DNA of 64,000 bases, taken from contig MKTZ01000001.1 of the NCBI GenBank assembly GCA_001898505.1, forward strand, positions 372,001 to 436,000. The letters run 5' to 3'. Source of the DNA: Sphingobacteriales bacterium 50-39. Its GTDB lineage: Bacteria; Bacteroidota; Bacteroidia; Chitinophagales; Chitinophagaceae. The position numbers were made by a program, and so were the translations under genes. This document shows, in pieces, positions 1-64,000 of this stretch (the first letter of the stretch is position 1; each line of letters opens with the position of its first letter). The notes under the pieces were generated by a model that saw only the letters and a list, made by a program, of their open reading frames with translations, was not told the origin of the DNA and did not search any database.

Positions 1-594
1 TATATCCATGATACATTGCATTATCTCGACGAATATTATAACAGCGCCATGGACGAGCCCAATCAGTGGAAACTGGAGCTGTCCCAATATCATCTGAATA
101 ATGATACGGTGCTTGCAGAGCTGATCAACCGTCTGATAAGGATCTGCAGCGGTACGGATGTGGTGAAGAATGTTTACGCAGACCTGAACCTGAAAGAGCT
201 GCTCATCAGGATAATTCAGTCGCAGCATCTGCAGCGGCTGCCACAGGAGAGCGAGCGGAACAGCAATGGGAGCCGTATACACTTCGTGTTGCACTATATC
301 CATGAGCATCTCACCGAAAGGATACCGGTGGACCTGCTGAGTAGAAAAGCGTATTTAAGCCGGAATATATTTTTTAAATGGTTCAAGGAGCAGTTTGGCA
401 TCACGCCGCTGGAATATATCAACAGGGAAAGGATACGGATGGCCAAGCAGCTGTTGTCGGATGAAAGGCTGTCCATTGCGGATGTGGGTTTTCAATGCGG
501 CTTCAATGATGTGAATTATTTTGTGCGGCTGTTCAGGAAGTCGGAGGGTGTTACGCCGGGCGCCTATCAGGAGATGTGCAGCAGGAATGATTGA
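1..594 (+). CDS. AraC family transcriptional regulator, 3' part
   Basis: The reading frame is open at the first base of the window, so the gene starts upstream; the first in-frame start candidate (TTG at 16) is probably not the real one. The last 100 residues form an AraC-type double helix-turn-helix: the first helix pair lies around the ERIPVDLLSRKAYLSRN segment and the second around SIADVGFQCGFNDVNYFVRLFRK, followed by the usual GVTPGAYQ end. The part before it is helical and resembles the N-terminal region of two-domain AraC regulators with a cupin-like sensor, but the sensor is mostly outside the window. It ends 7 bp before the stop of the oppositely oriented histidine kinase gene. Its target is not evident from the window. 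Confidence 0.85.
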   Translation, partial: YIHDTLHYLDEYYNSAMDEPNQWKLELSQYHLNNDTVLAELINRLIRICSGTDVVKNVYADLNLKELLIRIIQSQHLQRLPQESERNSNGSRIHFVLHYIHEHLTERIPVDLLSRKAYLSRNIFFKWFKEQFGITPLEYINRERIRMAKQLLSDERLSIADVGFQCGFNDVNYFVRLFRKSEGVTPGAYQEMCSRND

Positions 595-601
595 GGAAAG
601 A

Positions 602-2269
602 TCAGCCGTAGCTTAGCAGGACGGCGATCCTTTTGTATAGATCGGCAAATTCAAAGGGTTTTGTCATGTATTCATTCATACCGGACCGGAGACATTGAAG
701 ATGCTCCCCTGCCATGGCGGTAGCGGTCATGGCAATGATGGGAGTGGACATCTGCAGGTCTTTTCGTATATATTCCGTCGTCTCGTAGCCATCCATTACG
801 GGCATCTGAAGGTCCATAATAATAAGATCGAAGGTCTGATCGTCCCTCAGGTAGTCGATGGCCTGTGCGCCATTATTGGCCACCTGTACGGTGCCTCCCG
901 CCCTGGTCAGCACATAGTCGATGAGGCGCTGGTTGATCTCGTTGTCCTCGGCGACCAGAAAGCGGCGGCCAGTCAGCAGATTGCTATAATCGTGTATGTG
1001 GACGGGGGCGGGGGATGGTTCCAATGCGGGCCTGTCGTTGTATGAATAAGGCAGGTGGAAGCTGAAGGTGGACCCGGCGCCACGTGTGCTGGTGGCTGTT
1101 ATATCTCCTCCCTGCAGGTGTAATAATTGTTTGCAGATGGCGAGGCCCAGCCCTGTGCCTCCATAGCGATGATTGCCTCCTTCGCCTGCCTGGGAGAAGC
1201 TTTCGAATATATAGGGAAGGCTGTCGGCGGCAATGCCGATGCCGGTATCTGCAACAGTGAAAAATAAAGTGGCCTCCCGTTCCGTCCTCTTCTGCACGTC
1301 CACCTTGATCTGTATATGGCCCTGTTCGGTGAATTTAATCGCATTGCCAAGGAGATTGATAAGTACCTGGTTGAGCCGATAGGGGTCGCCGGTGAGACGG
1401 GCGGGGATATCGGAGGACAGCTCGATGTTGAGGCGTAATCCTTTCTTCTTTATCCTGTGTTCGAAGATGGAGGAGATGTTGTTCAGGATTTCCCTGAGAC
1501 TAAATTCTATTTTTTCGATGTTGAGCTTGCCTGCTTTTATTTTCGAGAAGTCGAGGATATCGTTGATGATGACGAGGAGATTGTTGGAGGAGCTCTTTAT
1601 GGTGCCGGCGAGCTCCTGCTGCTTCTGCGACAGGGGTGTATCGAGGAGGAGATCGGTCATGCCTTTGATGCCATTCATGGGAGTACGTATCTCGTGGCTC
1701 ATGTTGGCGAGGAACTGCTCCTGCATTTGCCTGGCGGCCTGCGCTTCGAGGATGGCCTTTTCCAGGTGTTTCTGTATCTTTTTACGGCGGGTGATATCGT
1801 TATTGAGCTGGAAAAGGATGACCAGGACGAACAGAGCAGCACCGACCCGGCCGCCAATGAGGAGGTAGGCTGTCTTTTGACGCATGACCTGATTCTGACT
1901 AATGCGGGTGTTAAGCAGGTCCTTTTCTTCCTTTAACATGGATGCCAGCAGGGTGAGCGTGGCGGGCTTGTCGATAGTGGGTTGCTTCAGGTAGCGCTTC
2001 AAGGCGGCGATCTGTGGCTGCTGATCCCGATTGACGAAGGAAACCTGTGTCAGGCTGTCTGACTGCTGCTGGAGTGTCTGTGCGGGTGCCGACAGGGATA
2101 TGGAGAAACTGAGCTGTTGAATGGTGGCGATGGTCTCGTGCGTCAGATTGATCCGGTCGCTGGCTTTTTCCAAATTCTCCTTACTAAGCCAGATCAACCA
2201 GCTCGCCAATCCGAGCGAGATGATGGAAAATATCAGCAGCCAGGTTATCTTGCGGTGTATTACGAGCAT
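602..2269 (-). CDS. Hybrid sensor histidine kinase/response regulator
   Basis: A 555-aa membrane kinase that should autophosphorylate on a histidine and pass phosphate to its own receiver. One N-terminal membrane segment (about residues 8-28) and a second (about 136-156) flank a periplasmic region of about 105 residues resembling short CHASE3/four-helix sensors. A coiled linker leads to HisKA with phosphoacceptor His192 in SHEIRTP, an HATPase domain (N-box Asn309, DTGIG at 341, GTGLG at 371), and a C-terminal receiver (acidic ED at 441-442, phosphoacceptor Asp486 in IIMDLQMP, Lys in the TKPF motif). There is no DNA-binding output domain, so the phosphate probably goes on to an Hpt or response regulator elsewhere. 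It stands alone, convergent with the preceding AraC gene, and its signal is unknown. Confidence 0.93.
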   Translation of the reverse strand: MLVIHRKITWLLIFSIISLGLASWLIWLSKENLEKASDRINLTHETIATIQQLSFSISLSAPAQTLQQQSDSLTQVSFVNRDQQPQIAALKRYLKQPTIDKPATLTLLASMLKEEKDLLNTRISQNQVMRQKTAYLLIGGRVGAALFVLVILFQLNNDITRRKKIQKHLEKAILEAQAARQMQEQFLANMSHEIRTPMNGIKGMTDLLLDTPLSQKQQELAGTIKSSSNNLLVIINDILDFSKIKAGKLNIEKIEFSLREILNNISSIFEHRIKKKGLRLNIELSSDIPARLTGDPYRLNQVLINLLGNAIKFTEQGHIQIKVDVQKRTEREATLFFTVADTGIGIAADSLPYIFESFSQAGEGGNHRYGGTGLGLAICKQLLHLQGGDITATSTRGAGSTFSFHLPYSYNDRPALEPSPAPVHIHDYSNLLTGRRFLVAEDNEINQRLIDYVLTRAGGTVQVANNGAQAIDYLRDDQTFDLIIMDLQMPVMDGYETTEYIRKDLQMSTPIIAMTATAMAGEHLQCLRSGMNEYMTKPFEFADLYKRIAVLLSYG

Positions 2270-2387
2270 CTGCGGTGAAATAGGGGTCTGTACTTAATGA
2301 AACGTAAAAAGCGCGATTTGATTATGTAAATGCTTCAAACTATGATGATATGTTGTAAATTTATTATATGTATGGGGAATAAATAAA

Positions 2388-3065
2388 ATAAAGGTCTGTT
2401 TTATCAGCTTATTGTTGGTCGGCCTGGCGGGGTGTAACGAGTCGACCAGCGCAAAAAATGAGAAGGAATTCGAAGGGGTGATCACGTATAAGATATTGTA
2501 CAAAGACAAGGATTATTCCTCTGTGTACGGGGATACGATGAAGATATATTATTCAAGGGGGAACATTGCCAAGGTATATAACAGCCAGGGGGCCGATGCG
2601 GTAAGGAAGGAGGTTTTTTATGGAGAAAGCCGCAGGTACCTTATCCAGCTGGCTGCCTCGGATACTGTATTTACGTATGATATGGCCGACCGGGGGAACT
2701 TCACGCTTGCAGCGACAAAGCGGTCTTCCGAGGATGCGAAGATACTGGGGCATGTTTGTAGAAAAATAGAGTTCGATGAGGTGTATCACCGAGGGGTAGG
2801 CGTTAAAATATACAATAGCTTTTTGTATTCTCCTGAGGTGCTGAAAGTGGACAAGCGTCATTTTAAGGATTGGAATTTTGGTCACTTCAACGTCTATGCC
2901 GGCGAGGCGGGTGTTTTCTATCTTAAGTTCGAGACCAGCTATAGTGTAGGGGATGATACAAAGCTGATCACCAGGACTTATACAGCGGTGGATATCCAGG
3001 AGCAAAAAATAGATAGCAGTATCTTCCGTGTAGATACTACGATAACCAAGCCGATGATATTATAG
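2388..3065 (+). CDS. Lipoprotein of unknown function with probable AUA start
   Basis: A protein of about 225 residues exported as a lipoprotein: the frame upstream of TTG 2412 reads (I)KVCFISLLLVGLAGC, a full signal peptide ending in the lipobox LAGC. No ATG, GTG or TTG precedes 2412 in this frame before two stops at 2343-2348; the codon where Met-Lys is expected is ATA at 2388. Starting at TTG 2412 would leave only seven residues before the cysteine, too short for a signal peptide. The mature part is beta-rich (EGVITYKILYKD, FTLAATKR, KIEFDEVY, FHVYAGEAG-like segments) and resembles DUF4412-like GLPGLI-type proteins, but no function can be assigned. It is convergent with the S9 peptidase remnant; the stops overlap by a few bases. 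Confidence 0.7.
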   Translation: MKVCFISLLLVGLAGCNESTSAKNEKEFEGVITYKILYKDKDYSSVYGDTMKIYYSRGNIAKVYNSQGADAVRKEVFYGESRRYLIQLAASDTVFTYDMADRGNFTLAATKRSSEDAKILGHVCRKIEFDEVYHRGVGVKIYNSFLYSPEVLKVDKRHFKDWNFGHFNVYAGEAGVFYLKFETSYSVGDDTKLITRTYTAVDIQEQKIDSSIFRVDTTITKPMIL

Positions 3066-3367
3066 CGTCACGGCGGCATATACGTTGTGATGCGTATCAT
3101 CGACGATGACAAGGGTCTCGCAGGGAACGCCTTTACTTTCCAATTGCCGGACCAGGTCTACACTCTGGCTAAAGCAAACGTTCCTGTCGTCATCTCCCTG
3201 GATGACCAATACGGGGGACTTCCAGGTATCCACAGAGGCGATGGGGGAGGACTGTCAGGCTGTCTTCAGGGCTTTGTCATAATCGGGCGCCTTCTCATAG
3301 CTATCCTTGAAGGTGCTGTCCACTGGTGATATCAATTCCGGATTAAATGCATGTTATCCATTCAGGA
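3060..3367 (-). pseudogene. Remnant of S9 prolyl oligopeptidase-family peptidase (C-terminal part)
   Basis: Reading leftward, the frame encodes the end of a prolyl oligopeptidase-type serine peptidase: FNPELISPVD, then SSPIASVDTWKSPVLVIQGD with the catalytic Asp region (GDDDRNV), then SKGVPCETLVIVDDTHH with the expected C-terminal catalytic His, and a TAA at 3060-3062. An in-frame TGA at about 3255 falls where a Trp is expected (KTA*QSSP), and a TAA about four codons upstream of 3367 ends the homology. The catalytic Ser region and the N-terminal propeller are absent. This accounts for the otherwise empty stretch from 3066 to 3418. The plus-strand 80-aa frame over it is a shadow. I see no insertion sequence that explains the loss. 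Confidence 0.75.
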
Positions 3368-3418
3368 ATTACATTTCTATAAACACGGTATTTGGGCGGG
3401 GTGTTCTATATTCGTGTT

Positions 3419-4327
3419 ATGATCAACAAACTTCATTTATTGGAGCAGGTGCTGGGTGGGCTGATGCGCAGATACCAGGAGCGGGTGCCGGATGTGTCTG
3501 CCATCCTGGGAGCGATGATGAGGGAGGGGCTTATCCAATCCCCGGCAGATATTGAGAATGACCATATTGCCTTTCGCAGTCTGGGAGTCCCTCACCTGGG
3601 CATTGCCTCGCTGGAGAAAATCTTTTTACATCTGGGGTATACAAGGCGTGATCCTTATTCCTTCCCGGCAAAGAAGCTGAATGCCTGGTGGTATGCCCCG
3701 CCGGAGCCGCGTCTACCCAGGATATTTCTCAGTGAGCTGCGTGTACAGGACCTGCCTGAGGCTGCACAGGAAATCATCCACCGATATACAGGGGCTATTA
3801 CCAGCGATCCTGTGGACGGGTTGGACCTGGATAATGCGGCTGTCATCGACCAGTTCCTGCACAGCAGCAATTGGGCTGTTCCCAGCTGGGAGGATTATGG
3901 TTCGCTGGCCGCTGTCAGCGAATATGCTGCCTGGGCTATTTATAACCGCTACTATCTGAACCATTTTACCATCAGCGTTCAGAATCTACCGGAGGGTTAT
4001 AATACGGTGGCAGCCTTTAATAATTTCTTAGAGAAGCATGGATTCATCCTCAACGACTCGGGTGGCAAGATCAAGACGAGCCCGGATGGATTGCTTTTGC
4101 AGAGCTCGACTGTGGCCCGCCTGGTGGAAGCGGAATTTGCCGGGGGCCGGAAGGTTTTTATCCCGGGGTCTTATGTGGAGTTTGCTGAAAGGCGTGTACT
4201 GCCCGCGTATGCCCATCTGCCCGCTGCGGCTATTTTGCGGGAACATCGCAGAGAAGGTTTTGAGGCGGGCAATGCGGACAGGATATTCGAAAGTACCTTT
4301 ACCAGCCAGACGGATAGACGTTCCTGA
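3419..4327 (+). CDS. DUF1338 family protein, 2-oxoadipate dioxygenase/decarboxylase-type (VOC fold)
   Basis: A 302-aa cytoplasmic protein of the DUF1338 family, whose characterised members (HglS, YdcJ) are Fe(II) enzymes converting 2-oxoadipate to 2-hydroxyglutarate in lysine breakdown. The family's metal triad appears to be present: His49 in the DHIAFRSLG motif, His182 in YLNHFT and a Glu in SYVEFAERR (254 or 257). The ATG at 3419 (MINKLH) is preferred over an upstream TTG at 3392 because family homology starts there. No other lysine catabolic gene is nearby, so the pathway role is inferred from the family only. A hairpin of the AACGAGCC type follows the stop. The next gene is a membrane receptor unrelated in function. 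Confidence 0.85.
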   Translation: MINKLHLLEQVLGGLMRRYQERVPDVSAILGAMMREGLIQSPADIENDHIAFRSLGVPHLGIASLEKIFLHLGYTRRDPYSFPAKKLNAWWYAPPEPRLPRIFLSELRVQDLPEAAQEIIHRYTGAITSDPVDGLDLDNAAVIDQFLHSSNWAVPSWEDYGSLAAVSEYAAWAIYNRYYLNHFTISVQNLPEGYNTVAAFNNFLEKHGFILNDSGGKIKTSPDGLLLQSSTVARLVEAEFAGGRKVFIPGSYVEFAERRVLPAYAHLPAAAILREHRREGFEAGNADRIFESTFTSQTDRRS

Positions 4328-4348
4328 AATATCTAATGTCCTTCGGAC

Positions 4349-4367
4349 AACGAGCCTGAGGCTCGTT
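4349..4367 (+). terminator. Hairpin after DUF1338 gene, repeated element copy 1
   Basis: Perfect 8-bp stem AACGAGCC / GGCTCGTT with a 3-nt loop (TGA), 21 bp after the stop codon. There is only a short T run after it. The same stem with a different loop occurs at 30822-30840, with similar flanks (ATGTCC...GACAACGAGCC), so it may be a repeated extragenic palindrome as much as a terminator. Confidence 0.5.
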
Positions 4368-4410
4368 CTGTCACGGCAGGGCGAGCTGGCAGGGGCCATA
4401 TATTGTGAGT

Positions 4411-7113
4411 ATGTCTTTTCGACTGATACCATTACTTATCCTATTTAGCCTGTCCCTTCAGGCTCAACCTCGTACATCCTCCTCTCACTATATTCGCGGT
4501 ACGGTGCGCGACAGCAGCGGAACGGAATTGGAAGAAGCTACTGTATCCTGCTGGCCTGTTCCCGGGGACCGGCCTGTTCATAGTCTGCGCAGCGGCCGTA
4601 ATGGTTTTGCCTTCCACTTGTCTCAGGAAGGTAAATTTCAACTGATAGCCACCTACCTGGGATATGTTCCTGATACGATAGCTATTTCCCTATCGGAAAA
4701 TGACACGGCGACGGTGTTTGCGAAATTCGTTTTGCGACCTTCCCCCAAACCCCTTATGGAGGTCATCGTCAAGGCCAGCATCCCTCCTGTCATCGTCAAG
4801 TTGGATACAATAGGTTTTAATGCTGCGGCCTTCCCCACGAGGCCGTACGCCAGTGTGGAGGATCTGCTGAAGAAGCTGCCGGGGATCGAAGTAGATAAGG
4901 ATGGTAATGTTACTTTGCAAGGTAAGAAGATAGATAAGATACTCATCGATGGCAAGGAGTTCTTTCTCAGTGATATCAAGACAGCTACCCAAAACCTGCC
5001 TGCTGAGATCGTTGCGCAGGTGGAGACATATGACACACAGTCGGAGCGGGGAAAACTTACGGGTATCCGTGACCCTACAGGAGGGAGGACGCTTAATATC
5101 AAGTTGAAGAAGGATCGGAAGAAAGGATATTTTGGAAATGCCTATGCGGGTGCAGGCAATGCCAGCAGCTATTCAGTGGGCGGTACGGCTGCCAGCCTGG
5201 ATCCTACGCGCAATATTTTCTTTAATGGTGCGACCAATAATATCAGCAATCTATTCACCGGAAGAGAGAATAATTCGGGGCCTGTATCGGGTGGGTTGCA
5301 GACCCTTTCCAATGCTTCCCTGAACTACAGGGACAACTTTGGTAAGAAGATCGTGGCTGTCCTCAACGGGGGCTTTTCCCGAAATCAAAGCACGATGGAG
5401 CAGTCTTCCAGCCGTCAGACCTTTCTCGGGGATTCTTCCCTGATCGAAGATCGTCTCAGCAATTCATTCAATACGGGCAGGGCAGGATATTTCAATGTGC
5501 GTATGGAATACAAAATGGATAGTTTGCGGACCATGACCCTGCAGTCGAGCTGGTCCCCCCAATCGGGGAATAGTCGCTCATCGGATACGGTGGGGATCAA
5601 TACGCAGAAAGGAACGCCGGCCAATGCATGGCGGAGCAGTCACGGACTGACGAATAATACAAGCAGCACGCATGGCAATTCCTTTTCCAATAACGTGGAC
5701 TTCCGGCAGCTATTCCACAAGCGGGGGCGTACCATTTATTTTGGGCTGAGCCAGTCGGGCAGCCGGCAGCATCTGAATGCGGGTCTTTATTCCCTTGTCG
5801 ATGCGTTCGACAGCCTGGGAAATAATATTCAACATACCCTGGAGGACCAGCGTTCCACTCAGACATCGAACAACGAGAACTATACTGTTCGGGCGGGGTA
5901 TACAGAGCCAGTGGGCAAACAAAAGGTGCTTGACTTCGGCTATCAGTTCAGTACGGCTACGAGCCATTCCGACAAGGAGAGTTTCGACTACGACAGCGCC
6001 ACGGGGAAGTACGATCACCCCGATACAGTTACTACCAACCAGTTCTTCAATCGCAACACCAATCAGAATATCCATGCGGATTTCAATTCGGATGGGACCA
6101 AGTGGCATTATCAGGTTGGGCTGGAAGTACAACTGACGAGCCTGTATAACAAGAATTATTCTATCAAGGACCCGGTCGCGCAGCATTTTACCAATTGGTA
6201 CCCCAGGGCGAGCCTTATCTGGTCTATTTCCCAGAGTAAGAGTCTCCGGATAGGGTATTCAGGAAGCAGCTCGACCCCATCCATCGACCAACTGCAGCCA
6301 TTGCCGGACCTGACCAATCCCTTCCTGGTGCGGATAGGTAATCCCGGTCTGAGGCAATCTTTTCAGCATAATCTGGATATGGGATTCAACAGTCTGAACA
6401 CAAAAAGCCTTCAGAACTGGCAGCTTTCCATGCAGGGGGGATTTACGGAACATGCCATTACTGCCTCTACAAAGTTGCTATCCGGGGGTGTTCAGCAATT
6501 GCAGTATGTCAATGTAGACGGTAATTATCAGCTATCCGCCTTTCTAACGTATGGATTCCCGTTGTGGTCCCGCCATGGCAATGGCAATATCAACTTGCAT
6601 GGCAATTATGCGCATCAGAATGGTTTCCTCAACGGGGAGCCGAACAGCACGAATACAAGCGGGGTGGGTGGGGACTTTCGGGTGAATTATCATCCGGCTG
6701 AAAAGATATTCTTCGATGCCAGCGCGTCACTGAACTATAATGCTAATGGATACTCACTAAGCCCGGAACAAAATTCAAGCGTGCTGGTGCAGAACTATAT
6801 GCTGAACTGTTCCTATGAGCTGCCCTGGGCGGTAACAATGTCCAGCTATTATACCTGGCAGCAGACGGGCGCCCAGGGATCGTTGCCGGCGCATGCCATC
6901 AGTTATTGGAATGCGGCGTGCTATAAAAGTATATTCCATAATCACAGCGGGCAGATACGGCTGTCTGTATTCAATCTCCTCAACGGAGCGAGCAATGTTT
7001 CCCAATCTGCGGGTCCGAACTTTATCTCCACGAGCCGATCAAATATTGTGGGGCGTCTGTGGCTGATCAGTGCGGTCTGGCATTTTAGGAAATTTCCGAG
7101 TACGGGAAAGTGA
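4411..7113 (+). CDS. Outer-membrane beta-barrel receptor (TonB-dependent receptor-like, CarboxypepD-regulatory N-domain)
   Basis: A 900-aa outer-membrane protein. The ATG at 4411 gives a clean signal peptide (MSFRLIPLLILFSLSLQAQ); GTG 4405 is two codons upstream. Residues about 25-110 form a carboxypeptidase-regulatory-like beta-sandwich (IRGTVRDSSGTELEEATV), followed by a plug-like domain (ASVEDLLKKLPGIEVDKDG, KILIDGKEFF), then a long beta-barrel rich in aromatic/Asn strands ending WLISAVWHFRKF. This is the OMP_b-brl_3 architecture, related to but distinct from SusC: there is no SusD partner. Such proteins take up or export unknown ligands; a TonB link is likely but not proven here. The GH106 gene follows 53 bp downstream on the same strand and is probably co-transcribed. 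Confidence 0.87.
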   Translation: MSFRLIPLLILFSLSLQAQPRTSSSHYIRGTVRDSSGTELEEATVSCWPVPGDRPVHSLRSGRNGFAFHLSQEGKFQLIATYLGYVPDTIAISLSENDTATVFAKFVLRPSPKPLMEVIVKASIPPVIVKLDTIGFNAAAFPTRPYASVEDLLKKLPGIEVDKDGNVTLQGKKIDKILIDGKEFFLSDIKTATQNLPAEIVAQVETYDTQSERGKLTGIRDPTGGRTLNIKLKKDRKKGYFGNAYAGAGNASSYSVGGTAASLDPTRNIFFNGATNNISNLFTGRENNSGPVSGGLQTLSNASLNYRDNFGKKIVAVLNGGFSRNQSTMEQSSSRQTFLGDSSLIEDRLSNSFNTGRAGYFNVRMEYKMDSLRTMTLQSSWSPQSGNSRSSDTVGINTQKGTPANAWRSSHGLTNNTSSTHGNSFSNNVDFRQLFHKRGRTIYFGLSQSGSRQHLNAGLYSLVDAFDSLGNNIQHTLEDQRSTQTSNNENYTVRAGYTEPVGKQKVLDFGYQFSTATSHSDKESFDYDSATGKYDHPDTVTTNQFFNRNTNQNIHADFNSDGTKWHYQVGLEVQLTSLYNKNYSIKDPVAQHFTNWYPRASLIWSISQSKSLRIGYSGSSSTPSIDQLQPLPDLTNPFLVRIGNPGLRQSFQHNLDMGFNSLNTKSLQNWQLSMQGGFTEHAITASTKLLSGGVQQLQYVNVDGNYQLSAFLTYGFPLWSRHGNGNINLHGNYAHQNGFLNGEPNSTNTSGVGGDFRVNYHPAEKIFFDASASLNYNANGYSLSPEQNSSVLVQNYMLNCSYELPWAVTMSSYYTWQQTGAQGSLPAHAISYWNAACYKSIFHNHSGQIRLSVFNLLNGASNVSQSAGPNFISTSRSNIVGRLWLISAVWHFRKFPSTGK

Positions 7114-7166
7114 GGGCCCATGACGGTGCAGGATGAAAGATAGAAAAAGGGGATGTACATTGGGTA

Positions 7167-10100
7167 ATGGATCAGATCACAGTCAAAAGATTTCTTGCCG
7201 GGCTTTTCTTCTCTTTTTTGCTTATGCAGGCTACATGGGGACAAAACATGTACTCCGGATTTCAGTCTCCGCCGGACTCCATTCAAACAAGTGTATACTG
7301 GTACTGGATATCGGGTAATATCTCCCGGGAGGGGGTTATAAGGGACCTGGAAGCCATGAAGAGAGCGGGTATTAACCGGGCCTTTATCGGTAACGTTGGT
7401 ATCGAGGAGACGCAGAAGGGAAAGGTCCGTATGTTTACTCCCGAGTGGTGGGACGTGCTGCATGCGGCCTTGAAGACGGCGACCCGGCTGCATATCGATA
7501 TAGGGATGTTCAACAGTCCGGGATGGAGCGGGGCGGGTGGTCCCTGGGTAAAACCTGATCAGGCGATGAGGTATCTTGTTTCTTCTGAGACGGTGGTGCA
7601 CGGACCGGGGGGGTGCAATGCGGCGCTTCCTGTACCAGCCAGTGATTTTCAGGATGTGCGGGTGATCGCGTATCCGCGGCCAGGGCAATATGAGGCGAGT
7701 ATCTTTTCTTTGCGTCCGGCTGTTGTTGCGGTACCTGCTCTGTCTGCGGCCGATAGTTTGTCCTGTCTGATAGACGGCATGGAAAATACGGAGATGCATC
7801 TGCCGGATGGGCATGAGGGAGATTCTCTGGCTGTCGATGTTTCGGTGGAGTCGCCCTATACCGTGCGGAGCCTGGTGTTGTTGCCGGGGCGTCGTTCCAT
7901 GCGTATAGAGGGTGCTATAGAAGTGAAGGAGGCGGGCGGGTACCGGAAGATAAGGGAGTTCGATCTGGACAGGAGCAATGATGCGCTAAATGTGGGGTTC
8001 ATTCCCTATGGGCCTTTGGCAGTGTCGCTGCCGGCGACCTCGGGCAGGACCTTCCGTATCGTCTTCTATCATTGGACAAAGGGGAGCGGCATCCGGGAGA
8101 TGAAGCTTTCTGCGTCGCCTGTAGTAGGCAGCTATATTGAAAAAACGCTGGGTAAGATGCATCCTACTCCTCATCCTTTCTGGTCGGCCTATCAGTGGCC
8201 GGTGGAGCCGGAGGCAGGGGATACGGGGCTTGTCATCGATGCGGATAAGGTAGTGGATATTTCTTCGTATATGGATAAGCAGGGGGTGCTGCGTTGGAAT
8301 GTCCCGGTCGGGGACTGGGTGATATTGCGTACGGGGATGACGCCGACGAAGGTGGTGAACGGCCCGGCGCCGCCGGAGGGGACGGGATTGCAGGGGGATA
8401 AGATGAGCAAGGAGCGGGTGGCGGAGAATTTCGATGCCTTTATCGGAGAGGTGCTCCGGCGTATACCGGAGGAAGACCGGCGGAGTTTTAAAGTGGTGGT
8501 AGAAGACAGCTATGAGGTGGGTGGGCAGAACTGGACGGATGGGATGATCACTGCCTTTTCGCGGCGCTATGGATATGATCCTACGCCGTATATACCGGTG
8601 ATGATGGGACATGTGGTGGGCAGTGAGGACAGGAGTGACCGATTTCTTTGGGACCTGCGGAGATTTATAGCGGACAAGGTGGCTTATGACTATGTGGGAG
8701 GATTGCGGGAGGCCAGTCATCGGCATGGTCTTACGACCTGGCTGGAGAACTATGGGCATTGGGGTTTCCCCGGTGAATTCCTGCAATATGGCGGACAGTC
8801 GGATGAGATAGGGGGGGAGTTCTGGAGTGAAGGGGATCTGGGAGACATCGAGAACAGGGCTGCTTCATCCAGTGCGCATATTTATGGAAAGAACAAAGTG
8901 TCGGCAGAATCTTTTACTGCGGGGGGCGGAACTTATGCGCGTTATCCGGCCCTGCTGAAGCCAAGGGGGGACAGATTTTTTACGGAAGGGATCAACAATA
9001 CGCTGCTGCATGTATTCATCTCGCAGCCTGACGACAGGATGCCGGGGATCAATACCTGGTTTGGAACGGAGTTCAACCGGCATAATACATGGTTTGATCA
9101 ACTGGATGTTTTTACCACCTATCTGAAACGATGCAATTTTATGTTGCGGCAGGGGCGGTATGTGGCGGATGTCGCTTATTTTATAGGGGAGGATGCGCCC
9201 AAGATGACGGGTGTGCGTGATCCGGAGCTGCCGAAAGGGTATTCCTATGACTATATCAATGCGGAGGTGATCGAAAAGCGGTTGTCCATCCGCGATGGGC
9301 GATGGATGTTGCCGGATGGATTGTCGTATAAGGTATTGGTGCTGCCAAAGCTGAAGACGATGCGTCCGGAATTGTTGCGGCGTTTGGATGAGCTGGTACG
9401 TCAGGGTGGTGTGCTGCTGGGGCCGGCGCCGGAGCGGTCTCCCAGCCTGGAGGATTATGGGAAGGCGGATGCGGAAGTGCGGAAGCTGGCGGGCCTGATG
9501 TGGGGGGATTTGGACGGAGCGACCGTGGGCACGGCGGGGAAACAGGAGGGAGGCAACGTGCGTATGGTAGGGAAAGGGAAGGTGGTGTATGGGGTAGGGT
9601 TGCGTGAGGTGTTGGATATGGAAAAGCTGTCGCCGGACTGTGCGATAACGGGAAGCGACAGCGTACTGTTCCTGCATCGTACCGGGGGGGCGGAAGATAT
9701 TTACTTTATCAGCAATCAGACGGATCATAAGGTCATTGTGGATGCGGCCTTCCGGGTGAAGGGGAAGGCGCCTGAGTTTTGGGACCCTTTGTTGGGGAAG
9801 GTGCGGGAGCTGCCTGCTTTTAAGCAGGAGGGAGAGGTGACGAGGGTGCCGTTGGAGTTGGAAAGATATGGGAGTTATTTTGTGGTGTTTAAGCCGGGGG
9901 CGGCCAAGGGGGCTGATGGGGGTGTTGTGAAGGGGAATTTTCCTGATGCGAAGATTGTCGCGGAGGTCAAGGGACCCTGGACGGTGCGGTTTGATACGGC
10001 GTTTCGAGGGCCTGCTGCGTCTGTGATGTTCGATGAGCTGGTGGATTGGGCGATGAGCAAGGATACTGCTGTCAAATATTTTTCGGGGAAGGCTGTGTAT

Positions 10101-10454
10101 AAAAATACGTTTCGACTGACCGGGAACGTTGGGGGGCGGCTGACCAAGACCGGGGAATCTCTTTATCTCGACCTGGGTATGGTGAGGGATATGGCGAAGG
10201 TGAGGGTCAATGGGGTGTATGTGGGAGGGGCATGGACGCCACCATATGTAGTGGATATCAGTGCGGCGGTGAAGAAGGGTGTCAATGTGGTGGAGGTGGA
10301 GGTCGTGAATACCTGGGTGAACCGGCTGATTGGAGACAGCCGGCTGCCGGAGGGGGAAAGAAAGACCTGGATGAATGTGAATCCTTTTAAGCCGGATAGT
10401 GAGCTGGAATCATCGGGGTTGCTGGGGCCGGTGCGGGTCATTGCCGGACCGTGA
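7167..10454 (+). CDS. GH106 family glycosidase, probable alpha-L-rhamnosidase
   Basis: A 1095-aa secreted enzyme with a signal peptide cut near residue 26 (LMQATWGQ). The N-terminal part has the typical GH106 start (VYWYWISGNISREGVIRDLE, MKRAGINRAFIG, FNSPGWSGAGGPWVKP at about 115-130), a TIM-barrel catalytic region in the middle with several conserved acids (KVVVEDSYEVGG, GGEFWSEGD), and a C-terminal jelly-roll of the GH2 sugar-binding type (LYLDLGMVRDMAKVRVNG, NVVEVEVVNTWVNRL) at about 990-1090. Known GH106 enzymes remove terminal alpha-L-rhamnose, for example from rhamnogalacturonan II or I side chains. It is probably co-transcribed with the preceding receptor and convergent with the HTCS gene. 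The coding strand is unusually rich in G runs. The exact linkage cannot be read from sequence. Confidence 0.9.
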   Translation: MDQITVKRFLAGLFFSFLLMQATWGQNMYSGFQSPPDSIQTSVYWYWISGNISREGVIRDLEAMKRAGINRAFIGNVGIEETQKGKVRMFTPEWWDVLHAALKTATRLHIDIGMFNSPGWSGAGGPWVKPDQAMRYLVSSETVVHGPGGCNAALPVPASDFQDVRVIAYPRPGQYEASIFSLRPAVVAVPALSAADSLSCLIDGMENTEMHLPDGHEGDSLAVDVSVESPYTVRSLVLLPGRRSMRIEGAIEVKEAGGYRKIREFDLDRSNDALNVGFIPYGPLAVSLPATSGRTFRIVFYHWTKGSGIREMKLSASPVVGSYIEKTLGKMHPTPHPFWSAYQWPVEPEAGDTGLVIDADKVVDISSYMDKQGVLRWNVPVGDWVILRTGMTPTKVVNGPAPPEGTGLQGDKMSKERVAENFDAFIGEVLRRIPEEDRRSFKVVVEDSYEVGGQNWTDGMITAFSRRYGYDPTPYIPVMMGHVVGSEDRSDRFLWDLRRFIADKVAYDYVGGLREASHRHGLTTWLENYGHWGFPGEFLQYGGQSDEIGGEFWSEGDLGDIENRAASSSAHIYGKNKVSAESFTAGGGTYARYPALLKPRGDRFFTEGINNTLLHVFISQPDDRMPGINTWFGTEFNRHNTWFDQLDVFTTYLKRCNFMLRQGRYVADVAYFIGEDAPKMTGVRDPELPKGYSYDYINAEVIEKRLSIRDGRWMLPDGLSYKVLVLPKLKTMRPELLRRLDELVRQGGVLLGPAPERSPSLEDYGKADAEVRKLAGLMWGDLDGATVGTAGKQEGGNVRMVGKGKVVYGVGLREVLDMEKLSPDCAITGSDSVLFLHRTGGAEDIYFISNQTDHKVIVDAAFRVKGKAPEFWDPLLGKVRELPAFKQEGEVTRVPLELERYGSYFVVFKPGAAKGADGGVVKGNFPDAKIVAEVKGPWTVRFDTAFRGPAASVMFDELVDWAMSKDTAVKYFSGKAVYKNTFRLTGNVGGRLTKTGESLYLDLGMVRDMAKVRVNGVYVGGAWTPPYVVDISAAVKKGVNVVEVEVVNTWVNRLIGDSRLPEGERKTWMNVNPFKPDSELESSGLLGPVRVIAGP

Positions 10455-10504
10455 TGATCGTGCGACCAAATGTGCATATGGTTTTGAGAGCGGGGATGTG
10501 ATGA

Positions 10505-13500
10505 CTATCCCTTGTTCTTCTGAGCCCTATAAGCTGACGGGGCGACATCGAACTCCTGCTTGAATTGCTGAGCGAAATATTTGGGATTGTTGAAGCCAAC
10601 GGTATAGGCAATCTCAGAGATATTCATCTGGCTTTTCTCCAATAGTTCCGCGCCTCTTTTTAATCTAAAATAGCGGATGAATTCCACGGGTGTCCGTCCT
10701 GTGATGAGCAGCAGGCGTTTATAAAAAGTGCTGCGGCTGGTATTGAGCAGGTGGCTCATTTCTTCCACGGAAAGATCGGGGTTGGTTATATTTTTTTCCA
10801 ATTCGCGCAATACGGACTGGAGGAATTCGTCATCGGCGGACCGTATCTCTATGTGTGCGGGACCGGCATCCACCTGCCGCTGGTAGATGTTTCGGATGGT
10901 CTCTTTGTATTCCAGCAGATTGCGTACGCGGGATTGCAGCACTTCGAAGTTGAAGGGTTTTGCGATGAAGTCGCTGGCCCCTGTCTCCAGGCTTTTGAGC
11001 TGTGTGTGCTCTTCGGTGAGCGCGGTCAGAAGGATGACGGGTATCTGTTGCGTACGCGGGTCTGTCCTTATCTTCTTACAAAGTTCGATGCCATTCATGA
11101 CGGGCATGCTGATATCGCTGACGATGAGGTCGGGGTGCAGGGAAAGGGCTTTTTTCCATCCATCCCGTCCATCCGAGGCTTCGTGTATCGTGTAGTTGGA
11201 CCGTAAGTTATCCTTTAAATAAAAACGGAAGTCTTCATTGTCTTCGACGATGAGGATGGATTTTTTCTTACGGGAAGTGGATTTGTAGGCGACGGGATCT
11301 GCCGGGGGTGGCTCAGAGGGCTCCGAGGTGACGGGATGTCCGTTGCCTGTGGTGAGAAGAGGGGTTCCCCCGGCGGGTGTGGTCAGGCTTTCAGCGGGCG
11401 TGGTCAGGCTTTCGTCAATGGACAAACGCTTGCAGGGCAGCATGACGGTGAAGCAGCTGCCTTTGTTGATCTCGCTCTCCACGGTGACGCGGCCGCGATG
11501 CATTTTTACGAACTCCAGAGAGATGGCCAGCCCGATGCCGCTGCCCTGGTTGAGGATGGAGTCGGGGGTCTTGGTCTGGAAGAAGCGATCGAATATCTTT
11601 TCCTGCTGGTCGGCGGCGATGCCGATGCCTGTGTCGCGGACTTTTATATAAAGCTCCGCCTCCTCATCATTGACATCGATGATGGAGGCGTCTACCCATA
11701 CCTGACCATTCACGGGGGTGAACTTGAATGCATTCGACAGGAGGTTGAACAGTATCCGTTCGAGCTTGTCGTGATCAAAGTAGGTGTAGAGGGGAGATGT
11801 GGAGGAGGCTATATAATTAAATGAAATATGCTTTCTGTCCGCCAGGTCCACAAAGGACATGGAGACATCCTTTACGAACTGGAGGATATTGCCGGGGCGG
11901 GCGTTCAGCTTCAGCTCGTTGGCTTCCATTTTTCGGAAGTCGAGCAGCTGGTTGACGAGATGCAGGAGGCGTCTGGCGTTGCGGCGGATCATTTCAAACT
12001 GCGGCACCTGTGTCTGCCGGCCGGGCTGTTCGAGCAATTTCTCCACAGGGGCGAGGATCAGGGAAAGGGGTGTTCTCAGCTCGTGGCTCATGTTGGTGAG
12101 GAAGCGGATCTTCATCCTGTCTATCTCGTGCATGTTGCGGGCGTTCTCCCGTTCCTGCTCCAGCGAAAAGCGCATCCGTGCCCGGCGGAGGACCATCTTT
12201 CTGGCAAAGTAGAGGAGGGCGAGGATGGCTACAACATATAGCGCATAAGCCCAGCGTGTCTTCCAGAAGGGTGGGAATACGTGGATCTTCAGGGAGGCCT
12301 CGTTGCTATTCCAGTCGCCGTCCTCGTCGGCGGCCCGGACACGGAATGTATAATCTCCTGCATCGAGGTTGGTATAGGTGGCTTTGCGCACTTTTCCATC
12401 CGTGACGAGCCAGCTCTTGTCGAATCCTTCCAGCTTGTAAGCGTATTTGTCCTTTGTATGCTGGAAGAAGTCCAGGGAAGCAAATTCCAGGGAAAAGACA
12501 TTGTCATTGTGCCGGAGGGTGATCTCGCTGGTGCTGGATAGTGATTTGTCGAGGATGACGTGTCCGTTGACAGGTTCGCCGGGCCGGACGATCCTGTTGA
12601 AGAGCTGCAGGTCGGTGAGCACGATCGGGGGGATGGCCTTGCGATGAACGATACGGGAGGGGTCGAAGATATTGAGCCCGTTGTGTCCACCCAGGAGCAT
12701 GTTGCCGTCACTGACGAGCAGGCCTGCCTTTTCGTTGAACTCTCTGCCCTGCAGGCCGTCCGACTCGTAGAAATTATTAAAAACGGGGTGCAGGCTGCCG
12801 GGTGGGGCGGACCAGTCGCCGGACAGACGACTGACTCCATTCAGCGTGCTGACCCAGATGTCGTGCTGTTTGTCCTCAATGATGCATTGGATGGTATTGT
12901 CCGGAAGACCATTCTCCGGACTGAATGACTGGAATCGGCGCCGGGCCGGATCAAAAATATCGAGCCCTTCGCGGGTGCCTACCCACATGTATCCATGGCT
13001 GTCGCAGAGGAGGTAGTTGACATTATCGGAGCTGAGGTTGTTGCTATCGCTGGAATAGTGGACGAAGCGTCCCGAACCCTTGTCCAGCACATCGATGCCA
13101 TAGCCTGTGCCTATCCATAATTGATGGCGGCTGTCCTCGGTGATACTCGATACATAGTTATTCCTGATGGAGCCAGGGATACTAATATTATAATGGTAGA
13201 AAGCGCCCGTACGTTTGTCGAGCCTGTCCATTCCCTGTGCGAGGGTGCCGACCCAAAGGTCATTCCCGGAATCGTCGTAGACGCACATCACCCTGTCGTC
13301 GGCGAGGCTGGACGGGTTTTTCGGGTCATGTCTGTAGTGGATGAATTTTTTCCCATCAAAACAATCCAGCCCTCCAAAATAGGTGCCTATCCAAAGGTTA
13401 TCATTTTTGTCCATCTTCAGGCTGACGATGACGTTGTTTGACAGGCTGTTGGTTTGTGCAGGGTCATGCCGGAACTGGCGGAATGTGCCTGTAGATCTGT

Positions 13501-14686
13501 CAAAATGGATCAGGCCTCCGCCGTTGGTCCCGATCCAGATGTTCCCTTTTTTGTCTTCGGCAAAGCCGCTGACGTCGTCGAACGGAAGACTGGAACTATT
13601 GCCGGGCTGGCGTCTGTATTGGGGGAACTGGAACCGCTCCTGGTGATAGTAGCTGATGGCGCTCTTGAACGTGCCTACCCAGATGGTACCGGAATAATCT
13701 CTGTAGACGGTGCTGATGCTGTTGTCCGGGAGACTTTTTTTATCGTCCTCGACATGGGTGATGGTCTTTATGCCGAAATCCTTTTTGTGTACGATGTCAA
13801 TGCCGCCATGGTCGGTTGCCATCCAGATGTCGCCGCGGGAGTCCTGGATAACGTTCTGGATCACGTTGCTGCTCAGCCGGGAGGGGCCGGTGTCCTGGGT
13901 AAGGTGTTTCAGTTCCCCTGTGAGAGGGGAATAATAGATGGCTCCTTTAAAGACCCCGTTGGAAGAAAGCCAGAGATCATTCTCCCTGTCGACGAAGATA
14001 TGGCAGATGGACAGGGGGGGAGTGACCGTCTGTTGCAGGATGGCTGTATTCAATACCACCTTGTTCAGGCGGCTGTCTATTTTTTCCATTCTGCCGTCTT
14101 CGTGTACGACCCAGCAATTGCCGTCGCCATCCGCCTGGGCGTTGCAGATGGGGGCGGGGCTGAGCGCATGCATGTCCCCCTCCCTGGGCTGGAAGGGGAT
14201 GATCCGGCCATCCGGCTGCAGGTGGTAAATGCCTTTGTCTTTGTAAATGAACCAAAAGTCGCCTTTACTGGCAACGATGTTCAGTAACCAGCTATCGGGG
14301 AGGGAGAGACTTCTCAGGTAGTCCAGGTAGCCGCGGCTGAACTTGTCGGTGGTGAGATCGTACATATTGAACCTGCCCGCGCGGGACTCTACCCAGAGCT
14401 TGCCGTCGGGGCCCTGGAACATTTGTTCTATATAGTTGTCGGACAGGGTATTGGTATCGCGGGTGTCGTGTTTATAGACTTTGAACTGGTAGCCGTCCCA
14501 GCGATCGAGGCCGGATGCGGTGCCAAACCACATATAGCCGCGGGCATCTTTATATATCGAGGTGATATGGTTATTGGACAGACCGCCTGCCACGTCGAGG
14601 TGAGAAAAAGCATAGTCGTTGGATTGACCATATGGCCGGGTGAAGGGAATCCATAATAATATAAGCAGTAGTATTCGGGATTTCAT
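10505..14686 (-). CDS. Hybrid two-component system regulator (HTCS) of PUL A
   Basis: A 1393-aa one-protein sensor/regulator. After a signal peptide (about residues 1-20) come roughly a dozen Reg_prop propeller blades (repeated D..GNLWIGT-type motifs, about 25-680), a Y_Y_Y domain, a membrane helix at about 803-823, HisKA with His868 in SHELRTPLSL, an HATPase (DTGIG; GSGIGLA), a receiver with Asp1191 in IVSDISMP, and a C-terminal AraC-type DNA-binding domain (about 1285-1390). Family members bind an oligosaccharide in the periplasm and switch on the adjacent PUL. It is divergent from susC at 14904 with about 217 bp between starts. Between HATPase and receiver lies a low-complexity linker with a short direct repeat (SLTTPAESLTTPAG). 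All key phospho-residues are present. Confidence 0.96.
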   Translation of the reverse strand: MKSRILLLILLWIPFTRPYGQSNDYAFSHLDVAGGLSNNHITSIYKDARGYMWFGTASGLDRWDGYQFKVYKHDTRDTNTLSDNYIEQMFQGPDGKLWVESRAGRFNMYDLTTDKFSRGYLDYLRSLSLPDSWLLNIVASKGDFWFIYKDKGIYHLQPDGRIIPFQPREGDMHALSPAPICNAQADGDGNCWVVHEDGRMEKIDSRLNKVVLNTAILQQTVTPPLSICHIFVDRENDLWLSSNGVFKGAIYYSPLTGELKHLTQDTGPSRLSSNVIQNVIQDSRGDIWMATDHGGIDIVHKKDFGIKTITHVEDDKKSLPDNSISTVYRDYSGTIWVGTFKSAISYYHQERFQFPQYRRQPGNSSSLPFDDVSGFAEDKKGNIWIGTNGGGLIHFDRSTGTFRQFRHDPAQTNSLSNNVIVSLKMDKNDNLWIGTYFGGLDCFDGKKFIHYRHDPKNPSSLADDRVMCVYDDSGNDLWVGTLAQGMDRLDKRTGAFYHYNISIPGSIRNNYVSSITEDSRHQLWIGTGYGIDVLDKGSGRFVHYSSDSNNLSSDNVNYLLCDSHGYMWVGTREGLDIFDPARRRFQSFSPENGLPDNTIQCIIEDKQHDIWVSTLNGVSRLSGDWSAPPGSLHPVFNNFYESDGLQGREFNEKAGLLVSDGNMLLGGHNGLNIFDPSRIVHRKAIPPIVLTDLQLFNRIVRPGEPVNGHVILDKSLSSTSEITLRHNDNVFSLEFASLDFFQHTKDKYAYKLEGFDKSWLVTDGKVRKATYTNLDAGDYTFRVRAADEDGDWNSNEASLKIHVFPPFWKTRWAYALYVVAILALLYFARKMVLRRARMRFSLEQERENARNMHEIDRMKIRFLTNMSHELRTPLSLILAPVEKLLEQPGRQTQVPQFEMIRRNARRLLHLVNQLLDFRKMEANELKLNARPGNILQFVKDVSMSFVDLADRKHISFNYIASSTSPLYTYFDHDKLERILFNLLSNAFKFTPVNGQVWVDASIIDVNDEEAELYIKVRDTGIGIAADQQEKIFDRFFQTKTPDSILNQGSGIGLAISLEFVKMHRGRVTVESEINKGSCFTVMLPCKRLSIDESLTTPAESLTTPAGGTPLLTTGNGHPVTSEPSEPPPADPVAYKSTSRKKKSILIVEDNEDFRFYLKDNLRSNYTIHEASDGRDGWKKALSLHPDLIVSDISMPVMNGIELCKKIRTDPRTQQIPVILLTALTEEHTQLKSLETGASDFIAKPFNFEVLQSRVRNLLEYKETIRNIYQRQVDAGPAHIEIRSADDEFLQSVLRELEKNITNPDLSVEEMSHLLNTSRSTFYKRLLLITGRTPVEFIRYFRLKRGAELLEKSQMNISEIAYTVGFNNPKYFAQQFKQEFDVAPSAYRAQKNKG

Positions 14687-14750
14687 AAACTATACGGCAG
14701 GGTATGTGGGGCAAACCCGGCAATCTTATGTTTCAAATATAATGGTTATG

Positions 14751-14824
14751 GATCATCTATTTGACCCCAAGGGGATCATTTGCGTGTCCTTTAAAACATA
14801 TGACTACCCAGTTTGATCATTTTG
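14751..14824 (+). promoter_or_regulatory. Repeated GATCAT motifs in HTCS/susC intergenic region
   Basis: Three GATCAT hexamers occur at 14751, 14774 and 14815, each followed within a few bases by TTTG (GATCATCTATTTGACC, GATCATTTGCG, GATCATTTTGAGG). A small dyad, CCCCAAGGGG, sits at 14765-14774. They lie between the divergent HTCS and susC genes, where an HTCS AraC domain would bind. The role is inferred from position and repetition only. Confidence 0.4.
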
Positions 14825-14903
14825 AGGTCCGTCGTCCCCGCTGTTAGCTGCTATTTTTATGGAACCATCAAAATGGATGGGCAAACCAACAATTGATTGC
14901 GAT

Positions 14904-17900
14904 ATGAAAAAATTATCAGGGGTCCTTTCCCCTCCCTGCTACACATTGTTATTTCTCTTCCTCATTCTTTTTCAATCCCTTTCTGCCCAGCCGGGTACGG
15001 CTAAACGGATCACGGGCAAGGTCATTTCCCAGAGCAATGGGGCTGCCGTTCCGGGGGCCAGTATTATGGTCAAGGGGACAAAAAACCTGGTCAATACCAA
15101 TGACCAGGGGGAATATGTCATCATGGCGGCGTCGGGTGAGACGCTGGTGATCTCTTCGGTAGGTTTCTCCCAGAAAGAGGTGAAAGTGGGCGTTTCGGCG
15201 GTGGTGAATGTGGCGCTTGCGCAGGACTTCAGCCATCTCCAGGATGTGGTGGTGGTGGGATATGGCCGTATGAAGAAGACCGACCTGAGCAGCGCGGTCA
15301 ATACTATTTCGAACACGGACCTGAACAAAACGGTGAATGTAACGCTGGACGATGCTCTTCGGGGGAAGTCGCCCAATGTATATGTCTCTTCCAGCAGCGG
15401 GGCGCCCGGTGCGGGGTCGGCGGTGATCATCCGTGGGATCAGCACGGTGACGGGTAATTATCAACCCCTTTATGTGGTGGATGGGGTACAGATACGGCCG
15501 AGCATGGGGACGGGCGGTGCGTATAATTCCAACCCGGGTCTGGCCAATGAGGTAGCCGGGATCAATACGGACGATATCGAGAGTATCAGCGTGCTGGAAG
15601 GTCCTGCGGCCACCTCTATCTATGGGGCGGCGGGCGCCAACGGGGTACTGATGATAACTACCAAACAGGGGAAATCGGGGACCACGCGGGTAAATGCCAA
15701 CGAGTCCCAGACCATCCAAACGCGACCAAAGAACCTGCCCGTCATGAATTTAAAAGAGTATGCGGTCTATATCGGTAAGCTCCAGCAGTATGGGCTGGTG
15801 GGTGTAGAGCCGCCGGAGCTGCAGGATCCCAGCATACTTGGACCTGGTACGGACTGGCAGCATGCGTTGTACAATAATTCGATCATGCAGAACCATGCCA
15901 TGTCGATCAGCGGCGGGACGGAAAAATCCACTTTTTATTTCTCGGCCGATTATCTCAATCAGAGTGGCGTAGCCACCGGGTCCGGGTTCCAGCGGGGTAC
16001 GGTGCGGATCAATCTGGCGAACCAGGCGACCAAATGGCTGAAGTTCGGCACCAATCTCAGTCTCTTTACCACCAAGGAGAAGGCCAATACCTTCCAGAAC
16101 AATATTATCAACCTGGCCCTGGAGCAGAACCCCACTATCCCGGTGAAGAACCCGGATGGTAGTTTTGGAGGACCGGCCAATCTGGCGCAGGCGCAATATG
16201 CCGTCACGAATCCCATCGCGATCGCCAATCTGAACAACAACTACAATACTTCCTTTGGAGCCATTGGCGGTCTTACGCTGGACATCACGCCGATCAAGGG
16301 TTTGTTGTGGCATACGGAGGGCAACGGGAACTATACTTTCACCAACGGGTACCAGTTCAATCCGTATTATACGCTGGGGTCTTATTATCAAAGCTCTCCG
16401 ACATCCGGCAGCCGCAGTGCGGGGAATAACTATTGGGTCTCGCTCAACACGCGGTTGCAGTACAACTTCAATCTCGGTCTTCATAGTATAACAGCGATGG
16501 TGGGTCATGAGGCCGCTCAATATGCCTGGCAGTCGTTGAGTGCGTCCGGTCTCCGCTATGCCACCAGCTCGATCCAGGAGCTGAGTGTGGCTGACCCGTT
16601 GTCTCCTCCAGGTACGAGCTCGAGAGGGAATGGGGCCAATGAGAGTTATTTCGCCCGTTTGAACTATATCTATAATAATAAGTACATAGTAGAGGGGGTG
16701 GTGAGGAGAGATGGAAGTTCTAATTTCGGTCCGTCGAACCGGTTTGGCACCTTCCCCGCCGTATCGGTGGCGTGGAAGCTATCCGACGAGCCTTTCATGC
16801 GGGGGCTGCCCTTTATCAATGATCTCAAAGTCCGTGCGGAATATGGTATCTCCGGGAACGCCGGCTCCGGCGGCGCTGTCTATTCCAATCTTTATTCAAC
16901 TGCCACCGTGTGGGGGACAGGGTTTTTACCCTCCAACTTCCCCAACCCCGACTTGAAATGGGAGCAGGATCAATCTACGAACCTGGGTATCGACGCCCAT
17001 CTGTTCGGGGACCGGGTCGAGTTTATAGGCGACGTCTATTATAAGAAGATCTCGAACCTGATCCTGGAGGCCAGCGGTCCGATGTATCTGGGCGGCTATT
17101 TGAGCGGTGGATATGGAGGGCAGGTACAGTGGCCTGTAGAGAATTATGGGGGTATGGAGAACAAGGGTTTTGGCTTGTCGCTGAATACTGTGAATATTTC
17201 CCGTCGCGACTTCCAATGGAGGACCGGCATCAATTTCTCGATGGACAGAAATAAGGTCACCAAGCTCGTTTCGAGCATCTATACGCAATATTATTCCCAG
17301 ATCAACGACAGGCAGGCTGAATTTGCCACGCAGGTGGGGCAGCCTATCAGCATGATCATGGGCTATCAGGCGGAAGGTCTTTTCCAGAATTATAAGGAGC
17401 TGGCCACGCATGCGATACAGACCGGTACCAGCGATGCCCAGGCGCCACGGATCATCGATGCGACGAGGGGTTCATGGGTAGGGGATATCAAATACAAGGA
17501 CGTGAATGGGGACGGCTATGTGGATACGAAGGATATAACGGCTATCGGAAATCCGTGGCCGAAGTTTACGTATGGGTTCACGTCTACGATGTCCTGGAAG
17601 GGATTCGAGCTGAGCCTCTTCTTTATGGGTGTAAATGGCAATCAACTGTTGAACCTTACGCGCTATCAGAATGAGACCCTGCCGCAGGGAACGGGGCCAT
17701 ACAACAATCACTTCAAGAACGTCATCAATTTTGCTGTGCCGAGCAGTCTCAAGCCCGAGGATGTGCTGATCGCGACGTTGACTAATCCCGGTCACCAAGT
17801 CCCCAATGTCTTTGTGGATGCGAATGGCAACAACCGGATATCGACATGGAATGTGGAGGATGGCTCTTATCTCAAGCTGAAGAATGCACGTATCAGCTAC

Positions 17901-18113
17901 CGGGTGCCCAGCAGGTATTTATCGCAGACGCATATCCTCCGGGGGGCGCTTGCTACGTTCCAGGTGCAGAATGTCTTTACCATCACGCATTATACGGGGT
18001 ATGATCCGGAGGTAGGTATTTATAATTACGGTGGCGTGAATCTCGTAGGTGTAGATGAGGGCAGATATCCTTCGACGAGGTCATACACTTTTAGCCTGTC
18101 TTTGGATTTTTGA
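14904..18113 (+). CDS. SusC/RagA-type TonB-linked outer-membrane transporter (PUL A)
   Basis: An approximately 1069-aa glycan importer. The ATG at 14904 gives a signal peptide (MKKLSG...LLFLFLILFQSLSA); an in-frame ATG at 14859 would add 15 atypical residues. After it come a CarboxypepD_reg domain (RITGKVISQSNGAAVPGAS), the linker DVVVVGYG, a plug domain with the family motif ending TSIYGAAGANGVLMITT, and the C-terminal barrel ending in TFSLSLDF. There is no STN domain, in keeping with HTCS rather than sigma/FecR control. It pairs with the SusD-like protein beginning 31 bp downstream; together they import oligosaccharides across the outer membrane by a TonB-driven pedal-bin mechanism. Confidence 0.97.
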   Translation: MKKLSGVLSPPCYTLLFLFLILFQSLSAQPGTAKRITGKVISQSNGAAVPGASIMVKGTKNLVNTNDQGEYVIMAASGETLVISSVGFSQKEVKVGVSAVVNVALAQDFSHLQDVVVVGYGRMKKTDLSSAVNTISNTDLNKTVNVTLDDALRGKSPNVYVSSSSGAPGAGSAVIIRGISTVTGNYQPLYVVDGVQIRPSMGTGGAYNSNPGLANEVAGINTDDIESISVLEGPAATSIYGAAGANGVLMITTKQGKSGTTRVNANESQTIQTRPKNLPVMNLKEYAVYIGKLQQYGLVGVEPPELQDPSILGPGTDWQHALYNNSIMQNHAMSISGGTEKSTFYFSADYLNQSGVATGSGFQRGTVRINLANQATKWLKFGTNLSLFTTKEKANTFQNNIINLALEQNPTIPVKNPDGSFGGPANLAQAQYAVTNPIAIANLNNNYNTSFGAIGGLTLDITPIKGLLWHTEGNGNYTFTNGYQFNPYYTLGSYYQSSPTSGSRSAGNNYWVSLNTRLQYNFNLGLHSITAMVGHEAAQYAWQSLSASGLRYATSSIQELSVADPLSPPGTSSRGNGANESYFARLNYIYNNKYIVEGVVRRDGSSNFGPSNRFGTFPAVSVAWKLSDEPFMRGLPFINDLKVRAEYGISGNAGSGGAVYSNLYSTATVWGTGFLPSNFPNPDLKWEQDQSTNLGIDAHLFGDRVEFIGDVYYKKISNLILEASGPMYLGGYLSGGYGGQVQWPVENYGGMENKGFGLSLNTVNISRRDFQWRTGINFSMDRNKVTKLVSSIYTQYYSQINDRQAEFATQVGQPISMIMGYQAEGLFQNYKELATHAIQTGTSDAQAPRIIDATRGSWVGDIKYKDVNGDGYVDTKDITAIGNPWPKFTYGFTSTMSWKGFELSLFFMGVNGNQLLNLTRYQNETLPQGTGPYNNHFKNVINFAVPSSLKPEDVLIATLTNPGHQVPNVFVDANGNNRISTWNVEDGSYLKLKNARISYRVPSRYLSQTHILRGALATFQVQNVFTITHYTGYDPEVGIYNYGGVNLVGVDEGRYPSTRSYTFSLSLDF

Positions 18114-18144
18114 TACGGAGCCGCCAAGCGCGGATACATTATAC

Positions 18145-19902
18145 ATGAAAAAAAATATAACAATGCGACAAAATAACATTGTCATCTACATAACAGTTCT
18201 CGCGGCCATGGCCATGACGGCGTGCAAGAAGTCCTTTTTGGATCGTCCGCCGATAGCGTCACCGACGGCTGCAACTTATTACAAGTCCGATATAGATATA
18301 TTGAATGGGACCGGTCCCTTATACAATGGCAGTTGGGGCGGGTACAATGGTACTTCGTTGCAATATATCGGAGATATCATGGGGGGCAACAGTCTTACCG
18401 ACAACTATAATGGCCGGGGCTCCTATCTGAATTTCACCGTGACCGCCCAGGACCCGAGCGGGGCGTTGCAAAGTGCGTATCAGGCGCTGTGGTCAGTGAT
18501 CGGCAATGCCAATATCGTGGCGCATAATATCCGGGGCGCTGGTCCCGGCGCGAGCGTGACCGCCAGGAACTCCGGGCTGGCCGAGTGTTATGTCATGCGG
18601 GCTGCGGCGTATTATTTTATTGCGCTGGACTGGGGTGCCGCGCCGATCATCTACGACAACAGTGTGCAGATAGGGGACAGCTCTATTCGCCGGAACAATC
18701 TATCGGATGTGTGGAAGTTCATCATATCGGATCTGAGCTGGGCAGCCCAGAATCTGGGAACGACGCCATTGCAACCTGGTCGTGTCACCAAATGGACTGC
18801 GGAGGGGATGCTGGCGAGGGCTTACCTGGTGCGTTCCGGATTGGGGCAGTCTGGTGGTCAGCGTAACCAGGCCGACCTGGACAGCGCTAAGTATTGGGCT
18901 GGGGATGTGTGTAACAATAGTGGCATGAGCTTGTACCCGAGCTACTATGATCTTTTCACGAGTGCGGTATTTAGCGGCAATAAGGTGCCTTCGGAATGTC
19001 TTTTGGGATTGTACTGGGTGCCTACGGGACAGTGGTTTGTTGAAAACCATATGCAGGCCAATCTCGCGTATGACTCCAAGATAACGCAGACCGGTGATGG
19101 ATGGGGCGGCGCTTTTGGCGCATCGCCCAGTCTGCTGGCTTATTATATGGACCCAGCCAATGCGGCCGATTCTGTGCGTCGCAAGGCGACGATATTTATG
19201 CCGAACACCAACTATCCCGATATCAACAAGGCCGGTGGGGGATGGCATGTAGATACGACGTTGTTCAATGGCGCTACCAGGCAAGGCGACAATGCCAAGA
19301 TCACGCATCCTATCGACAGCGGTTTATATTATTTGAATGGGGACCGGGCGTATGTCAAGAAATATGTCATCGGCAGCCCCGCGGACAACGGTGGTGTGGG
19401 AGGACAGCAGAATGAGAATATCGGCACGTATATCTTCCGGCTGGCGGATGTGTACCTGACTTATGCCGATGCGATCCTGGGGAATAATGCTTCCACTACC
19501 GACGCGGATGCTTTGAAGTTCTTTAACGCCGTGCGATCGAGGGCCGGCGCGACAACGAAGACATCGATCACGTATGCGGATATTTATTTGGAGAAGAAGA
19601 TCGAGTTTGCCTTTGAGGGCCATGCATGGTATGATTGGAAGCAGTGGTTCTATTTCGACCCCAATGCGGCGATGAACTATTTCAATACGCAGAACAGGGG
19701 TCTTTACAATATCACGTACAATGGCGGTAACTCATTTGTCACCTGGTTCAACGATGCGACGAACCCGAGAGCTTTGGGGCCGCGCTATTATACTATTACG
19801 GCTGACAAGGCCGATCTGCCTTATCCGGCATCGGAGGTGCTGGTAGCGCCAAACCTGGGGTTGCCACCTGTGGCTTTTGACTTTAGTAAAGTAAAATATT
19901 GA
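18145..19902 (+). CDS. SusD/RagB-type glycan-binding lipoprotein (PUL A)
   Basis: An approximately 585-aa surface lipoprotein that caps the SusC transporter. ATG 18145 (MKKNITMRQ) is favoured; an ATG at 18163 is also possible. The signal ends in the lipobox TAC with Cys followed by KKSFLDRPP, the usual SusD start. TPR-like helices (SAYQALWSVIGNANIVAHN, YVMRAAAYYFIALDWG, EGMLARAYLV) and the C-terminal SusD segment (FRLADVYLTYADAILG, EKKIEFAFEGHAWYDWKQW) are all present. It is larger than the common 500-550 aa. It lies between susC and the surface glycan-binding protein in the same operon; ligand specificity cannot be inferred. Confidence 0.96.
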   Translation: MKKNITMRQNNIVIYITVLAAMAMTACKKSFLDRPPIASPTAATYYKSDIDILNGTGPLYNGSWGGYNGTSLQYIGDIMGGNSLTDNYNGRGSYLNFTVTAQDPSGALQSAYQALWSVIGNANIVAHNIRGAGPGASVTARNSGLAECYVMRAAAYYFIALDWGAAPIIYDNSVQIGDSSIRRNNLSDVWKFIISDLSWAAQNLGTTPLQPGRVTKWTAEGMLARAYLVRSGLGQSGGQRNQADLDSAKYWAGDVCNNSGMSLYPSYYDLFTSAVFSGNKVPSECLLGLYWVPTGQWFVENHMQANLAYDSKITQTGDGWGGAFGASPSLLAYYMDPANAADSVRRKATIFMPNTNYPDINKAGGGWHVDTTLFNGATRQGDNAKITHPIDSGLYYLNGDRAYVKKYVIGSPADNGGVGGQQNENIGTYIFRLADVYLTYADAILGNNASTTDADALKFFNAVRSRAGATTKTSITYADIYLEKKIEFAFEGHAWYDWKQWFYFDPNAAMNYFNTQNRGLYNITYNGGNSFVTWFNDATNPRALGPRYYTITADKADLPYPASEVLVAPNLGLPPVAFDFSKVKY

Positions 19903-19931
19903 GACACCGACCTTAAACAAAAATTACTTGT

Positions 19932-21437
19932 ATGAAAAAATACTTATTTCTTCTCCTGGTGTGCTTTGCGGGCCTGCTCGAGCTGGGCTGTAATAAGAAC
20001 GGGAGCAGCGGGCCGCCCCTGATCACGAATATCAGGGAACTGGATACCACGAAACGCGATCTGAAGGTAATAGGGGCTTCTCCGGGTTCCGAGATCGTTA
20101 TCCAGGGGCAGAACCTGCAAGGCGCGCGTCAGATATTCTTCAATGACACGTCGGCCTATTTCAATCCTGTATACAATACGAGCACGAACCTCATCGTGGT
20201 GATACCGAGCACCGCACAAACCGCGGCCACCAATCCTTCGGTGCCCAGTACGATACGGCTGGTGACGGATCATGGATCGACGACTTATTCTTTTTCGCTG
20301 ATCCTTCCTCCGCCCACTATCAGCGGGATCTCGCTGGATATTACGGGTACTACGATCGAAATTAACGGGGCGAACCTGGCGGGGATAAAAAAGATAACCT
20401 TCCCCGTGCCGGGTAATGATACGGCGTTGTCCTATACCGTGAATAAGACATATACTCAAATCATTGCAAAGGTACCGCCCGGAAGTGCATTTACCGACTC
20501 TATGCGGGTGCAGTGTCTTTTTGGTACGGCAGCTTTCCCTTATCCGCCGCCGATGGTCATCGGCTCGTTGTCTAATGAAAATGCGGCGGCTGGAACGACG
20601 CTGTTGATCAATGGTACGAACTTCATCGGCGTCAACCAGGTGGTGTTTCCGGGTGGTATTCAGGGTATCAACCTGCAGACTGTCAGTGTCAACCAGCTGT
20701 CGGTAGTGGTTCCTCCCGGCATAACGACACCGGACTCTTTGAGGATAAGCGGGCCGTTGGGGACCGCGACGGCGCCGCAGCCATTCGACACTTATCTGAC
20801 CTATGTTTCACCGGGGTATCTCTCTACTTTCGAGAATCAATGGGCAAATCCTCCTGACAATACAGGCTTCTTAGGCTGGACCGGTGGCTATGCCAATGCG
20901 GCTACCGCTACTGCCAATTATCCGGGCGGAACGGGTGGGGTGGGGGTGATCAACCAGTCAAGCCCGATGTCGGGGAACAGCGCCGCGGGTTCGCAGGGCA
21001 ATGGAGGTTTTCTGCAATTGAATGATGTGCCCTGGGTGGCGGATAAATCCAAGTCTGTCAGCAACTATTCCTTAAAGTTCGAAGTGTATGTGGCTTCTAC
21101 CTGGAGCAAGGGCGCTATCTGGATAGCCGTGGGCAACTGGTATGGCTGGAGCTCTTATTCCGCCAGATTTGCGCCATGGTCTGACCCGGCGCTGGCTCCG
21201 AATGGTAAGTACAAGCCCAATGGATGGGTAACGGTGTCGATACCACTGACGCAGATGATCACCGGTAACCAGTTCTGGCAGACGGCGTGGAACCCGAACG
21301 GAAGTGCCGCAAGGACCTTTAATGATTATCCTACGACAGGCGTCTGTTTCATGGTCATGAACGACCAGCCGGATCCGGCGCCTGCGGGCAGCATCAATAT
21401 TGCCGTAGACAATGTCCGTATTGTACAAGGAAAATAA
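19932..21437 (+). CDS. Surface glycan-binding lipoprotein with IPT/TIG domains (SGBP-B-like)
   Basis: A 501-aa lipoprotein (lipobox LELGC, Cys20). Residues about 30-290 look like two to three IPT/TIG immunoglobulin-like domains (SPGSEIVIQGQNLQG, GTTIEINGANLAGIKKITF, GTTLLINGTNFIGVNQVVF), which hold a C-terminal binding domain away from the membrane. The last 200 residues (STFENQWANPPDN, GGFLQLNDVPW, SLKFEVYVASTWSKG, INIAVDNVRIV) match the C-terminal domain of SGBP-B proteins, first described from a xyloglucan PUL and found in PULs for several glucans. It sits 29 bp after susD and 19 bp before the glycosidase. Its role is to hold polymer at the surface; the aromatic-rich face (WIAVGNWYGWSSY) is a plausible binding site. 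Confidence 0.87.
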   Translation: MKKYLFLLLVCFAGLLELGCNKNGSSGPPLITNIRELDTTKRDLKVIGASPGSEIVIQGQNLQGARQIFFNDTSAYFNPVYNTSTNLIVVIPSTAQTAATNPSVPSTIRLVTDHGSTTYSFSLILPPPTISGISLDITGTTIEINGANLAGIKKITFPVPGNDTALSYTVNKTYTQIIAKVPPGSAFTDSMRVQCLFGTAAFPYPPPMVIGSLSNENAAAGTTLLINGTNFIGVNQVVFPGGIQGINLQTVSVNQLSVVVPPGITTPDSLRISGPLGTATAPQPFDTYLTYVSPGYLSTFENQWANPPDNTGFLGWTGGYANAATATANYPGGTGGVGVINQSSPMSGNSAAGSQGNGGFLQLNDVPWVADKSKSVSNYSLKFEVYVASTWSKGAIWIAVGNWYGWSSYSARFAPWSDPALAPNGKYKPNGWVTVSIPLTQMITGNQFWQTAWNPNGSAARTFNDYPTTGVCFMVMNDQPDPAPAGSINIAVDNVRIVQGK

Positions 21438-21456
21438 TTAACCTCATCTCCTTATT

Positions 21457-23217
21457 ATGCGTATTAAAACAATCAACATAAAACCTGCAGCGCTGACCTT
21501 ATCGACTGTATTGGTCCTGGCGGCCTGTACCAAGCATTCTTCTCCCGGCACCATTGAAAAGCCCTATCCGGTGGAGACCGACTCTGTCTATAAGCCGGCA
21601 GATCCATCCGTACCGCCGACGGTAGGGTTCTTTTTGGACGGGTGGCAATCGAGGACATTTACGGCGCCCGATACGATGACCGGGTCTGTTCCTTCCTATG
21701 CTGCTACGGATTCGCTGACCATCAACGTCAACCAGGTGGTGGCGAAGGTCCCGCCGTATCTGTATGGCAATAACTCCAATCTCTGGATGGGGCAGATAGT
21801 CACCGAGCCCAGCCTGATGCAATATATCAAGGACCTTTCTCCAAGGATCATCCGTGCTCCGGCGGGGAGTAACAGCGATGTCTATTTCTGGAATGGGGTG
21901 GATACCGCACACCGGCCCTGGGACGCGCCGGACAGTGTGCTGAATGCCAGCGGCAAGCCCGTGTATATCGGGGACTGGTATGGTGGTAACTGGGGGGGCT
22001 GGACGCTTGCGCTGGATAATTATTATACCATGCTGTCGCAGACCGGCAGCACCGGCATTATTACTATCAACTATGGATATGCGCGTTATGGCAGGAGTGC
22101 GAACCCTGTGGCTGCGGCTGCTCATCTGGCGGCGGACTGGGTGCGTTATGACAATGGCCGGACGAAGTTCTGGGAGATAGGTAATGAGACCTATGGCAGC
22201 TGGGAGGCGGGTTATTATATCGATACGACGAAGAATCAGGACGGCCAGCCATACAAAGTGACAGGAGCGCTGTATGGAAGCCATGTGAAGATATTCGCGG
22301 ATTCGATGCGGGCTGCGGCTTCTCAGGTGGGCGCCACGATCTATATAGGGGCCACGTTGTATCAGCAGGCCCCCGGTGCGGGTGATGATGCGACGTTGCA
22401 GGGTTGGAATACCGGCGTGCTGGCAAATGCGGGGGCTGCCGCCGATTATTTTATCGTACACAATTATTTTACTGCCTATAATACCAATTCCGGAGTGGTG
22501 GATGTTCTTTCCAGCGGGCTGACCGTGCCCGGGGCGATGATGTCCTATGTCCGTCAGCAGGTGTCGGCGGCCGGATTGAGTCAAAAGCCTATCGCCCTGA
22601 CCGAGTGGAATATCCAGGCCTCCGGCTCCAAACAGAATGTCTCCTATATCGCGGGTATGCAGGCAGCGCTGACGCTGGGCAGCCTTATCAAGAACCAGTA
22701 TGGCGAAGCAAGCCGCTGGGACCTTGCGAACGGTTATTCCTCGGGGAATGATATGGGTATGTTCAATAGCGGGGATGAGCCCGGGGCGCCGAAATGGAAC
22801 CCACGTCCGGCGTTTTACTATATGTATTATTTCCAGAAATTCTTTGGCGACAGGATGGTGGCTGATACGTTGCGGAGGGCGCTGCTCAATAACGACATTA
22901 ACTGCTATAGCTCTACTTTCAGCTCGGGGCAGGCTGGAACTGTGATCATCAATTCCGGGGCGTTGAACCATGTGGTGGCCGTGGATTTTCAGCACTTCCC
23001 CGCGGGAAGTCATTATTACTGGTATACGCTGACCGGTGGTACGGACAATGCGCCTTATTCGGGGCAGGTGCTGGTGAATGGCACCGGTCCTTCCACTGCG
23101 ACCGGAGGTCCGTTGAACTATGCGACGCTGAAGGCGTACAGCATGCCGCTGAGGGGTTCGATAAAGGTGTGGGTCCCGCCGTACAGTGTGGTGTATCTCG
23201 TGGCGGATAAGAAATAA
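21457..23217 (+). CDS. Clan GH-A glycosidase lipoprotein, GH51/GH39-like
   Basis: A 586-aa surface lipoprotein (lipobox LAAC, Cys24) with a Ser/Pro linker and a (beta/alpha)8 glycosidase domain. The clan GH-A pair is visible: acid/base Glu244 in FWEIGNETYG and nucleophile Glu383 in IALTEWN. The C-terminal beta-sandwich (about 490-586, ending SIKVWVPPYSVVYLVADKK) is typical of these families. The NET and EWN contexts recall alpha-L-arabinofuranosidases of GH51, but GH39, GH30-like or GH79-like assignments are not excluded. It is the only hydrolase in PUL A, so it probably makes the first surface cut on the polymer captured by the neighbouring binding proteins. The 504-residue antisense frame across it is a codon-bias shadow. 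Confidence 0.8.
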   Translation: MRIKTINIKPAALTLSTVLVLAACTKHSSPGTIEKPYPVETDSVYKPADPSVPPTVGFFLDGWQSRTFTAPDTMTGSVPSYAATDSLTINVNQVVAKVPPYLYGNNSNLWMGQIVTEPSLMQYIKDLSPRIIRAPAGSNSDVYFWNGVDTAHRPWDAPDSVLNASGKPVYIGDWYGGNWGGWTLALDNYYTMLSQTGSTGIITINYGYARYGRSANPVAAAAHLAADWVRYDNGRTKFWEIGNETYGSWEAGYYIDTTKNQDGQPYKVTGALYGSHVKIFADSMRAAASQVGATIYIGATLYQQAPGAGDDATLQGWNTGVLANAGAAADYFIVHNYFTAYNTNSGVVDVLSSGLTVPGAMMSYVRQQVSAAGLSQKPIALTEWNIQASGSKQNVSYIAGMQAALTLGSLIKNQYGEASRWDLANGYSSGNDMGMFNSGDEPGAPKWNPRPAFYYMYYFQKFFGDRMVADTLRRALLNNDINCYSSTFSSGQAGTVIINSGALNHVVAVDFQHFPAGSHYYWYTLTGGTDNAPYSGQVLVNGTGPSTATGGPLNYATLKAYSMPLRGSIKVWVPPYSVVYLVADKK

Positions 23218-23226
23218 AATGTCTTC

Positions 23227-26200
23227 ATGTATCTAAACATATTTCCGATGCCCATTGTCCGGACCCTCTTTTTTGGGGTGAGTCTGTCGCTGGGGTTGTT
23301 GTCCTGTGGAGAGCAGCGCCGGAAGGAGGGGTTGCATTTTACGGTGATGGAGCCGTCTGCTACCGGGGTATATTTTCAGAACACGATCACCGAGAGTGAT
23401 TCGCTCAACATGTTCGTCAACGAATATACCTATATGGGGGGTGGCGTGGGGATCGGAGATTTCAACCGCGATGGGTTGCCCGATATATTCCTGGCGGGTA
23501 ACCAGGTGAGCAGCAAATTGTATCTCAACAAGGGCGGGCTGCATTTCGAGGATGTGACAGTGAAGGCGGGATTGACTACTTCCAGCTGGTGTACCGGCGT
23601 CAGTGTCGTGGATATCAATAACGACGGCTGGCCCGATATTTATGTCTGCGTCTCCGGCAGGGCGCCGGGAGAGAGGAGAAAGAACCTTCTTTTTATCAAT
23701 CAGCATGATATGACCTTCCGGGAGCAGGCCGAGGCCTATGGGCTGGCCGACACTTCCTATTCCACGCAGGCTGTCTTCTTCGACTATGACAAGGATGGCA
23801 GGCTGGATATGTATCTGTTGAATCATACATTGGACGACTATCATCCCAATGACATCAAGGACAGGAAGGTGGACAGCAATTCTATTGCGCGGGACAAGCT
23901 TTTCCACAACGAGGGTGTGGCGCCGGGTATGGATCATCCATTCTTCCAGGACGTGTCCGGGAAGGCCGGCATTGTCGAGGATGGCAACGGGCTCGGTGTT
24001 GTGGTGAGCGATGTCAACGGGGATGGATATCCGGATGTGTATGTGGCAAATGACTATATCCGGAATGATCTTTTATGGCTGAATAATAAGGATGGGAGTT
24101 TTACCAACTGTATTGCCTCCGCGCTGCGGCATCAGAGCTATTCGAGTATGGGGACCGATGCGGCTGATCTGAATAATGACGGGCGCCCCGATATCATGAC
24201 GCTGGATATGCAGCCCGAGACGAACCAGCGGAAGAAGATGATGTATTCTTTTCTGGGGGAGGAGCGCAGGCGGCTGGAGGTGGCCAAGGGGTATGAGCCC
24301 GAGTATATCCACAATATGCTGCAGCTGAACAATGGGAATCGAATGATCGAAGGACGGCAGGTCCCTTTCTTTAGCGAGATCGGGAATATGGCCGGTGTGT
24401 CCGAGACCGACTGGAGCTGGAGCGTGCTGATCGCGGACCTGGACAATGACGGGTGGAAGGATGTTCATATTACGAATGGGCTTGGTCGTGATCCTACGAA
24501 TATCGACTTTTTGGAATACCGGCATGAGCGGGTGGTGCAGACGAATATTCCTGACAGTGATCAGGGGCAGCGGAGGGCTTTTATGGAGCGGCTGTCGGAG
24601 ATGGGGCCCGTGAAGCTGCGTAATTATATTTTCCGGAACAAGGGGGGCCTGCGATGGGAGGATGTGTCTGCTGATGCGGGGATAACCGAGGCGACTTTGT
24701 CGAATGGGGCTGCTTATGTGGATTTGGATAATGATGGGGATCTGGATCTGGTGACGAATAATGTAAACGGCGTGGCGGGGATCTTAAGGAATGATTTGAG
24801 GGATACTGTTGCGGGGCCGGGCGGGACGGCTTCGGGGGCTGGCGCTGCCGCGGCCAATTTTCTCACGGTGCAGCTGAGGGGAGATACGCTGAACCCGGAG
24901 GGGATCGGCGCCGTGGTGTATACATACAGTCCGGGGGTGTGCCAGGTGGTGGAGGAATATCCCGTCAGGGGGTATTTGTCATCGGTGGATAGCCGGCTGC
25001 ATGTGGGGTTGGGGAATGCTGTGCCGGACTCCGTGAAGGTGGTATGGCCCGATGGGAAGCGGCAGGTGGTGGGGGCGCCGGGGGCGAATAGGGTTTTGGA
25101 GATAAGATATGGTGAGGCGGTGGCGGGGACTGATGCTGTTGCCGGACAGGGCGGGCCAGGGACTGGGCCGGCCGGGCAGCTCTATTTTAGTGAGGCTGCG
25201 GCGGCATTGAATACCGTGTTCCTGCATCGAGAGACCTTTTTTTATGACTATGCTTTTCAACCATTGATACAGCAGAAATATTCGCAGGAGGGGCCTTTTA
25301 TGAGCGTGGGGGATGTCAATGGGGATGGGCGGGAAGATCTTTTTATCGGCGGGGCTTTCCGGCAATCCGGCAAGCTTTTTCTGCAGGAGGCTGACGGGAC
25401 CTTTCGTGGGAAGGACCTGACCGTGGGGACAAAGAATGAGGAGGACCTGGGGAATCTGTTCTTCGACGCGGATGGGGATGGGGACCTGGACCTGTTGGTG
25501 GCGGGGGGGAGTACCGAGTTCGAGAGCAATTCATGGTTTTGCCGGCCCCGGCTGTATTTGAACGATGGGAAGGGAAATTTCAAGATGGATAGTACCGCAT
25601 TCCCCGCGCAGGTCATCACGCCGGGCAAGGCTGTTGCGGTGGCGGATATGGACGGGGATGGAGATATGGATGTGTTTGTGGGCGGGCGGGTCTCGCTGGG
25701 AGTTTTCCCGGAGCCGCCGCGGAGCTTTTTGCTACGTAATGAACATGGGAAGTTCCAGGATGTGACCGAAGCCGTGTGTCCAGCGCTGAAGAATCCGGGG
25801 CTTATCAATGCAGCGATATGGGCGGACATCGATGGCGATAAACGACCTGACCTGATATTGGCCGGGGACTGGATGCCTATCCGGGTGTTCCGGAACAATG
25901 GGACGACCATGACCGAGATCACGGCGGGCTGTGGTTTGAAAAACCTGCCGGGTTTTTGGAGAAGCATTGCCCTGACGGATATCAATCATGATGGGTATGT
26001 AGATATCGTCGCCGGGAATCTTGGCTCTAACAATCCTTTTCATATCAGCACAGAACGGCCTGCGGAGTTGGTGGCGAAGGATTTTGACGGAAATGGGATC
26101 GTGGAGCCAGTTTTCTGTTATTACATAAAAGATGAGCGAGGAGGGTATCAATTGCAGCCCGGCATCTCCAGGGACCTTTGGGCTACACAGATGCCTTCTA

Positions 26201-26682
26201 TCAAAAAAGTATATGACAAGAACGAGCTGTATGCGAAGGGGAGCATGAATGATATTTTTACCAAGGAGATGATGGATGGGGCTACGATCCTGGATTGCCG
26301 GGAAGTGCGCAGCGGCTGGTTCGAGAACGATCATAAGGGAAGATTTATCTTTCATCCTTTCCCGTCACTGGCCCAAATAGCGCCTGTGAATGCCATTGTA
26401 TGTATGGATGTAGATGGAGATGGGAATATGGATATCATATTAGGCGGTAATGAATACCAGGCTGCGGTGACGACCGGGCGATACGATGCTTCTTATGGCG
26501 TTTTGCTAAAGGGGGATGGCAAGGGTGGGTTCGGGGCTATCGGTCCGGGGGTGAGTGGGTTGATCCTGGATGGGGATGTCAAGGACCTGAAGGTGGTGGG
26601 TACGCCTGAAGGGCGGGTTTTGATGGCCGCCGTGAATGATGGGCCTATGGAGGCGTACAGGATAAGAGGGAGTGGAAAATGA
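23227..26682 (+). CDS. FG-GAP/VCBS repeat lipoprotein with ASPIC/UnbV domain (PUL A)
   Basis: A 1151-aa lipoprotein (signal ending GLLSC; start 23227 or in-frame ATG 23248). It is built of FG-GAP/VCBS propeller blades with calcium-binding motifs of the type DxNxDGxxD (GIGDFNRDGLPDIFLA, VVDINNDGWPDIYV, VSDVNGDGYPDVYVA, VADMDGDGDMDVFVGG and others), interrupted near residues 550-620 by an ASPIC/UnbV domain (IGAVVYTYSPG, GLGNAVPDSVKVVWPDGK). Two propellers on either side of the ASPIC domain seem likely. Proteins of this shape often close SusCD operons in soil Bacteroidota, but their biochemical role is not established. It ends the PUL A operon, 9 bp after the glycosidase, and the start region of the next AraC gene overlaps it. 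Confidence 0.88.
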   Translation: MYLNIFPMPIVRTLFFGVSLSLGLLSCGEQRRKEGLHFTVMEPSATGVYFQNTITESDSLNMFVNEYTYMGGGVGIGDFNRDGLPDIFLAGNQVSSKLYLNKGGLHFEDVTVKAGLTTSSWCTGVSVVDINNDGWPDIYVCVSGRAPGERRKNLLFINQHDMTFREQAEAYGLADTSYSTQAVFFDYDKDGRLDMYLLNHTLDDYHPNDIKDRKVDSNSIARDKLFHNEGVAPGMDHPFFQDVSGKAGIVEDGNGLGVVVSDVNGDGYPDVYVANDYIRNDLLWLNNKDGSFTNCIASALRHQSYSSMGTDAADLNNDGRPDIMTLDMQPETNQRKKMMYSFLGEERRRLEVAKGYEPEYIHNMLQLNNGNRMIEGRQVPFFSEIGNMAGVSETDWSWSVLIADLDNDGWKDVHITNGLGRDPTNIDFLEYRHERVVQTNIPDSDQGQRRAFMERLSEMGPVKLRNYIFRNKGGLRWEDVSADAGITEATLSNGAAYVDLDNDGDLDLVTNNVNGVAGILRNDLRDTVAGPGGTASGAGAAAANFLTVQLRGDTLNPEGIGAVVYTYSPGVCQVVEEYPVRGYLSSVDSRLHVGLGNAVPDSVKVVWPDGKRQVVGAPGANRVLEIRYGEAVAGTDAVAGQGGPGTGPAGQLYFSEAAAALNTVFLHRETFFYDYAFQPLIQQKYSQEGPFMSVGDVNGDGREDLFIGGAFRQSGKLFLQEADGTFRGKDLTVGTKNEEDLGNLFFDADGDGDLDLLVAGGSTEFESNSWFCRPRLYLNDGKGNFKMDSTAFPAQVITPGKAVAVADMDGDGDMDVFVGGRVSLGVFPEPPRSFLLRNEHGKFQDVTEAVCPALKNPGLINAAIWADIDGDKRPDLILAGDWMPIRVFRNNGTTMTEITAGCGLKNLPGFWRSIALTDINHDGYVDIVAGNLGSNNPFHISTERPAELVAKDFDGNGIVEPVFCYYIKDERGGYQLQPGISRDLWATQMPSIKKVYDKNELYAKGSMNDIFTKEMMDGATILDCREVRSGWFENDHKGRFIFHPFPSLAQIAPVNAIVCMDVDGDGNMDIILGGNEYQAAVTTGRYDASYGVLLKGDGKGGFGAIGPGVSGLILDGDVKDLKVVGTPEGRVLMAAVNDGPMEAYRIRGSGK

Positions 26683-26704
26683 TGATTTCTGTATATTTAC
26701 AGAC

Positions 26705-27139
26705 ATGACCCCAGCCTCCTATCCAAAAATGTATTTGTACCGTCGGATCGTGCAGGCCAAGCTTTTTATCGACCAGCATTATGCGGAGCCTTTGGATCTG
26801 TCGGCCATTGCGGATGAAGCCTGTTTTTCAAAATTCCATTTTGTAAGATTGTTCAAGTCCGCCTATGGGAGGACACCGCATCATTACCTGATAAAAGTAA
26901 GGATCGACCATGCGCAGGGGCTACTTGCGAAAGATGTCCCCGTGGCGGAGGTGAGCATGCGGGTGGGGTTTGAAAGCTCGACTTCTTTTGCGGCGTTGTT
27001 CAAAAAGCAAACGGGTATGTCACCTTCCGTGTATCAACGCCGTCAGCGGATCAGAAAAATGATGTACCGGGGTAACCCCCTGACAGCGGTGCCTAACTGC
27101 TTTGCTGAAGCGCGCGGCTGGAAAAATAGCAATTTCTAA
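26705..27139 (+). CDS. Short AraC family transcriptional regulator (DNA-binding domain only)
   Basis: A 144-aa protein consisting almost only of the AraC double helix-turn-helix (PLDLSAIADEACFSKFHFVR and PVAEVSMRVGFESSTSFAAL) with a basic C-terminal tail. ATG 26705 is preferred; GTG 26672 would overlap the end of the FG-GAP gene by 11 bp. It lacks a ligand-binding domain. The VOC and DUF1569 genes follow on the same strand after 51 bp and 3 bp, a set often seen together in Bacteroidota, so it may regulate them. It is probably unrelated to PUL A despite adjacency. Confidence 0.85.
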   Translation: MTPASYPKMYLYRRIVQAKLFIDQHYAEPLDLSAIADEACFSKFHFVRLFKSAYGRTPHHYLIKVRIDHAQGLLAKDVPVAEVSMRVGFESSTSFAALFKKQTGMSPSVYQRRQRIRKMMYRGNPLTAVPNCFAEARGWKNSNF

Positions 27140-27190
27140 TAGCTGATCTTCCTCTTTAACCAGCATCTTTGTGATCGTAAAACAAGCAAT

Positions 27191-27604
27191 ATGATCACAA
27201 AACTGACGCATCTATGCGTATATGTGCTGGACCAGAACAGCGCTCATGACTTTTATGTAAACAAGCTCGGATTCAAGGTCCATACGGACGTGCCGATGGG
27301 GCCGGGCGCCCGCTGGCTGACGGTAACGCCGCCGGAACAGCCTGAACTGGAGATCACGCTGTTCCCTATTGCCGAGGGAGGAGTGTTTGATGCGGAAACG
27401 GTGAGGACGATGAAGGCGCTTGTTCGGAGGGGGACTTTTGGACCCGCCGTCATGACCTGTAACGACCTGCTGGCGACGTATGAGGAGATGAAGAGCAAGG
27501 GGGTGGAATTTAAGAAACCTCCAACCAGGGAGTTTTATGGTTTTGAAGCGTTGTTCGTGGATGACTCCGGCAATTTTTTTTCCCTTTCACAACTCAATCC
27601 TTAG
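27191..27604 (+). CDS. VOC family protein (glyoxalase/bleomycin-resistance fold)
   Basis: A 137-aa single VOC protein with two beta-alpha-beta-beta-beta modules: ITKLTHLCVYVLDQNSAHDF with the first potential metal His, the acid in the ELEIT segment, FGPAVMTCNDLLATYEEMKS, and the end segment GFEALFVDDSGNFFSLSQ. Members include glyoxalases, dioxygenases and antibiotic-binding proteins; the sequence does not tell which. It is followed after 3 bp by a DUF1569/DinB-like gene, so the two are surely co-transcribed. A small-molecule modification or detoxification role is likely. Confidence 0.88.
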   Translation: MITKLTHLCVYVLDQNSAHDFYVNKLGFKVHTDVPMGPGARWLTVTPPEQPELEITLFPIAEGGVFDAETVRTMKALVRRGTFGPAVMTCNDLLATYEEMKSKGVEFKKPPTREFYGFEALFVDDSGNFFSLSQLNP

Positions 27605-27607
27605 GCT

Positions 27608-28057
27608 ATGAAGACTGTATTGGATCTCGATGCCCGGGAGGATCTGGTTGTTCGGATCAGCCAGCTTTCCGCGAATGACAGGGCGTTGTGGGGCAAAATG
27701 AATGTTGGACAGATGGTGCGACATTGTGCCCTTTCGCAGGAATGGATACTCCAGGGCAAGCGGATGAAAAGGGCGTTGATTGGGCGGCTTTTGGGTGGGT
27801 TGATCTTTAGAAAAGTGATGAAGGATGAATTCATGCGAAAGAACACTCCTACTTTGCCGGAGTTGAGTGTTACAGATACGGATATTGATCTGTCTCAGGA
27901 AAGACAGGTGCTGATGGGGCTGGTGCGGGAATATGAAACGTATGTGTATCCTGCTGGCGGATTTATTCATCCTTTTTTTGGGCTGATGACAAGGGAGCAG
28001 ATCGGGGAATTTGTATATAAGCATTTGGATCATCATTTGCGGCAGTTTGGGAGATAG
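27608..28057 (+). CDS. DUF1569/DinB-like protein
   Basis: A 149-aa four-helix-bundle protein of the DUF1569 type, related to DinB/YfiT metal-binding proteins. The three expected metal-binding histidines are visible: one in NVGQMVRHCALSQEW and the pair in YKHLDHHLRQFG; the GGFIHPFFGLMTREQ segment is characteristic of DUF1569. Relatives include thiol- or metal-dependent transferases, but most have no known activity. It is translationally coupled to the VOC gene upstream (3 bp gap). No export signal is present. Confidence 0.8.
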   Translation: MKTVLDLDAREDLVVRISQLSANDRALWGKMNVGQMVRHCALSQEWILQGKRMKRALIGRLLGGLIFRKVMKDEFMRKNTPTLPELSVTDTDIDLSQERQVLMGLVREYETYVYPAGGFIHPFFGLMTREQIGEFVYKHLDHHLRQFGR

Positions 28058-28085
28058 AAGCTATATTCGGGCAAAATTTTAAATA

Positions 28086-28823
28086 ATGCGTTCGTTGAGA
28101 TGGACTGTTGGAGGGACGCCGGAAATAATGGGATTACAGGTAGCGGACAGGCTCCGTCAGTGTCTGGAAGGAGTAAAGGCCCCGCTGATATGTCCGGCTT
28201 CGGGGACTACGCCGGCTCCTTTATATCATGAGCTGGTGCGGCGTCATAGGGCGGGTACAATGGACCTTGGCGCGTGGAATTTTGTGGGGCTGGATGAGTG
28301 GATTGGTTTGAATGGGAGTGATGAAGGTTCGTGCAGATGGTGGCTGGATAAGGATCTTTTTCGGCCGCTGGGCGTCGGGGAGGACCGTATCTGTTTCTTT
28401 GACGGGAGGGCTGCTGATCTGGCGGGCGAATGTGCGACCACGGAGCGCTTTATTGCCGAGAGGGGCGGGATGAATGTAGTGATCCTGGGTATCGGGACGA
28501 ATGGGCATATTGCCATGAATGAGCCGGGTACGGATGTGGCAGCGAGATCGCGGGTTGTTACGCTGCATCCGACGACGCAATCGGTGGGACAAAAATATTT
28601 TACCCGGCAGACCGTGCTGGAGAAAGGGATCACGCTGGGGCTGGGTACGATACGGGAAGCGCGGCATATTTTCCTGCTGGCTACGGGGGAACATAAGGCT
28701 TCCATTATTCAGCAGGCGCTGGAGGGGCCTGTCAGTGCGGATGTGCCGGCGAGCCTGTTGCGGGATCATCCGGGATTGGAGGTGTGGCTGGATGAGGCGG
28801 CGGCCGGGAAGCTGGGCGGATGA
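28086..28823 (+). CDS. Glucosamine/galactosamine-6-phosphate deaminase-isomerase (NagB family)
   Basis: A 245-aa cytoplasmic sugar-phosphate enzyme. The NagB-type phosphate/substrate motifs are present: ICPASGTTPAPLYHELVRR near the N-terminus, NFVGLDEWIGL (catalytic Asp/Glu region), and VVILGIGTNGHIAMNEPG with the active-site His. The C-terminal part ends with HKASIIQQALEGPVSADVPAS. The family converts amino-sugar 6-phosphates to keto-sugar phosphates plus ammonia, or acts as a 6-phosphogluconolactonase. The shorter length and GLNGSDEGS segment recall the galactosamine-6-phosphate isomerases of Bacteroidota. Its stop overlaps the possible ATG 28820 of the ROK kinase gene, which suggests a shared pathway for a sugar taken up from outside. 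Confidence 0.85.
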   Translation: MRSLRWTVGGTPEIMGLQVADRLRQCLEGVKAPLICPASGTTPAPLYHELVRRHRAGTMDLGAWNFVGLDEWIGLNGSDEGSCRWWLDKDLFRPLGVGEDRICFFDGRAADLAGECATTERFIAERGGMNVVILGIGTNGHIAMNEPGTDVAARSRVVTLHPTTQSVGQKYFTRQTVLEKGITLGLGTIREARHIFLLATGEHKASIIQQALEGPVSADVPASLLRDHPGLEVWLDEAAAGKLGG

Positions 28824-29803
28824 GCCTGTCTGTGATACATAAAAATAAGAAAATGACGTATGCAATTGGTATAGACCTGGGGGGCACCCAGATCAAATAT
28901 GGACTTGTCGATGATAGTGGCGGGATCGTTGCCGCATCGATGCGTGCTACGGATTCACAGCGGGATGGGCAGCCTTCGCGGGTTATGGAGAACATGAAAG
29001 CGGCTGTTGCGGAGATGCTGGATATTGCGCGTGCGGGAGGGTGGCTGGTGTCGGGTATCGGCGTCGGTGCGCCGGGGATCATCGATGGAGATCTTGTTAT
29101 TGCATGCGGAGGTAATCTGCCGGAGATGGAAGGAGTGGCATTGGGGCCGCAGTTGGCAGATACATTTGGTCTGCGGGTGGTGGTGAACAACGATGCCAAC
29201 TGTATGGGGTTGGCGGAGGCAAGGTGGGGGACGGCGCAGGCGGTGGGGGATGTAGTGTTCCTGACGATAGGCACGGGTGTCGGCGGTGCGCTGATCCTGG
29301 ATGGAAGATTGTATGGCGGCTACCGGAACAGGGGTACGGAGCTGGGGCATATTCATGTGGCAGGGGGAACGCGGCCTTGTACCTGTGGGGCGATAGGCTG
29401 TCTGGAGGCGCAGGCGTCGGTGACGGCGTTGGTGGGGGATTATAAGAGCCTGGCGGGCCAGGATTTGCCGGGGGGTGGGAGTCTTTTGGCGGGTGCGGGG
29501 GATGCTATCGACGGGAGGGAGATTGTCCGGAGATATCTTGCTGGTGAACCGGTGGCTGTCAAGGCCATGAATTTGCATTTTGACTGTCTGGCTTCGGGTG
29601 TGGCAAGTCTGATCAATATTTTTGCACCGCAAAAGCTGATCATCGGGGGCGGTATCTCGGAGTCGGGCGATTTTTATATTGCGGAAGTGCGGGCGAAGGC
29701 CATGAAGCTGGCCATGAAGGAGACGTCCGAATATACGGTGATCGAGGCGGCGCGATTGGGGAATAATGCGGGGTTCCTGGGTGCGGCGGCGTTGATATTT
29801 TAA
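28820..29803 (+). CDS. ROK family sugar kinase
   Basis: A 327-aa (or 316-aa from ATG 28853, MTYAIGID) cytoplasmic kinase. It has the ATP phosphate-binding motif GIDLGGTQIKYGL, the catalytic Asp in NNDANCMG, the second phosphate motif TIGTGVGGALI, and the zinc-binding ROK signature GHI...CTCGAIGCLE. These match glucokinase, N-acetylglucosamine kinase or allose/mannose kinases; the exact sugar is not readable. ATG 28820 gives a 4-bp overlap with the NagB-like gene; either start keeps the two genes coupled. A deaminase/isomerase plus a hexokinase fits processing of an (amino) sugar released by the secreted enzymes. Confidence 0.9.
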   Translation: MSLSVIHKNKKMTYAIGIDLGGTQIKYGLVDDSGGIVAASMRATDSQRDGQPSRVMENMKAAVAEMLDIARAGGWLVSGIGVGAPGIIDGDLVIACGGNLPEMEGVALGPQLADTFGLRVVVNNDANCMGLAEARWGTAQAVGDVVFLTIGTGVGGALILDGRLYGGYRNRGTELGHIHVAGGTRPCTCGAIGCLEAQASVTALVGDYKSLAGQDLPGGGSLLAGAGDAIDGREIVRRYLAGEPVAVKAMNLHFDCLASGVASLINIFAPQKLIIGGGISESGDFYIAEVRAKAMKLAMKETSEYTVIEAARLGNNAGFLGAAALIF

Positions 29804-29850
29804 TCGGCTGAAACCTGTATTTAATCGACCGGAACCTGTATTTTAATCGA
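29796..29850 (+). repeat. Short tandem repeat between ROK kinase and esterase genes
   Basis: Two and a half copies of a 21-22-bp unit (TATTTTAATCG - 4 to 5 nt - AACCTG) start at 29796, 29818 and 29839. The first copy contains the TAA stop of the kinase gene and the last partial copy abuts the ATG of the esterase gene, so the repeat sets the spacing between the two genes. Confidence 0.6.
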
Positions 29851-30810
29851 ATGAAAATAATTGAAGTCGTATGTTTTGTCGTCACCGGCATGCTGATAGC
29901 TGTCTATCCGGCGAGGTCGCAGACAGTGACGAGGTCACAGAAAGTGACGAGTGCGCAGAAAGTAATCCCCTTATACTACCCTGACAGTGTCCCTAATTCC
30001 ATTCCTCATCCTAACGAGGAGGAACGGACGACGAATGAGAAGGGAGTAGAGCTGGTGAGCAAGATATCGCGTCCTACGCTCACCCTTTTTCTTCCGCCGA
30101 GGGTGCGGGGGAACACACCTGCTGTAGTGATCTGTCCCGGCGGTGGATACTGGGTCAATGCCGTGAACATCGAAGGGTATGATGAGGCGAAGGTGCTGAA
30201 CAGCTGGGGGGTTGCTGCATTCGTACTCACCTATCGCATACCCGACAGTGCTTACTGTATACATCCGGAGATTGCGCCTTTGCAGGATGCACAGCAGGCC
30301 ATACTTCAGGTGCGACGTCACGCAGCAGAATGGCATATCGATCCTCACCGGGTGGGTATTATGGGCTTTTCGGCCGGTGGTCATCTGGCATCGACTGCGG
30401 GTACGCATTTTGACAAGGTGCTGGTGCCGGACCCGGATAACATCAGCGTGCGACCGGACTGGATGATCCTGGGTTATCCTGTTATCAGCGGCATCATAGA
30501 GCATAGCGGGTCTTTTGACAACCTGTTGGGCAAAAATGCTCCCGACAGTCTGGTACGATACTTTTCCAACGAGACCCGGGTCACGGACAGCACACCTCCC
30601 GCCTGGCTGGTACATGCGCAGGACGATGACGGCGTATCACCAGAAAACAGTATTCTCTTTTACCGGGCATTGACGGCCCATCACATCCCGGCGGAGCTGC
30701 ATCTCTATGAGAAAGGCGGTCATGGATTCGGGCTGCATCTGCCTGTGAAAGAAGAGCAATGGATGGACCGGTGCAGGCATTGGATGGAGCTGAATGGATG
30801 GCTGCACTAA
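29851..30810 (+). CDS. Secreted alpha/beta hydrolase, acetyl-esterase type
   Basis: A 319-aa esterase with a signal peptide ending near residue 23 (VYPARS). The fold markers are an oxyanion motif GGGYWVN at 98-104, the nucleophile elbow GFSAGG with Ser174, Asp in AQDDDGVSPEN (258-260) and His291 in GGHGFGLH. This is the BD-FAE/acetyl-xylan-esterase-like pattern, consistent with removing acetyl groups from plant glycans. Just after the signal, an 18-bp tandem DNA repeat (29920-29970) encodes QTVTRS-QKVTSA-QKVIPL, an oddity not needed for the fold. It follows the ROK kinase by 47 bp and is probably the last gene of that operon; the AACGAGCC hairpin follows the stop. Confidence 0.85.
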   Translation: MKIIEVVCFVVTGMLIAVYPARSQTVTRSQKVTSAQKVIPLYYPDSVPNSIPHPNEEERTTNEKGVELVSKISRPTLTLFLPPRVRGNTPAVVICPGGGYWVNAVNIEGYDEAKVLNSWGVAAFVLTYRIPDSAYCIHPEIAPLQDAQQAILQVRRHAAEWHIDPHRVGIMGFSAGGHLASTAGTHFDKVLVPDPDNISVRPDWMILGYPVISGIIEHSGSFDNLLGKNAPDSLVRYFSNETRVTDSTPPAWLVHAQDDDGVSPENSILFYRALTAHHIPAELHLYEKGGHGFGLHLPVKEEQWMDRCRHWMELNGWLH

Positions 30811-30821
30811 ATGTCCCAGAC

Positions 30822-30840
30822 AACGAGCCCCCGGCTCGTT
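30822..30840 (+). terminator. Hairpin between esterase and SDR genes, repeated element copy 2
   Basis: Perfect stem AACGAGCC / GGCTCGTT with loop CCC, 11 bp after the esterase stop and directly at the stop of the convergent SDR gene. Arms are identical to those at 4349-4367, and the flanking ATGTCC and GACA are shared. It could serve both converging transcripts. Confidence 0.5.
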
Positions 30841-31559
30841 CAGTTGCTTTGCGCCGCCACGAGCGATGCGTTCTGGCGTTCCATCTGTTTCATGACACTG
30901 CCTACCCAGCTTTCTTCAACGGAACCCGACATGGGGTCAGGGAAGATATCATCTACTCCCTTTTCTACTCCATCAAAGACGCCCTGTGCGATGACCTGTG
31001 GCGCCGATTTGGGGATATCGAAACCTTTGGTCATATCCGTGTCGGTGGGACCGGTGAGAACTGCATGGACCCGTACACCCTGTCCGGCCAGGAAGGCGCG
31101 TAACGATTGTGTCAGGGAGAATGCGGCTGCTTTGGAGATGGAATAGGATGCGATGGGGGGCAGGGAGGCGAGCGCTACCACGGAAAGATTGTTGACGATG
31201 GCTCCGTGTGAACGGATCAGCGCGGGGAGGAAGGCGCGGCTGAGGGCATAGGTGCCAAAGAGATTGACTGCGAGATGTTTGTCGATCATGGAGCGATCGC
31301 TGAGGTCATCGTAATAGGCGATCCCGGCATTGTTGATGAGGATATCGAGCGATGTGACCTCGCTGACTGCCTCCCGGATCTGTTCGGGATCGGTGACGTC
31401 CAGCATGAGCGGAACGACACGCGGGTCAGGGTGGGTGAATGTCCTGCGTGTGCCCGCATATACTTTTTTTGCGCCGCGTTTCAGGGCTTCTTCGACCAGG
31501 GCGCGTCCAATGCCGCGGCTGGCGCCTGTGATGAGAATGATCTTGTTTGAGATGTTCAT
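30840..31559 (-). CDS. Short-chain dehydrogenase/reductase (SDR)
   Basis: A 239-aa classical SDR that would oxidise or reduce a small alcohol/ketone with NAD(P). The cofactor motif TGASRGIG is at 11-18, NNAG at 76-79, and the catalytic Ser126, Tyr139 and Lys143 (YSISK) are all present. The substrate is not evident. The gene is divergent from the GlxA-type regulator at 31684 (124 bp between starts). A 38-bp motif in this gap recurs upstream of the SRPBCC gene, so both are likely regulated together. The stop codon touches the repeated hairpin shared with the esterase gene. Confidence 0.92.
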   Translation of the reverse strand: MNISNKIILITGASRGIGRALVEEALKRGAKKVYAGTRRTFTHPDPRVVPLMLDVTDPEQIREAVSEVTSLDILINNAGIAYYDDLSDRSMIDKHLAVNLFGTYALSRAFLPALIRSHGAIVNNLSVVALASLPPIASYSISKAAAFSLTQSLRAFLAGQGVRVHAVLTGPTDTDMTKGFDIPKSAPQVIAQGVFDGVEKGVDDIFPDPMSGSVEESWVGSVMKQMERQNASLVAAQSN

Positions 31560-31610
31560 AAAATTCTTTTTAATTGTTTTGTAAAACTACCGTCCTTAAT
31601 CGTATCTGAA

Positions 31611-31648
31611 GGGGTGTGAAATAGACTTTATAGCGGGCTAATTTGGAC
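31611..31648 (+). promoter_or_regulatory. Shared upstream motif, copy 1 (SDR/GlxA-type intergenic)
   Basis: Begins GGGGTGTGAA-TAGAC and ends AATT-GGAC, with TTATA and GGGC between. It matches 33309-33346 at most positions. It lies about 52 bp upstream of the SDR start and 36 bp upstream of the GlxA-type regulator start. A binding site for that regulator is a reasonable guess. Confidence 0.55.
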
Positions 31649-31683
31649 CTGTATTTTTCTTATATTTATAAAAAATTCAGGTC

Positions 31684-32664
31684 ATGAAGCATCTTACGAT
31701 AGTCGTTCCGGATGGACCGAACAATATAAGCAGCATCACGGGCTCGTTTGAGATATTGACGAGGGCCAATGATTTTTGGAAGGCCAGCGGGAGGATGCCT
31801 TTGTACAAGATAGAATTGGCGGGTGTTGCGGGCACAAACGAATTTGAGGACGGATTGTTCACGGTGAAGCCGCATAAACATATTTCTGCTATTCCCAAGA
31901 CGGATCTTGTCATTATTCCGTCGCTGAACCACAACTATCAAAAGGCCATGAAGGGGAACAAAGAACTGGCGGACTGGATCGCGTGGCAGTATAAGAACGG
32001 GGCTGAGGTTGCCAGTGTTTGTACGGGGGCGTTCCTGCTGGCATCGGCGGGGTTGCTGGAAGGCAAGAGCTGTTCGACCCATTGGAGTGTGGCGGATAAT
32101 TTCAGGAGCATGTTCCCCAACGTGCATTTGCAGACGGACAAGCTCATCACGGATGAGAATGGGATCTATACCAATGGGGGCGCTTATTCCTTTCTGAACC
32201 TGCTGATCTATCTCATCGAAAAGAAATACGACCGGCAAACGGCCATCTATTGTTCCAAGATCTTTCAGATAGAGATGGACAGGCATAGTCAGTCGGAGTT
32301 TATCATATTCAAGGGGCAGAAGCAGCATGGGGATGAGATGGTGATGGAAGCGCAAACCTATATCGAAAGCATGATGCATGAGAAGATATCGGTGGAGCAG
32401 CTATCTTCTAAATTTGCCATCGGCAGACGGAATTTCGACAGGAGGTTTATCAAGGCGACCGGCAATACGCCGCTGGAATATCTGCAGCGGGTTAAGATCG
32501 AGAGCGCCAAGCGGGCATTCGAGACCAGTCGTAAGACGATCAATGAAGTGATGTATGAGGTGGGGTATTCGGATATAAAGGCATTCCGGGAGGTGTTCCG
32601 GAAGATCACCGGGATGTCGCCGCTGGAGTACAGGAATAAGTATAATAAAGAGGCGGTGTCCTGA
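31684..32664 (+). CDS. GlxA-type transcriptional regulator (DJ-1/PfpI domain + AraC domain)
   Basis: A 326-aa cytoplasmic regulator. Residues 1-175 are a DJ-1/PfpI-like domain with the nucleophile-elbow cysteine in VCTGAFLLASAG and the following segment STHWSVADNFRSMFPNV; residues about 225-325 form an AraC double helix-turn-helix (ISVEQLSSKFAIGRRNFDRRF; TINEVMYEVGYSDIKAFREVF). Such proteins act as activators responding to small molecules, often without enzymatic activity. It is divergent from the SDR gene, sharing the intergenic motif at 31611. A strong terminator follows its stop. Confidence 0.92.
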   Translation: MKHLTIVVPDGPNNISSITGSFEILTRANDFWKASGRMPLYKIELAGVAGTNEFEDGLFTVKPHKHISAIPKTDLVIIPSLNHNYQKAMKGNKELADWIAWQYKNGAEVASVCTGAFLLASAGLLEGKSCSTHWSVADNFRSMFPNVHLQTDKLITDENGIYTNGGAYSFLNLLIYLIEKKYDRQTAIYCSKIFQIEMDRHSQSEFIIFKGQKQHGDEMVMEAQTYIESMMHEKISVEQLSSKFAIGRRNFDRRFIKATGNTPLEYLQRVKIESAKRAFETSRKTINEVMYEVGYSDIKAFREVFRKITGMSPLEYRNKYNKEAVS

Positions 32665-32708
32665 TGGACAGTGGGGTAAGGGGAGGCCGTCCCGGCCAAC
32701 CAGGAAAA

Positions 32709-32730
32709 GGTCCGCCCGGAAGGGCGGACC
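32709..32730 (+). terminator. Bidirectional terminator between GlxA-type and SRPBCC genes
   Basis: A 9-bp perfect stem GGTCCGCCC / GGGCGGACC with loop GGAA. The minus-strand side is followed by TTTTCC, which fits termination of the SRPBCC transcript; the convergent plus-strand gene ends 45 bp before it. Confidence 0.75.
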
Positions 32731-32742
32731 CGTGGTGAACTG

Positions 32743-33240
32743 TTACTGTTCTATATTCCACTTGTCAACCAGCTGGGAGTTAAAACTTTCTACAGGCTCA
32801 TCGGGTGTGGGCTGTCCCTTACCCGTCATGATCAGGCCACGCAGGCTGTCCTTTATAAAGTGCGTCCATGCCTCGTTGCACACTTCGAAGCATTCGTATT
32901 CGGGTACGAGACCCTGGTGGGTGAAATGCAGTTCCGTCTTTTTGCCTTTTTTTGTAATCTCAAAAATGAGCTTTGTATTTTTCCACTCGCTCTTGTCCTT
33001 TGTGAAGTTGAAATAGTTGTCCAGGACATGCCAGACCACTTTTTGTTCGGGGATGAGCTCGGTGATCTTGATCCGGCAGAGGTGGACGTCTTTGTAATGA
33101 TAGTTGTATATGCTGTTGAGCTGGTCGGTGACGCCTTCTATGCTTTCGGACCACCATCCGCGCGGGTTGTTGATGGCGGTGAATACTTCTGCGGGAGTTT
33201 GGTCTACCTGGAAGCTGGTGGAATAATCCTTCTCTTTCAT
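32743..33240 (-). CDS. SRPBCC (START/AHSA1-like) family protein
   Basis: A 165-aa cytoplasmic protein with the SRPBCC ligand-cavity fold: the start STSFQVDQTPAEVFTAINNPRGWW is diagnostic, followed by ITELIPEQKVVWHV, KLIFEITKKGKKTELHFTHQGL and a C-terminal long helix (CNEAWTHFIKDSLRGLI). Start at 33240 (MKEKDYS) is preferred to 33282. The family binds hydrophobic small molecules; no enzymatic residue is evident. The upstream region carries copy 2 of the 38-bp motif shared with the SDR/GlxA gap. It is convergent with the GlxA-type gene. Confidence 0.88.
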   Translation of the reverse strand: MKEKDYSTSFQVDQTPAEVFTAINNPRGWWSESIEGVTDQLNSIYNYHYKDVHLCRIKITELIPEQKVVWHVLDNYFNFTKDKSEWKNTKLIFEITKKGKKTELHFTHQGLVPEYECFEVCNEAWTHFIKDSLRGLIMTGKGQPTPDEPVESFNSQLVDKWNIEQ

Positions 33241-33308
33241 AGTCTTACATTTTTTGGTGAATGGTGTATTTTCTGAGACCAAAGCTATCGAGCGTCTGTA
33301 ACTTTTGC

Positions 33309-33346
33309 GGGGTGTGAATTAGACATTATAATGGGGCGAATTGGAC
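33309..33346 (+). promoter_or_regulatory. Shared upstream motif, copy 2 (upstream of SRPBCC gene)
   Basis: Nearly the same as 31611-31648: GGGGTGTGAA-TAGAC, then TTATA, GGGGC, AATT-GGAC. It lies about 70 bp upstream of the SRPBCC start and overlaps the last codons of the LacI gene. Confidence 0.55.
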
Positions 33347-34368
33347 AGGGGAGGGGGCATGATCGAGCTTTCACGCACCACCAGCCTGGCGTCGATGACA
33401 ATTTGCTGCGGTCCTTTGCTTTCTCCTTTGATCCGCCTCAATGCCAGGTCGACCGCGCTCTTGCCGATGTCATAAAGGGACTGGCGGACATAGCTTACGG
33501 GGGGATAGAAGAGGTCGAATGCATCGCTCTCATCGAAGGATACTACAGCCAGATGGGTTGGGATACGGATGCCCGATGAGATCAAGACCTTTAGGGAAAG
33601 GACTGCCAGCGAATTGGTCGCGAAAATAAAACCATCGACCCCGAGCGTGGGTGTTGTAATATTTTTTATTGCCTTTCTGACGTGTCTGGCCAGATCCTGA
33701 TAGGATACTGTTATCAGCCAGGAGTCGTCGAACCGGATGTTGTTGTCTTTTAGCGCTGTTCGATACCCTCTTATCCTTTCTTTCATGTGTTCCATGCCGG
33801 TGTCATATGCCATCATGGCGATCCTGTTACGTCCTGCCTGTATCAGGTGGTTCGTGGCGTTGTAGGAGGCCTGGAAATTATCGATCACGACATAATCGGA
33901 TCCTGGAAAATAGCGATCGATCAGCACGAGGGGAAAGCGTTGTTTTATCAGGCGCCTGATCTGTTTCTCGGTGTTTTCGGATGGGGCGATGATAAGTGCG
34001 TCGACTCCCCGATGGATAAACATATCGATGAGCTGTTTGGACTTATCGGCATCCTCGTCGCTGCTGCTGAAGAAGACCACATAATCCCGCTTCATGGCTT
34101 CATCCTCGATGATCCTGGCGATGCTGGAAAAAAAAGGGTTGGATATATCAGCGACGATGACCCCGATGGTATTGGTCTTTCCGCTCTGCAGGCTCCTGGC
34201 GATGATATTCGGCTGGTAGTCGAGGGATGCCGCCAACTGACGGATCTTGCGGACCGTCTCATCTCCCACTCTTGCTTTTCTTTCTTTATTGTTCAGTACA
34301 TAAGAAACAAGGGCAGTGGATACTCCTAACTGTTCGGCGATGTCCTTCAGTGATACTTTTTTGTTCAT
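33319..34368 (-). CDS. LacI family transcriptional repressor (PUL B)
   Basis: A 349-aa LacI-type regulator. ATG at 34368 (MNKKVSLKDIAEQLGV) is chosen because the DNA-binding domain starts there: helix-turn-helix SLKDIAEQLGVSTALVSYVLN and hinge region YQPNIIARSLQSGKT. The remaining part is a periplasmic-binding-protein fold with motifs IGVIVADISNPFFSSI, DALIIAPSE, LVLIDRYF and FDESDAFDLFYPPVS. Effectors of relatives are sugars or sugar phosphates. It is the last gene of PUL B, 14 bp after the 710-aa protein gene. The upstream region of the operon has several LacI-type palindromes, so this protein is the prime candidate for autoregulating PUL B. Confidence 0.95.
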   Translation of the reverse strand: MNKKVSLKDIAEQLGVSTALVSYVLNNKERKARVGDETVRKIRQLAASLDYQPNIIARSLQSGKTNTIGVIVADISNPFFSSIARIIEDEAMKRDYVVFFSSSDEDADKSKQLIDMFIHRGVDALIIAPSENTEKQIRRLIKQRFPLVLIDRYFPGSDYVVIDNFQASYNATNHLIQAGRNRIAMMAYDTGMEHMKERIRGYRTALKDNNIRFDDSWLITVSYQDLARHVRKAIKNITTPTLGVDGFIFATNSLAVLSLKVLISSGIRIPTHLAVVSFDESDAFDLFYPPVSYVRQSLYDIGKSAVDLALRRIKGESKGPQQIVIDARLVVRESSIMPPPLSNSPHYNV

Positions 34369-34382
34369 GCCTGGTGAGATGG

Positions 34383-36515
34383 CTATTTTAGGTGGTCCGT
34401 CATCCATTGCTTTCCAAAGTGGGCGGTGATGCGCAGGTAAGCTTCGGATGCGGCCCCATTGCCCCAGTCATAGATCGTAAATTCGCCGATGCCAATGCCT
34501 TCCTTTCCCGTGGCGCCCTCGTGACCGTAATTCTCCATCATAAATCCATAGTCCTCTTTGCCGAAAAAATCCCATTTTTTCTCCCATTGCTGTTTACTTC
34601 GTGGGTTGTCCGGGGAATACATCATGACAAAGGATGCTTTTAGCGCCGCCAGGCCGCGCTGGATATATTCCGGAGAATCGAGCTCTTTTCCATATTGCAG
34701 GATCAGCTCTGCGAAGAGGCTTTGCCGTGAGTCATTCCATTCCCCGTCCGCATTCATGACGCCAAATCCTCCAAGCACGTTGACATACATATAAGGCGGC
34801 TGCCAGCTGGCCTGGTACATCAGCATTTCGTCGAGCACGCGCCGGCCATAGCGCAGGTATTGGGTGTCGCGGGTGGTTTTGAAGGACGCATAGAGGGCCT
34901 GTGCCGTCCAGTACATGGAAAGGGTGTTTTGTTTGTACATGTCGTTGCGGGCGACTTTTTTCCCGACCAGCGTGTCCGATCCGTACCGGCTGCAGGACCA
35001 GTAGGTCTCGAAGTCCTCCCACCTGCCCTGAAAAATGATGTGGTCGATGACAGCCTGCATTGCCTTTAGGGCTGCCGTTTTGTACTTGCCGTTGCCGGTG
35101 AGTTCGTATAGTTTTAACAGGAAGGTTACGGACATGGAGGTTTCGGGTGAGCTGTCCAGCCAGGTCAATGGCTTTTTCGTATCCAGGTCCAGCCAGGCGG
35201 GGAAGAACCCGTCTGCGCGTTGTATCAGTAATAGGGCATCGGCGTAGCGTTTGGCATATTGCAATAAACGGTTGTCCTTTTCCAGCTCCTGGTACCAGTC
35301 CAGCATCAGCCAGGCGGTATAGCTCATATCCAGGATATGAAAGGGAGATCGTTTTACATCATTAGTGATGGGGTTGCGGTTGGAGTTGCCAAAATAATAG
35401 TTATCCCATCCTGTGGACCGGTGGAGCTGTTTACCATTCTTGGTTACCGTCTCCATGGGCGTGGCGATCACCGCATAAAAAAAACCGTCCTTTTGAGGGA
35501 AGGCGAGGGCCAGCTCCTTTGTCTGCCGTGCATAGTCCAGCAGCGTACTATCTTTTTTTTCGCGGGCATACCGGTACAGGCCCGAAGCGGACCTCAGGGA
35601 ACTGAACCAGGCCTGGTTCCAAATGGAACGCATCTCTCTTTCATCGACATCGCCTTTCCAGTTAGGGCTTTGGGTAACGTTGACGATAAATGCCGGGGCG
35701 CCTACTTTTTTATCACCCAGCGGGGGCGCCTGCCAGACGCTGTTTTTCCAGGAGCCGAAGGCCCACTGGTAGGTCTGGCTCACGCAAAGAGGGATGTTCC
35801 GGGCGGGGAGGGGTTCGCCTTGAAGGAAGAGGGAGCGTCCCCATCGGTCCCAGCAAAAAGAAAGCGGTTTTTTCCAGGGATCGAACAGCTGTGCGGTGTC
35901 ATCCGATGTGAAGAGATAAAATCCGACCGTCCTCCGGCCCGGAGGGTAGGAGGCTCCCCCCTTCCGGTAATACAATACGTGTTCCTTTATATAGGAGCGG
36001 CTCAGGCCCAGGGTCAGCCGGTGTGTCCGGGCATTCATGTCCATATACCAGCCGCTGTACGGATTGCTGGTATTGCCCGGCTGCCCGAGTATATCCAGGT
36101 CCGGCACGAGGATGAGCTGCCGGCGATCCGACTGAACGATCATGGCAGGCGTACGAAAGACATGCTGTGCGATGATATTGCTATCGGTGGGGGTCAGGTG
36201 CGGCGCCCAGTGAAAGGTCGGTGTAAAGGCCGGGTCGATGGTGATCTGCCAATCGTCCTGTTTTACGGAATCGGTGAGGTCCCAGCTGACCGTGACATGG
36301 ATCGATCCCTGCTGCCCGGGAGTGTATCGAACAGAAGGGGCTGCCGCTCCCATCCTGTCGTAGTGGATATCGCGTACATAAGCCTGCAAGGGCAGGGGAA
36401 GCGCCGGCTGTTGCGTCTGGCAGACCCCGCGATGGGGAGACAAGGCAATCAATGCGGCTGCGAGCGAAGCGCGGACAGCCGGCGCCCAATGGGATAAGAA
36501 GGGGAGAGCGTTCAT
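34383..36515 (-). CDS. Secreted protein of unrecognised family, probable (alpha/alpha)6-barrel carbohydrate-active enzyme
   Basis: A 710-aa protein with an N-terminal signal (about residues 1-33, hydrophobic ASLAAALIALS then GVCQTQ). Residues about 40-290 are beta-rich and contain many Trp/Tyr (SWDLTDSVKQDDW, NPYSGWYMDMNAR, CWDRWGRSLF), a possible beta-sandwich. Residues about 300-700 are helical repeats typical of alpha/alpha toroids (ASGLYRYAREKKDSTLLDYA, YTAWLMLDWYQELEKDNRLL, YADALLLIQRADGFFPAWLD, YWTAQALYASFKTTRDTQYL). Conserved-looking acidic/His clusters include DSSPETSMSVTF, DFETYWSCS, DGEWNDSRQ and MMENYGHEG. This looks like a glycosidase or lyase, but I do not recognise a family. It lies between susD (23 bp) and lacI (14 bp) and is the only possible enzyme of PUL B. 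Confidence 0.75.
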   Translation of the reverse strand: MNALPFLSHWAPAVRASLAAALIALSPHRGVCQTQQPALPLPLQAYVRDIHYDRMGAAAPSVRYTPGQQGSIHVTVSWDLTDSVKQDDWQITIDPAFTPTFHWAPHLTPTDSNIIAQHVFRTPAMIVQSDRRQLILVPDLDILGQPGNTSNPYSGWYMDMNARTHRLTLGLSRSYIKEHVLYYRKGGASYPPGRRTVGFYLFTSDDTAQLFDPWKKPLSFCWDRWGRSLFLQGEPLPARNIPLCVSQTYQWAFGSWKNSVWQAPPLGDKKVGAPAFIVNVTQSPNWKGDVDEREMRSIWNQAWFSSLRSASGLYRYAREKKDSTLLDYARQTKELALAFPQKDGFFYAVIATPMETVTKNGKQLHRSTGWDNYYFGNSNRNPITNDVKRSPFHILDMSYTAWLMLDWYQELEKDNRLLQYAKRYADALLLIQRADGFFPAWLDLDTKKPLTWLDSSPETSMSVTFLLKLYELTGNGKYKTAALKAMQAVIDHIIFQGRWEDFETYWSCSRYGSDTLVGKKVARNDMYKQNTLSMYWTAQALYASFKTTRDTQYLRYGRRVLDEMLMYQASWQPPYMYVNVLGGFGVMNADGEWNDSRQSLFAELILQYGKELDSPEYIQRGLAALKASFVMMYSPDNPRSKQQWEKKWDFFGKEDYGFMMENYGHEGATGKEGIGIGEFTIYDWGNGAASEAYLRITAHFGKQWMTDHLK

Positions 36516-36538
36516 AGATCGAAGATTTTCATCGTCCT

Positions 36539-37984
36539 CTAATTGCTGTATCCGGGGTTTTGTTTTACGAGGGTATTGGTCTGTAATTCCGTATTGGGTA
36601 TCGGCGCCAGTAAATTGTGTGCATCGATGCTGATATTATTACCCGGGAACTCATGCGCCAAATTTGTATTCATGATGGAAATGGCCGCCGATTGTCCCAT
36701 GCGCAGCAGGTCGTGCCACCGGTGGCATTCAAAAGCCAGCTCCACTTGTCGTTCGTGCATGAGCTTTTCGATAAAGGTCCCCGGTGTGGCCGAGCTGATC
36801 GGCCCTAAATTGGCCCTTTGACGGACGTCGTTGATCTGGCCATATGCTTCCGTGGTCTCTCCCAGGGCTTCCGCCAGCAGCAGCTTGGCATCTGCGTAGC
36901 GCAGGATGGGGAAGTCCGTATTGGCGTCATTGCCCACGGCAACACCGGGGTCTTTGAACTTTTTGATATAGGGCCGGCCGCCCGGGTCGTATGCGATGGA
37001 GGCAGCAAGCCTGGTATCGCCTGCCTCATAGGCGTTGATGAGGTCCTGGGTGGGTGTATTGGGGGAAGTGCTTCCATTGGTGCCGCCCGGAACGTTCAGA
37101 GAAGGCGGTGCAAAGAAATTCCAGAACGGGCAGCCATTGAGCGGCGGGAGGAATTGGATCTCGAAGATGGATTCCGGGGAATTCTTTGTTCCGGGTGTCC
37201 AGATATCTGCATAGTTGGTCAGCAGGGAATAGGGTGATCCAGGGAAGACTACTTTCCGAAGTACGGTAACTGCCGAGGCATTGTCCCCTTTTTGCAGATA
37301 TACTTTCCCCAGCAGCGCGTTGGCGGCAAAGGAAGTGGCGCGGCCGATGTCGGAGCCCGTGTAGTTGGGGGGCAGATTGGCAGCGGCGGTCTGGAGGTCG
37401 GTGATGATCTGCAGGTACATGGAGTCCGTGCTGGCTCTGGCGAGATTGTTGTTCCCGGCGAGCGAGGTGGTTTCGTGAATGCGTAAGGGTACGGGGCCAT
37501 AGTCCTGGAGCAATAGGAAATAGACCTGAGCCCGTATGAACTGGGCCTCTCCCACGATCTGCGCTTTCTTGGTGGCATCCATGGTGGCGCCGGGCGCCCT
37601 GTCGATGACTGCGTTGCAGAGGTTGATGCAATTATAGGCCAGGGCCCACATACCGGTGATGGAGGTATTGCCCGACTGAACGGTGAAATTGTCCACCGCC
37701 TTGTGTTCCGTCTGCCGGCCGAAGTCCTGGTTGGTGTTGTCGGAGCGTGTCTCTTCGAGATTGTATAAGGCAAGTTCGGAACCGGTATAGATATTTTTAT
37801 GGGCCGAGTATACGCCGTATATCGCTGCCGTCATATCCGCCTGGTTCTTGAAGAACTGTTGTTTGGGGATCCTGTCCACCGGAACGACATCGAGAAAGTC
37901 TTTTGTACAGGAGGAAAGTATCACGATAAAGAGCAAACTGCCTATGCTGATCTTACGGGCTTTGTGTTGGATTGTATAGGACAT
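36539..37984 (-). CDS. SusD/RagB-type glycan-binding lipoprotein (PUL B)
   Basis: A 481-aa surface lipoprotein. The signal ends with LSSC (Cys26) followed by TKDFLDVVP, the standard SusD start. Family segments are present: AAIYGVYSAHKNIY, NCINLCNAVIDRAPG, EAQFIRAQVYFLLLQDYGPVPL, ALLGKVYLQKGD, FPILRYADAKLLLAEALGE and the C-terminal ERQVELAFECHRWHDLLRMG. It is in the usual place, 13 bp after susC, and pairs with it as the lid of the outer-membrane importer. It is shorter than the PUL A homologue and clearly from another subfamily. Confidence 0.96.
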   Translation of the reverse strand: MSYTIQHKARKISIGSLLFIVILSSCTKDFLDVVPVDRIPKQQFFKNQADMTAAIYGVYSAHKNIYTGSELALYNLEETRSDNTNQDFGRQTEHKAVDNFTVQSGNTSITGMWALAYNCINLCNAVIDRAPGATMDATKKAQIVGEAQFIRAQVYFLLLQDYGPVPLRIHETTSLAGNNNLARASTDSMYLQIITDLQTAAANLPPNYTGSDIGRATSFAANALLGKVYLQKGDNASAVTVLRKVVFPGSPYSLLTNYADIWTPGTKNSPESIFEIQFLPPLNGCPFWNFFAPPSLNVPGGTNGSTSPNTPTQDLINAYEAGDTRLAASIAYDPGGRPYIKKFKDPGVAVGNDANTDFPILRYADAKLLLAEALGETTEAYGQINDVRQRANLGPISSATPGTFIEKLMHERQVELAFECHRWHDLLRMGQSAAISIMNTNLAHEFPGNNISIDAHNLLAPIPNTELQTNTLVKQNPGYSN

Positions 37985-37997
37985 AGTGATAGCTTTT

Positions 37998-40900
37998 TTA
38001 GAATGAAAAATTGATACCTAATGTAAATATCCTTGGCAGGGGAGCCGTGGCCACCGAATTGAGACCTAAGGTCTTGTGGTCGCCGAATATCTGGGTGTCG
38101 AAGCCGTTCCGGACTGCCTGGGGATTGCCGCCGCGGTATTGTGAAAATGTCCACAGGTTCTCGACCGACACATAGGCCCGGAGATCATTGACCAGTAGTT
38201 TCCTGCTGATGCCCGGGGGAATGGTATAGGACAGGTTGAGATTCCTGATCCGCAGGTAATCTGTTTTTTGCACTTCCCAGGATGATACTGCGCCTACATC
38301 ATTGTATCCCGCCCTGGGTGTGTGGCCGTTGCCCGGCTGAGAGGGAGAGATATAGCGGCCGTCATAAAAGAAATGGTCCATATTGGTGTTGTAAGTATGG
38401 AGGCTCATGATCTGATAGACAAAATCCAGCATTTTGGCGCCTGCCTGGCCTTGCAGCAAGGCGGAGAACCTAAAGTTCTTATAGCGTACGCTGGTATTGA
38501 TCCCATAGAGCCAGCGCGGATTGTTGTCCCCGACCAGCACACCGTCTGCGCCGTTGAAGGCATCGATGATACCGTCTTTGTTGACGTCAAGGAACTTATA
38601 GTCTCCGGCCATGTCCCCGACCGCCTTTTTGGCCACCTTGGGATCGTTGATATCGGCCTGTGACAATATGCCGATCTGTTGCAACGCATGTTCCTGTTCC
38701 AGCGGTCCGCCGATCTGTGTCACCAATACTGCAAAAAACTGGTAGAGGGGCGCCCCCGTGGGGCCCAGTTTCAGCACCTTCTGACGCAGGTGAGAGACGT
38801 TGAAGCCGATGTCCCATCCGAAATCCGACTGCTTGATGATATTGGCATTGACCGAAAGTTCGTATCCCCACTTGCGCATGCTGCCGATATTTTCAAGATT
38901 TCCACCATAGCCCGTAGAGGTTGGGACGTTCACATTCAGCAGCAGGCCGTCGCTGGTATTGGAAAAGTAATCGGCTGTGATACTAACGCGATTGTACAGG
39001 CCAAGGTCAAGTCCGATGTCCGTCTGTTTCGACTTCTCCCAGGAGAGGTCCGGGTTTCCCGGATCGCCGTTGACATAACCGACGACGTTGGTGTTGCCGA
39101 AGGAATGATTGACCGAGACCAGGCTGGACTTGGATGTGAAGTCACCGATGAAATTGCTTCCCGAGATACCGTAGCTGGCCCTGATCTTGGCATGGTCCAC
39201 CGCCTTGACACCCAGCATAAAGTCCTCGTTGGACAAGTTCCAGGCCGCCGCTACGGATGGGAATACGCCCCATAGTTTATTGGCGCCGAAGCGGGAGCTG
39301 CCATCCCTTCGTACGGTGGCTGTCAGCAGGTATCTGTCTTTATAGGCATAGTTGGCGCGGGCAAGATAGGAGAGGAGTGTATTGCCTGAAGCGCCGGAGA
39401 ATGCGCTTTGGTTCGCACCGAAGCCGATGGTCTGTGCGAGATTGCTGGAGAAGGTGTTTGCATTGGCGCCTGTAATGGTAAAGTCCACTTTCTGTACCGT
39501 ATAGCCGCCCAACAATTCCAGCTTATGATCTTTGGCCAGCACCGTCTTGTAGGTGAGGGTATTTTCGTTGAGCCAGTTGATCGTGCGGGATGAATTGAGC
39601 TCCAGGGCTGTTACAGGGTATAATGCCTGGCCGTTGAGTCCCTTAGCCTGGAACAGCCGGTAGTTGTTATCGTTGAGGTTGGCGCCGATGGAGCTTTTGA
39701 ACGACAGACCTTTCAGGATATCTACCTGGACGAATGCATTGGAGAGCAGGTACATGCTCTTATTGGACTGATGGTAATTGGCTGCGATGGTCATCGGGTT
39801 GACCATGGCTTTGTTCAGTATGCCGAAAGAGTTGGGATCGGAGGGAGTGCCGTCCTTGTTAAAGGCGGGGATGATGGGTGGCAGCAGCACTGCGGCGCCG
39901 GCCAGGGCGGAGAAGTCGTCCTCGGGTGCGCTCAATCGCTGTACGGTGAAGCTGGGAGCGAGGTTGAGGCCGATGGTGATGCGTTTGGAGGCTTTGTAAT
40001 CGAGTTTCATGCGGGCCGTATACATATCATATCCGGCATTGAGCAGGATGTCGTCCTGGTTGAGGAATCCACCGGAGAACATATAGTTCAGTTTTTCGGT
40101 GCCGCCGGAGATCGTTGCGTTATAATCCCGGAAGGGAGCTGTTCTATAAATCAAGTCCTGCCAGTTGGTGCTGGTCCCGTCCCAGTTGGTGATCCATGAG
40201 GGCAGGGGAGTGCCTGCAAACTGGAATTTTTCCTTATACCATTCTATGTATTCGGCTCCATTCAATGTTTTGTAGAAATCGTGTTTATTGGCTTTTGAGA
40301 ACCCCGTTTTGAGGCTTACGTCTACTTTGGAAAGACCAGCCTTGCCTGTTTTGGTGGTAATGATAACGACCCCGTTGGCGCCGCGAGAGCCATAAATGGC
40401 GGTGGAAGAGGCGTCCTTCAATATATCGATGGAAAGGATATTGGAGGGGTTGACTGCGGCGGCGCTGTTGGCATCGGTGGGGAATCCGTCGATGACGAAG
40501 AGGGGTTCCCTGTCGCCGGAGATGGTGCCGATCCCGCGGATGGTTATTTCGGAGATATTACCCGGCTTGGCGCTTCGCGGGGCGACATCGATGCCAGGAA
40601 CCGTGCCTGCCAGTGCGTCCTCGTAGGAACTGACCGGTCTTTGTTCTATCTGGGCGGCGGATACGGAAGCGATGGAGCCTGTGAGGTCTTTGCGTCGCTG
40701 TGTACCATAACCTACGACGACGACGTCGTTGAGCTGTTTTATATCCGTGTCGAGGTGGATGTCGAGGCGGCCCGTCTGGTTCACCGCTATTTCTTTGGTG
40801 GTGTAGCCAACCGCGCTGACGACGAGTACCGGACCAATGATATTATCGGGGACATCGATGCTGAAGGCGCCTTTATCATCCGCGGTGACGGCGATGGCAG

Positions 40901-41087
40901 TGCCTTTGACCGAAATGCTGGCGCCAGCCAGCGGGGAGCCGTCGGAGCTGTGTATATGTCCTGTAACGGTCCGGAACAGATGTATCCGGTCATGCTTTGG
41001 AGTTCCAAGGGTAATCGAAGGAGGGAAGGTCAGCAGGCTACAGATCAATAATGAAAGCAGCAGCGGGAATGCAGGCAATCGTCTCAT
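37998..41087 (-). CDS. SusC/RagA-type TonB-linked outer-membrane transporter (PUL B)
   Basis: A 1029-aa glycan importer: signal peptide (MRRLPAFPLLLSLLICSLL), CarboxypepD_reg domain (TVTGHIHSSDGSPLAGAS), linker DVVVVGYG, plug domain with SSTAIYGSRGANGVVIITT, and a barrel ending in IFTLGINFSF. No STN domain is present, consistent with LacI rather than sigma/FecR control. It is first in a four-gene leftward operon. From the predicted promoter at 41284-41314 the leader is about 190 nt. Confidence 0.97.
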   Translation of the reverse strand: MRRLPAFPLLLSLLICSLLTFPPSITLGTPKHDRIHLFRTVTGHIHSSDGSPLAGASISVKGTAIAVTADDKGAFSIDVPDNIIGPVLVVSAVGYTTKEIAVNQTGRLDIHLDTDIKQLNDVVVVGYGTQRRKDLTGSIASVSAAQIEQRPVSSYEDALAGTVPGIDVAPRSAKPGNISEITIRGIGTISGDREPLFVIDGFPTDANSAAAVNPSNILSIDILKDASSTAIYGSRGANGVVIITTKTGKAGLSKVDVSLKTGFSKANKHDFYKTLNGAEYIEWYKEKFQFAGTPLPSWITNWDGTSTNWQDLIYRTAPFRDYNATISGGTEKLNYMFSGGFLNQDDILLNAGYDMYTARMKLDYKASKRITIGLNLAPSFTVQRLSAPEDDFSALAGAAVLLPPIIPAFNKDGTPSDPNSFGILNKAMVNPMTIAANYHQSNKSMYLLSNAFVQVDILKGLSFKSSIGANLNDNNYRLFQAKGLNGQALYPVTALELNSSRTINWLNENTLTYKTVLAKDHKLELLGGYTVQKVDFTITGANANTFSSNLAQTIGFGANQSAFSGASGNTLLSYLARANYAYKDRYLLTATVRRDGSSRFGANKLWGVFPSVAAAWNLSNEDFMLGVKAVDHAKIRASYGISGSNFIGDFTSKSSLVSVNHSFGNTNVVGYVNGDPGNPDLSWEKSKQTDIGLDLGLYNRVSITADYFSNTSDGLLLNVNVPTSTGYGGNLENIGSMRKWGYELSVNANIIKQSDFGWDIGFNVSHLRQKVLKLGPTGAPLYQFFAVLVTQIGGPLEQEHALQQIGILSQADINDPKVAKKAVGDMAGDYKFLDVNKDGIIDAFNGADGVLVGDNNPRWLYGINTSVRYKNFRFSALLQGQAGAKMLDFVYQIMSLHTYNTNMDHFFYDGRYISPSQPGNGHTPRAGYNDVGAVSSWEVQKTDYLRIRNLNLSYTIPPGISRKLLVNDLRAYVSVENLWTFSQYRGGNPQAVRNGFDTQIFGDHKTLGLNSVATAPLPRIFTLGINFSF

Positions 41088-41213
41088 AAATTATGGTTTG
41101 GCGTTAAGAATGGATATATAAATGGAGGGGGCGGCCGGAGGAGGGCCGGGTAACCGGGAAACCAGGAGGTGAATGGACTGGGACCACGACTGACATTTAA
41201 GATTGAAACAAGC

Positions 41214-41225
41214 TTAAACGTTTAA
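41214..41225. promoter_or_regulatory. LacI-type palindrome O1 of PUL B
   Basis: TTAAACGTTTAA, a perfect 12-bp palindrome centred on CG as in LacI/GalR operators. It lies in the leader region downstream of the predicted transcription start of the PUL B operon. Confidence 0.7.
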
Positions 41226-41240
41226 ACTTTATTCAAGTCA

Positions 41241-41263
41241 TTACGTAACAGTTCGTTACGTAA
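41241..41263. promoter_or_regulatory. Inverted repeat TTACGTAAC-N5-GTTACGTAA
   Basis: A perfect 9-bp inverted repeat separated by 5 bp in the PUL B leader. The form differs from the LacI-like sites (no AAACGTTT core), so it may bind another protein or form an RNA stem in the leader transcript. Confidence 0.55.
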
Positions 41264-41265
41264 AT

Positions 41266-41287
41266 TTTGCTTAAACGCTTAAGCAAA
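41266..41287. promoter_or_regulatory. LacI-type palindrome O2 of PUL B, over -7 and start point
   Basis: Arms TTTGCTTAA and TTAAGCAAA flank ACGC: a 22-bp dyad with 9-bp perfect arms. It overlaps part of the -7 element and the expected start point of the leftward promoter, where a bound repressor would block initiation. Confidence 0.7.
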
Positions 41288-41314
41288 TATAATGTTAAAC
41301 GTTTAACAAGCAAA
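41284..41314 (-). promoter_or_regulatory. Bacteroidota-type promoter of PUL B
   Basis: On the minus strand TTTG (41314-41311), a 19-bp spacer, then TATATTTG (41291-41284), an exact fit to the Bacteroidota consensus TTTG-N19-TAnnTTTG. The start point is expected near 41277, giving a leader of about 190 nt before susC. Operators lie in the spacer and over the -7 element. Confidence 0.75.
41293..41308. promoter_or_regulatory. LacI-type palindrome O3 of PUL B, in promoter spacer
   Basis: TGTTAAACGTTTAACA, a perfect 16-bp palindrome centred on CG, placed between the -33 and -7 elements of the PUL B promoter. Confidence 0.75.
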
Positions 41315-41354
41315 TTTTTTTTCAAGGCAATTGTGGGGAGAGGGATAATGCTAT

Positions 41355-41381
41355 AAAAAAACCGCCTGGAAGGCGGTTTTT
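41355..41381. terminator. Bidirectional rho-independent terminator
   Basis: A run of A, the stem ACCGCC / GGCGGT with loop TGGAA, then a run of T. It lies between the PUL B promoter region and the end of the PepSY-like gene and fits termination of the leftward PepSY-like transcript, insulating PUL B. Confidence 0.85.
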
Positions 41382-41416
41382 GCTGGGGGTGTTGGCGGGC
41401 CGGTCGGGAGCAGGGG

Positions 41417-41854
41417 CTAATCCATTTCCTTCTTTAAGAAATTCCCTTGTTGATCGAAAACGAGATCTTTTCCTTTGACCTCGGCCTCGTAGGTGATCTT
41501 ACCTTTTGCATCTGTGACCTTGCCTGCTTCGGTGATCTTTGTGTCCGGATAGTGTGCCTTTACATAGGTGACGACGCCGGGGGGCAAGTCGGCGACGGGT
41601 ATTGCAACGACTATTTCAACGAAAGTGCCATCGGGAGTAAAGACGACGGAGTTATCCTCTTTTGATCTCCCGCCCCAGTTGGCTTCAAAATTTCCTTTTT
41701 CTTTTTCCCATGTGACGTTGCTGGCGGAGGGGTATTTTTTTTGCAGAGCGGTTTTTACGGCCTCCGGTACGTCGGCGCTTTTTACTTTTTGGGCGGTGAC
41801 TGTTGTTGTTGTCAGCGACAGGGTGATGATGGTCAGTAAGAGTGTTTGTTTCAT
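41417..41854 (-). CDS. Periplasmic PepSY-like protein (BLIP-like repeat)
   Basis: A 145-aa secreted protein; ATG 41854 (MKQTLLLTIITLSL) gives a clean signal peptide cut near TVTAQ. The mature part holds two PepSY-like (PF11396-type) repeats: VPEAVKTALQKKYPSASNVTWEKEK and LPPGVVTYVKAHYPDTKITEA, each followed by a beta-hairpin (FEANW; YEAEV). Such proteins are common in Bacteroidota periplasm, with no known biochemical role. It is transcribed leftward and ends just before the terminator at 41355. Confidence 0.85.
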   Translation of the reverse strand: MKQTLLLTIITLSLTTTTVTAQKVKSADVPEAVKTALQKKYPSASNVTWEKEKGNFEANWGGRSKEDNSVVFTPDGTFVEIVVAIPVADLPPGVVTYVKAHYPDTKITEAGKVTDAKGKITYEAEVKGKDLVFDQQGNFLKKEMD

Positions 41855-41943
41855 GATCAAGCTATTTTGTGTGGGATAATATTAGGATGTTATTCTGGAG
41901 GGATTTGGGAGGGAAGATGGGGGGATTTTGTCCGAAATAAAAA

Positions 41944-41967
41944 GAGTGCCGGAGGAATCCGGCACTC
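41944..41967 (-). terminator. Rho-independent terminator of DUF4382 gene
   Basis: A perfect 10-bp stem GAGTGCCGGA / TCCGGCACTC with loop GGAA. On the minus strand it is followed by TTTTTATTT, a good U-tract, 35 bp after the DUF4382 stop. Confidence 0.9.
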
Positions 41968-42001
41968 GAGACCAAACCTATATTTGAACTCTGAAACTAA
42001 C

Positions 42002-42943
42002 CTATTGATGTAAGATTACCGATGGCATGTGTGTCTCTTCTCCGGCATGGACCTGGACATTATTGATGGTGCTATCCCGGAAGGGGGCCGTTGCTTTGAA
42101 GGTGACGGAGTAGGCGGCTGGTTTCAATCCTCTCAGCTGGAACTCGCCTTCATCTTCAGGAATGGCGTAAGCGGTGTCTGTGCCATTTACCGCCATTACC
42201 AATGCGTGTGCCTGCGCGGGTCCAACCCTGCCTTCAATTCTGCCTGTATTTTCGTCAGAGAAGGAATTAATCCTTGGTTGGAGGCAGTAACTGCCGTCGT
42301 CGAACTCGATGGAGTGGGCGATGTCAAAATCCAGGCGGATGCGGATCTGTCCGCCGCCGACGGTATCGATGGCGTTGGAGGGGACCCGGACATACACGTA
42401 GGGCTTGCCGTCGCAGATCGTGAGCGGATAAGTATGCGTGCTGTCAACCACCACGCTGTTGCCGGCGCCGAGGGTAATCCGTATTCTCGTCACTTTTCCG
42501 GCGAACGCGGTTCCGGTAGCAAGCAAGGTATCCACTCCATTCTTTAATTTCAGGAGGTCATAAAGTCCCGGACGGATATTTAGCGTGTCCCACTGCCCGA
42601 ACCGATCGCCTCTGTGGCGGCCTTCATCCTGTCCGTCGTTGCCATTCCCGTTCCCATTTCCATTTCCGTTGCCATTCCCGTTATCGTCCCCTTCGTGGTC
42701 GTCGTCATAGTAATCATCGTCATGATGAATGCGTCCGGTGTCCACCTTGACCTCTACATAGCGGATATCGACCAGTACGCTCGTAAGGTTTGGTACGGGG
42801 TCGTCATTCAGATATACATTGATCCTCTGCCGGCCGGCAGGTACCGTATTGCCGGAGGTATTCTTCGTGCAGGCTATGGCGAATAGCAGGACTGTCGATG
42901 AGAGGATGAGCCCGGCCCCAATGGTAGTTTTTAAAGTATTCAT
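42002..42943 (-). CDS. DUF4382 lipoprotein with Asp-rich and (Asn-Gly)7 insert
   Basis: A 313-aa lipoprotein (lipobox AIAC, Cys25). Residues about 40-215 form a DUF4382 domain (INVYLNDDPVPNLTSVLVDI, EVKVDTG, GLYDLLKLKNGVDTLLATG, RIRITLGAGN), and the rest is a carboxypeptidase-regulatory-like beta-sandwich (GRIEGRVGPAQAH, FQLRGLKPAAYSVTF). Between strands of the first domain (residues about 73-110) is a low-complexity insert: alternating Asp/Tyr/His, then seven Asn-Gly pairs encoded by a hexanucleotide repeat (42641-42682). The Asp-rich part may bind cations. Function is unknown. The gene stands alone with its own terminator. Confidence 0.88.
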   Translation of the reverse strand: MNTLKTTIGAGLILSSTVLLFAIACTKNTSGNTVPAGRQRINVYLNDDPVPNLTSVLVDIRYVEVKVDTGRIHHDDDYYDDDHEGDDNGNGNGNGNGNGNGNDGQDEGRHRGDRFGQWDTLNIRPGLYDLLKLKNGVDTLLATGTAFAGKVTRIRITLGAGNSVVVDSTHTYPLTICDGKPYVYVRVPSNAIDTVGGGQIRIRLDFDIAHSIEFDDGSYCLQPRINSFSDENTGRIEGRVGPAQAHALVMAVNGTDTAYAIPEDEGEFQLRGLKPAAYSVTFKATAPFRDSTINNVQVHAGEETHMPSVILHQ

Positions 42944-43124
42944 TATCGTGGTGTTAAAAATTTCTAATGTGCGTTAACAATTCAGGATCGTAATTTGAGC
43001 TGGTAATTTGCTAACCTATTATTAAAGACTTGCGAATGGGACCCCTGGTCCTAGCGAGCGGGAAAGAATTTTCAAGCACATCCTGTGTCGCAAGCATGCT
43101 AAATCTATAACCCATTCTATTACA

Positions 43125-43241
43125 ATGAAAAGCACCGAAAAAAAAGAGACGACCAGTATTTTGCGTACCCGGTTAAAGCTGATCCTATGGCTCGTGATCG
43201 GACTGCTGGTGGGAATTTTACTGGTACATTTCCTTTTCTGA
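43125..43241 (+). CDS. Small single-pass membrane protein (38 aa)
   Basis: ATG 43125 opens a 38-codon frame closed by TGA 43239-43241: a charged N-terminus (MKSTEKKETTSILRTRLK) followed by one hydrophobic helix (LILWLVIGLLVGILLVHFLF) at the C-terminal end. The A-rich upstream stretch and the strong helix favour a real gene. It is the only coding potential I see in the 397-bp gap between the DUF4382 gene and the sigma gene. The remaining sequence of that gap shows no clear repeat. Function is unknown; small tail-anchored proteins of this kind can bind larger membrane proteins. Confidence 0.6.
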   Translation: MKSTEKKETTSILRTRLKLILWLVIGLLVGILLVHFLF

Positions 43242-43340
43242 ATTGTTGCTGACGATGTATTCGACAGTGAGGCGGCTGTGAAAAGATATTTTAGCGGATT
43301 TTGGTTTTTTTTAGCAACTTAGCAGAGCGTAAAAATTGAA

Positions 43341-43892
43341 GTGTACAGGACTCTTGATGATAACGAGCTGTTTGCTTATGTAAGAAAAGACGATGAGCTG
43401 GCCTATACTGAGCTATACAACCGGTATTGGCAAAAGCTCTATTTTCTGGCCCACAAGCATCTCAAATCCGATGCGGATGCGCGGGAGATCGTACAAGAAG
43501 TCTTCTTTATCATCTGGGCCGAACGAAGATCACTTTCTATCGCATCTTTTCCCGCCTATGTAGCTGCCATGACCCGATATGCAGTGTATGCGAGCATCGC
43601 CCGAAAAAAAAGACTGTTGCTGAAAGAGGAGGCTGGTTCCCAAGCCTTATCAGCAGTGCTGTCCGAGCTGCTGGAAAACAAAATGATGCTGGAAAAAATC
43701 TCGAAATTATCTTCCCGACTGCCGGAAAAATGCAGGCTGGTCTTTATCAGGAACAAGCTGTTGGACCAGCCCCTGGCGCAGGTGGCGGAAGACCTTCATA
43801 TCTCTCCCAAGACCGCTGAGGCTCATCTTACCAAGGCATTGAAGATCATAAGAGGGTCATTGGGTGAAGCCTTCTCTTGCCTGTTGTTTTGA
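43341..43892 (+). CDS. ECF RNA polymerase sigma factor (PUL C)
   Basis: A 183-aa FecI-like sigma factor; the start is GTG 43341, with no ATG available in frame nearby. Region 2 (about residues 23-90: YTELYNRYWQKLYFLAHKHL, DADAREIVQEVFFIIW) and region 4 (about 125-178: LSSRLPEKCRLVFIRNKLLD, PLAQVAEDLHISPKTAEAHL) are complete. It lies 112 bp before the FecR gene and heads PUL C. In this arrangement SusC senses its ligand through an STN domain, FecR relays the signal, and the released sigma factor turns on the PUL. Confidence 0.95.
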   Translation: MYRTLDDNELFAYVRKDDELAYTELYNRYWQKLYFLAHKHLKSDADAREIVQEVFFIIWAERRSLSIASFPAYVAAMTRYAVYASIARKKRLLLKEEAGSQALSAVLSELLENKMMLEKISKLSSRLPEKCRLVFIRNKLLDQPLAQVAEDLHISPKTAEAHLTKALKIIRGSLGEAFSCLLF

Positions 43893-44004
43893 GATCATCG
43901 AGGCCCTCGAAGGGACTCGTCTAAGGGCAGGCATTTAAAAAAACTTTTTAGGGACTAAGGGTAAGCAGCCCGCTGAACACTCATAAGGGTATAAAATATC
44001 TATT

Positions 44005-45204
44005 GTGAGTAGTAGCAAAGCGCAACTGTTGGCATCCCTGGCGGAAAAATTTTTAGCCGGAGAGGCGACCCAGGCTGAAGAAGAGCAATTGCACCAACTG
44101 TACGACAGCTGGAATGATGATGAAGAAGAGGTGGTTACGGATACTGAACAGCCGGAAGTATTGCGTGCGGAAATCTTTCAGGCATTGAAGGAGCGGATCA
44201 ACGCGGAAAGAGCGGCTTCGCCGAAGCGATCCCCGGGGCAGGAACGATCTGTGGGCTCGGGACATTCCTATAGAAAGATGTTCTGGCGCAGTGTTGCGGC
44301 AGCTGCCGTCATTGCCGTCGGGTTGTTGATCTATAATCAGACGGTGGTAAAGAAAGGGGCCGCCTCCCTGGAACAGAAAGCGCTCGCCATCAATAATCAA
44401 CCGGTGGTACCCGGTAAGGACAAGGCAACCTTAACGCTTGCGGATGGCTCCGTAGTCGACCTGGACAGCTCCGACGCCAGCAGGATGGCGCAGCAGGGTG
44501 ATACCCGTATCCGGATCAAGGATGGGAAAATAGTTTATGACCCCAGTAAGGCGGGCAGCGCTGCAACTGTATATAATACCATTACCACTTCAAGAGGGGG
44601 GCAGTACCAGGTGGTATTGCCCGACGGGACCAGGGTATGGCTCAATGCCACTTCTTCTATAAAGTTCCCGGTAGCTTTTGCGGGGAACAGCAGGGTAGTC
44701 GAGGTTTCGGGCGAAGCCTATTTTGAAGTAGCCAAAAACCCGGCCATGCCTTTTATAGCCAAAGTAAAGGATGTCGAGGTGGAGGTGTTAGGTACTCACT
44801 TCGATGTGATGGCTTATGGAGAGGAGGGAAAGATCGCCACCACGCTGCTGGAAGGAAGCGTAAGAGTGTCCAAGGGCAGGGAGAAGTATGCTATTGCACC
44901 GGGGCAGCAGGTGGTCTGGAGCGAAGATGGAGCGTTCAGCCTGAACACGGATGTGGACCTGGAAGAAGTGATAGCCTGGAAGAACGGGAAATTTCATTTC
45001 AATAATGTAGATATAAAAACCATCATGCGCCAGATAGCCCGATGGTATGATGTCGATGTCGCATATGAAAATGTCGCAGAGGATATACGTCTTGGCGGCG
45101 TCGTATCCAGGAAGGAAGATATAAGACAGCTGCTCGATTATTTTGAGGTGGCGGGAAAGGTGCGATTCAGAGTGGAGGGGAGGAAGGTCATCGTGTCGAA
45201 ATAA
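44005..45204 (+). CDS. FecR family anti-sigma factor (PUL C)
   Basis: A 399-aa inner-membrane anti-sigma factor with a GTG start. The cytoplasmic part (1-90) is helical and acidic and would bind the sigma factor; one membrane helix lies around residues 92-110 (SVAAAAVIAVGLLIY). The periplasmic part has a FecR domain (about 195-290: RGGQYQVVLPDGTRVWLNATS, EVSGEAYFEVAKNPAMPF, LGTHFDVMAY) and a DUF4974 domain (about 325-398: FHFNNVDIKTIMRQIARWYDVDV). It lies between the sigma gene and the STN-SusC gene, as expected for trans-envelope signalling. Confidence 0.95.
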   Translation: MSSSKAQLLASLAEKFLAGEATQAEEEQLHQLYDSWNDDEEEVVTDTEQPEVLRAEIFQALKERINAERAASPKRSPGQERSVGSGHSYRKMFWRSVAAAAVIAVGLLIYNQTVVKKGAASLEQKALAINNQPVVPGKDKATLTLADGSVVDLDSSDASRMAQQGDTRIRIKDGKIVYDPSKAGSAATVYNTITTSRGGQYQVVLPDGTRVWLNATSSIKFPVAFAGNSRVVEVSGEAYFEVAKNPAMPFIAKVKDVEVEVLGTHFDVMAYGEEGKIATTLLEGSVRVSKGREKYAIAPGQQVVWSEDGAFSLNTDVDLEEVIAWKNGKFHFNNVDIKTIMRQIARWYDVDVAYENVAEDIRLGGVVSRKEDIRQLLDYFEVAGKVRFRVEGRKVIVSK

Positions 45205-45354
45205 ACTGTCGGGCGAACTGCCCCGGCGGGTTCTTTTATAGTTGTGATCCACGACCAAAAAAACCGGAAGTGTTGAGACCACCTCCGGCGAATGTTTTGG
45301 TTGTCTATTATAGGATTCTGTAACCAATAATTTAACCAAAAACTAAGCAAAAGT

Positions 45355-48300
45355 ATGAAACTTTTACTTGATGGCAATTCGTGCCTATGGCGGGCGAACT
45401 GCCGGACCAAAATGCTTATGAGTATGAAGCTAACGATTGCGCTCATTCTTTCGGCAAGCGTGCAGGCGTATGCCCTGAACGGGGAGGCTCAGACAGTGAC
45501 CATCTCCCAAAGGAATATCTCGCTGCAGCAAGTGTTTAAGGAGATCAACCGGCAGACCGGACTCGATGTCGTGTATGACATGCAGGTGGTCAGGCAGGCG
45601 GGCAAGATCACCCTGAATGTGAAGAACATGGCGGTAACGGACGTATTGAAGTTGTGCTTTGCGGGGCAGCCATTTTCATTTGTACAAATGGATGGGACCA
45701 TTGTTGTCAAAGAAAAGATACCGGAGACCGTCAAGGCGGCAGGACCACCCCTCGTGATCCTAAAGATTAAGGGGAAGATCACGGGAGAGGGCGGAAAACC
45801 TTTGGGCGCCGTCACCGTTGTAAATAAATCGACCGGGAAGACTGTCATAAGCAATGACGACGGGGAATTCGAGATCGACGGGGACGCCGGAAATGTGCTG
45901 GAGTTCTCTTCGATAGGATACCATACACAGCAGGTGAAGATATCTTCTTCCGGCGCAGTCATAAATGTTGCGCTCACTATATCTGCTGTAGAGGGAGAAA
46001 TTGTGGTAGTAGGGGTCGGCTATACCACCCAGGAGAAACGCAAGCTGACCAGCGCCGTAGTATCTGTAACGGGTGATCAGATCACCAAGCGTGTTGCTAC
46101 CGACCCGACCACTCTTCTTCAGGGACAGCTGCCAGGGTTGTCCGTGGTCCAGAACTCCGCGGAGCCTGGGAATGAAGCTGTAGAATTGCGTATTCGGGGA
46201 GTAGGTACTTTCAGCGGCGTGGGGAATGATCCGTTGATCATCGTGGACGGATTGCCCGGCAGCCTGTCCGCCATCAATCCAAATGATATCGAATCCGTCA
46301 GTGTGCTAAAGGATGCGGCTTCGGCGGCTATCTATGGTTCCCGGGGGGCCAATGGTGTCATCGTCATCAAGACGAAAAAAGGGAAAGGCGGCGGATTTCT
46401 GCTTACCTATAATTATAGCGCCGGCATCTCGAAGGCGACCAGGCTGCCTGACCTGGTACATAATTCCACTCAGTACATGCAGCTGTCCAATGATGCCTAT
46501 ACCAATTCTGGTCTCGCTCCCTTGTATACACAGGCGCAGATCGACCTTTATCAAAATGCTACCGACCGTGACAGGTACCCCAACAATGACTGGTTGAAAG
46601 ATGTTTTCAGAACAGTCACTGTTCAGAACCATTACCTCAATCTCAGCGGCGGAAAGGAAGGCACCAATTACAGCCTGGGGCTTGGTTTCACCGACCAGCC
46701 GGGTACGATGATCGGATATACGTACAGGAAGTATACGGTGTCGCTGGGCCTGTCTTCCAAGGTGAATAAAAGGGTAACGCTTGGTTCCAACATACAGGTG
46801 CGTTACGGCAACAAGATCAGTCCGGAGGTCAACGCTACGGATTTCTATGCCTCCACGCTGGCCCAAAGTCCCCTGGCCAAACCTCAGCTTGCCAATGGTC
46901 TCTGGATCAAAAGCGCCTATCCTAATGAAGCCAACAATAAGAACCCTGTGGCCATATCTGAAAATGCATTGACACTGGCGCCGGACTACTATGGCCAGGG
47001 CAATCTTTCCCTCGATGTAGATATTGTAAAAGGGTTGAAATGGGAGAATAGGGCGGGCGTCAATTTCGATGCCAACAAATACAATACGTTCGACCCTGTA
47101 GTGCCCATGTATTATTCCCATGACACCAGCTCCGCGGGCAGGCTGGATGACGGCACTCCGGGACTTTATGTAGGGAGGTCGGACAATATCTACACAACCT
47201 ATTACAGTCAGCTGACATACAAGCGTACTTTTGGATCGCATAATATATCCCTTTTGGGTGGATATCAGCAGGAGCATAATGTGGCCAGCAATATCGATGC
47301 GACCCGCACCCAGTTTGCCACCAGCCTGCTCAGGGAGCTGAATGCGGGACCGGCCAGCGGTCAGACCAATGCCGGCACGTCCTCGCAATGGGCAATCCGC
47401 TCCTATTATGGCAGCGCGAACTATGACTTTGACGACAGATTCCTGCTTGGCTCCAGCATTCGGTATGACGGTACTTCCCGGCTGCCTGCGAACAGTCGTT
47501 GGGGATTGTTCTATTCTTTTTCCGGCGGATGGCGTATTTCGCGCGAAGCATTTTTACGGGATGTCCGCTGGCTCGACGATTGGAAGATCCGCGCCTCCTG
47601 GGGAAAGCTGGGTAATCAGAACATAGGCATGTATCCTTACCAGGCCGTGCTGACCAACAGCAATTATGCATTTGCAGGGAATGTGGCGACGGGTTTTACG
47701 GCCAGGACGCTTACCGACCCGTCCCTGACCTGGGAGACTACGCGCGTGTTCGATATGGGCACGGATATCACCGTATTGCAGAACAAGCTCAATATTTCAG
47801 CCGACTACTTTAACAAATATACATTCAACATACTCCGCAGCTCGCAGGTGCCACTGTGGCTAGGGTTGAATGCGCCCACCATCAACAACGGGGCGGTAAG
47901 GAATACGGGCTTCGAGCTCAATGTCCAATACAAAGATCATGTGGGGAAGGATATTCAATATTATGTGGGAGCGGGCTTTCAACACTTTAAGAACAGGCTG
48001 GTGTCATTCGGCAATCCTGAGATCGGCAGCAATACGATCATGGAAAACGGACAGCCCATCAATTCCTACTATTTATATGTCAGGGAAGGTATTTTTCAAA
48101 GCCAGGATGAGATCAACAAGTCGGCGAAGCAGACGCCTACACCTACTCCCGGGGACATTAAATACAAGGATGTCAATAATGATGGGGTCATCGATGCCAG
48201 CGACCGAACCGTCGTCAGCGGGATGTATCCTGATTTTGAATATTCGTTCAATACGGGAGCCAACTGGAAGGGGTTCGATATCAGCGTGCAGCTGTATGGA

Positions 48301-48717
48301 AGTCATGGTATGAAACTATATATGGACAAGTGGGGGACGGACCCTTTTACACAGGGCTCCATGCCTACCACCGATTGGTTGAATGCCTGGACACCCGCCC
48401 ATCCTTCTGCCACGATGCCTAAAGTATACGTGGGCTTCAATTATCCCAAGATCACCGGTTTGGCCTCTACTTATTATTTACGGGATGGGAGCTTTATGCG
48501 TATCAAGAATGTACAGCTGGGCTATTCTATCCCCACCAAATCCATCAAGGGCATCCGGTCCGTGCGGGTTTATTTTTCGGGAGACAATGTAGCGCTCTTC
48601 AGCTCGCTGAAAGGAGCCGATCCTGAGCGATCGAATAGCAGGAGTGGCGGCTGGTATGGGTTTGTAAACTATCCCCAAAATCGCACTTTCACCTTTGGCG
48701 CTTCCATTCAATTCTAA
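45355..48717 (+). CDS. STN-type SusC/RagA outer-membrane transporter-transducer (PUL C)
   Basis: A 1120-aa receptor. The start at 45355 is accepted because the N-terminal extension ending in MSMKLTIALILSASVQAYA is a normal leader in Chitinophagaceae SusC proteins. Domains in order: STN/secretin-TonB (ISLQQVFKEINRQTGLDVVY, NVKNMAVTDVLKLCF; about 45-115), CarboxypepD_reg (KITGEGGKPLGAVTVV; about 137-215), linker EIVVVGVGYTT, plug (AASAAIYGSRGANGVIVI), and barrel ending NRTFTFGASIQF. The STN domain signals to FecR. It is followed by susD after 12 bp. A 150-bp gap precedes it without a clear promoter. Confidence 0.96.
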   Translation: MKLLLDGNSCLWRANCRTKMLMSMKLTIALILSASVQAYALNGEAQTVTISQRNISLQQVFKEINRQTGLDVVYDMQVVRQAGKITLNVKNMAVTDVLKLCFAGQPFSFVQMDGTIVVKEKIPETVKAAGPPLVILKIKGKITGEGGKPLGAVTVVNKSTGKTVISNDDGEFEIDGDAGNVLEFSSIGYHTQQVKISSSGAVINVALTISAVEGEIVVVGVGYTTQEKRKLTSAVVSVTGDQITKRVATDPTTLLQGQLPGLSVVQNSAEPGNEAVELRIRGVGTFSGVGNDPLIIVDGLPGSLSAINPNDIESVSVLKDAASAAIYGSRGANGVIVIKTKKGKGGGFLLTYNYSAGISKATRLPDLVHNSTQYMQLSNDAYTNSGLAPLYTQAQIDLYQNATDRDRYPNNDWLKDVFRTVTVQNHYLNLSGGKEGTNYSLGLGFTDQPGTMIGYTYRKYTVSLGLSSKVNKRVTLGSNIQVRYGNKISPEVNATDFYASTLAQSPLAKPQLANGLWIKSAYPNEANNKNPVAISENALTLAPDYYGQGNLSLDVDIVKGLKWENRAGVNFDANKYNTFDPVVPMYYSHDTSSAGRLDDGTPGLYVGRSDNIYTTYYSQLTYKRTFGSHNISLLGGYQQEHNVASNIDATRTQFATSLLRELNAGPASGQTNAGTSSQWAIRSYYGSANYDFDDRFLLGSSIRYDGTSRLPANSRWGLFYSFSGGWRISREAFLRDVRWLDDWKIRASWGKLGNQNIGMYPYQAVLTNSNYAFAGNVATGFTARTLTDPSLTWETTRVFDMGTDITVLQNKLNISADYFNKYTFNILRSSQVPLWLGLNAPTINNGAVRNTGFELNVQYKDHVGKDIQYYVGAGFQHFKNRLVSFGNPEIGSNTIMENGQPINSYYLYVREGIFQSQDEINKSAKQTPTPTPGDIKYKDVNNDGVIDASDRTVVSGMYPDFEYSFNTGANWKGFDISVQLYGSHGMKLYMDKWGTDPFTQGSMPTTDWLNAWTPAHPSATMPKVYVGFNYPKITGLASTYYLRDGSFMRIKNVQLGYSIPTKSIKGIRSVRVYFSGDNVALFSSLKGADPERSNSRSGGWYGFVNYPQNRTFTFGASIQF

Positions 48718-48729
48718 AAAGTCAACAAC

Positions 48730-50229
48730 ATGAAAACGAGCATTCAATATATTCTTTTGTTCCTGGCTTTCTGCTCAACTTCCTGCCAGAAAGGCCTGCT
48801 GGACCAAAACCCTCCCGATGCGCTGACCACGAATACTTTCTGGAAATCTTCCGCGGATGCGGACTATGCGCTCACGGGCCTATACAACTTCCTTTATTCC
48901 GGCGGCGGTGGTTATGCCACGTCGCAATACCAGGTTTTTGCCTGGGATAATTTTTCCGATGATTCATATGGACAGTACAATTATGGGGGAGGCCTTACTG
49001 CTACAACCGCCGGTATTGTGCCCGCCACGGATCTGGGGGGAACCTATGTAGGCAGTTATTATGCGAACTGCTACAGCGCCATAGCGGCGGACAATTCCTT
49101 TCTGGCTAATGTGGGCAAAGTGCTGTCCGGCACTACGCTGAATCAGTACAAGGGAGAGGCTTTTTTCCTTCGGGGCTTCAACTATTTTTGGCTGGCCCAA
49201 CTTTATGGCAATGTGCCTATTGTTACAGCAGATCCTTATACTTTATCGTACAGCACCAAAATGGCCAAGTCACCCCGTGCGGATGTGCTGAAGCGGGCCT
49301 CCGACGACCTGGATTCGGCCATTGCCTATCTGCCGGATGTGGCTTATACGACTGGACATGCGGTAAAAGCAACGGCCCAGGGATATAAGGTCAGGCTGCT
49401 GCTGTTTGAACAGGATTATACAGATGCGGCTACCTTGGCCGGCCAGATCATTGCAGGAGGTAAGTTCTCTCTTAATTCCAGCTTCCCTTCCAATTTTTAC
49501 AAGCCCGATCAGAAGTCAAGTCCGGAGATCATGTTCTCTGCGCAATACCAGCTGCCCACTATCCAGCACCAGGACGTGGCCTTCGCGGTGTCCCTCCAAT
49601 TATGGAAGGGTGAGCTGGCAACCCAGGACCTGATCAATGAATATGAGTCCGGCGACCCCCGAAAGACAATGACCTTTTTCTTTCCCGGGGATGGGGCGGC
49701 TCAGGGATGGCCTTTTACGAATAATGGCGGCGTGGCGACACCTGGCAGCGATAGCTGGATCGTGGGGTATTATGCGGTGAAGAAATGGCTTACACCGGGG
49801 ATGGTAAATCCCAATTATGGGGCGCTGGATGACAATGATATTGTATTGCTCCGATATGCCGACATCAAGCTGATGTATGCCGAGGCGCAGAATGAGGCTG
49901 CTGGTCCGGATGCTACCGTCTACCAGCAGGTGAACGACGTGAGAGCCAGGCCGGGCGTGAATATGCCGCTTCTTCCCGCGGGACTCACACAGGACCAGAT
50001 GAGACAAAAGATCCGGCATGAGAGAAGAGTGGAGTTCGCCATGGAAGGTCTCCGGTATTTTGATCTGCGGCGTTGGGGCATTGCCACGCAAAAGCTCAAT
50101 GGCTTTCATCCGAACCCGGTGACTCCGCAGGTGACCTATGTCTATAAGGACAATTATCAATATTGGCCGATACCACAAACAGAAATAGATCGGAATAAGC
50201 CGGCGCTGGTACAAAATGATGGATATTAG
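48730..50229 (+). CDS. SusD/RagB-type glycan-binding lipoprotein (PUL C)
   Basis: A 499-aa surface lipoprotein with lipobox STSC (Cys19) and the start QKGLLDQNPPDALTTNTFW. Helical SusD segments are visible (YALTGLYNFLYSGGG, NQYKGEAFFLRGFNYFWLAQLYGNVPI, DVLKRASDDLDSAIAYLP, IVLLRYADIKLMYAEAQNE) and the C-terminal RRVEFAMEGLRYFDLRRWG. It is the lid partner of the SusC encoded just upstream. The frameshifted SGNH hydrolase gene begins 5 bp after its stop. Confidence 0.96.
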   Translation: MKTSIQYILLFLAFCSTSCQKGLLDQNPPDALTTNTFWKSSADADYALTGLYNFLYSGGGGYATSQYQVFAWDNFSDDSYGQYNYGGGLTATTAGIVPATDLGGTYVGSYYANCYSAIAADNSFLANVGKVLSGTTLNQYKGEAFFLRGFNYFWLAQLYGNVPIVTADPYTLSYSTKMAKSPRADVLKRASDDLDSAIAYLPDVAYTTGHAVKATAQGYKVRLLLFEQDYTDAATLAGQIIAGGKFSLNSSFPSNFYKPDQKSSPEIMFSAQYQLPTIQHQDVAFAVSLQLWKGELATQDLINEYESGDPRKTMTFFFPGDGAAQGWPFTNNGGVATPGSDSWIVGYYAVKKWLTPGMVNPNYGALDDNDIVLLRYADIKLMYAEAQNEAAGPDATVYQQVNDVRARPGVNMPLLPAGLTQDQMRQKIRHERRVEFAMEGLRYFDLRRWGIATQKLNGFHPNPVTPQVTYVYKDNYQYWPIPQTEIDRNKPALVQNDGY

Positions 50230-50234
50230 CGCAC

Positions 50235-50956
50235 ATGCTAACAAGAAGAGCTTTAGTAAAAAATGTCATTTTATCGGGCATTGCTGCCCGTAATGTCCTC
50301 GATTGGGTTCCCCTGGAGGAGAATTTTACAACGCTCTTCCGGGGGATTCGATCACAGATGATATTGGCAACAGGAGCAGTAACCTGGACTGGAACCATGT
50401 GCTGGGGCATGGTTATGTGTATCTCATCGCGAGCAGGTTATCGTGTGATCATCCGTCCAAGCGCTTCCATTTTTTCAATCGGGGGATCAGCGGCAACAAG
50501 GTCACGGACCTGGCCGCGCGCTGGCAGGAGGATGTGCTGGACATCAAGCCCAGGCCGCTCAGCATTCTAGTTGGGGTCAACGATGTGAACAGTCTATTCA
50601 CCCGTGAAAATCCTGTCGCGGCGGATAGTTTCCAGGAAGTATATGCAGGCCTGCTAACCAGGACCAGAGAGCAATTACCTGATGTCCGGATCGTACTGTG
50701 CGAACCTTTTTTGCTGCCTGTCGGAAGAGTGAAAGATCAGTGGGAGGCCTGGTCTTCCGAAATGAAAGTGCAACAGACGATTGTAAGAGAGCTGGCCTCG
50801 CAGTTCAATGCTATTTTCGTTCCTCTCCAGGGGGAGTTCAATAAGGCCTGTGAAAAAGCGCCGCCCGACTATTGGATATGGGATGGTATCCATCCTATGC
50901 CTGGTGGGCATGAGCTTATTGCCCGGAAATGGATCCGGGTAGTTCTGGGCCACTGA
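50235..50956 (+). pseudogene. SGNH/GDSL hydrolase (probable carbohydrate esterase) with a -1 frameshift
   Basis: Two overlapping frames make one SGNH hydrolase of about 240 residues. The first frame (from ATG 50235, MLTRRALVKNVILSG) covers the leader to ENFTTLFRG; the second continues with the catalytic block GDSITDD and on to the end. They meet at a run of five G (50341-50345); one more G would restore TTLFRGDSITDD. Every catalytic block is kept: Ser in GDS, Gly in FNRGISGNKVTDL, Asn in VGVNDVNS, Asp and His in WDGIHP. Family members remove acetyl groups from plant glycans. Intact motifs suggest a recent mutation, slippage-based expression or a base-call error in the G run. The gene follows susD by 5 bp. 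Confidence 0.8.
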
Positions 50957-51221
50957 TATTCGGGAGACTTGACATTCGGCGGTGGGTCGTTAAGAGTTTG
51001 GTATTACGAGTGGCCGGTTTCATTGCTCCAGCCTCAAAGGTAGAAAAGACGGCCAGGCCCAGCAAATAGATCTGCCCTGTCTGGGGCTGGAATAGGACCA
51101 GGCTCTCATTGAAGCGGTTCAGGATGTCTACGATATCGAAAAAGGCCATGTATTTATCCATGTGACAAATCAGCGGTGAACTTTGTGACAGGGACGTACA
51201 TCCGGCGGGCATGGGGCGGTG

Positions 51222-52103
51222 TCAGGAGCGAGCTATCTGCCCGGAGGTACTTTTTTTCCTGAATTCACCGGGGGTTAACCCGGTGAATTCTTTAAATAGC
51301 TTATTGAAATTGGAGATGGTATTATATCCACAGTGATAAGCGATGCCGGCTACGGAGGCGGTGGAGCCGATGAGCATCTCGCAGGCGGTGAAGATCCTTA
51401 CCTCGTTCAGGTAGTCGAAGAAATTTTTGTTGGTGCATTTCTTAAACCATCTGCAAAAGCTCTGGGGGGTGAGTCCTGCTACTCCGGAAATATCTTTTAA
51501 AGAGATGTCCTTGTGGAAATTGTGTTGTACGTATTTGTATATCTCGCTGAGCCTGTCGGTGGTCTCTTCCTTATTTTCCTTATTGTTCGGGGTATAGATG
51601 TCGTCTGTAATGCACCGGCAATCGGCGGAGGTTGACAGGATATGCAAGATCTCCAGCAGCAGCATGATCCGACGGAATCCCCGCTGTCTGACCAAAATGT
51701 CGAGCTTTCTGCTTATCTTATCCCGGGTAGAGCCTGTGACCTGTATACCTCTGGTGGCCAGCTCGAAGAAGCGGGCCAATTCCCTGGATTCTTTCAGGTC
51801 GTAGAACTCGTCGCTGAATATTTCCTTGCGGAAATGCACCACTACGGAGCGGGCCCTGTGTCCATTGCTGGTATCGTCATTCAGCCAGATATGGGGAAGA
51901 TTGGAACCGATGAAGACCATATCTCCTTTTTCAAAGGGATCGATCCTGTTGCCGATGATCCGGCGGCCATGGCCTTCCTTTATCAGGACCAGCTCCAGTT
52001 CGGGATGGAAATGAAAGGCGGGATTGAAGGCGTCTTCATTCCTGTCGATGATGGACAACCTGCTGTTGTGCAGGAGGGTGATCTCGGTTTTTATGACTCT
52101 CAT
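51222..52103 (-). CDS. AraC family regulator with cupin sensor domain
   Basis: A 293-aa regulator; ATG 52103 (MRVIKTEITLLH) is preferred over the in-frame ATG at 52214, which would add 37 atypical residues. The N-terminal cupin has FNPAFHFHPELELVLIKEGHG and GDMVFIGSNLPHIW, typical of sugar-sensing AraC proteins (RhaS/MelR style); the C-terminal double helix-turn-helix includes ISLKDISGVAGLTPQSFCRWFKK and SVAGIAYHCGYNTISNFNKLFKE. It is divergent from the fucosidase gene at 52226 (122 bp between starts) and probably controls the fucosidase cluster. Downstream (50957-51221) there is only a doubtful 98-aa frame on the same strand, which I do not call. Confidence 0.93.
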   Translation of the reverse strand: MRVIKTEITLLHNSRLSIIDRNEDAFNPAFHFHPELELVLIKEGHGRRIIGNRIDPFEKGDMVFIGSNLPHIWLNDDTSNGHRARSVVVHFRKEIFSDEFYDLKESRELARFFELATRGIQVTGSTRDKISRKLDILVRQRGFRRIMLLLEILHILSTSADCRCITDDIYTPNNKENKEETTDRLSEIYKYVQHNFHKDISLKDISGVAGLTPQSFCRWFKKCTNKNFFDYLNEVRIFTACEMLIGSTASVAGIAYHCGYNTISNFNKLFKEFTGLTPGEFRKKSTSGQIARS

Positions 52104-52225
52104 ATGGCGATTATGTACCCACCCCTGGCCGGGGGCAAACGGTAGGTAAAATTGAAGAAAAAAAAGGTAATTCCGAAGTAGAAAGAATGGGAAATCATCC
52201 GGAAGTTTAAACAAAATTCCATTTC

Positions 52226-53575
52226 ATGAATAAGATAAGGGTACTATTGATCGCATCATTACTGTCCGGGTCGCTGGCGCAGGCCCAGACGAAAAGGATA
52301 TTTTCCGAATCCGCGGCTGCCAAAGAGCAGCGCATGGCCTGGTGGACCAATGACCGATTTGGGATGTTCATACACTGGGGCATTTATTCCATGGCGGCGA
52401 GGCATGAGTGGGTGAAGCATAATGAGCACATGACCAATGAGGAGTATCAGAAGTACTTTAACTTTTTCAATCCTGATGAGTTCGATCCGACGACCTGGGC
52501 CAAACAGGCCAAGGCGGCAGGTATGAAATATGCGGTGCTTACCACCAAACATCACGACGGGTTTTGTCTTTTCGACTCGAAATTCACGGATTACAAGGCC
52601 ACCAATACACCGGCCCATCGCGATCTGGTAAGGGAATATGTAAACGCCTTCCGGGCGCAGGGGTTGAAAGTAGGGTTTTATTATTCCCTGCTGGACTGGC
52701 ATCATCCGGACTATACGATGGATGACGTTCATCCGCTGACGCAAACGGATACCAGCCAGGCGAACTATGACAAGTTGAACAAAGGGCGGGATATGCGTAA
52801 ATACCGGCAGTACCTGCGTGACCAGATCACCGAGCTGCTGACGAACTATGGTAAGATCGATGTTCTTTGGCTGGACTGGACCTGGGGCAAGGAGAGCAAA
52901 CGTGGCAAGCATGCGGAGGACTGGGGCGCGGTGGAACTGATAAAGCTGGTGAAAAAGCTGCAACCGGGCATCCTGGTGAACAACCGGCTGGGGTTGGACG
53001 ACTATGAGGATGGGGGCGACTTTGTGACCCCTGAGCAGGTCTCTACGGCAGAACTAGCTAAATACAGGGGTAAGACATGGGAGACCTGTCAGACATTTTC
53101 CGGGTCGTGGGGATATTACAGGGATGAGAATACCTGGAAGACCGATCACCAGCTGCTGGACCTGCTGATCACATCCACGGCCAATGGCGGCAACCTGATC
53201 CTGAATGTGGGACCGACGGCGCGGGGCGAGTTCGACTACCGTGCAAAGAACGCGCTGGACAGCCTGTCTTACTGGATGCATGCCAACAGCAGGGCTATTT
53301 ATAACTGTACTTATGCACCGGACGAGTACAAGGTACCGGAGAATACGAGACTTACTTATAATAAGGCCACGCGTCGGCTATATGTGCATCTGATGGAATA
53401 TCCAGAGGGTCATACGCTGGTGCTGCCCGGATATAAGGATAAGATAAAGTATGTGCAGTTCCTGCATGATGCTTCGGAGATCAAGTCGAAGTCCGAGGGG
53501 GATGATGTTACCCTGTTCCTGCCGGAAAGGAAGCCTACTATCGCGATACCGGTGATCGAGATCATACTTAAATAG
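52226..53575 (+). CDS. GH29 alpha-L-fucosidase (first)
   Basis: A 449-aa secreted enzyme with a signal peptide ending near SLAQAQ (residue 21). The GH29 barrel shows FGMFIHWGIYSMAARHEWV at 45-63, the substrate-binding pair KHHDGFCLFDS at 108-118, and the nucleophile Asp217 in VLWLDWTWG. A short C-terminal beta-domain ends in IPVIEIILK. It releases terminal alpha-L-fucose from oligosaccharides; the HEWV segment and size resemble the GH29-A group, which is broad in linkage. It begins a tight run of four glycosidases (5 bp to the next), divergent from the AraC regulator. Confidence 0.94.
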   Translation: MNKIRVLLIASLLSGSLAQAQTKRIFSESAAAKEQRMAWWTNDRFGMFIHWGIYSMAARHEWVKHNEHMTNEEYQKYFNFFNPDEFDPTTWAKQAKAAGMKYAVLTTKHHDGFCLFDSKFTDYKATNTPAHRDLVREYVNAFRAQGLKVGFYYSLLDWHHPDYTMDDVHPLTQTDTSQANYDKLNKGRDMRKYRQYLRDQITELLTNYGKIDVLWLDWTWGKESKRGKHAEDWGAVELIKLVKKLQPGILVNNRLGLDDYEDGGDFVTPEQVSTAELAKYRGKTWETCQTFSGSWGYYRDENTWKTDHQLLDLLITSTANGGNLILNVGPTARGEFDYRAKNALDSLSYWMHANSRAIYNCTYAPDEYKVPENTRLTYNKATRRLYVHLMEYPEGHTLVLPGYKDKIKYVQFLHDASEIKSKSEGDDVTLFLPERKPTIAIPVIEIILK

Positions 53576-53580
53576 ATGCA

Positions 53581-55674
53581 ATGAACAAGGCGTTTGTAAA
53601 GTTTTCCCTGGTCATCCTGGTACTGTTACATGCTCTATTTATTCGGGCGCAGGTTGCCGTTACCTGGACTCCGGTGCAGCCGGGCATATGGAAGGCGGTG
53701 ATCGGGAAGCCGGAATCCATCAGCCTACTAAAGGCGGCGGATGTGAGCGCCTATGAGAAAGGATTTGCCTTGTTGCCTTCCGTGGGCTTTCCACTGGATA
53801 AGAAGGAGATTGTGGTGAGGCAGCGGGATGGGAAGATATATTTGAGATTCCCGCTGCAAAAAGAGGAGAAGATATATGGCTTTGGCCTGAATTTTCAAAC
53901 GGTGAATCAGCGGGGCAGAGTCCTGGATCTGCATGTCGATCATTATGGCGGAAAGGATAATGGCCGGACGCATGCGCCGGTGCCTTTTTATGTAAGCTCC
54001 GGTGGGTATGGGGTATTGATAGACGCTGCACGATATATGACCGTGTATGCGGGTTCTGCCGTCAGGGTGGATTCGGAGCATCCGCCAAAACTATATGACC
54101 GGAATACTGACAAGGACTGGAGCGCTCAGCCTTATTCGGATGCGGTAGAGGTTCTGGTACCGGCACAGGGGTTGGAGGTGTATGTTTTTGCCGGTCCCTC
54201 GCCAATGAATGTAGTCCAGCGTTATAACCTGATGAATGGCGGTGGCTGTCTTCCACCCAAGTGGGGGCTGGGTTTTACGGAGCGGATGCCTACGCTATCC
54301 AGCCAGAGGGATATTGTGGGGGAGGCAAAATTGTTCGAGCAGCATGATTTCCCGTTGGACTTTATCGGAGTGGAGCCCGGCTGGCAAAGCATGGCCTATC
54401 CCTGCACATTCGAGTGGGATAAGCAGCGGTTTCCCAACCCGTCGGGTTTTTTGAAGGAGCTGTCTGCTATGGGTGTCCGGGCTAATTTATGGACGAATCC
54501 CTATATATCGCCAAAGGCTTCGCTATATCCTTTGATGAAGGGGTTGGCTGGTTCGCATACCGTGTGGAATGGACTTGTTCCGGACATGGCGTTGCCGCAG
54601 GCTCGGAAATTACTGAAGGAGCATTTTTTAAAAGAGCATATCAATATCGGCGTCAGCGGGTATAAGATCGATGAGATCGATGGGTTCGACAACTGGCTTT
54701 GGCCGGATGTGGCTATATTCCCCTCCGGCTATAGCGGGGAGCAAATGCGGCAGGTATATGGGTTGTTGATGCAGCGGATGACTACGGGGTGGTTCAGGGA
54801 GAGGAATCAGCGGACCTATGGCCTGATCCGTGCGTCCAATGCGGGCGCCAGTTCCTTTCCATATGTCATATACGACGATTATTACAGTCACCGGGATTTT
54901 ATAACCGCGCTGATCAACAGCAGTTTTGCGGGAGTGTTATGGACGCCAGAAGTGCGGGCCTCGGAGAGTGCGGAAGAGTGGGTGAGAAGGATGCAAAGCG
55001 TTTGTTTTTCACCCATGGCCATGCTCAATGCGTGGGCGGATGGCACCAAGCCCTGGAGCTTTCCGGAAGTCGAGGGAGCGGTGAAGGAGGTGGCAAGTCT
55101 GCGCATGCAATTAATACCTTATATCTATAGCACGTATGCTCAGTACCGATGGGAAGGCAAGCCGCCATTCAGGGCTATGAGCCTGGTAGAGGGTTCAGGG
55201 GGTGAAGATCAGAGAGACCAGTATATGATGGGAGACGATGTCCTGGTGGCTCCTATGTTCACGGGGGAGAAGTTTAGGAAGGTATATTTGCCGGCGGGGA
55301 AATGGTATGATTTCTATACGGGTGAGCTGGCGGGTGAGCATGAAATAATAACGATCACGCCCGGTCTGGATAAGATACCTTTGTTTGTAAAGGATGGCGG
55401 CATTATACCGATGATGCCGCCGCGGCGGCAAGCGCCTGTGCCTGGGCAGAAAGTTCACTTGCTCATACGTCATTATGGGAAGGCCAATGGAAGCTTTGCG
55501 CTGTATGATGATGATGGGGTGAGCTTTGATTATGAGAAGGGGGCGTACTCTTTTGTTACGTTGAGCGTGCAGCGTGACAGTAATGGGAATTTGGCCGGCA
55601 GCATGAGCGATCCGCAGCCCGGCAAGCCTTACGGATATACGAAAGAGGTGAGCTGGGTGTTTATGACAAAATGA
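53581..55674 (+). CDS. GH31 alpha-glycosidase (alpha-xylosidase, alpha-galactosidase or alpha-glucosidase)
   Basis: A 697-aa secreted enzyme (signal to about residue 24, LFIRAQ). An N-terminal GH31 beta-sandwich (IYGFGLNFQTVNQRGR) leads to the barrel: LPPKWGLGFTERM, DFIGVEPGWQS, nucleophile Asp364 in SGYKIDEIDGFDNW, the segment YVIYDDYYSHRDFI that should hold the acid/base, then the C-terminal sheet domains (DDVLVAPMFT, VYLPAGKWYDFYTGE). It removes a terminal alpha-linked hexose or xylose. Relatives next to fucosidases include GH31 alpha-galactosidases of Pedobacter, while the neighbouring GH35 and GH29 genes also fit an alpha-xylosidase acting on xyloglucan; the sequence alone does not decide. 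Confidence 0.88.
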   Translation: MNKAFVKFSLVILVLLHALFIRAQVAVTWTPVQPGIWKAVIGKPESISLLKAADVSAYEKGFALLPSVGFPLDKKEIVVRQRDGKIYLRFPLQKEEKIYGFGLNFQTVNQRGRVLDLHVDHYGGKDNGRTHAPVPFYVSSGGYGVLIDAARYMTVYAGSAVRVDSEHPPKLYDRNTDKDWSAQPYSDAVEVLVPAQGLEVYVFAGPSPMNVVQRYNLMNGGGCLPPKWGLGFTERMPTLSSQRDIVGEAKLFEQHDFPLDFIGVEPGWQSMAYPCTFEWDKQRFPNPSGFLKELSAMGVRANLWTNPYISPKASLYPLMKGLAGSHTVWNGLVPDMALPQARKLLKEHFLKEHINIGVSGYKIDEIDGFDNWLWPDVAIFPSGYSGEQMRQVYGLLMQRMTTGWFRERNQRTYGLIRASNAGASSFPYVIYDDYYSHRDFITALINSSFAGVLWTPEVRASESAEEWVRRMQSVCFSPMAMLNAWADGTKPWSFPEVEGAVKEVASLRMQLIPYIYSTYAQYRWEGKPPFRAMSLVEGSGGEDQRDQYMMGDDVLVAPMFTGEKFRKVYLPAGKWYDFYTGELAGEHEIITITPGLDKIPLFVKDGGIIPMMPPRRQAPVPGQKVHLLIRHYGKANGSFALYDDDGVSFDYEKGAYSFVTLSVQRDSNGNLAGSMSDPQPGKPYGYTKEVSWVFMTK

Positions 55675-55689
55675 TAGAAACTTCGATGT

Positions 55690-57156
55690 ATGATAAAGTA
55701 TGTAAGATTATTGGCTTTTTTTGTGATGTCCGTGTCAGGGCCTGTGTCTGTCTGCGCACAACAAAACTATGTTGTTATAGATCCGTCGGACAGTGAGAAA
55801 GATATTGTCGCCAAGGCCGCGAAGGTGGTGCCTACGCCAGAGCAATTGCGGTGGCAGCGGCTGGAGCTGACGGCTTTTTTTCATTTTGGGATCAATACCT
55901 TCACCAATAAGGAGTGGGGAGATGGGACCGAAGATGAAAAACTGTTCAATCCAACGGCGCTGGATGCAAGGCAATGGGTAAGTGTTTGTAAGCGGGCGGG
56001 TATCAAACAGGTGATCCTGACCGCCAAGCATCACGATGGGTTTTGTTTATGGCCCAGTAAATACACCGAGCATTCCGTCAAAAATTCTCCCTGGAAGGAT
56101 GGGAAGGGGGATGTGGTGAGGGAAGTAAGTAATGCCTGTAAGGAAATGGGGGTGGGATTTGGCGTCTATCTTTCGCCATGGGACAGGAATAACCGGGCAT
56201 ATGGTACGGAGGCTTATAACGACTATTTTGTCAACCAGCTGACCGAGCTGCTCACCAACTATGGGAAGGTAGATGAAGTGTGGTTTGATGGCGCCAATGG
56301 CGAGGGGCCTAATGGGAAAAAACAGGTATATGATTTTCCCCGATGGTACAAACTGATAAGAAAATTGCAGCCGGAGGCGGTAATAGCTATCATGGGTCCG
56401 GATGTCCGCTGGGTAGGGACGGAGAGCGGTTATGGAAGGGAGCAGGAGTGGAGTGTGGTGCCTTTTGATGCGTCCAATATAAAAGCGACTTCGGACGGGT
56501 CTCAAACGACAGTCGATGTCAAGCCGGTAGGGGATATGACAGGCGATGTGCTTGGCAGCCGGGAAAAGATCCTGAAGGCGAAAGCATTGGGCTGGTATCC
56601 GGCAGAGACGGATGTATCCATCCGTCCCGGGTGGTTTTATCACAGCCATGAGGATAAGGAAGTGAAAACGCCGGAGAAGCTGATGGATATTTATTTTAAT
56701 TCGGTGGGGAGGAACGGTGTATTGTTATTGAATATCCCTCCTGACAGACGGGGATTGTTAAGTGACGCGGATGTGGAGAGCCTGATGGGATGGAAGCGGC
56801 TTCGTGATAAATTGTTCTCGGTGAATCTGGCGGGGAATGCTGGCCCGGCCCGGCTGGAAAAGCAGGGGGCTGGAGATAAGGGAAGCCAGGAATATATAAT
56901 GCAATACGACCTGTCAGGATCATCGACGTTCAATGTCTGCAGCTTACAAGAGAATATCAGTAAGGGGCAGCGGGTCGAGTCTTTTGTGCTGGAAGGGTTT
57001 CAAAATGGAGAGTGGAAAAAAATCGTGGAAGGGACTACCATTGGGTATAAGCGCCTGTTGAAATTCGATCCTTATACTGCTTCGAAGGTCCGGCTGCGTA
57101 TATTGTCGTCGAGGTTGGAGCCACATATTGCTGAAGTAGGGTTGTATAAGTATTAG
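55690..57156 (+). CDS. GH29 alpha-L-fucosidase (second) with C-terminal beta domain
   Basis: A 488-aa secreted enzyme, signal to about residue 23 (GPVSVCAQ). GH29 motifs: LTAFFHFGINTFTNKEWG, VILTAKHHDGFCLWPS and nucleophile Asp200 in VDEVWFDGANG. The region after residue 355 forms a beta-sandwich (FNVCSLQENISKGQRVESFVL, YTASKVRLRILSS) of the F5/8 or galactose-binding type. The WFDGANG context resembles the GH29-B group, which acts on branched alpha-1,3/1,4-fucose, so it is not redundant with the first fucosidase. It follows the GH31 gene by 15 bp. Confidence 0.93.
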   Translation: MIKYVRLLAFFVMSVSGPVSVCAQQNYVVIDPSDSEKDIVAKAAKVVPTPEQLRWQRLELTAFFHFGINTFTNKEWGDGTEDEKLFNPTALDARQWVSVCKRAGIKQVILTAKHHDGFCLWPSKYTEHSVKNSPWKDGKGDVVREVSNACKEMGVGFGVYLSPWDRNNRAYGTEAYNDYFVNQLTELLTNYGKVDEVWFDGANGEGPNGKKQVYDFPRWYKLIRKLQPEAVIAIMGPDVRWVGTESGYGREQEWSVVPFDASNIKATSDGSQTTVDVKPVGDMTGDVLGSREKILKAKALGWYPAETDVSIRPGWFYHSHEDKEVKTPEKLMDIYFNSVGRNGVLLLNIPPDRRGLLSDADVESLMGWKRLRDKLFSVNLAGNAGPARLEKQGAGDKGSQEYIMQYDLSGSSTFNVCSLQENISKGQRVESFVLEGFQNGEWKKIVEGTTIGYKRLLKFDPYTASKVRLRILSSRLEPHIAEVGLYKY

Positions 57157-57191
57157 CGTTTATTAGAGAGGGTAAGGATTATTATTTCACA

Positions 57192-57201
57192 CAAACGTTT
57201 G
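57192..57201. promoter_or_regulatory. LacI-type palindrome CAAACGTTTG upstream of GH35
   Basis: A 10-bp perfect palindrome, CAAACGTTTG, in the context CACACAAACGTTTGCG, between the second GH29 and the GH35 gene. The same core and left flank recur at 60516-60525. The AAACGTTT core is shared with the PUL B operators, but the outer bases differ. Confidence 0.6.
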
Positions 57202-57241
57202 CGCCAATAATATGAATAATGCTACTCTATTTTTGGCGCTT

Positions 57242-59596
57242 ATGAAACGCTCCTTATTTATTTGTCTTTTCTTTTTGAATATTTTTTATGGGTTTGGGCA
57301 GAGTAGCCCCGGGGCCGGCGCTCAAAGAGAGGCCTCGCCGGCTGCCTTCTCCATTGGGGATGAAAGCTTTCTGCTGAATGGCCGGCCTTTTGTCATCCGC
57401 TGTGGTGAGATGCATTTTGCCCGTATCCCCCGGGAATACTGGACCCACCGTCTGAAAATGGCCAAGGCCATGGGACTGAATACCGTGTGTGCCTATCTGT
57501 TCTGGAATGTGCATGAACCCCAGCCGGGGCAGTTCAACTGGTCGGGAGCGGCGGATGCAGCGGAGTTTTGCCGTCTGGCCCAAAAGGAGGGGCTTTATGT
57601 GATCCTGCGGCCGGGGCCTTACTCCTGCGCCGAGTGGGAATTTGGCGGATTCCCGTGGTGGCTGCTTAAGAAAAAAGATATTCAATTGCGGACCCGCGAC
57701 CCGTATTACCTGGAACGCTGCCGGATGTACCTGGACCAGGTAGGAAAGGCATTGGGGCCTTTGCAGGTGTCCCATGGCGGGCCGATCGTCATGGTCCAGG
57801 TCGAAAATGAGTATGGCTCCTACGGCAATGACCGGGAGTATATTGGGGCTGTCCGCGACATGCTGGTGCATGCGGGCTTTGATGTCCCCTTGTTCACCTG
57901 CGATGGACCTTCGCAACTGAAGGCAGATGTACGGGAAGATATTTTCAGCGTGGTGAATTTTGGCGCCAACCCCGAGTCTTCTTTTAAGCCGCTGCGGGAG
58001 ATAAGAAGCAAGGGCCCCCTGATGTGCGGAGAGTTTTATCCCGGATGGTTCGACTCGTGGGGCTCGCGGCATCACACTGGGTCCATCGATAATGTGGTCA
58101 AGGACATTGCGTATATGCTGGACCATAAAGCATCTTTCAGCATTTATATGGTTCATGGCGGGACATCGTTTGGATTGTGGTCAGGGGCTAATTGCCCTCC
58201 TTTTTTGCCACAGACCTCCAGCTATGATTACGATGCGCCCATCAGCGAGGCGGGATGGGATACCGAGAAGTTCTATGCACTGCGCAAGCTGTTCTCGGGG
58301 TATTTGCAGGAGGGTGAAACGCTACCCACGGTGCCGGTGCGGAACCCGGTGATAAAGATCCCGTCATTTCTTACTACGGAGATCGCACCGCTGTTCTCCA
58401 ACCTGCCAGCGGGTGTTGCGGACCAGCATGTGCATAATATGGAAGAATACAACGAGGGGTATGGGGCGATACTTTACCGGACCAAGTTGCCGGGAGGGGC
58501 GGCCGCCACCCTTCATATCAATGAGGTGCATGACTTTGCCTGGGTGTTTGTGGATGGGAAAAAGATCGCCTTTTTGGATCGCCGGAAAAATGAGAACAGC
58601 TGTCAGCTGCCGGCCACCCGGAAAGGGGCTGTGCTGGATATTTTAATAGAGGCAATGGGGAGGGTAAACTATGGTGGCGCCTTGCATGACCGAAAGGGGA
58701 TCACCGATAAGGTCCTGCTGAGCCGTACCGTGGAAGGGAATGTCGAGCTGACCGGGTGGCAGGTGTATCCGATGGCTTTGAGCAATGACGGGGCTCCTTC
58801 TTATTTGAAGTTTTCACCCGGCCAGACGGGGAAGCCCGCATACCATAGAGGAAGTTTTCAGCTGGACAGTATTGGCGATACTTTTTTAGATATCAGCACC
58901 TGGGGCAAGGGATTGGTATGGGTCAATGGGCATTGCCTGGGGAGGTTTTGGAATGTCGGTCCCACGCAAACCATGTACCTGCCCGGTGTCTGGTTAAAGA
59001 AAGGGCGGAATGAAGTTGTCGTCCTCGACTTTGTTGGCCCTGCTACGAATACTTTGCGGGGTCTCGATTCACCCATTCTCGATAGACCGATAGAGAAATC
59101 TATGAGTGTGAAACATCGTAAGAAAGGGCAAACGATCCAGCTGGCGGGGTTAAACCCTGTCTGTCAGGGGACTTTCCCTCCGGGTATCGAATGGCAGACG
59201 GTGAGGTTTGATGTGGCCAGGGGCCGGTATCTTTGCCTGGAAGCATTGAATTCGCAGAAGAAGGATGAGCCGTTCACGACGGTGGCCGAATTGTATTTAT
59301 TGGATGCGAAGGGGAAAGAGATCCCCCGCAATAAGTGGAAGGTGCTGTACGCGGACAGTGAGGAGACCGAAGGAGATGATGGGAAGGCCGATAATGTATT
59401 CGACCTGCAGAGCACGTCGATCTGGCATACGCAATGGCAGGACGCCTCCCCGCAACATCCTCATCAGCTGGTCATCGATCTGGGGTCAGCCCAGGCGGTC
59501 GGTGGTTTAAAATATCTCCCCAGGCAGGACTCGCCCAATGGAAGGATCAAGGATTTCAGGGTGTTTGTGAGTAATGCTATTTTTCCGGGGTTGTAA
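57242..59596 (+). CDS. GH35 beta-galactosidase
   Basis: A 784-aa secreted enzyme from ATG 57242 (MKRSLFICLFFLNIF), signal to about residue 20; an in-frame ATG at 57212 exists. GH35 landmarks: GEMHFARIPREYW, NTVCAYLFWNVHEP, acid/base Glu190 in VQVENEYGSYG and nucleophile Glu264 in LMCGEFYPGW. After the barrel come beta-domains (about 430-650; LVWVNGHCLGRFWNVGP) and a C-terminal F5/8-like carbohydrate-binding part (RYLCLEALNS, HQLVIDLGSAQAVGGLKYLPR). It removes terminal beta-galactose, the sugar that would be exposed after fucose removal. It is separated from the second GH29 by 85 bp containing a LacI-like site, so it may start its own transcription unit. Confidence 0.94.
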   Translation: MKRSLFICLFFLNIFYGFGQSSPGAGAQREASPAAFSIGDESFLLNGRPFVIRCGEMHFARIPREYWTHRLKMAKAMGLNTVCAYLFWNVHEPQPGQFNWSGAADAAEFCRLAQKEGLYVILRPGPYSCAEWEFGGFPWWLLKKKDIQLRTRDPYYLERCRMYLDQVGKALGPLQVSHGGPIVMVQVENEYGSYGNDREYIGAVRDMLVHAGFDVPLFTCDGPSQLKADVREDIFSVVNFGANPESSFKPLREIRSKGPLMCGEFYPGWFDSWGSRHHTGSIDNVVKDIAYMLDHKASFSIYMVHGGTSFGLWSGANCPPFLPQTSSYDYDAPISEAGWDTEKFYALRKLFSGYLQEGETLPTVPVRNPVIKIPSFLTTEIAPLFSNLPAGVADQHVHNMEEYNEGYGAILYRTKLPGGAAATLHINEVHDFAWVFVDGKKIAFLDRRKNENSCQLPATRKGAVLDILIEAMGRVNYGGALHDRKGITDKVLLSRTVEGNVELTGWQVYPMALSNDGAPSYLKFSPGQTGKPAYHRGSFQLDSIGDTFLDISTWGKGLVWVNGHCLGRFWNVGPTQTMYLPGVWLKKGRNEVVVLDFVGPATNTLRGLDSPILDRPIEKSMSVKHRKKGQTIQLAGLNPVCQGTFPPGIEWQTVRFDVARGRYLCLEALNSQKKDEPFTTVAELYLLDAKGKEIPRNKWKVLYADSEETEGDDGKADNVFDLQSTSIWHTQWQDASPQHPHQLVIDLGSAQAVGGLKYLPRQDSPNGRIKDFRVFVSNAIFPGL

Positions 59597-59619
59597 AGAA
59601 GGTCAATTAAAATAAGTAT

Positions 59620-60492
59620 ATGACATGCAAGCCAGTTCTTCTGTTCATCTTTTTATGCTGCGCATTTACGGCCGGGGCGCAGCGGGCGTCGGTCAAAAGG
59701 GGGTGGATAAAGCTTTTTAACGGCAAGGATCTCAAGGACTGGACCGTAAAGATCAAGGGATATCCCGCGGGGGACAATTTCGCCCATACGTTCCGGGTGG
59801 AGGATGGGGTGATGAAAGTGAATTATGATGGCTATGAAGGACTCTTCAGGGCGCGGTATGGTCATATTTTTTACAAGAGGAAGTTCTCCGCCTACCTGGT
59901 AGTGGTGGAATACAGATTCACCGGCGACCAGATGAAGGACGGAGCCGACTGGGCTTATCGCAACAGCGGGGTCATGCTGGCCGGACAGACACCGGAAAGT
60001 ATGGAGCTGAACCAGGACTTTCCCATCTCCCTGGAAGAGCAGTTGCTGGGCGGCAATGGCAAGGACGACCGACCGACCGCCAATCTGTGCACGCCCGGCA
60101 CCAATGTGGTCCTGCATGACAGCCTGTTCACGCCGCATTGCGTCAACTCCACGGCAAAGACCTATCATGGCGACCAGTGGGTGCATGTGGAAGCGCTGGT
60201 ACTGGGGGATTCCATCGTCCGGCATATCGTTGGCAGGGATACAGTACTTACCTATACGAAGCCGCAATACGATGGGAGGGACGAGTATGTCAGGAGAGCA
60301 GGGTTGCCTGATGGGGGTCTGATCTCCGAGGGAACTATCTCGCTGCAGAGTGAAAGCCATCCTGTGGAATTCAGGAAGGCCGTGCTGTTCGACCTGGGGT
60401 CCTATCTGAATGATCCCGTGAAGCTGAGGAAGGTTATCGAACGGCTGCAGAAGAGAAAAAAGAATGTCTGGCGGGCAGATGACAACCAATGA
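59620..60492 (+). CDS. DUF1080 (3-keto-disaccharide hydrolase-like) secreted protein
   Basis: A 290-aa secreted protein (signal to about residue 21, CCAFTAGAQ). It is a single DUF1080 concanavalin-like domain: GWIKLFNGKDLKDWTVKIKG, FRVEDGVMKVNYDGYEG, VVVEYRFTGDQ, ADWAYRNSGVMLAGQ, EEQLLGGNG, GDQWVHVEALVLGDSIVRHIV, GTISLQSESHPVEFRKAVLFDL. Some members hydrolyse 3-keto glycosides or bind glycans. It follows the GH35 gene by 23 bp and closes the PUL C operon. No 3-keto-sugar oxidoreductase is found in the window, so a keto-glycoside role would need a partner elsewhere. Confidence 0.87.
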   Translation: MTCKPVLLFIFLCCAFTAGAQRASVKRGWIKLFNGKDLKDWTVKIKGYPAGDNFAHTFRVEDGVMKVNYDGYEGLFRARYGHIFYKRKFSAYLVVVEYRFTGDQMKDGADWAYRNSGVMLAGQTPESMELNQDFPISLEEQLLGGNGKDDRPTANLCTPGTNVVLHDSLFTPHCVNSTAKTYHGDQWVHVEALVLGDSIVRHIVGRDTVLTYTKPQYDGRDEYVRRAGLPDGGLISEGTISLQSESHPVEFRKAVLFDLGSYLNDPVKLRKVIERLQKRKKNVWRADDNQ

Positions 60493-60515
60493 CCAATTGT
60501 AGCGTCCAATTTACA

Positions 60516-60525
60516 CAAACGTTTG
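60516..60525. promoter_or_regulatory. LacI-type palindrome CAAACGTTTG upstream of the second sigma gene
   Basis: CAAACGTTTG within ACACAAACGTTTGCAC, the same site as at 57192-57201, 40 bp before the start codon of the ECF sigma factor gene. Confidence 0.6.
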
Positions 60526-60564
60526 CACGGATGAAGGGTAATATATTTTATTATCTTTCAAATA

Positions 60565-61137
60565 ATGTTTAGCATCGAACCAAACGAACTGCTACGACAG
60601 ATAGCCGAGGAGAATGACAGGCGCGCTTTCAGAAATTTATACGACATCATGCACAAAAGCCTGTATGATTTCGCCCTGGCTATCGTCAAATTGAGAGAAC
60701 CTGCCGAAGAGATCACGGCCGATGTCTTTATTCGTCTGTGGGAGAGGAGGGAGAAGCTGGAGCATGGCAGGATACGCAGCTGCAGGCTGTATCTGTTCAT
60801 GTGTGTCAAGAATGCCTCCCTGAACTATCTACGCGACAACAAACGCCCTGAGCAGCTGGATCTCGATCAGGTGTCACTGGCTGACTGGGAACTGGAGACC
60901 AACCCGGAAGAGCTGATGATCACATCAGAAATGGCGGCCTGTCTGGATAGGGCCATCCGCGAGCTACCTGTCCGGTGTGGTATCGTTTTCCGGCTTGTCA
61001 AGGAAGAGGGGCTAAGCTATAAAGAAGCTGCTCAGTTGCTGGACCTGTCTGAAAAGACCATCGAGAATCAAATTGCCATCGCTCTCAAAAAAATACGGCA
61101 GGCTATCTCTTTCAAAATCCCTGCGAGCCATTCCTGA
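60565..61137 (+). CDS. ECF RNA polymerase sigma factor (second set)
   Basis: A 190-aa FecI-like sigma factor. Region 2 (about residues 20-90: FRNLYDIMHKSLYDFALAIV, PAEEITADVFIRLWERRE) and region 4 (about 130-182: CLDRAIRELPVRCGIVFRL, LSYKEAAQLLDLSEKTIENQ) are complete. It lies 72 bp after DUF1080 and 66 bp before a FecR gene. The upstream CAAACGTTTG site suggests double control: a LacI-type repressor and the sigma/anti-sigma switch. It belongs to a different subtype from the PUL C sigma factor, so promoter specificities may differ. Confidence 0.95.
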   Translation: MFSIEPNELLRQIAEENDRRAFRNLYDIMHKSLYDFALAIVKLREPAEEITADVFIRLWERREKLEHGRIRSCRLYLFMCVKNASLNYLRDNKRPEQLDLDQVSLADWELETNPEELMITSEMAACLDRAIRELPVRCGIVFRLVKEEGLSYKEAAQLLDLSEKTIENQIAIALKKIRQAISFKIPASHS

Positions 61138-61203
61138 GAATCTTTTTTAAAAAAATTTAACTCTTCTTTGGGGGAAGAGTTTTAAAACCGTGTCATTTCC
61201 AAT

Positions 61204-62310
61204 ATGGAGCAGGAAAGGCTATGGATACTATTAGGCAGGAAACTGGCCGGGCTTGCTACGGAAGAAGAATTGCAGGAATTGGAGCTGTTATTGCTAGCCT
61301 ATGGAGAAGATGCGGCGACTATGGAGATCATTGAAAGGATGTGGGCAAGCAGGGCGGGTAAAACGACTACCGACCGGGATGACAATATTCTCGACCGTAT
61401 CGAGGCCGCTACGCGCCCTGTACAGCGAACCCGCCGTCTTAGCACCTGGGTATTTTCCGGGGTTGCGATGTGCGCGGCTGCGGTAGTATGCTGGGGCGTG
61501 CTTTGGAAGGGGGGTGAGAAGAAGGAGACGATGAATGTGCTCTTTACTCACCGGAAGTCGCACTCCAACCTTCTGTTCCCCGACGGTACTTCCGTGGTGC
61601 TGAACGAGAACAGCAGGATATCCTATAATGCGGATTTCGGAAAGGTGAAGAGGGAGATCGTTCTGGAAGGGGAAGCTTATTTCGATGTAGCGAAGAATCC
61701 CGGGATGCCGCTGATCATCCATGCCAAAAATGTCGATATCAAGGTATTGGGAACTTCCTTCAATGTAAAGGCCTATCCGTCTGACAAGGGGGTGGAGACC
61801 TCCCTGATCAAGGGTGCGGTGGAAGTAAGCTCAAAGCAATGGCCGGAGCAGAAGATACTATTGCGACCGAATGAAAAAATCAATATTCCCGTGTCGGGTG
61901 GAGGCCCGGATAAAAATACTGCCGGTGTGCAGGATGAGGTGGACAGCCCTGCGGCTGTGGCGGCTCCCGTAAAAAATCAGCCACTGGAAGATAAAAATAA
62001 CCTCACTGATACTTTATCCTATAACCTTCACTCCTTAAACATTGAGCGCACAAGCAAACTTATCCCTGAAATAGCGTGGATGTACCGGAAACTGGTGTTC
62101 AACCAGGAGTCCTTCGAGAGCGTAGCGGAAAAGATGGAAAGATGGTATGGAGTGAGCTTTTATTTCGAGGACGACGACCTTAAAAAGGAAGTGTTCACGG
62201 GATCATTCAGCAAAGAGTCATTGGAGGAAGCTTTAAAGGCGCTGCAGTTCAGCTACTCCTTCAACTTTATCATCAAAAAAAGCGAAGTATTTATTCAAAG
62301 AAAGAAATAA
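61204..62310 (+). CDS. FecR family anti-sigma factor (second set)
   Basis: A 368-aa inner-membrane anti-sigma factor. Cytoplasmic part 1-78; membrane helix about 79-102 (WVFSGVAMCAAAVVCWGVLW); periplasmic FecR domain about 115-215 (SNLLFPDGTSVVLNENSRISY, LEGEAYFDVAKNPGMPLII, LGTSFNVKAY); DUF4974 domain about 295-367 (LVFNQESFESVAEKMERWYG). Between the two periplasmic domains is a polar, low-complexity stretch of about 60 residues (VSGGGPDKNTAGVQDEV and onward), longer than usual. It is 66 bp after the sigma gene and 99 bp before an STN-SusC gene. Confidence 0.94.
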   Translation: MEQERLWILLGRKLAGLATEEELQELELLLLAYGEDAATMEIIERMWASRAGKTTTDRDDNILDRIEAATRPVQRTRRLSTWVFSGVAMCAAAVVCWGVLWKGGEKKETMNVLFTHRKSHSNLLFPDGTSVVLNENSRISYNADFGKVKREIVLEGEAYFDVAKNPGMPLIIHAKNVDIKVLGTSFNVKAYPSDKGVETSLIKGAVEVSSKQWPEQKILLRPNEKINIPVSGGGPDKNTAGVQDEVDSPAAVAAPVKNQPLEDKNNLTDTLSYNLHSLNIERTSKLIPEIAWMYRKLVFNQESFESVAEKMERWYGVSFYFEDDDLKKEVFTGSFSKESLEEALKALQFSYSFNFIIKKSEVFIQRKK

Positions 62311-62409
62311 AGGAGATGCGCTAACATCCCCCTTATACGACGTAAATAAGAAGACCTTGAATTTGGAGATCCGGGGTCTTCCCATTGTTAACCATCATGC
62401 GATAAAGGT

Positions 62410-64000
62410 ATGCTATCTTTTGTATTACCAAAACTATTTCGCGCGCCCTCCCGCGTGCGAAGACAAATTCTGCTTGTTATGAGATTTCTGAGCTTCTTGC
62501 TGACGGTGGTCTGTACGCAGGCCTACTCGGTGGGGCTGTCTCAAGAAAAGATATCCCTGGAGTGTCGGGATGTCACACTGAAACAGGCCCTTACGGTGAT
62601 AGAGTCCAAAAGCTCGTATCGCTTCCTTTACCACGACAGCTCATTTTCCTCGCTGGCGAATGTTTCCATCGATGTTCGCAACAAACCTGTTCTCAGTATC
62701 GTCGATCAGCTGATCGCCGGTTCAGCCCTTCATTACCGGGTGCTCGAGAACAACCTCGTTGTATTTGGGGAAGGTGGTTACCAGGCGACAGACAGCATCA
62801 TCCGGGGCAAGATCACCGATGAGAAGGGGGAGCCGGTTGCCGGCGTCTCGGTGCATGAGTCGGGTACCAAAGGGGGCACTGTTACCAATGAAAAAGGCGA
62901 GTTCTCATTGCGGGTGAAGGATGCCAACGGGACGATCGAGCTAAGCTCGGTAGGGTATATTTCGCAGCGCGTCAAGCTGAACAAACGGCTGGTGCTTAGC
63001 ATCCGCCTGACGGCGCAAGACAGTAAGATGACGGACGTCATCGTAGTAGGAACGCAATCGCAGAGCATGCGGACGACCACCTCTGCCGTGTCCACCATCA
63101 GCGGCAAGCAGATAGAGAATTTGCCCGCGCCGTCTTTCGACCAGCTGATACAGGGGCGATTGAGCGGTATCAATGTCCAGGTGAACTCAGGCGAGCCCGG
63201 CACCGCCCCATCGCTGGTGGTACGCGGCAATACCCGCGTGAGTCAGAACATCGGTGGTTCCTCGCTGGATGCGGCCCGGGCTCTGAGTGGTCCTTTGTAT
63301 GTCATCGACGGTATCCCCGTCAACCCGGAGGATATCACCAACAGCATCGACGCCACCGGGACCAACTACCTGGCAGGTCTGAACGTCAATGATATCGAGA
63401 CCATTTCAGTCCAGAAGGATGCTACTGCTACCGCAGCATGGGGCTCCAGAGGGGCCAACGGCGTTATCTATATCACCACCAAGCGGGGTCGCAGCAGCAA
63501 GCCCGAATTCAGGCTCAACTGGTACAGCGGGCTTTCCGTCAAGCCGGAACTGTTGCCTACCGTCACCGGGCAGGAGGAGCGGAGGCAGAAGCTCGACCTG
63601 CTGAAAGCATACGCCGATGGGAATGTGTCTTTGCTCAGGCTGATACCTCAAATGCTCACCGACAGTCTCAATCCGGCCTTCAACAATGCGACCGACTGGC
63701 AGGGGCTTTTCTATCGGAACGCTTATGTTCACAATGCGGACCTTTCCATGGCTGCGGCGAATGATTTTGTAAACTATCGTCTGAGCATGAACTACTACAA
63801 TGAAGAGGGGATTATCCGGGCCTTTGGGATCCAGCGATATTCTTTCCGGGGCAACTTCGATTTCAAGCTCAGCTCCAAGCTGAATGCGCAGTTTATTGCG
63901 GGCATATCACGCAGCGACCGGCAGAGGGGACGGAAGTACACCAACCGGAGTCTCAACGGAACACAGGCGACGACCAATGACGACAATACGCCCGTCAGCG
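62410..64000 (+). CDS. STN-type SusC/RagA outer-membrane transporter-transducer, 5' part
   Basis: A frame open to the end of the window, about 530 residues so far. ATG 62410 (MLSFVLPKLFRAPS) gives the long leader typical of these receptors; ATG 62479 (MRFLSFLLTVV) is the alternative. Domains: STN (about 45-115: ISLECRDVTLKQALTVIESK, VSIDVRNKPVLSIVDQLI), CarboxypepD_reg (about 133-210: IRGKITDEKGEPVAGVSV), linker MTDVIVVGTQ, plug (ATATAAWGSRGANGVIYITT) and the first barrel strands. It completes a second sigma/FecR/SusC signalling set; a SusD partner would be expected just beyond the window. Confidence 0.93.
   Translation, partial: MLSFVLPKLFRAPSRVRRQILLVMRFLSFLLTVVCTQAYSVGLSQEKISLECRDVTLKQALTVIESKSSYRFLYHDSSFSSLANVSIDVRNKPVLSIVDQLIAGSALHYRVLENNLVVFGEGGYQATDSIIRGKITDEKGEPVAGVSVHESGTKGGTVTNEKGEFSLRVKDANGTIELSSVGYISQRVKLNKRLVLSIRLTAQDSKMTDVIVVGTQSQSMRTTTSAVSTISGKQIENLPAPSFDQLIQGRLSGINVQVNSGEPGTAPSLVVRGNTRVSQNIGGSSLDAARALSGPLYVIDGIPVNPEDITNSIDATGTNYLAGLNVNDIETISVQKDATATAAWGSRGANGVIYITTKRGRSSKPEFRLNWYSGLSVKPELLPTVTGQEERRQKLDLLKAYADGNVSLLRLIPQMLTDSLNPAFNNATDWQGLFYRNAYVHNADLSMAAANDFVNYRLSMNYYNEEGIIRAFGIQRYSFRGNFDFKLSSKLNAQFIAGISRSDRQRGRKYTNRSLNGTQATTNDDNTPVS

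Follow-up and report, generated by a model that had tools for sequence, protein, structure and literature searches.

What switches on a SusC/SusD glycan-import operon whose last gene encodes a LacI-family regulator? PULs of Bacteroidota have mostly been described through HTCS and sigma/anti-sigma control, and the operon considered here, on the minus strand of a 64,000-nucleotide stretch of the Sphingobacteriales bacterium 50-39 genome (the window), runs from its promoter through the genes for SusC, SusD, a 710-aa protein and LacI (Table 1). We think it quite likely that three palindromes around this promoter are operators of the operon's own LacI, that the repressor would be released by a D-arabinose-type inducer, and that the operon is the local form of a D-arabinan/D-arabinose regulon. 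The polymer D-arabinan belongs to the cell walls of mycobacteria and is known chiefly from them and their relatives. Because relatives carry the same sites beside D-arabinan genes, the arrangement is probably a repressor switch for a D-arabinan diet.

Table 1. Positions and supporting details of the features discussed (window coordinates unless a locus or contig is named)
Feature	Position	Strand	Details
Promoter TTTG-N19-TATATTTG	41284..41314	-	exact match to Bacteroidota -33/-7 pattern
O1 candidate operator, perfect 16-bp palindrome TGTTAAACGTTTAACA	41293..41308	.	inside promoter spacer
O2 candidate operator, 22-bp dyad TTTGCTTAAACGCTTAAGCAAA	41266..41287	.	10/11 pairs match, imperfect
O3 candidate operator, perfect 12-bp palindrome TTAAACGTTTAA	41214..41225	.	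in leader
Inverted repeat TTACGTAAC-AGTTC-GTTACGTAA, 9-bp arms, N5 loop	41241..41263	.	sequence
11-bp perfect inverted repeat, 3-nt loop, A/T runs both sides	41357..41381	.	sequence
SusC/RagA TonB-dependent transporter	37998..41087	-	TIGR04056 E 2.9e-233
SusD lipoprotein	36539..37984	-	PF07980, PF14322
710-aa putative glycoside hydrolase	34383..36515	-	beta-rich N-terminal part + (alpha/alpha)6 barrel, predicted model
LacI-family regulator	33319..34407	-	PF00356, PF00532, PF13377, all over cut-off
Host second locus	L106 5322-17354 + L126 641-6408 (G000:C1:533-550 kb)		

Promoters of Bacteroidota follow a -33/-7 consensus of TTTG, about 19-20 bp and TAnnTTTG. The minus-strand letters from 41314 to 41284 read TTTG-CTTGTTAAACGTTTAACAT-TATATTTG, exactly the element that a preliminary description of this DNA had pointed out. 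The pattern TTTG-N19/20-TAnnTTTG has two matches in the window, the other at 51035-51066; 100 shuffles have 0.28 on average, and three of them reach two. The repeat at 41357-41381 probably serves as a two-way terminator between the promoter and the upstream PepSY-like gene. All three palindromes named in that description, one in the spacer, one over the -7 element and start, and one downstream, were recovered, O1 and O3 as perfect palindromes and O2 with a single unmatched pair. The end of the O2 dyad is itself the TTTG of the -7 element, so that O2 covers this element together with the expected start; its core, TTAAACGCTTAA, lies at 41271-41282. Even palindromes with a central CG are what the available sections of a survey of LacI/GalR local operators (PMC4052901) lead one to expect, and such palindromes stand at the window promoter.

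The motif is also rare. Within the window, TTAAACGNTTAA gives five strand matches at three places, against a mean of 0.01 in shuffles, and across the 7.9-Mb host genome it has six places, of which three are at the window operon; the remaining three precede a second lacI (by 37 bp), a second susC (by 49 bp) and an FAA-hydrolase-family gene (by 4 bp). The exact 12-mer TTAAACGTTTAA occurs just twice in the genome, both times at the window operon, and with up to one mismatch it is found at 13 places, three of them there. That the palindromes act as stem-loops of the leader RNA instead of as DNA operators is highly improbable: the leader RNA from 41280 to 41200 does fold better than its shuffles (z -3.56, with none of the 200 equalling it), but any DNA dyad yields an RNA fold, and the sites stand at many distances from genes across loci. 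O1, moreover, precedes the expected start and so would be missing from the RNA, for which reason we set leader RNA structure aside as the main function.

Pfam domains bear out the earlier assignment of the operon's last gene to the LacI family. Its best NCBIfam model is the ribose repressor RbsR, with 231.8 bits against a cut-off of 382. The open frame begins at 34407, inside the 710-aa gene; since the domain begins only at residue 19, an internal ATG at 34368, just past the 710-aa stop, is the more likely start. Past the PF13377 match 14 residues are left, the part of the protein in which a tetramerisation tail like that of looping repressors of the E. coli lac type would be expected. Taken as operators of this protein, the palindromes suggest a simple mechanism. 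RNA polymerase has to bind and start on the very DNA that O1 and O2 occupy, which makes obstruction the expected way for LacI to repress: without sugar, LacI on O1, between -33 and -7, and on O2, over the -7 TTTG and the start, would keep the polymerase out, and LacI on O3 in the leader would add a roadblock or local binding. An inducer (D-arabinose, D-ribulose or a phosphate) would release LacI, which would turn on SusC/SusD import, the putative 710-aa hydrolase and LacI itself; as lacI is within the operon, the repressor would control its own gene. D-arabinose or one of its products is the most probable inducer.

How well are these sites kept in related operons? Besides the window, three loci carry SusC-SusD-710-aa protein and then LacI, their SusD being assigned by place and length: L025 and L001, from two genomes of the host's genus (G007 and G031), with a GH172 gene in between in L001, and L002, from a genome of the host's family (G115). 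The SusC start MRRL is common to the window, L025 and L001. A search for palindromes upstream of orthologous susC-susD-lacI operons, proposed as a check in the preliminary description, found them in three of three, and this conservation supports its central claim of LacI-type palindromes on the promoter of an operon that includes the LacI gene. All three sites and the promoter are kept in L025 and L001, the promoter with a spacer of 20 (also 16) bp in the former and of 19 bp in the latter; no match to the promoter pattern was found upstream of the L002 operon. O1 of L025 is identical to that of the window, and in L001 the two outer pairs differ by matched changes in both arms (TG..CA to CC..GG), leaving the dyad intact. 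The O2 position holds the core with one mismatch in all three relatives, and O3 is present in L025 and L001 (one mismatch). L002 has O1 and O2 only, 27 bp apart and with one mismatch each, that of O1 in the core; O3 was absent there at up to three mismatches. Centre spacings from O1 to O2 and from O2 to O3 are 24 and 57 bp in the window, 25 and 57 bp in L025, and 25 and 56 bp in L001. The O2-O3 linkers keep their length (41, 41 and 40 bp), yet share only 20-26 identities in 43-46 aligned columns and have thus diverged. Full-length relatives of the 710-aa protein number five in genus and family, and the motif is at the locus in three of these (G007, G031, G115); none was found at the 710-aa locus of G112 or G054, both of the same family.

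In a tree of LacI proteins, in which several forks stay open and long branches meet, the window protein groups with those of L025 and L001 with support, and the host's own paralogue from L106 falls in the same six-row clade. Two of the relatives show unusual frames. In L025, at 12099-14255, one 718-aa open frame encodes both LacI and DUF6786, so that regulator and putative enzyme are either naturally fused or joined by a lost stop. In L001, an 810-aa frame at 18873-21305 carries the LacI regulator at residues 477-807, with an N-terminal part that has no Pfam match at 1e-5.

The 9-bp inverted repeat at 41241-41263, which the preliminary description had singled out as an extra element, is present in the window sequence and would form a 9-bp RNA hairpin in the leader by RNA folding. 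It occurs once in the host genome, and TTACGTAAC-N5-GTTACGTAA was absent from all three genomes of L025, L001 and L002. The TTACGTAA repeat was considered as a second operator common to the relatives and rejected, being found in one of the four genomes searched, that of the host.

Three sites at conserved spacing could also speak for LacI as an activator, or for a looping repressor that pairs O3 with O1 or O2. We regard either as improbable. O1 and O2 occupy the binding place of RNA polymerase, the usual place of a repressor, and the centre spacings of 24-25, 56-57 and 81-82 bp correspond to about 2.3, 5.4 and 7.7 turns; as these are not whole helical turns, simple looping is disfavoured. The available text of PMC4052901 gives spacing peaks of 13, 22 and 32 bp for pairs of LacI-family sites, from all of which the 24-25 bp of the window differs, and reports several sites per operon for about 20% of operons and three sites before 116 operons. 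The looping or cooperative repression that had been read into the multiple sites thus finds no support in spacings that are neither whole turns of B-DNA nor on the 22 and 32 bp peaks.

What would such a switch respond to? The substrate is best approached through the relatives. DUF6786, L-fucose isomerase (FucI) and an MFS permease are encoded in the operons of all three, an FGGY kinase in two (L025, L002) and GH172 (DUF2961) in two (L001, L002). A Dysgonomonas locus, L031, reads SusC-SusD-GH116-DUF6786-710-aa-GH172-FucI, followed by GH183 and an FGGY kinase, and its TTAAACGTTTAA starts 46 bp before susC. Elsewhere, the isomerase gene of L014 has a site starting 38 bp ahead of it, and that of L062 has two, starting 141 and 37 bp ahead; in L013 a DUF6786-isomerase pair is preceded by two sites and GH172, at 734 bp, by one; and L072 has two, 108 and 173 bp before GH172. 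GH183 is present in L031 and L072; a search of the host genome for GH183 gave no match, and its controls gave none either. DUF6786 (PF20583) recurs near the isomerase, often with GH172, in L025, L001, L002, L013, L031 and L126, and is a candidate D-arabinan protein on this genomic context.

These gene kinds agree with published sets. D-arabinan-degrading enzymes were reported in 2021-2023, according to the portions of the literature available. Among them, PUL42 of Dysgonomonas gadei, from proteomics of cells on D-arabinan, includes a predicted fucose isomerase, GH172 and GH183 (PMC10115798, in the accessible part), and the accessible part of PMC10509167 describes a GH116 exo-beta-D-arabinofuranosidase and a putative GH116 gene in the D. 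gadei cluster. The gene kinds of PUL42, known here from the publication, recur in L031 behind its site.

Could the same LacI switch instead serve an L-fucose-containing glycan, with FucI, FucP and an SDR feeding L-fucose metabolism? FucI acts on both L-fucose and D-arabinose and for this reason cannot decide between them. At a second locus of the host (Table 1), FucI passes its cut-off, FucP passes TIGR00885 though not NF007524, and for the SDR the top-scoring model is L-fucose dehydrogenase, at 287 bits of the 300 needed, all of which would suit L-fucose. Against it, the two kinases run against NCBIfam, from L025 and the second locus, both pass the ribulokinase model NF003154 and just miss TIGR01234, with no fuculokinase model among the matches listed; and the GH172, GH116 and GH183 neighbours match D-arabinan sets in the published text available. 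Because of the ribulokinase match, the route from D-arabinose to D-ribulose to ribulose phosphate fits better, and we consider an L-fucose switch unlikely. D-arabinan stays the predicted substrate.

The window operon itself holds no FucI, kinase, GH172 or GH183 by Pfam annotation. Two marks of a D-arabinan PUL are a SusC/SusD pair, which this operon has, and GH172, isomerase and kinase within one operon, which it lacks; these three are all at the host's second locus. There the order is LacI-FucI-FucP-ribulokinase-SusC-SusD-SDR-GH116-GH172-DUF6786, and sites of the same operator type stand before lacI and before susC. In this light the window operon has the look of one import module within a D-arabinan system; the genes for catabolism lie about 120 kb off, headed by a sister LacI that shares the half-site. 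The three relatives have import, isomerase and permease genes in one operon, where the host keeps such genes at the distant locus.

The LacI of the second locus is the nearest paralogue of the window protein, with 63% identity and a recognition helix of STALVSYA against STALVSYV. Identity at this level, the near-identical helix and the shared site type raise the question of whether the two host proteins bind each other's sites and form one cross-regulated regulon, which would be compatible with the main reading. We hold this to be possible but somewhat doubtful, for the exact TTAAACGTTTAA is confined to the window operon, whereas TTAAACGATTAA is the form at the second locus and at the FAA-hydrolase gene, a difference that may reflect separate preferences of the two regulators. 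This last gene, whose site is at L110 6731-6742, abuts an ECF sigma/FecR pair and comes after a GH123-type gene; the site is possibly a sugar-acid branch of the regulon, or chance.

Across the host genome there are 17 LacI HTH matches, and at least 56 SusC proteins (56 of 187 first-look candidates were scored). One HTH match, at G000:C15:325654-325791, lies in a 97-aa open frame and is probably a truncated regulator gene. The preliminary description had called a glycan operon run by its own LacI uncommon in Bacteroidota, which holds only in part: at least four of the 17 host LacI genes share a strand with a SusC gene that they adjoin or line up with, and LacI regulators of Bacteroidota sugar loci are already reported in the accessible text of PMC5306329 and PMC12125979.

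How far does the operator extend beyond the host's relatives? A collection of 84,980 species held 209 relatives of the 710-aa protein, of which the best 80 were kept as loci and searched on either strand for the half-site TTAAAC in palindromic form or with the eighth letter left free. The motif has 39 places in these 80 loci, all 39 between genes as judged by simple gene calls; as the loci include close relatives, the 39 places are not independent events. TTAAAC ranks first among 60 permuted half-sites of the same composition, the next reaching 6 and the median 0. The sites are in 21 of the best 80 loci, all from Bacteroidota, and 59 have none. As to the recognition helix of the LacI, those of the same 80 loci with an ALVSYV-type LacI have a site in 10 of 10 cases, the others in 11 of 70. 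Where a related LacI carries a different helix, the ATVSLV loci are divided, L014 and L062 having sites and L024 and L076 none (L024 shows only a one-mismatch variant of another kind), and the ALVSMV loci L008 and L020 are without a site. In nine of the 21 loci with a site, no LacI lies within the stretch compared.

On the scale of whole genomes, 36 of 88 motif places in 12 genomes fall within 25 kb of the loci, that is in 1.4% of the bases, and at least 12 of these 36 are there by choice, as the genomes were picked for having a site at the locus; the p-value calculated for this concentration overstates the case accordingly. Strand matches of the motif exceed those of its reversed control in only eight of 23 genomes (equal in one, below in 14), which argues that isolated copies elsewhere are mostly background; the signal of the motif is the position of its sites, not their total number. 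The congener G014, in which no 710-aa gene was found in a search of 196 near genomes, carries TTAAACGATTAA pairs in opposite orientation at C15:39935 and 40049 (L134) and at C41:16069 and 16119 (L135), 114 and 50 bp apart.

The 710-aa protein deserves attention in its own right. It has no match in Pfam (E 0.001) or NCBIfam, and none among PDB sequences at E 1. Its predicted structure (pLDDT 85.8) resembles many (alpha/alpha)6 enzymes in Foldseek, GH76, epimerases, GH116 and GH63 among others, with no activity singled out; the matches mostly span residues 233-707 and hardly cover the N-terminal part. An assignment to GH116 was rejected, the likeness being one of fold only with no Pfam family at E 0.001; by contrast, PF04685 picks up the GH116 proteins in L031 and L126 at 1e-56. 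Members of the family occur in Bacteroidota, Paenibacillus, Cohnella, Acidobacteria and Lokiarchaeia MAGs, and among the 196 near genomes seven match, including the host and, with a partial match of 33%, G060. On its modelled fold, the family is a candidate new glycoside hydrolase family.

Finally, we would like to place the operon beside known systems. The local regulons of the LacI family in the available text of PMC4052901 resemble it in their even palindromes of 16 to 22 bp with a central CG, in the sugar operon and in autoregulation; in that text D-arabinose is never mentioned, and Bacteroides makes up one taxonomic group. KdgR, UxaR, UxmR and UxuR of Bacteroides (PMC3878776, accessible sections) are likewise LacI-family regulators of sugar catabolism in Bacteroidota, but they are predicted to act on the uronate and mannuronate pathways, and for polysaccharide loci the same paper turns to HTCS and SusR-like regulators. 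As far as the text of the PUL42 report is available, it names no LacI, regulator, promoter, repressor or transcription factor (PMC10115798), and unlike PUL42 the window operon consists only of SusC, SusD, the 710-aa protein and LacI. A D-arabinan cluster of Microbacterium arabinogalactanolyticum has GH116 and GH172 exo-enzymes with a putative isomerase and kinase and is induced by D-arabinose; this organism differs from the host in being Gram-positive and using an ABC transporter, and the accessible portion of the report mentions no LacI or regulator (PMC10509167). Among the matches listed in a literature search with most subscription journals outside its scope, none describes a LacI regulator of D-arabinose or D-arabinan PULs, and the literal TTAAACGTTTAA appears, among the matches listed and in the text accessible there, in one unrelated microRNA paper only.

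The predicted operators are a real, conserved LacI set on a PUL promoter and ordinary in kind; their probable role as a D-arabinan switch of Bacteroidota is unreported in the literature searched. A wider proposal goes further: that TTAAACG(A/T)TTAA and its LacI would form a dedicated D-arabinose-sensing switch of D-arabinan loci in Bacteroidota (Chitinophagaceae, Sphingobacteriaceae, Flavobacteriaceae, Dysgonomonadaceae and others), and that the 710-aa (alpha/alpha)6 and DUF6786 families would be new D-arabinan-processing enzymes. To this we give an even chance. A repressor encoded in its own operon would be added to the control of Bacteroidota PULs; a 12-bp operator that marks D-arabinan loci would serve as a search key for uncharacterised enzymes at such loci, the 710-aa and DUF6786 families included, and the LacI would be a candidate D-arabinose sensor for laboratory use.
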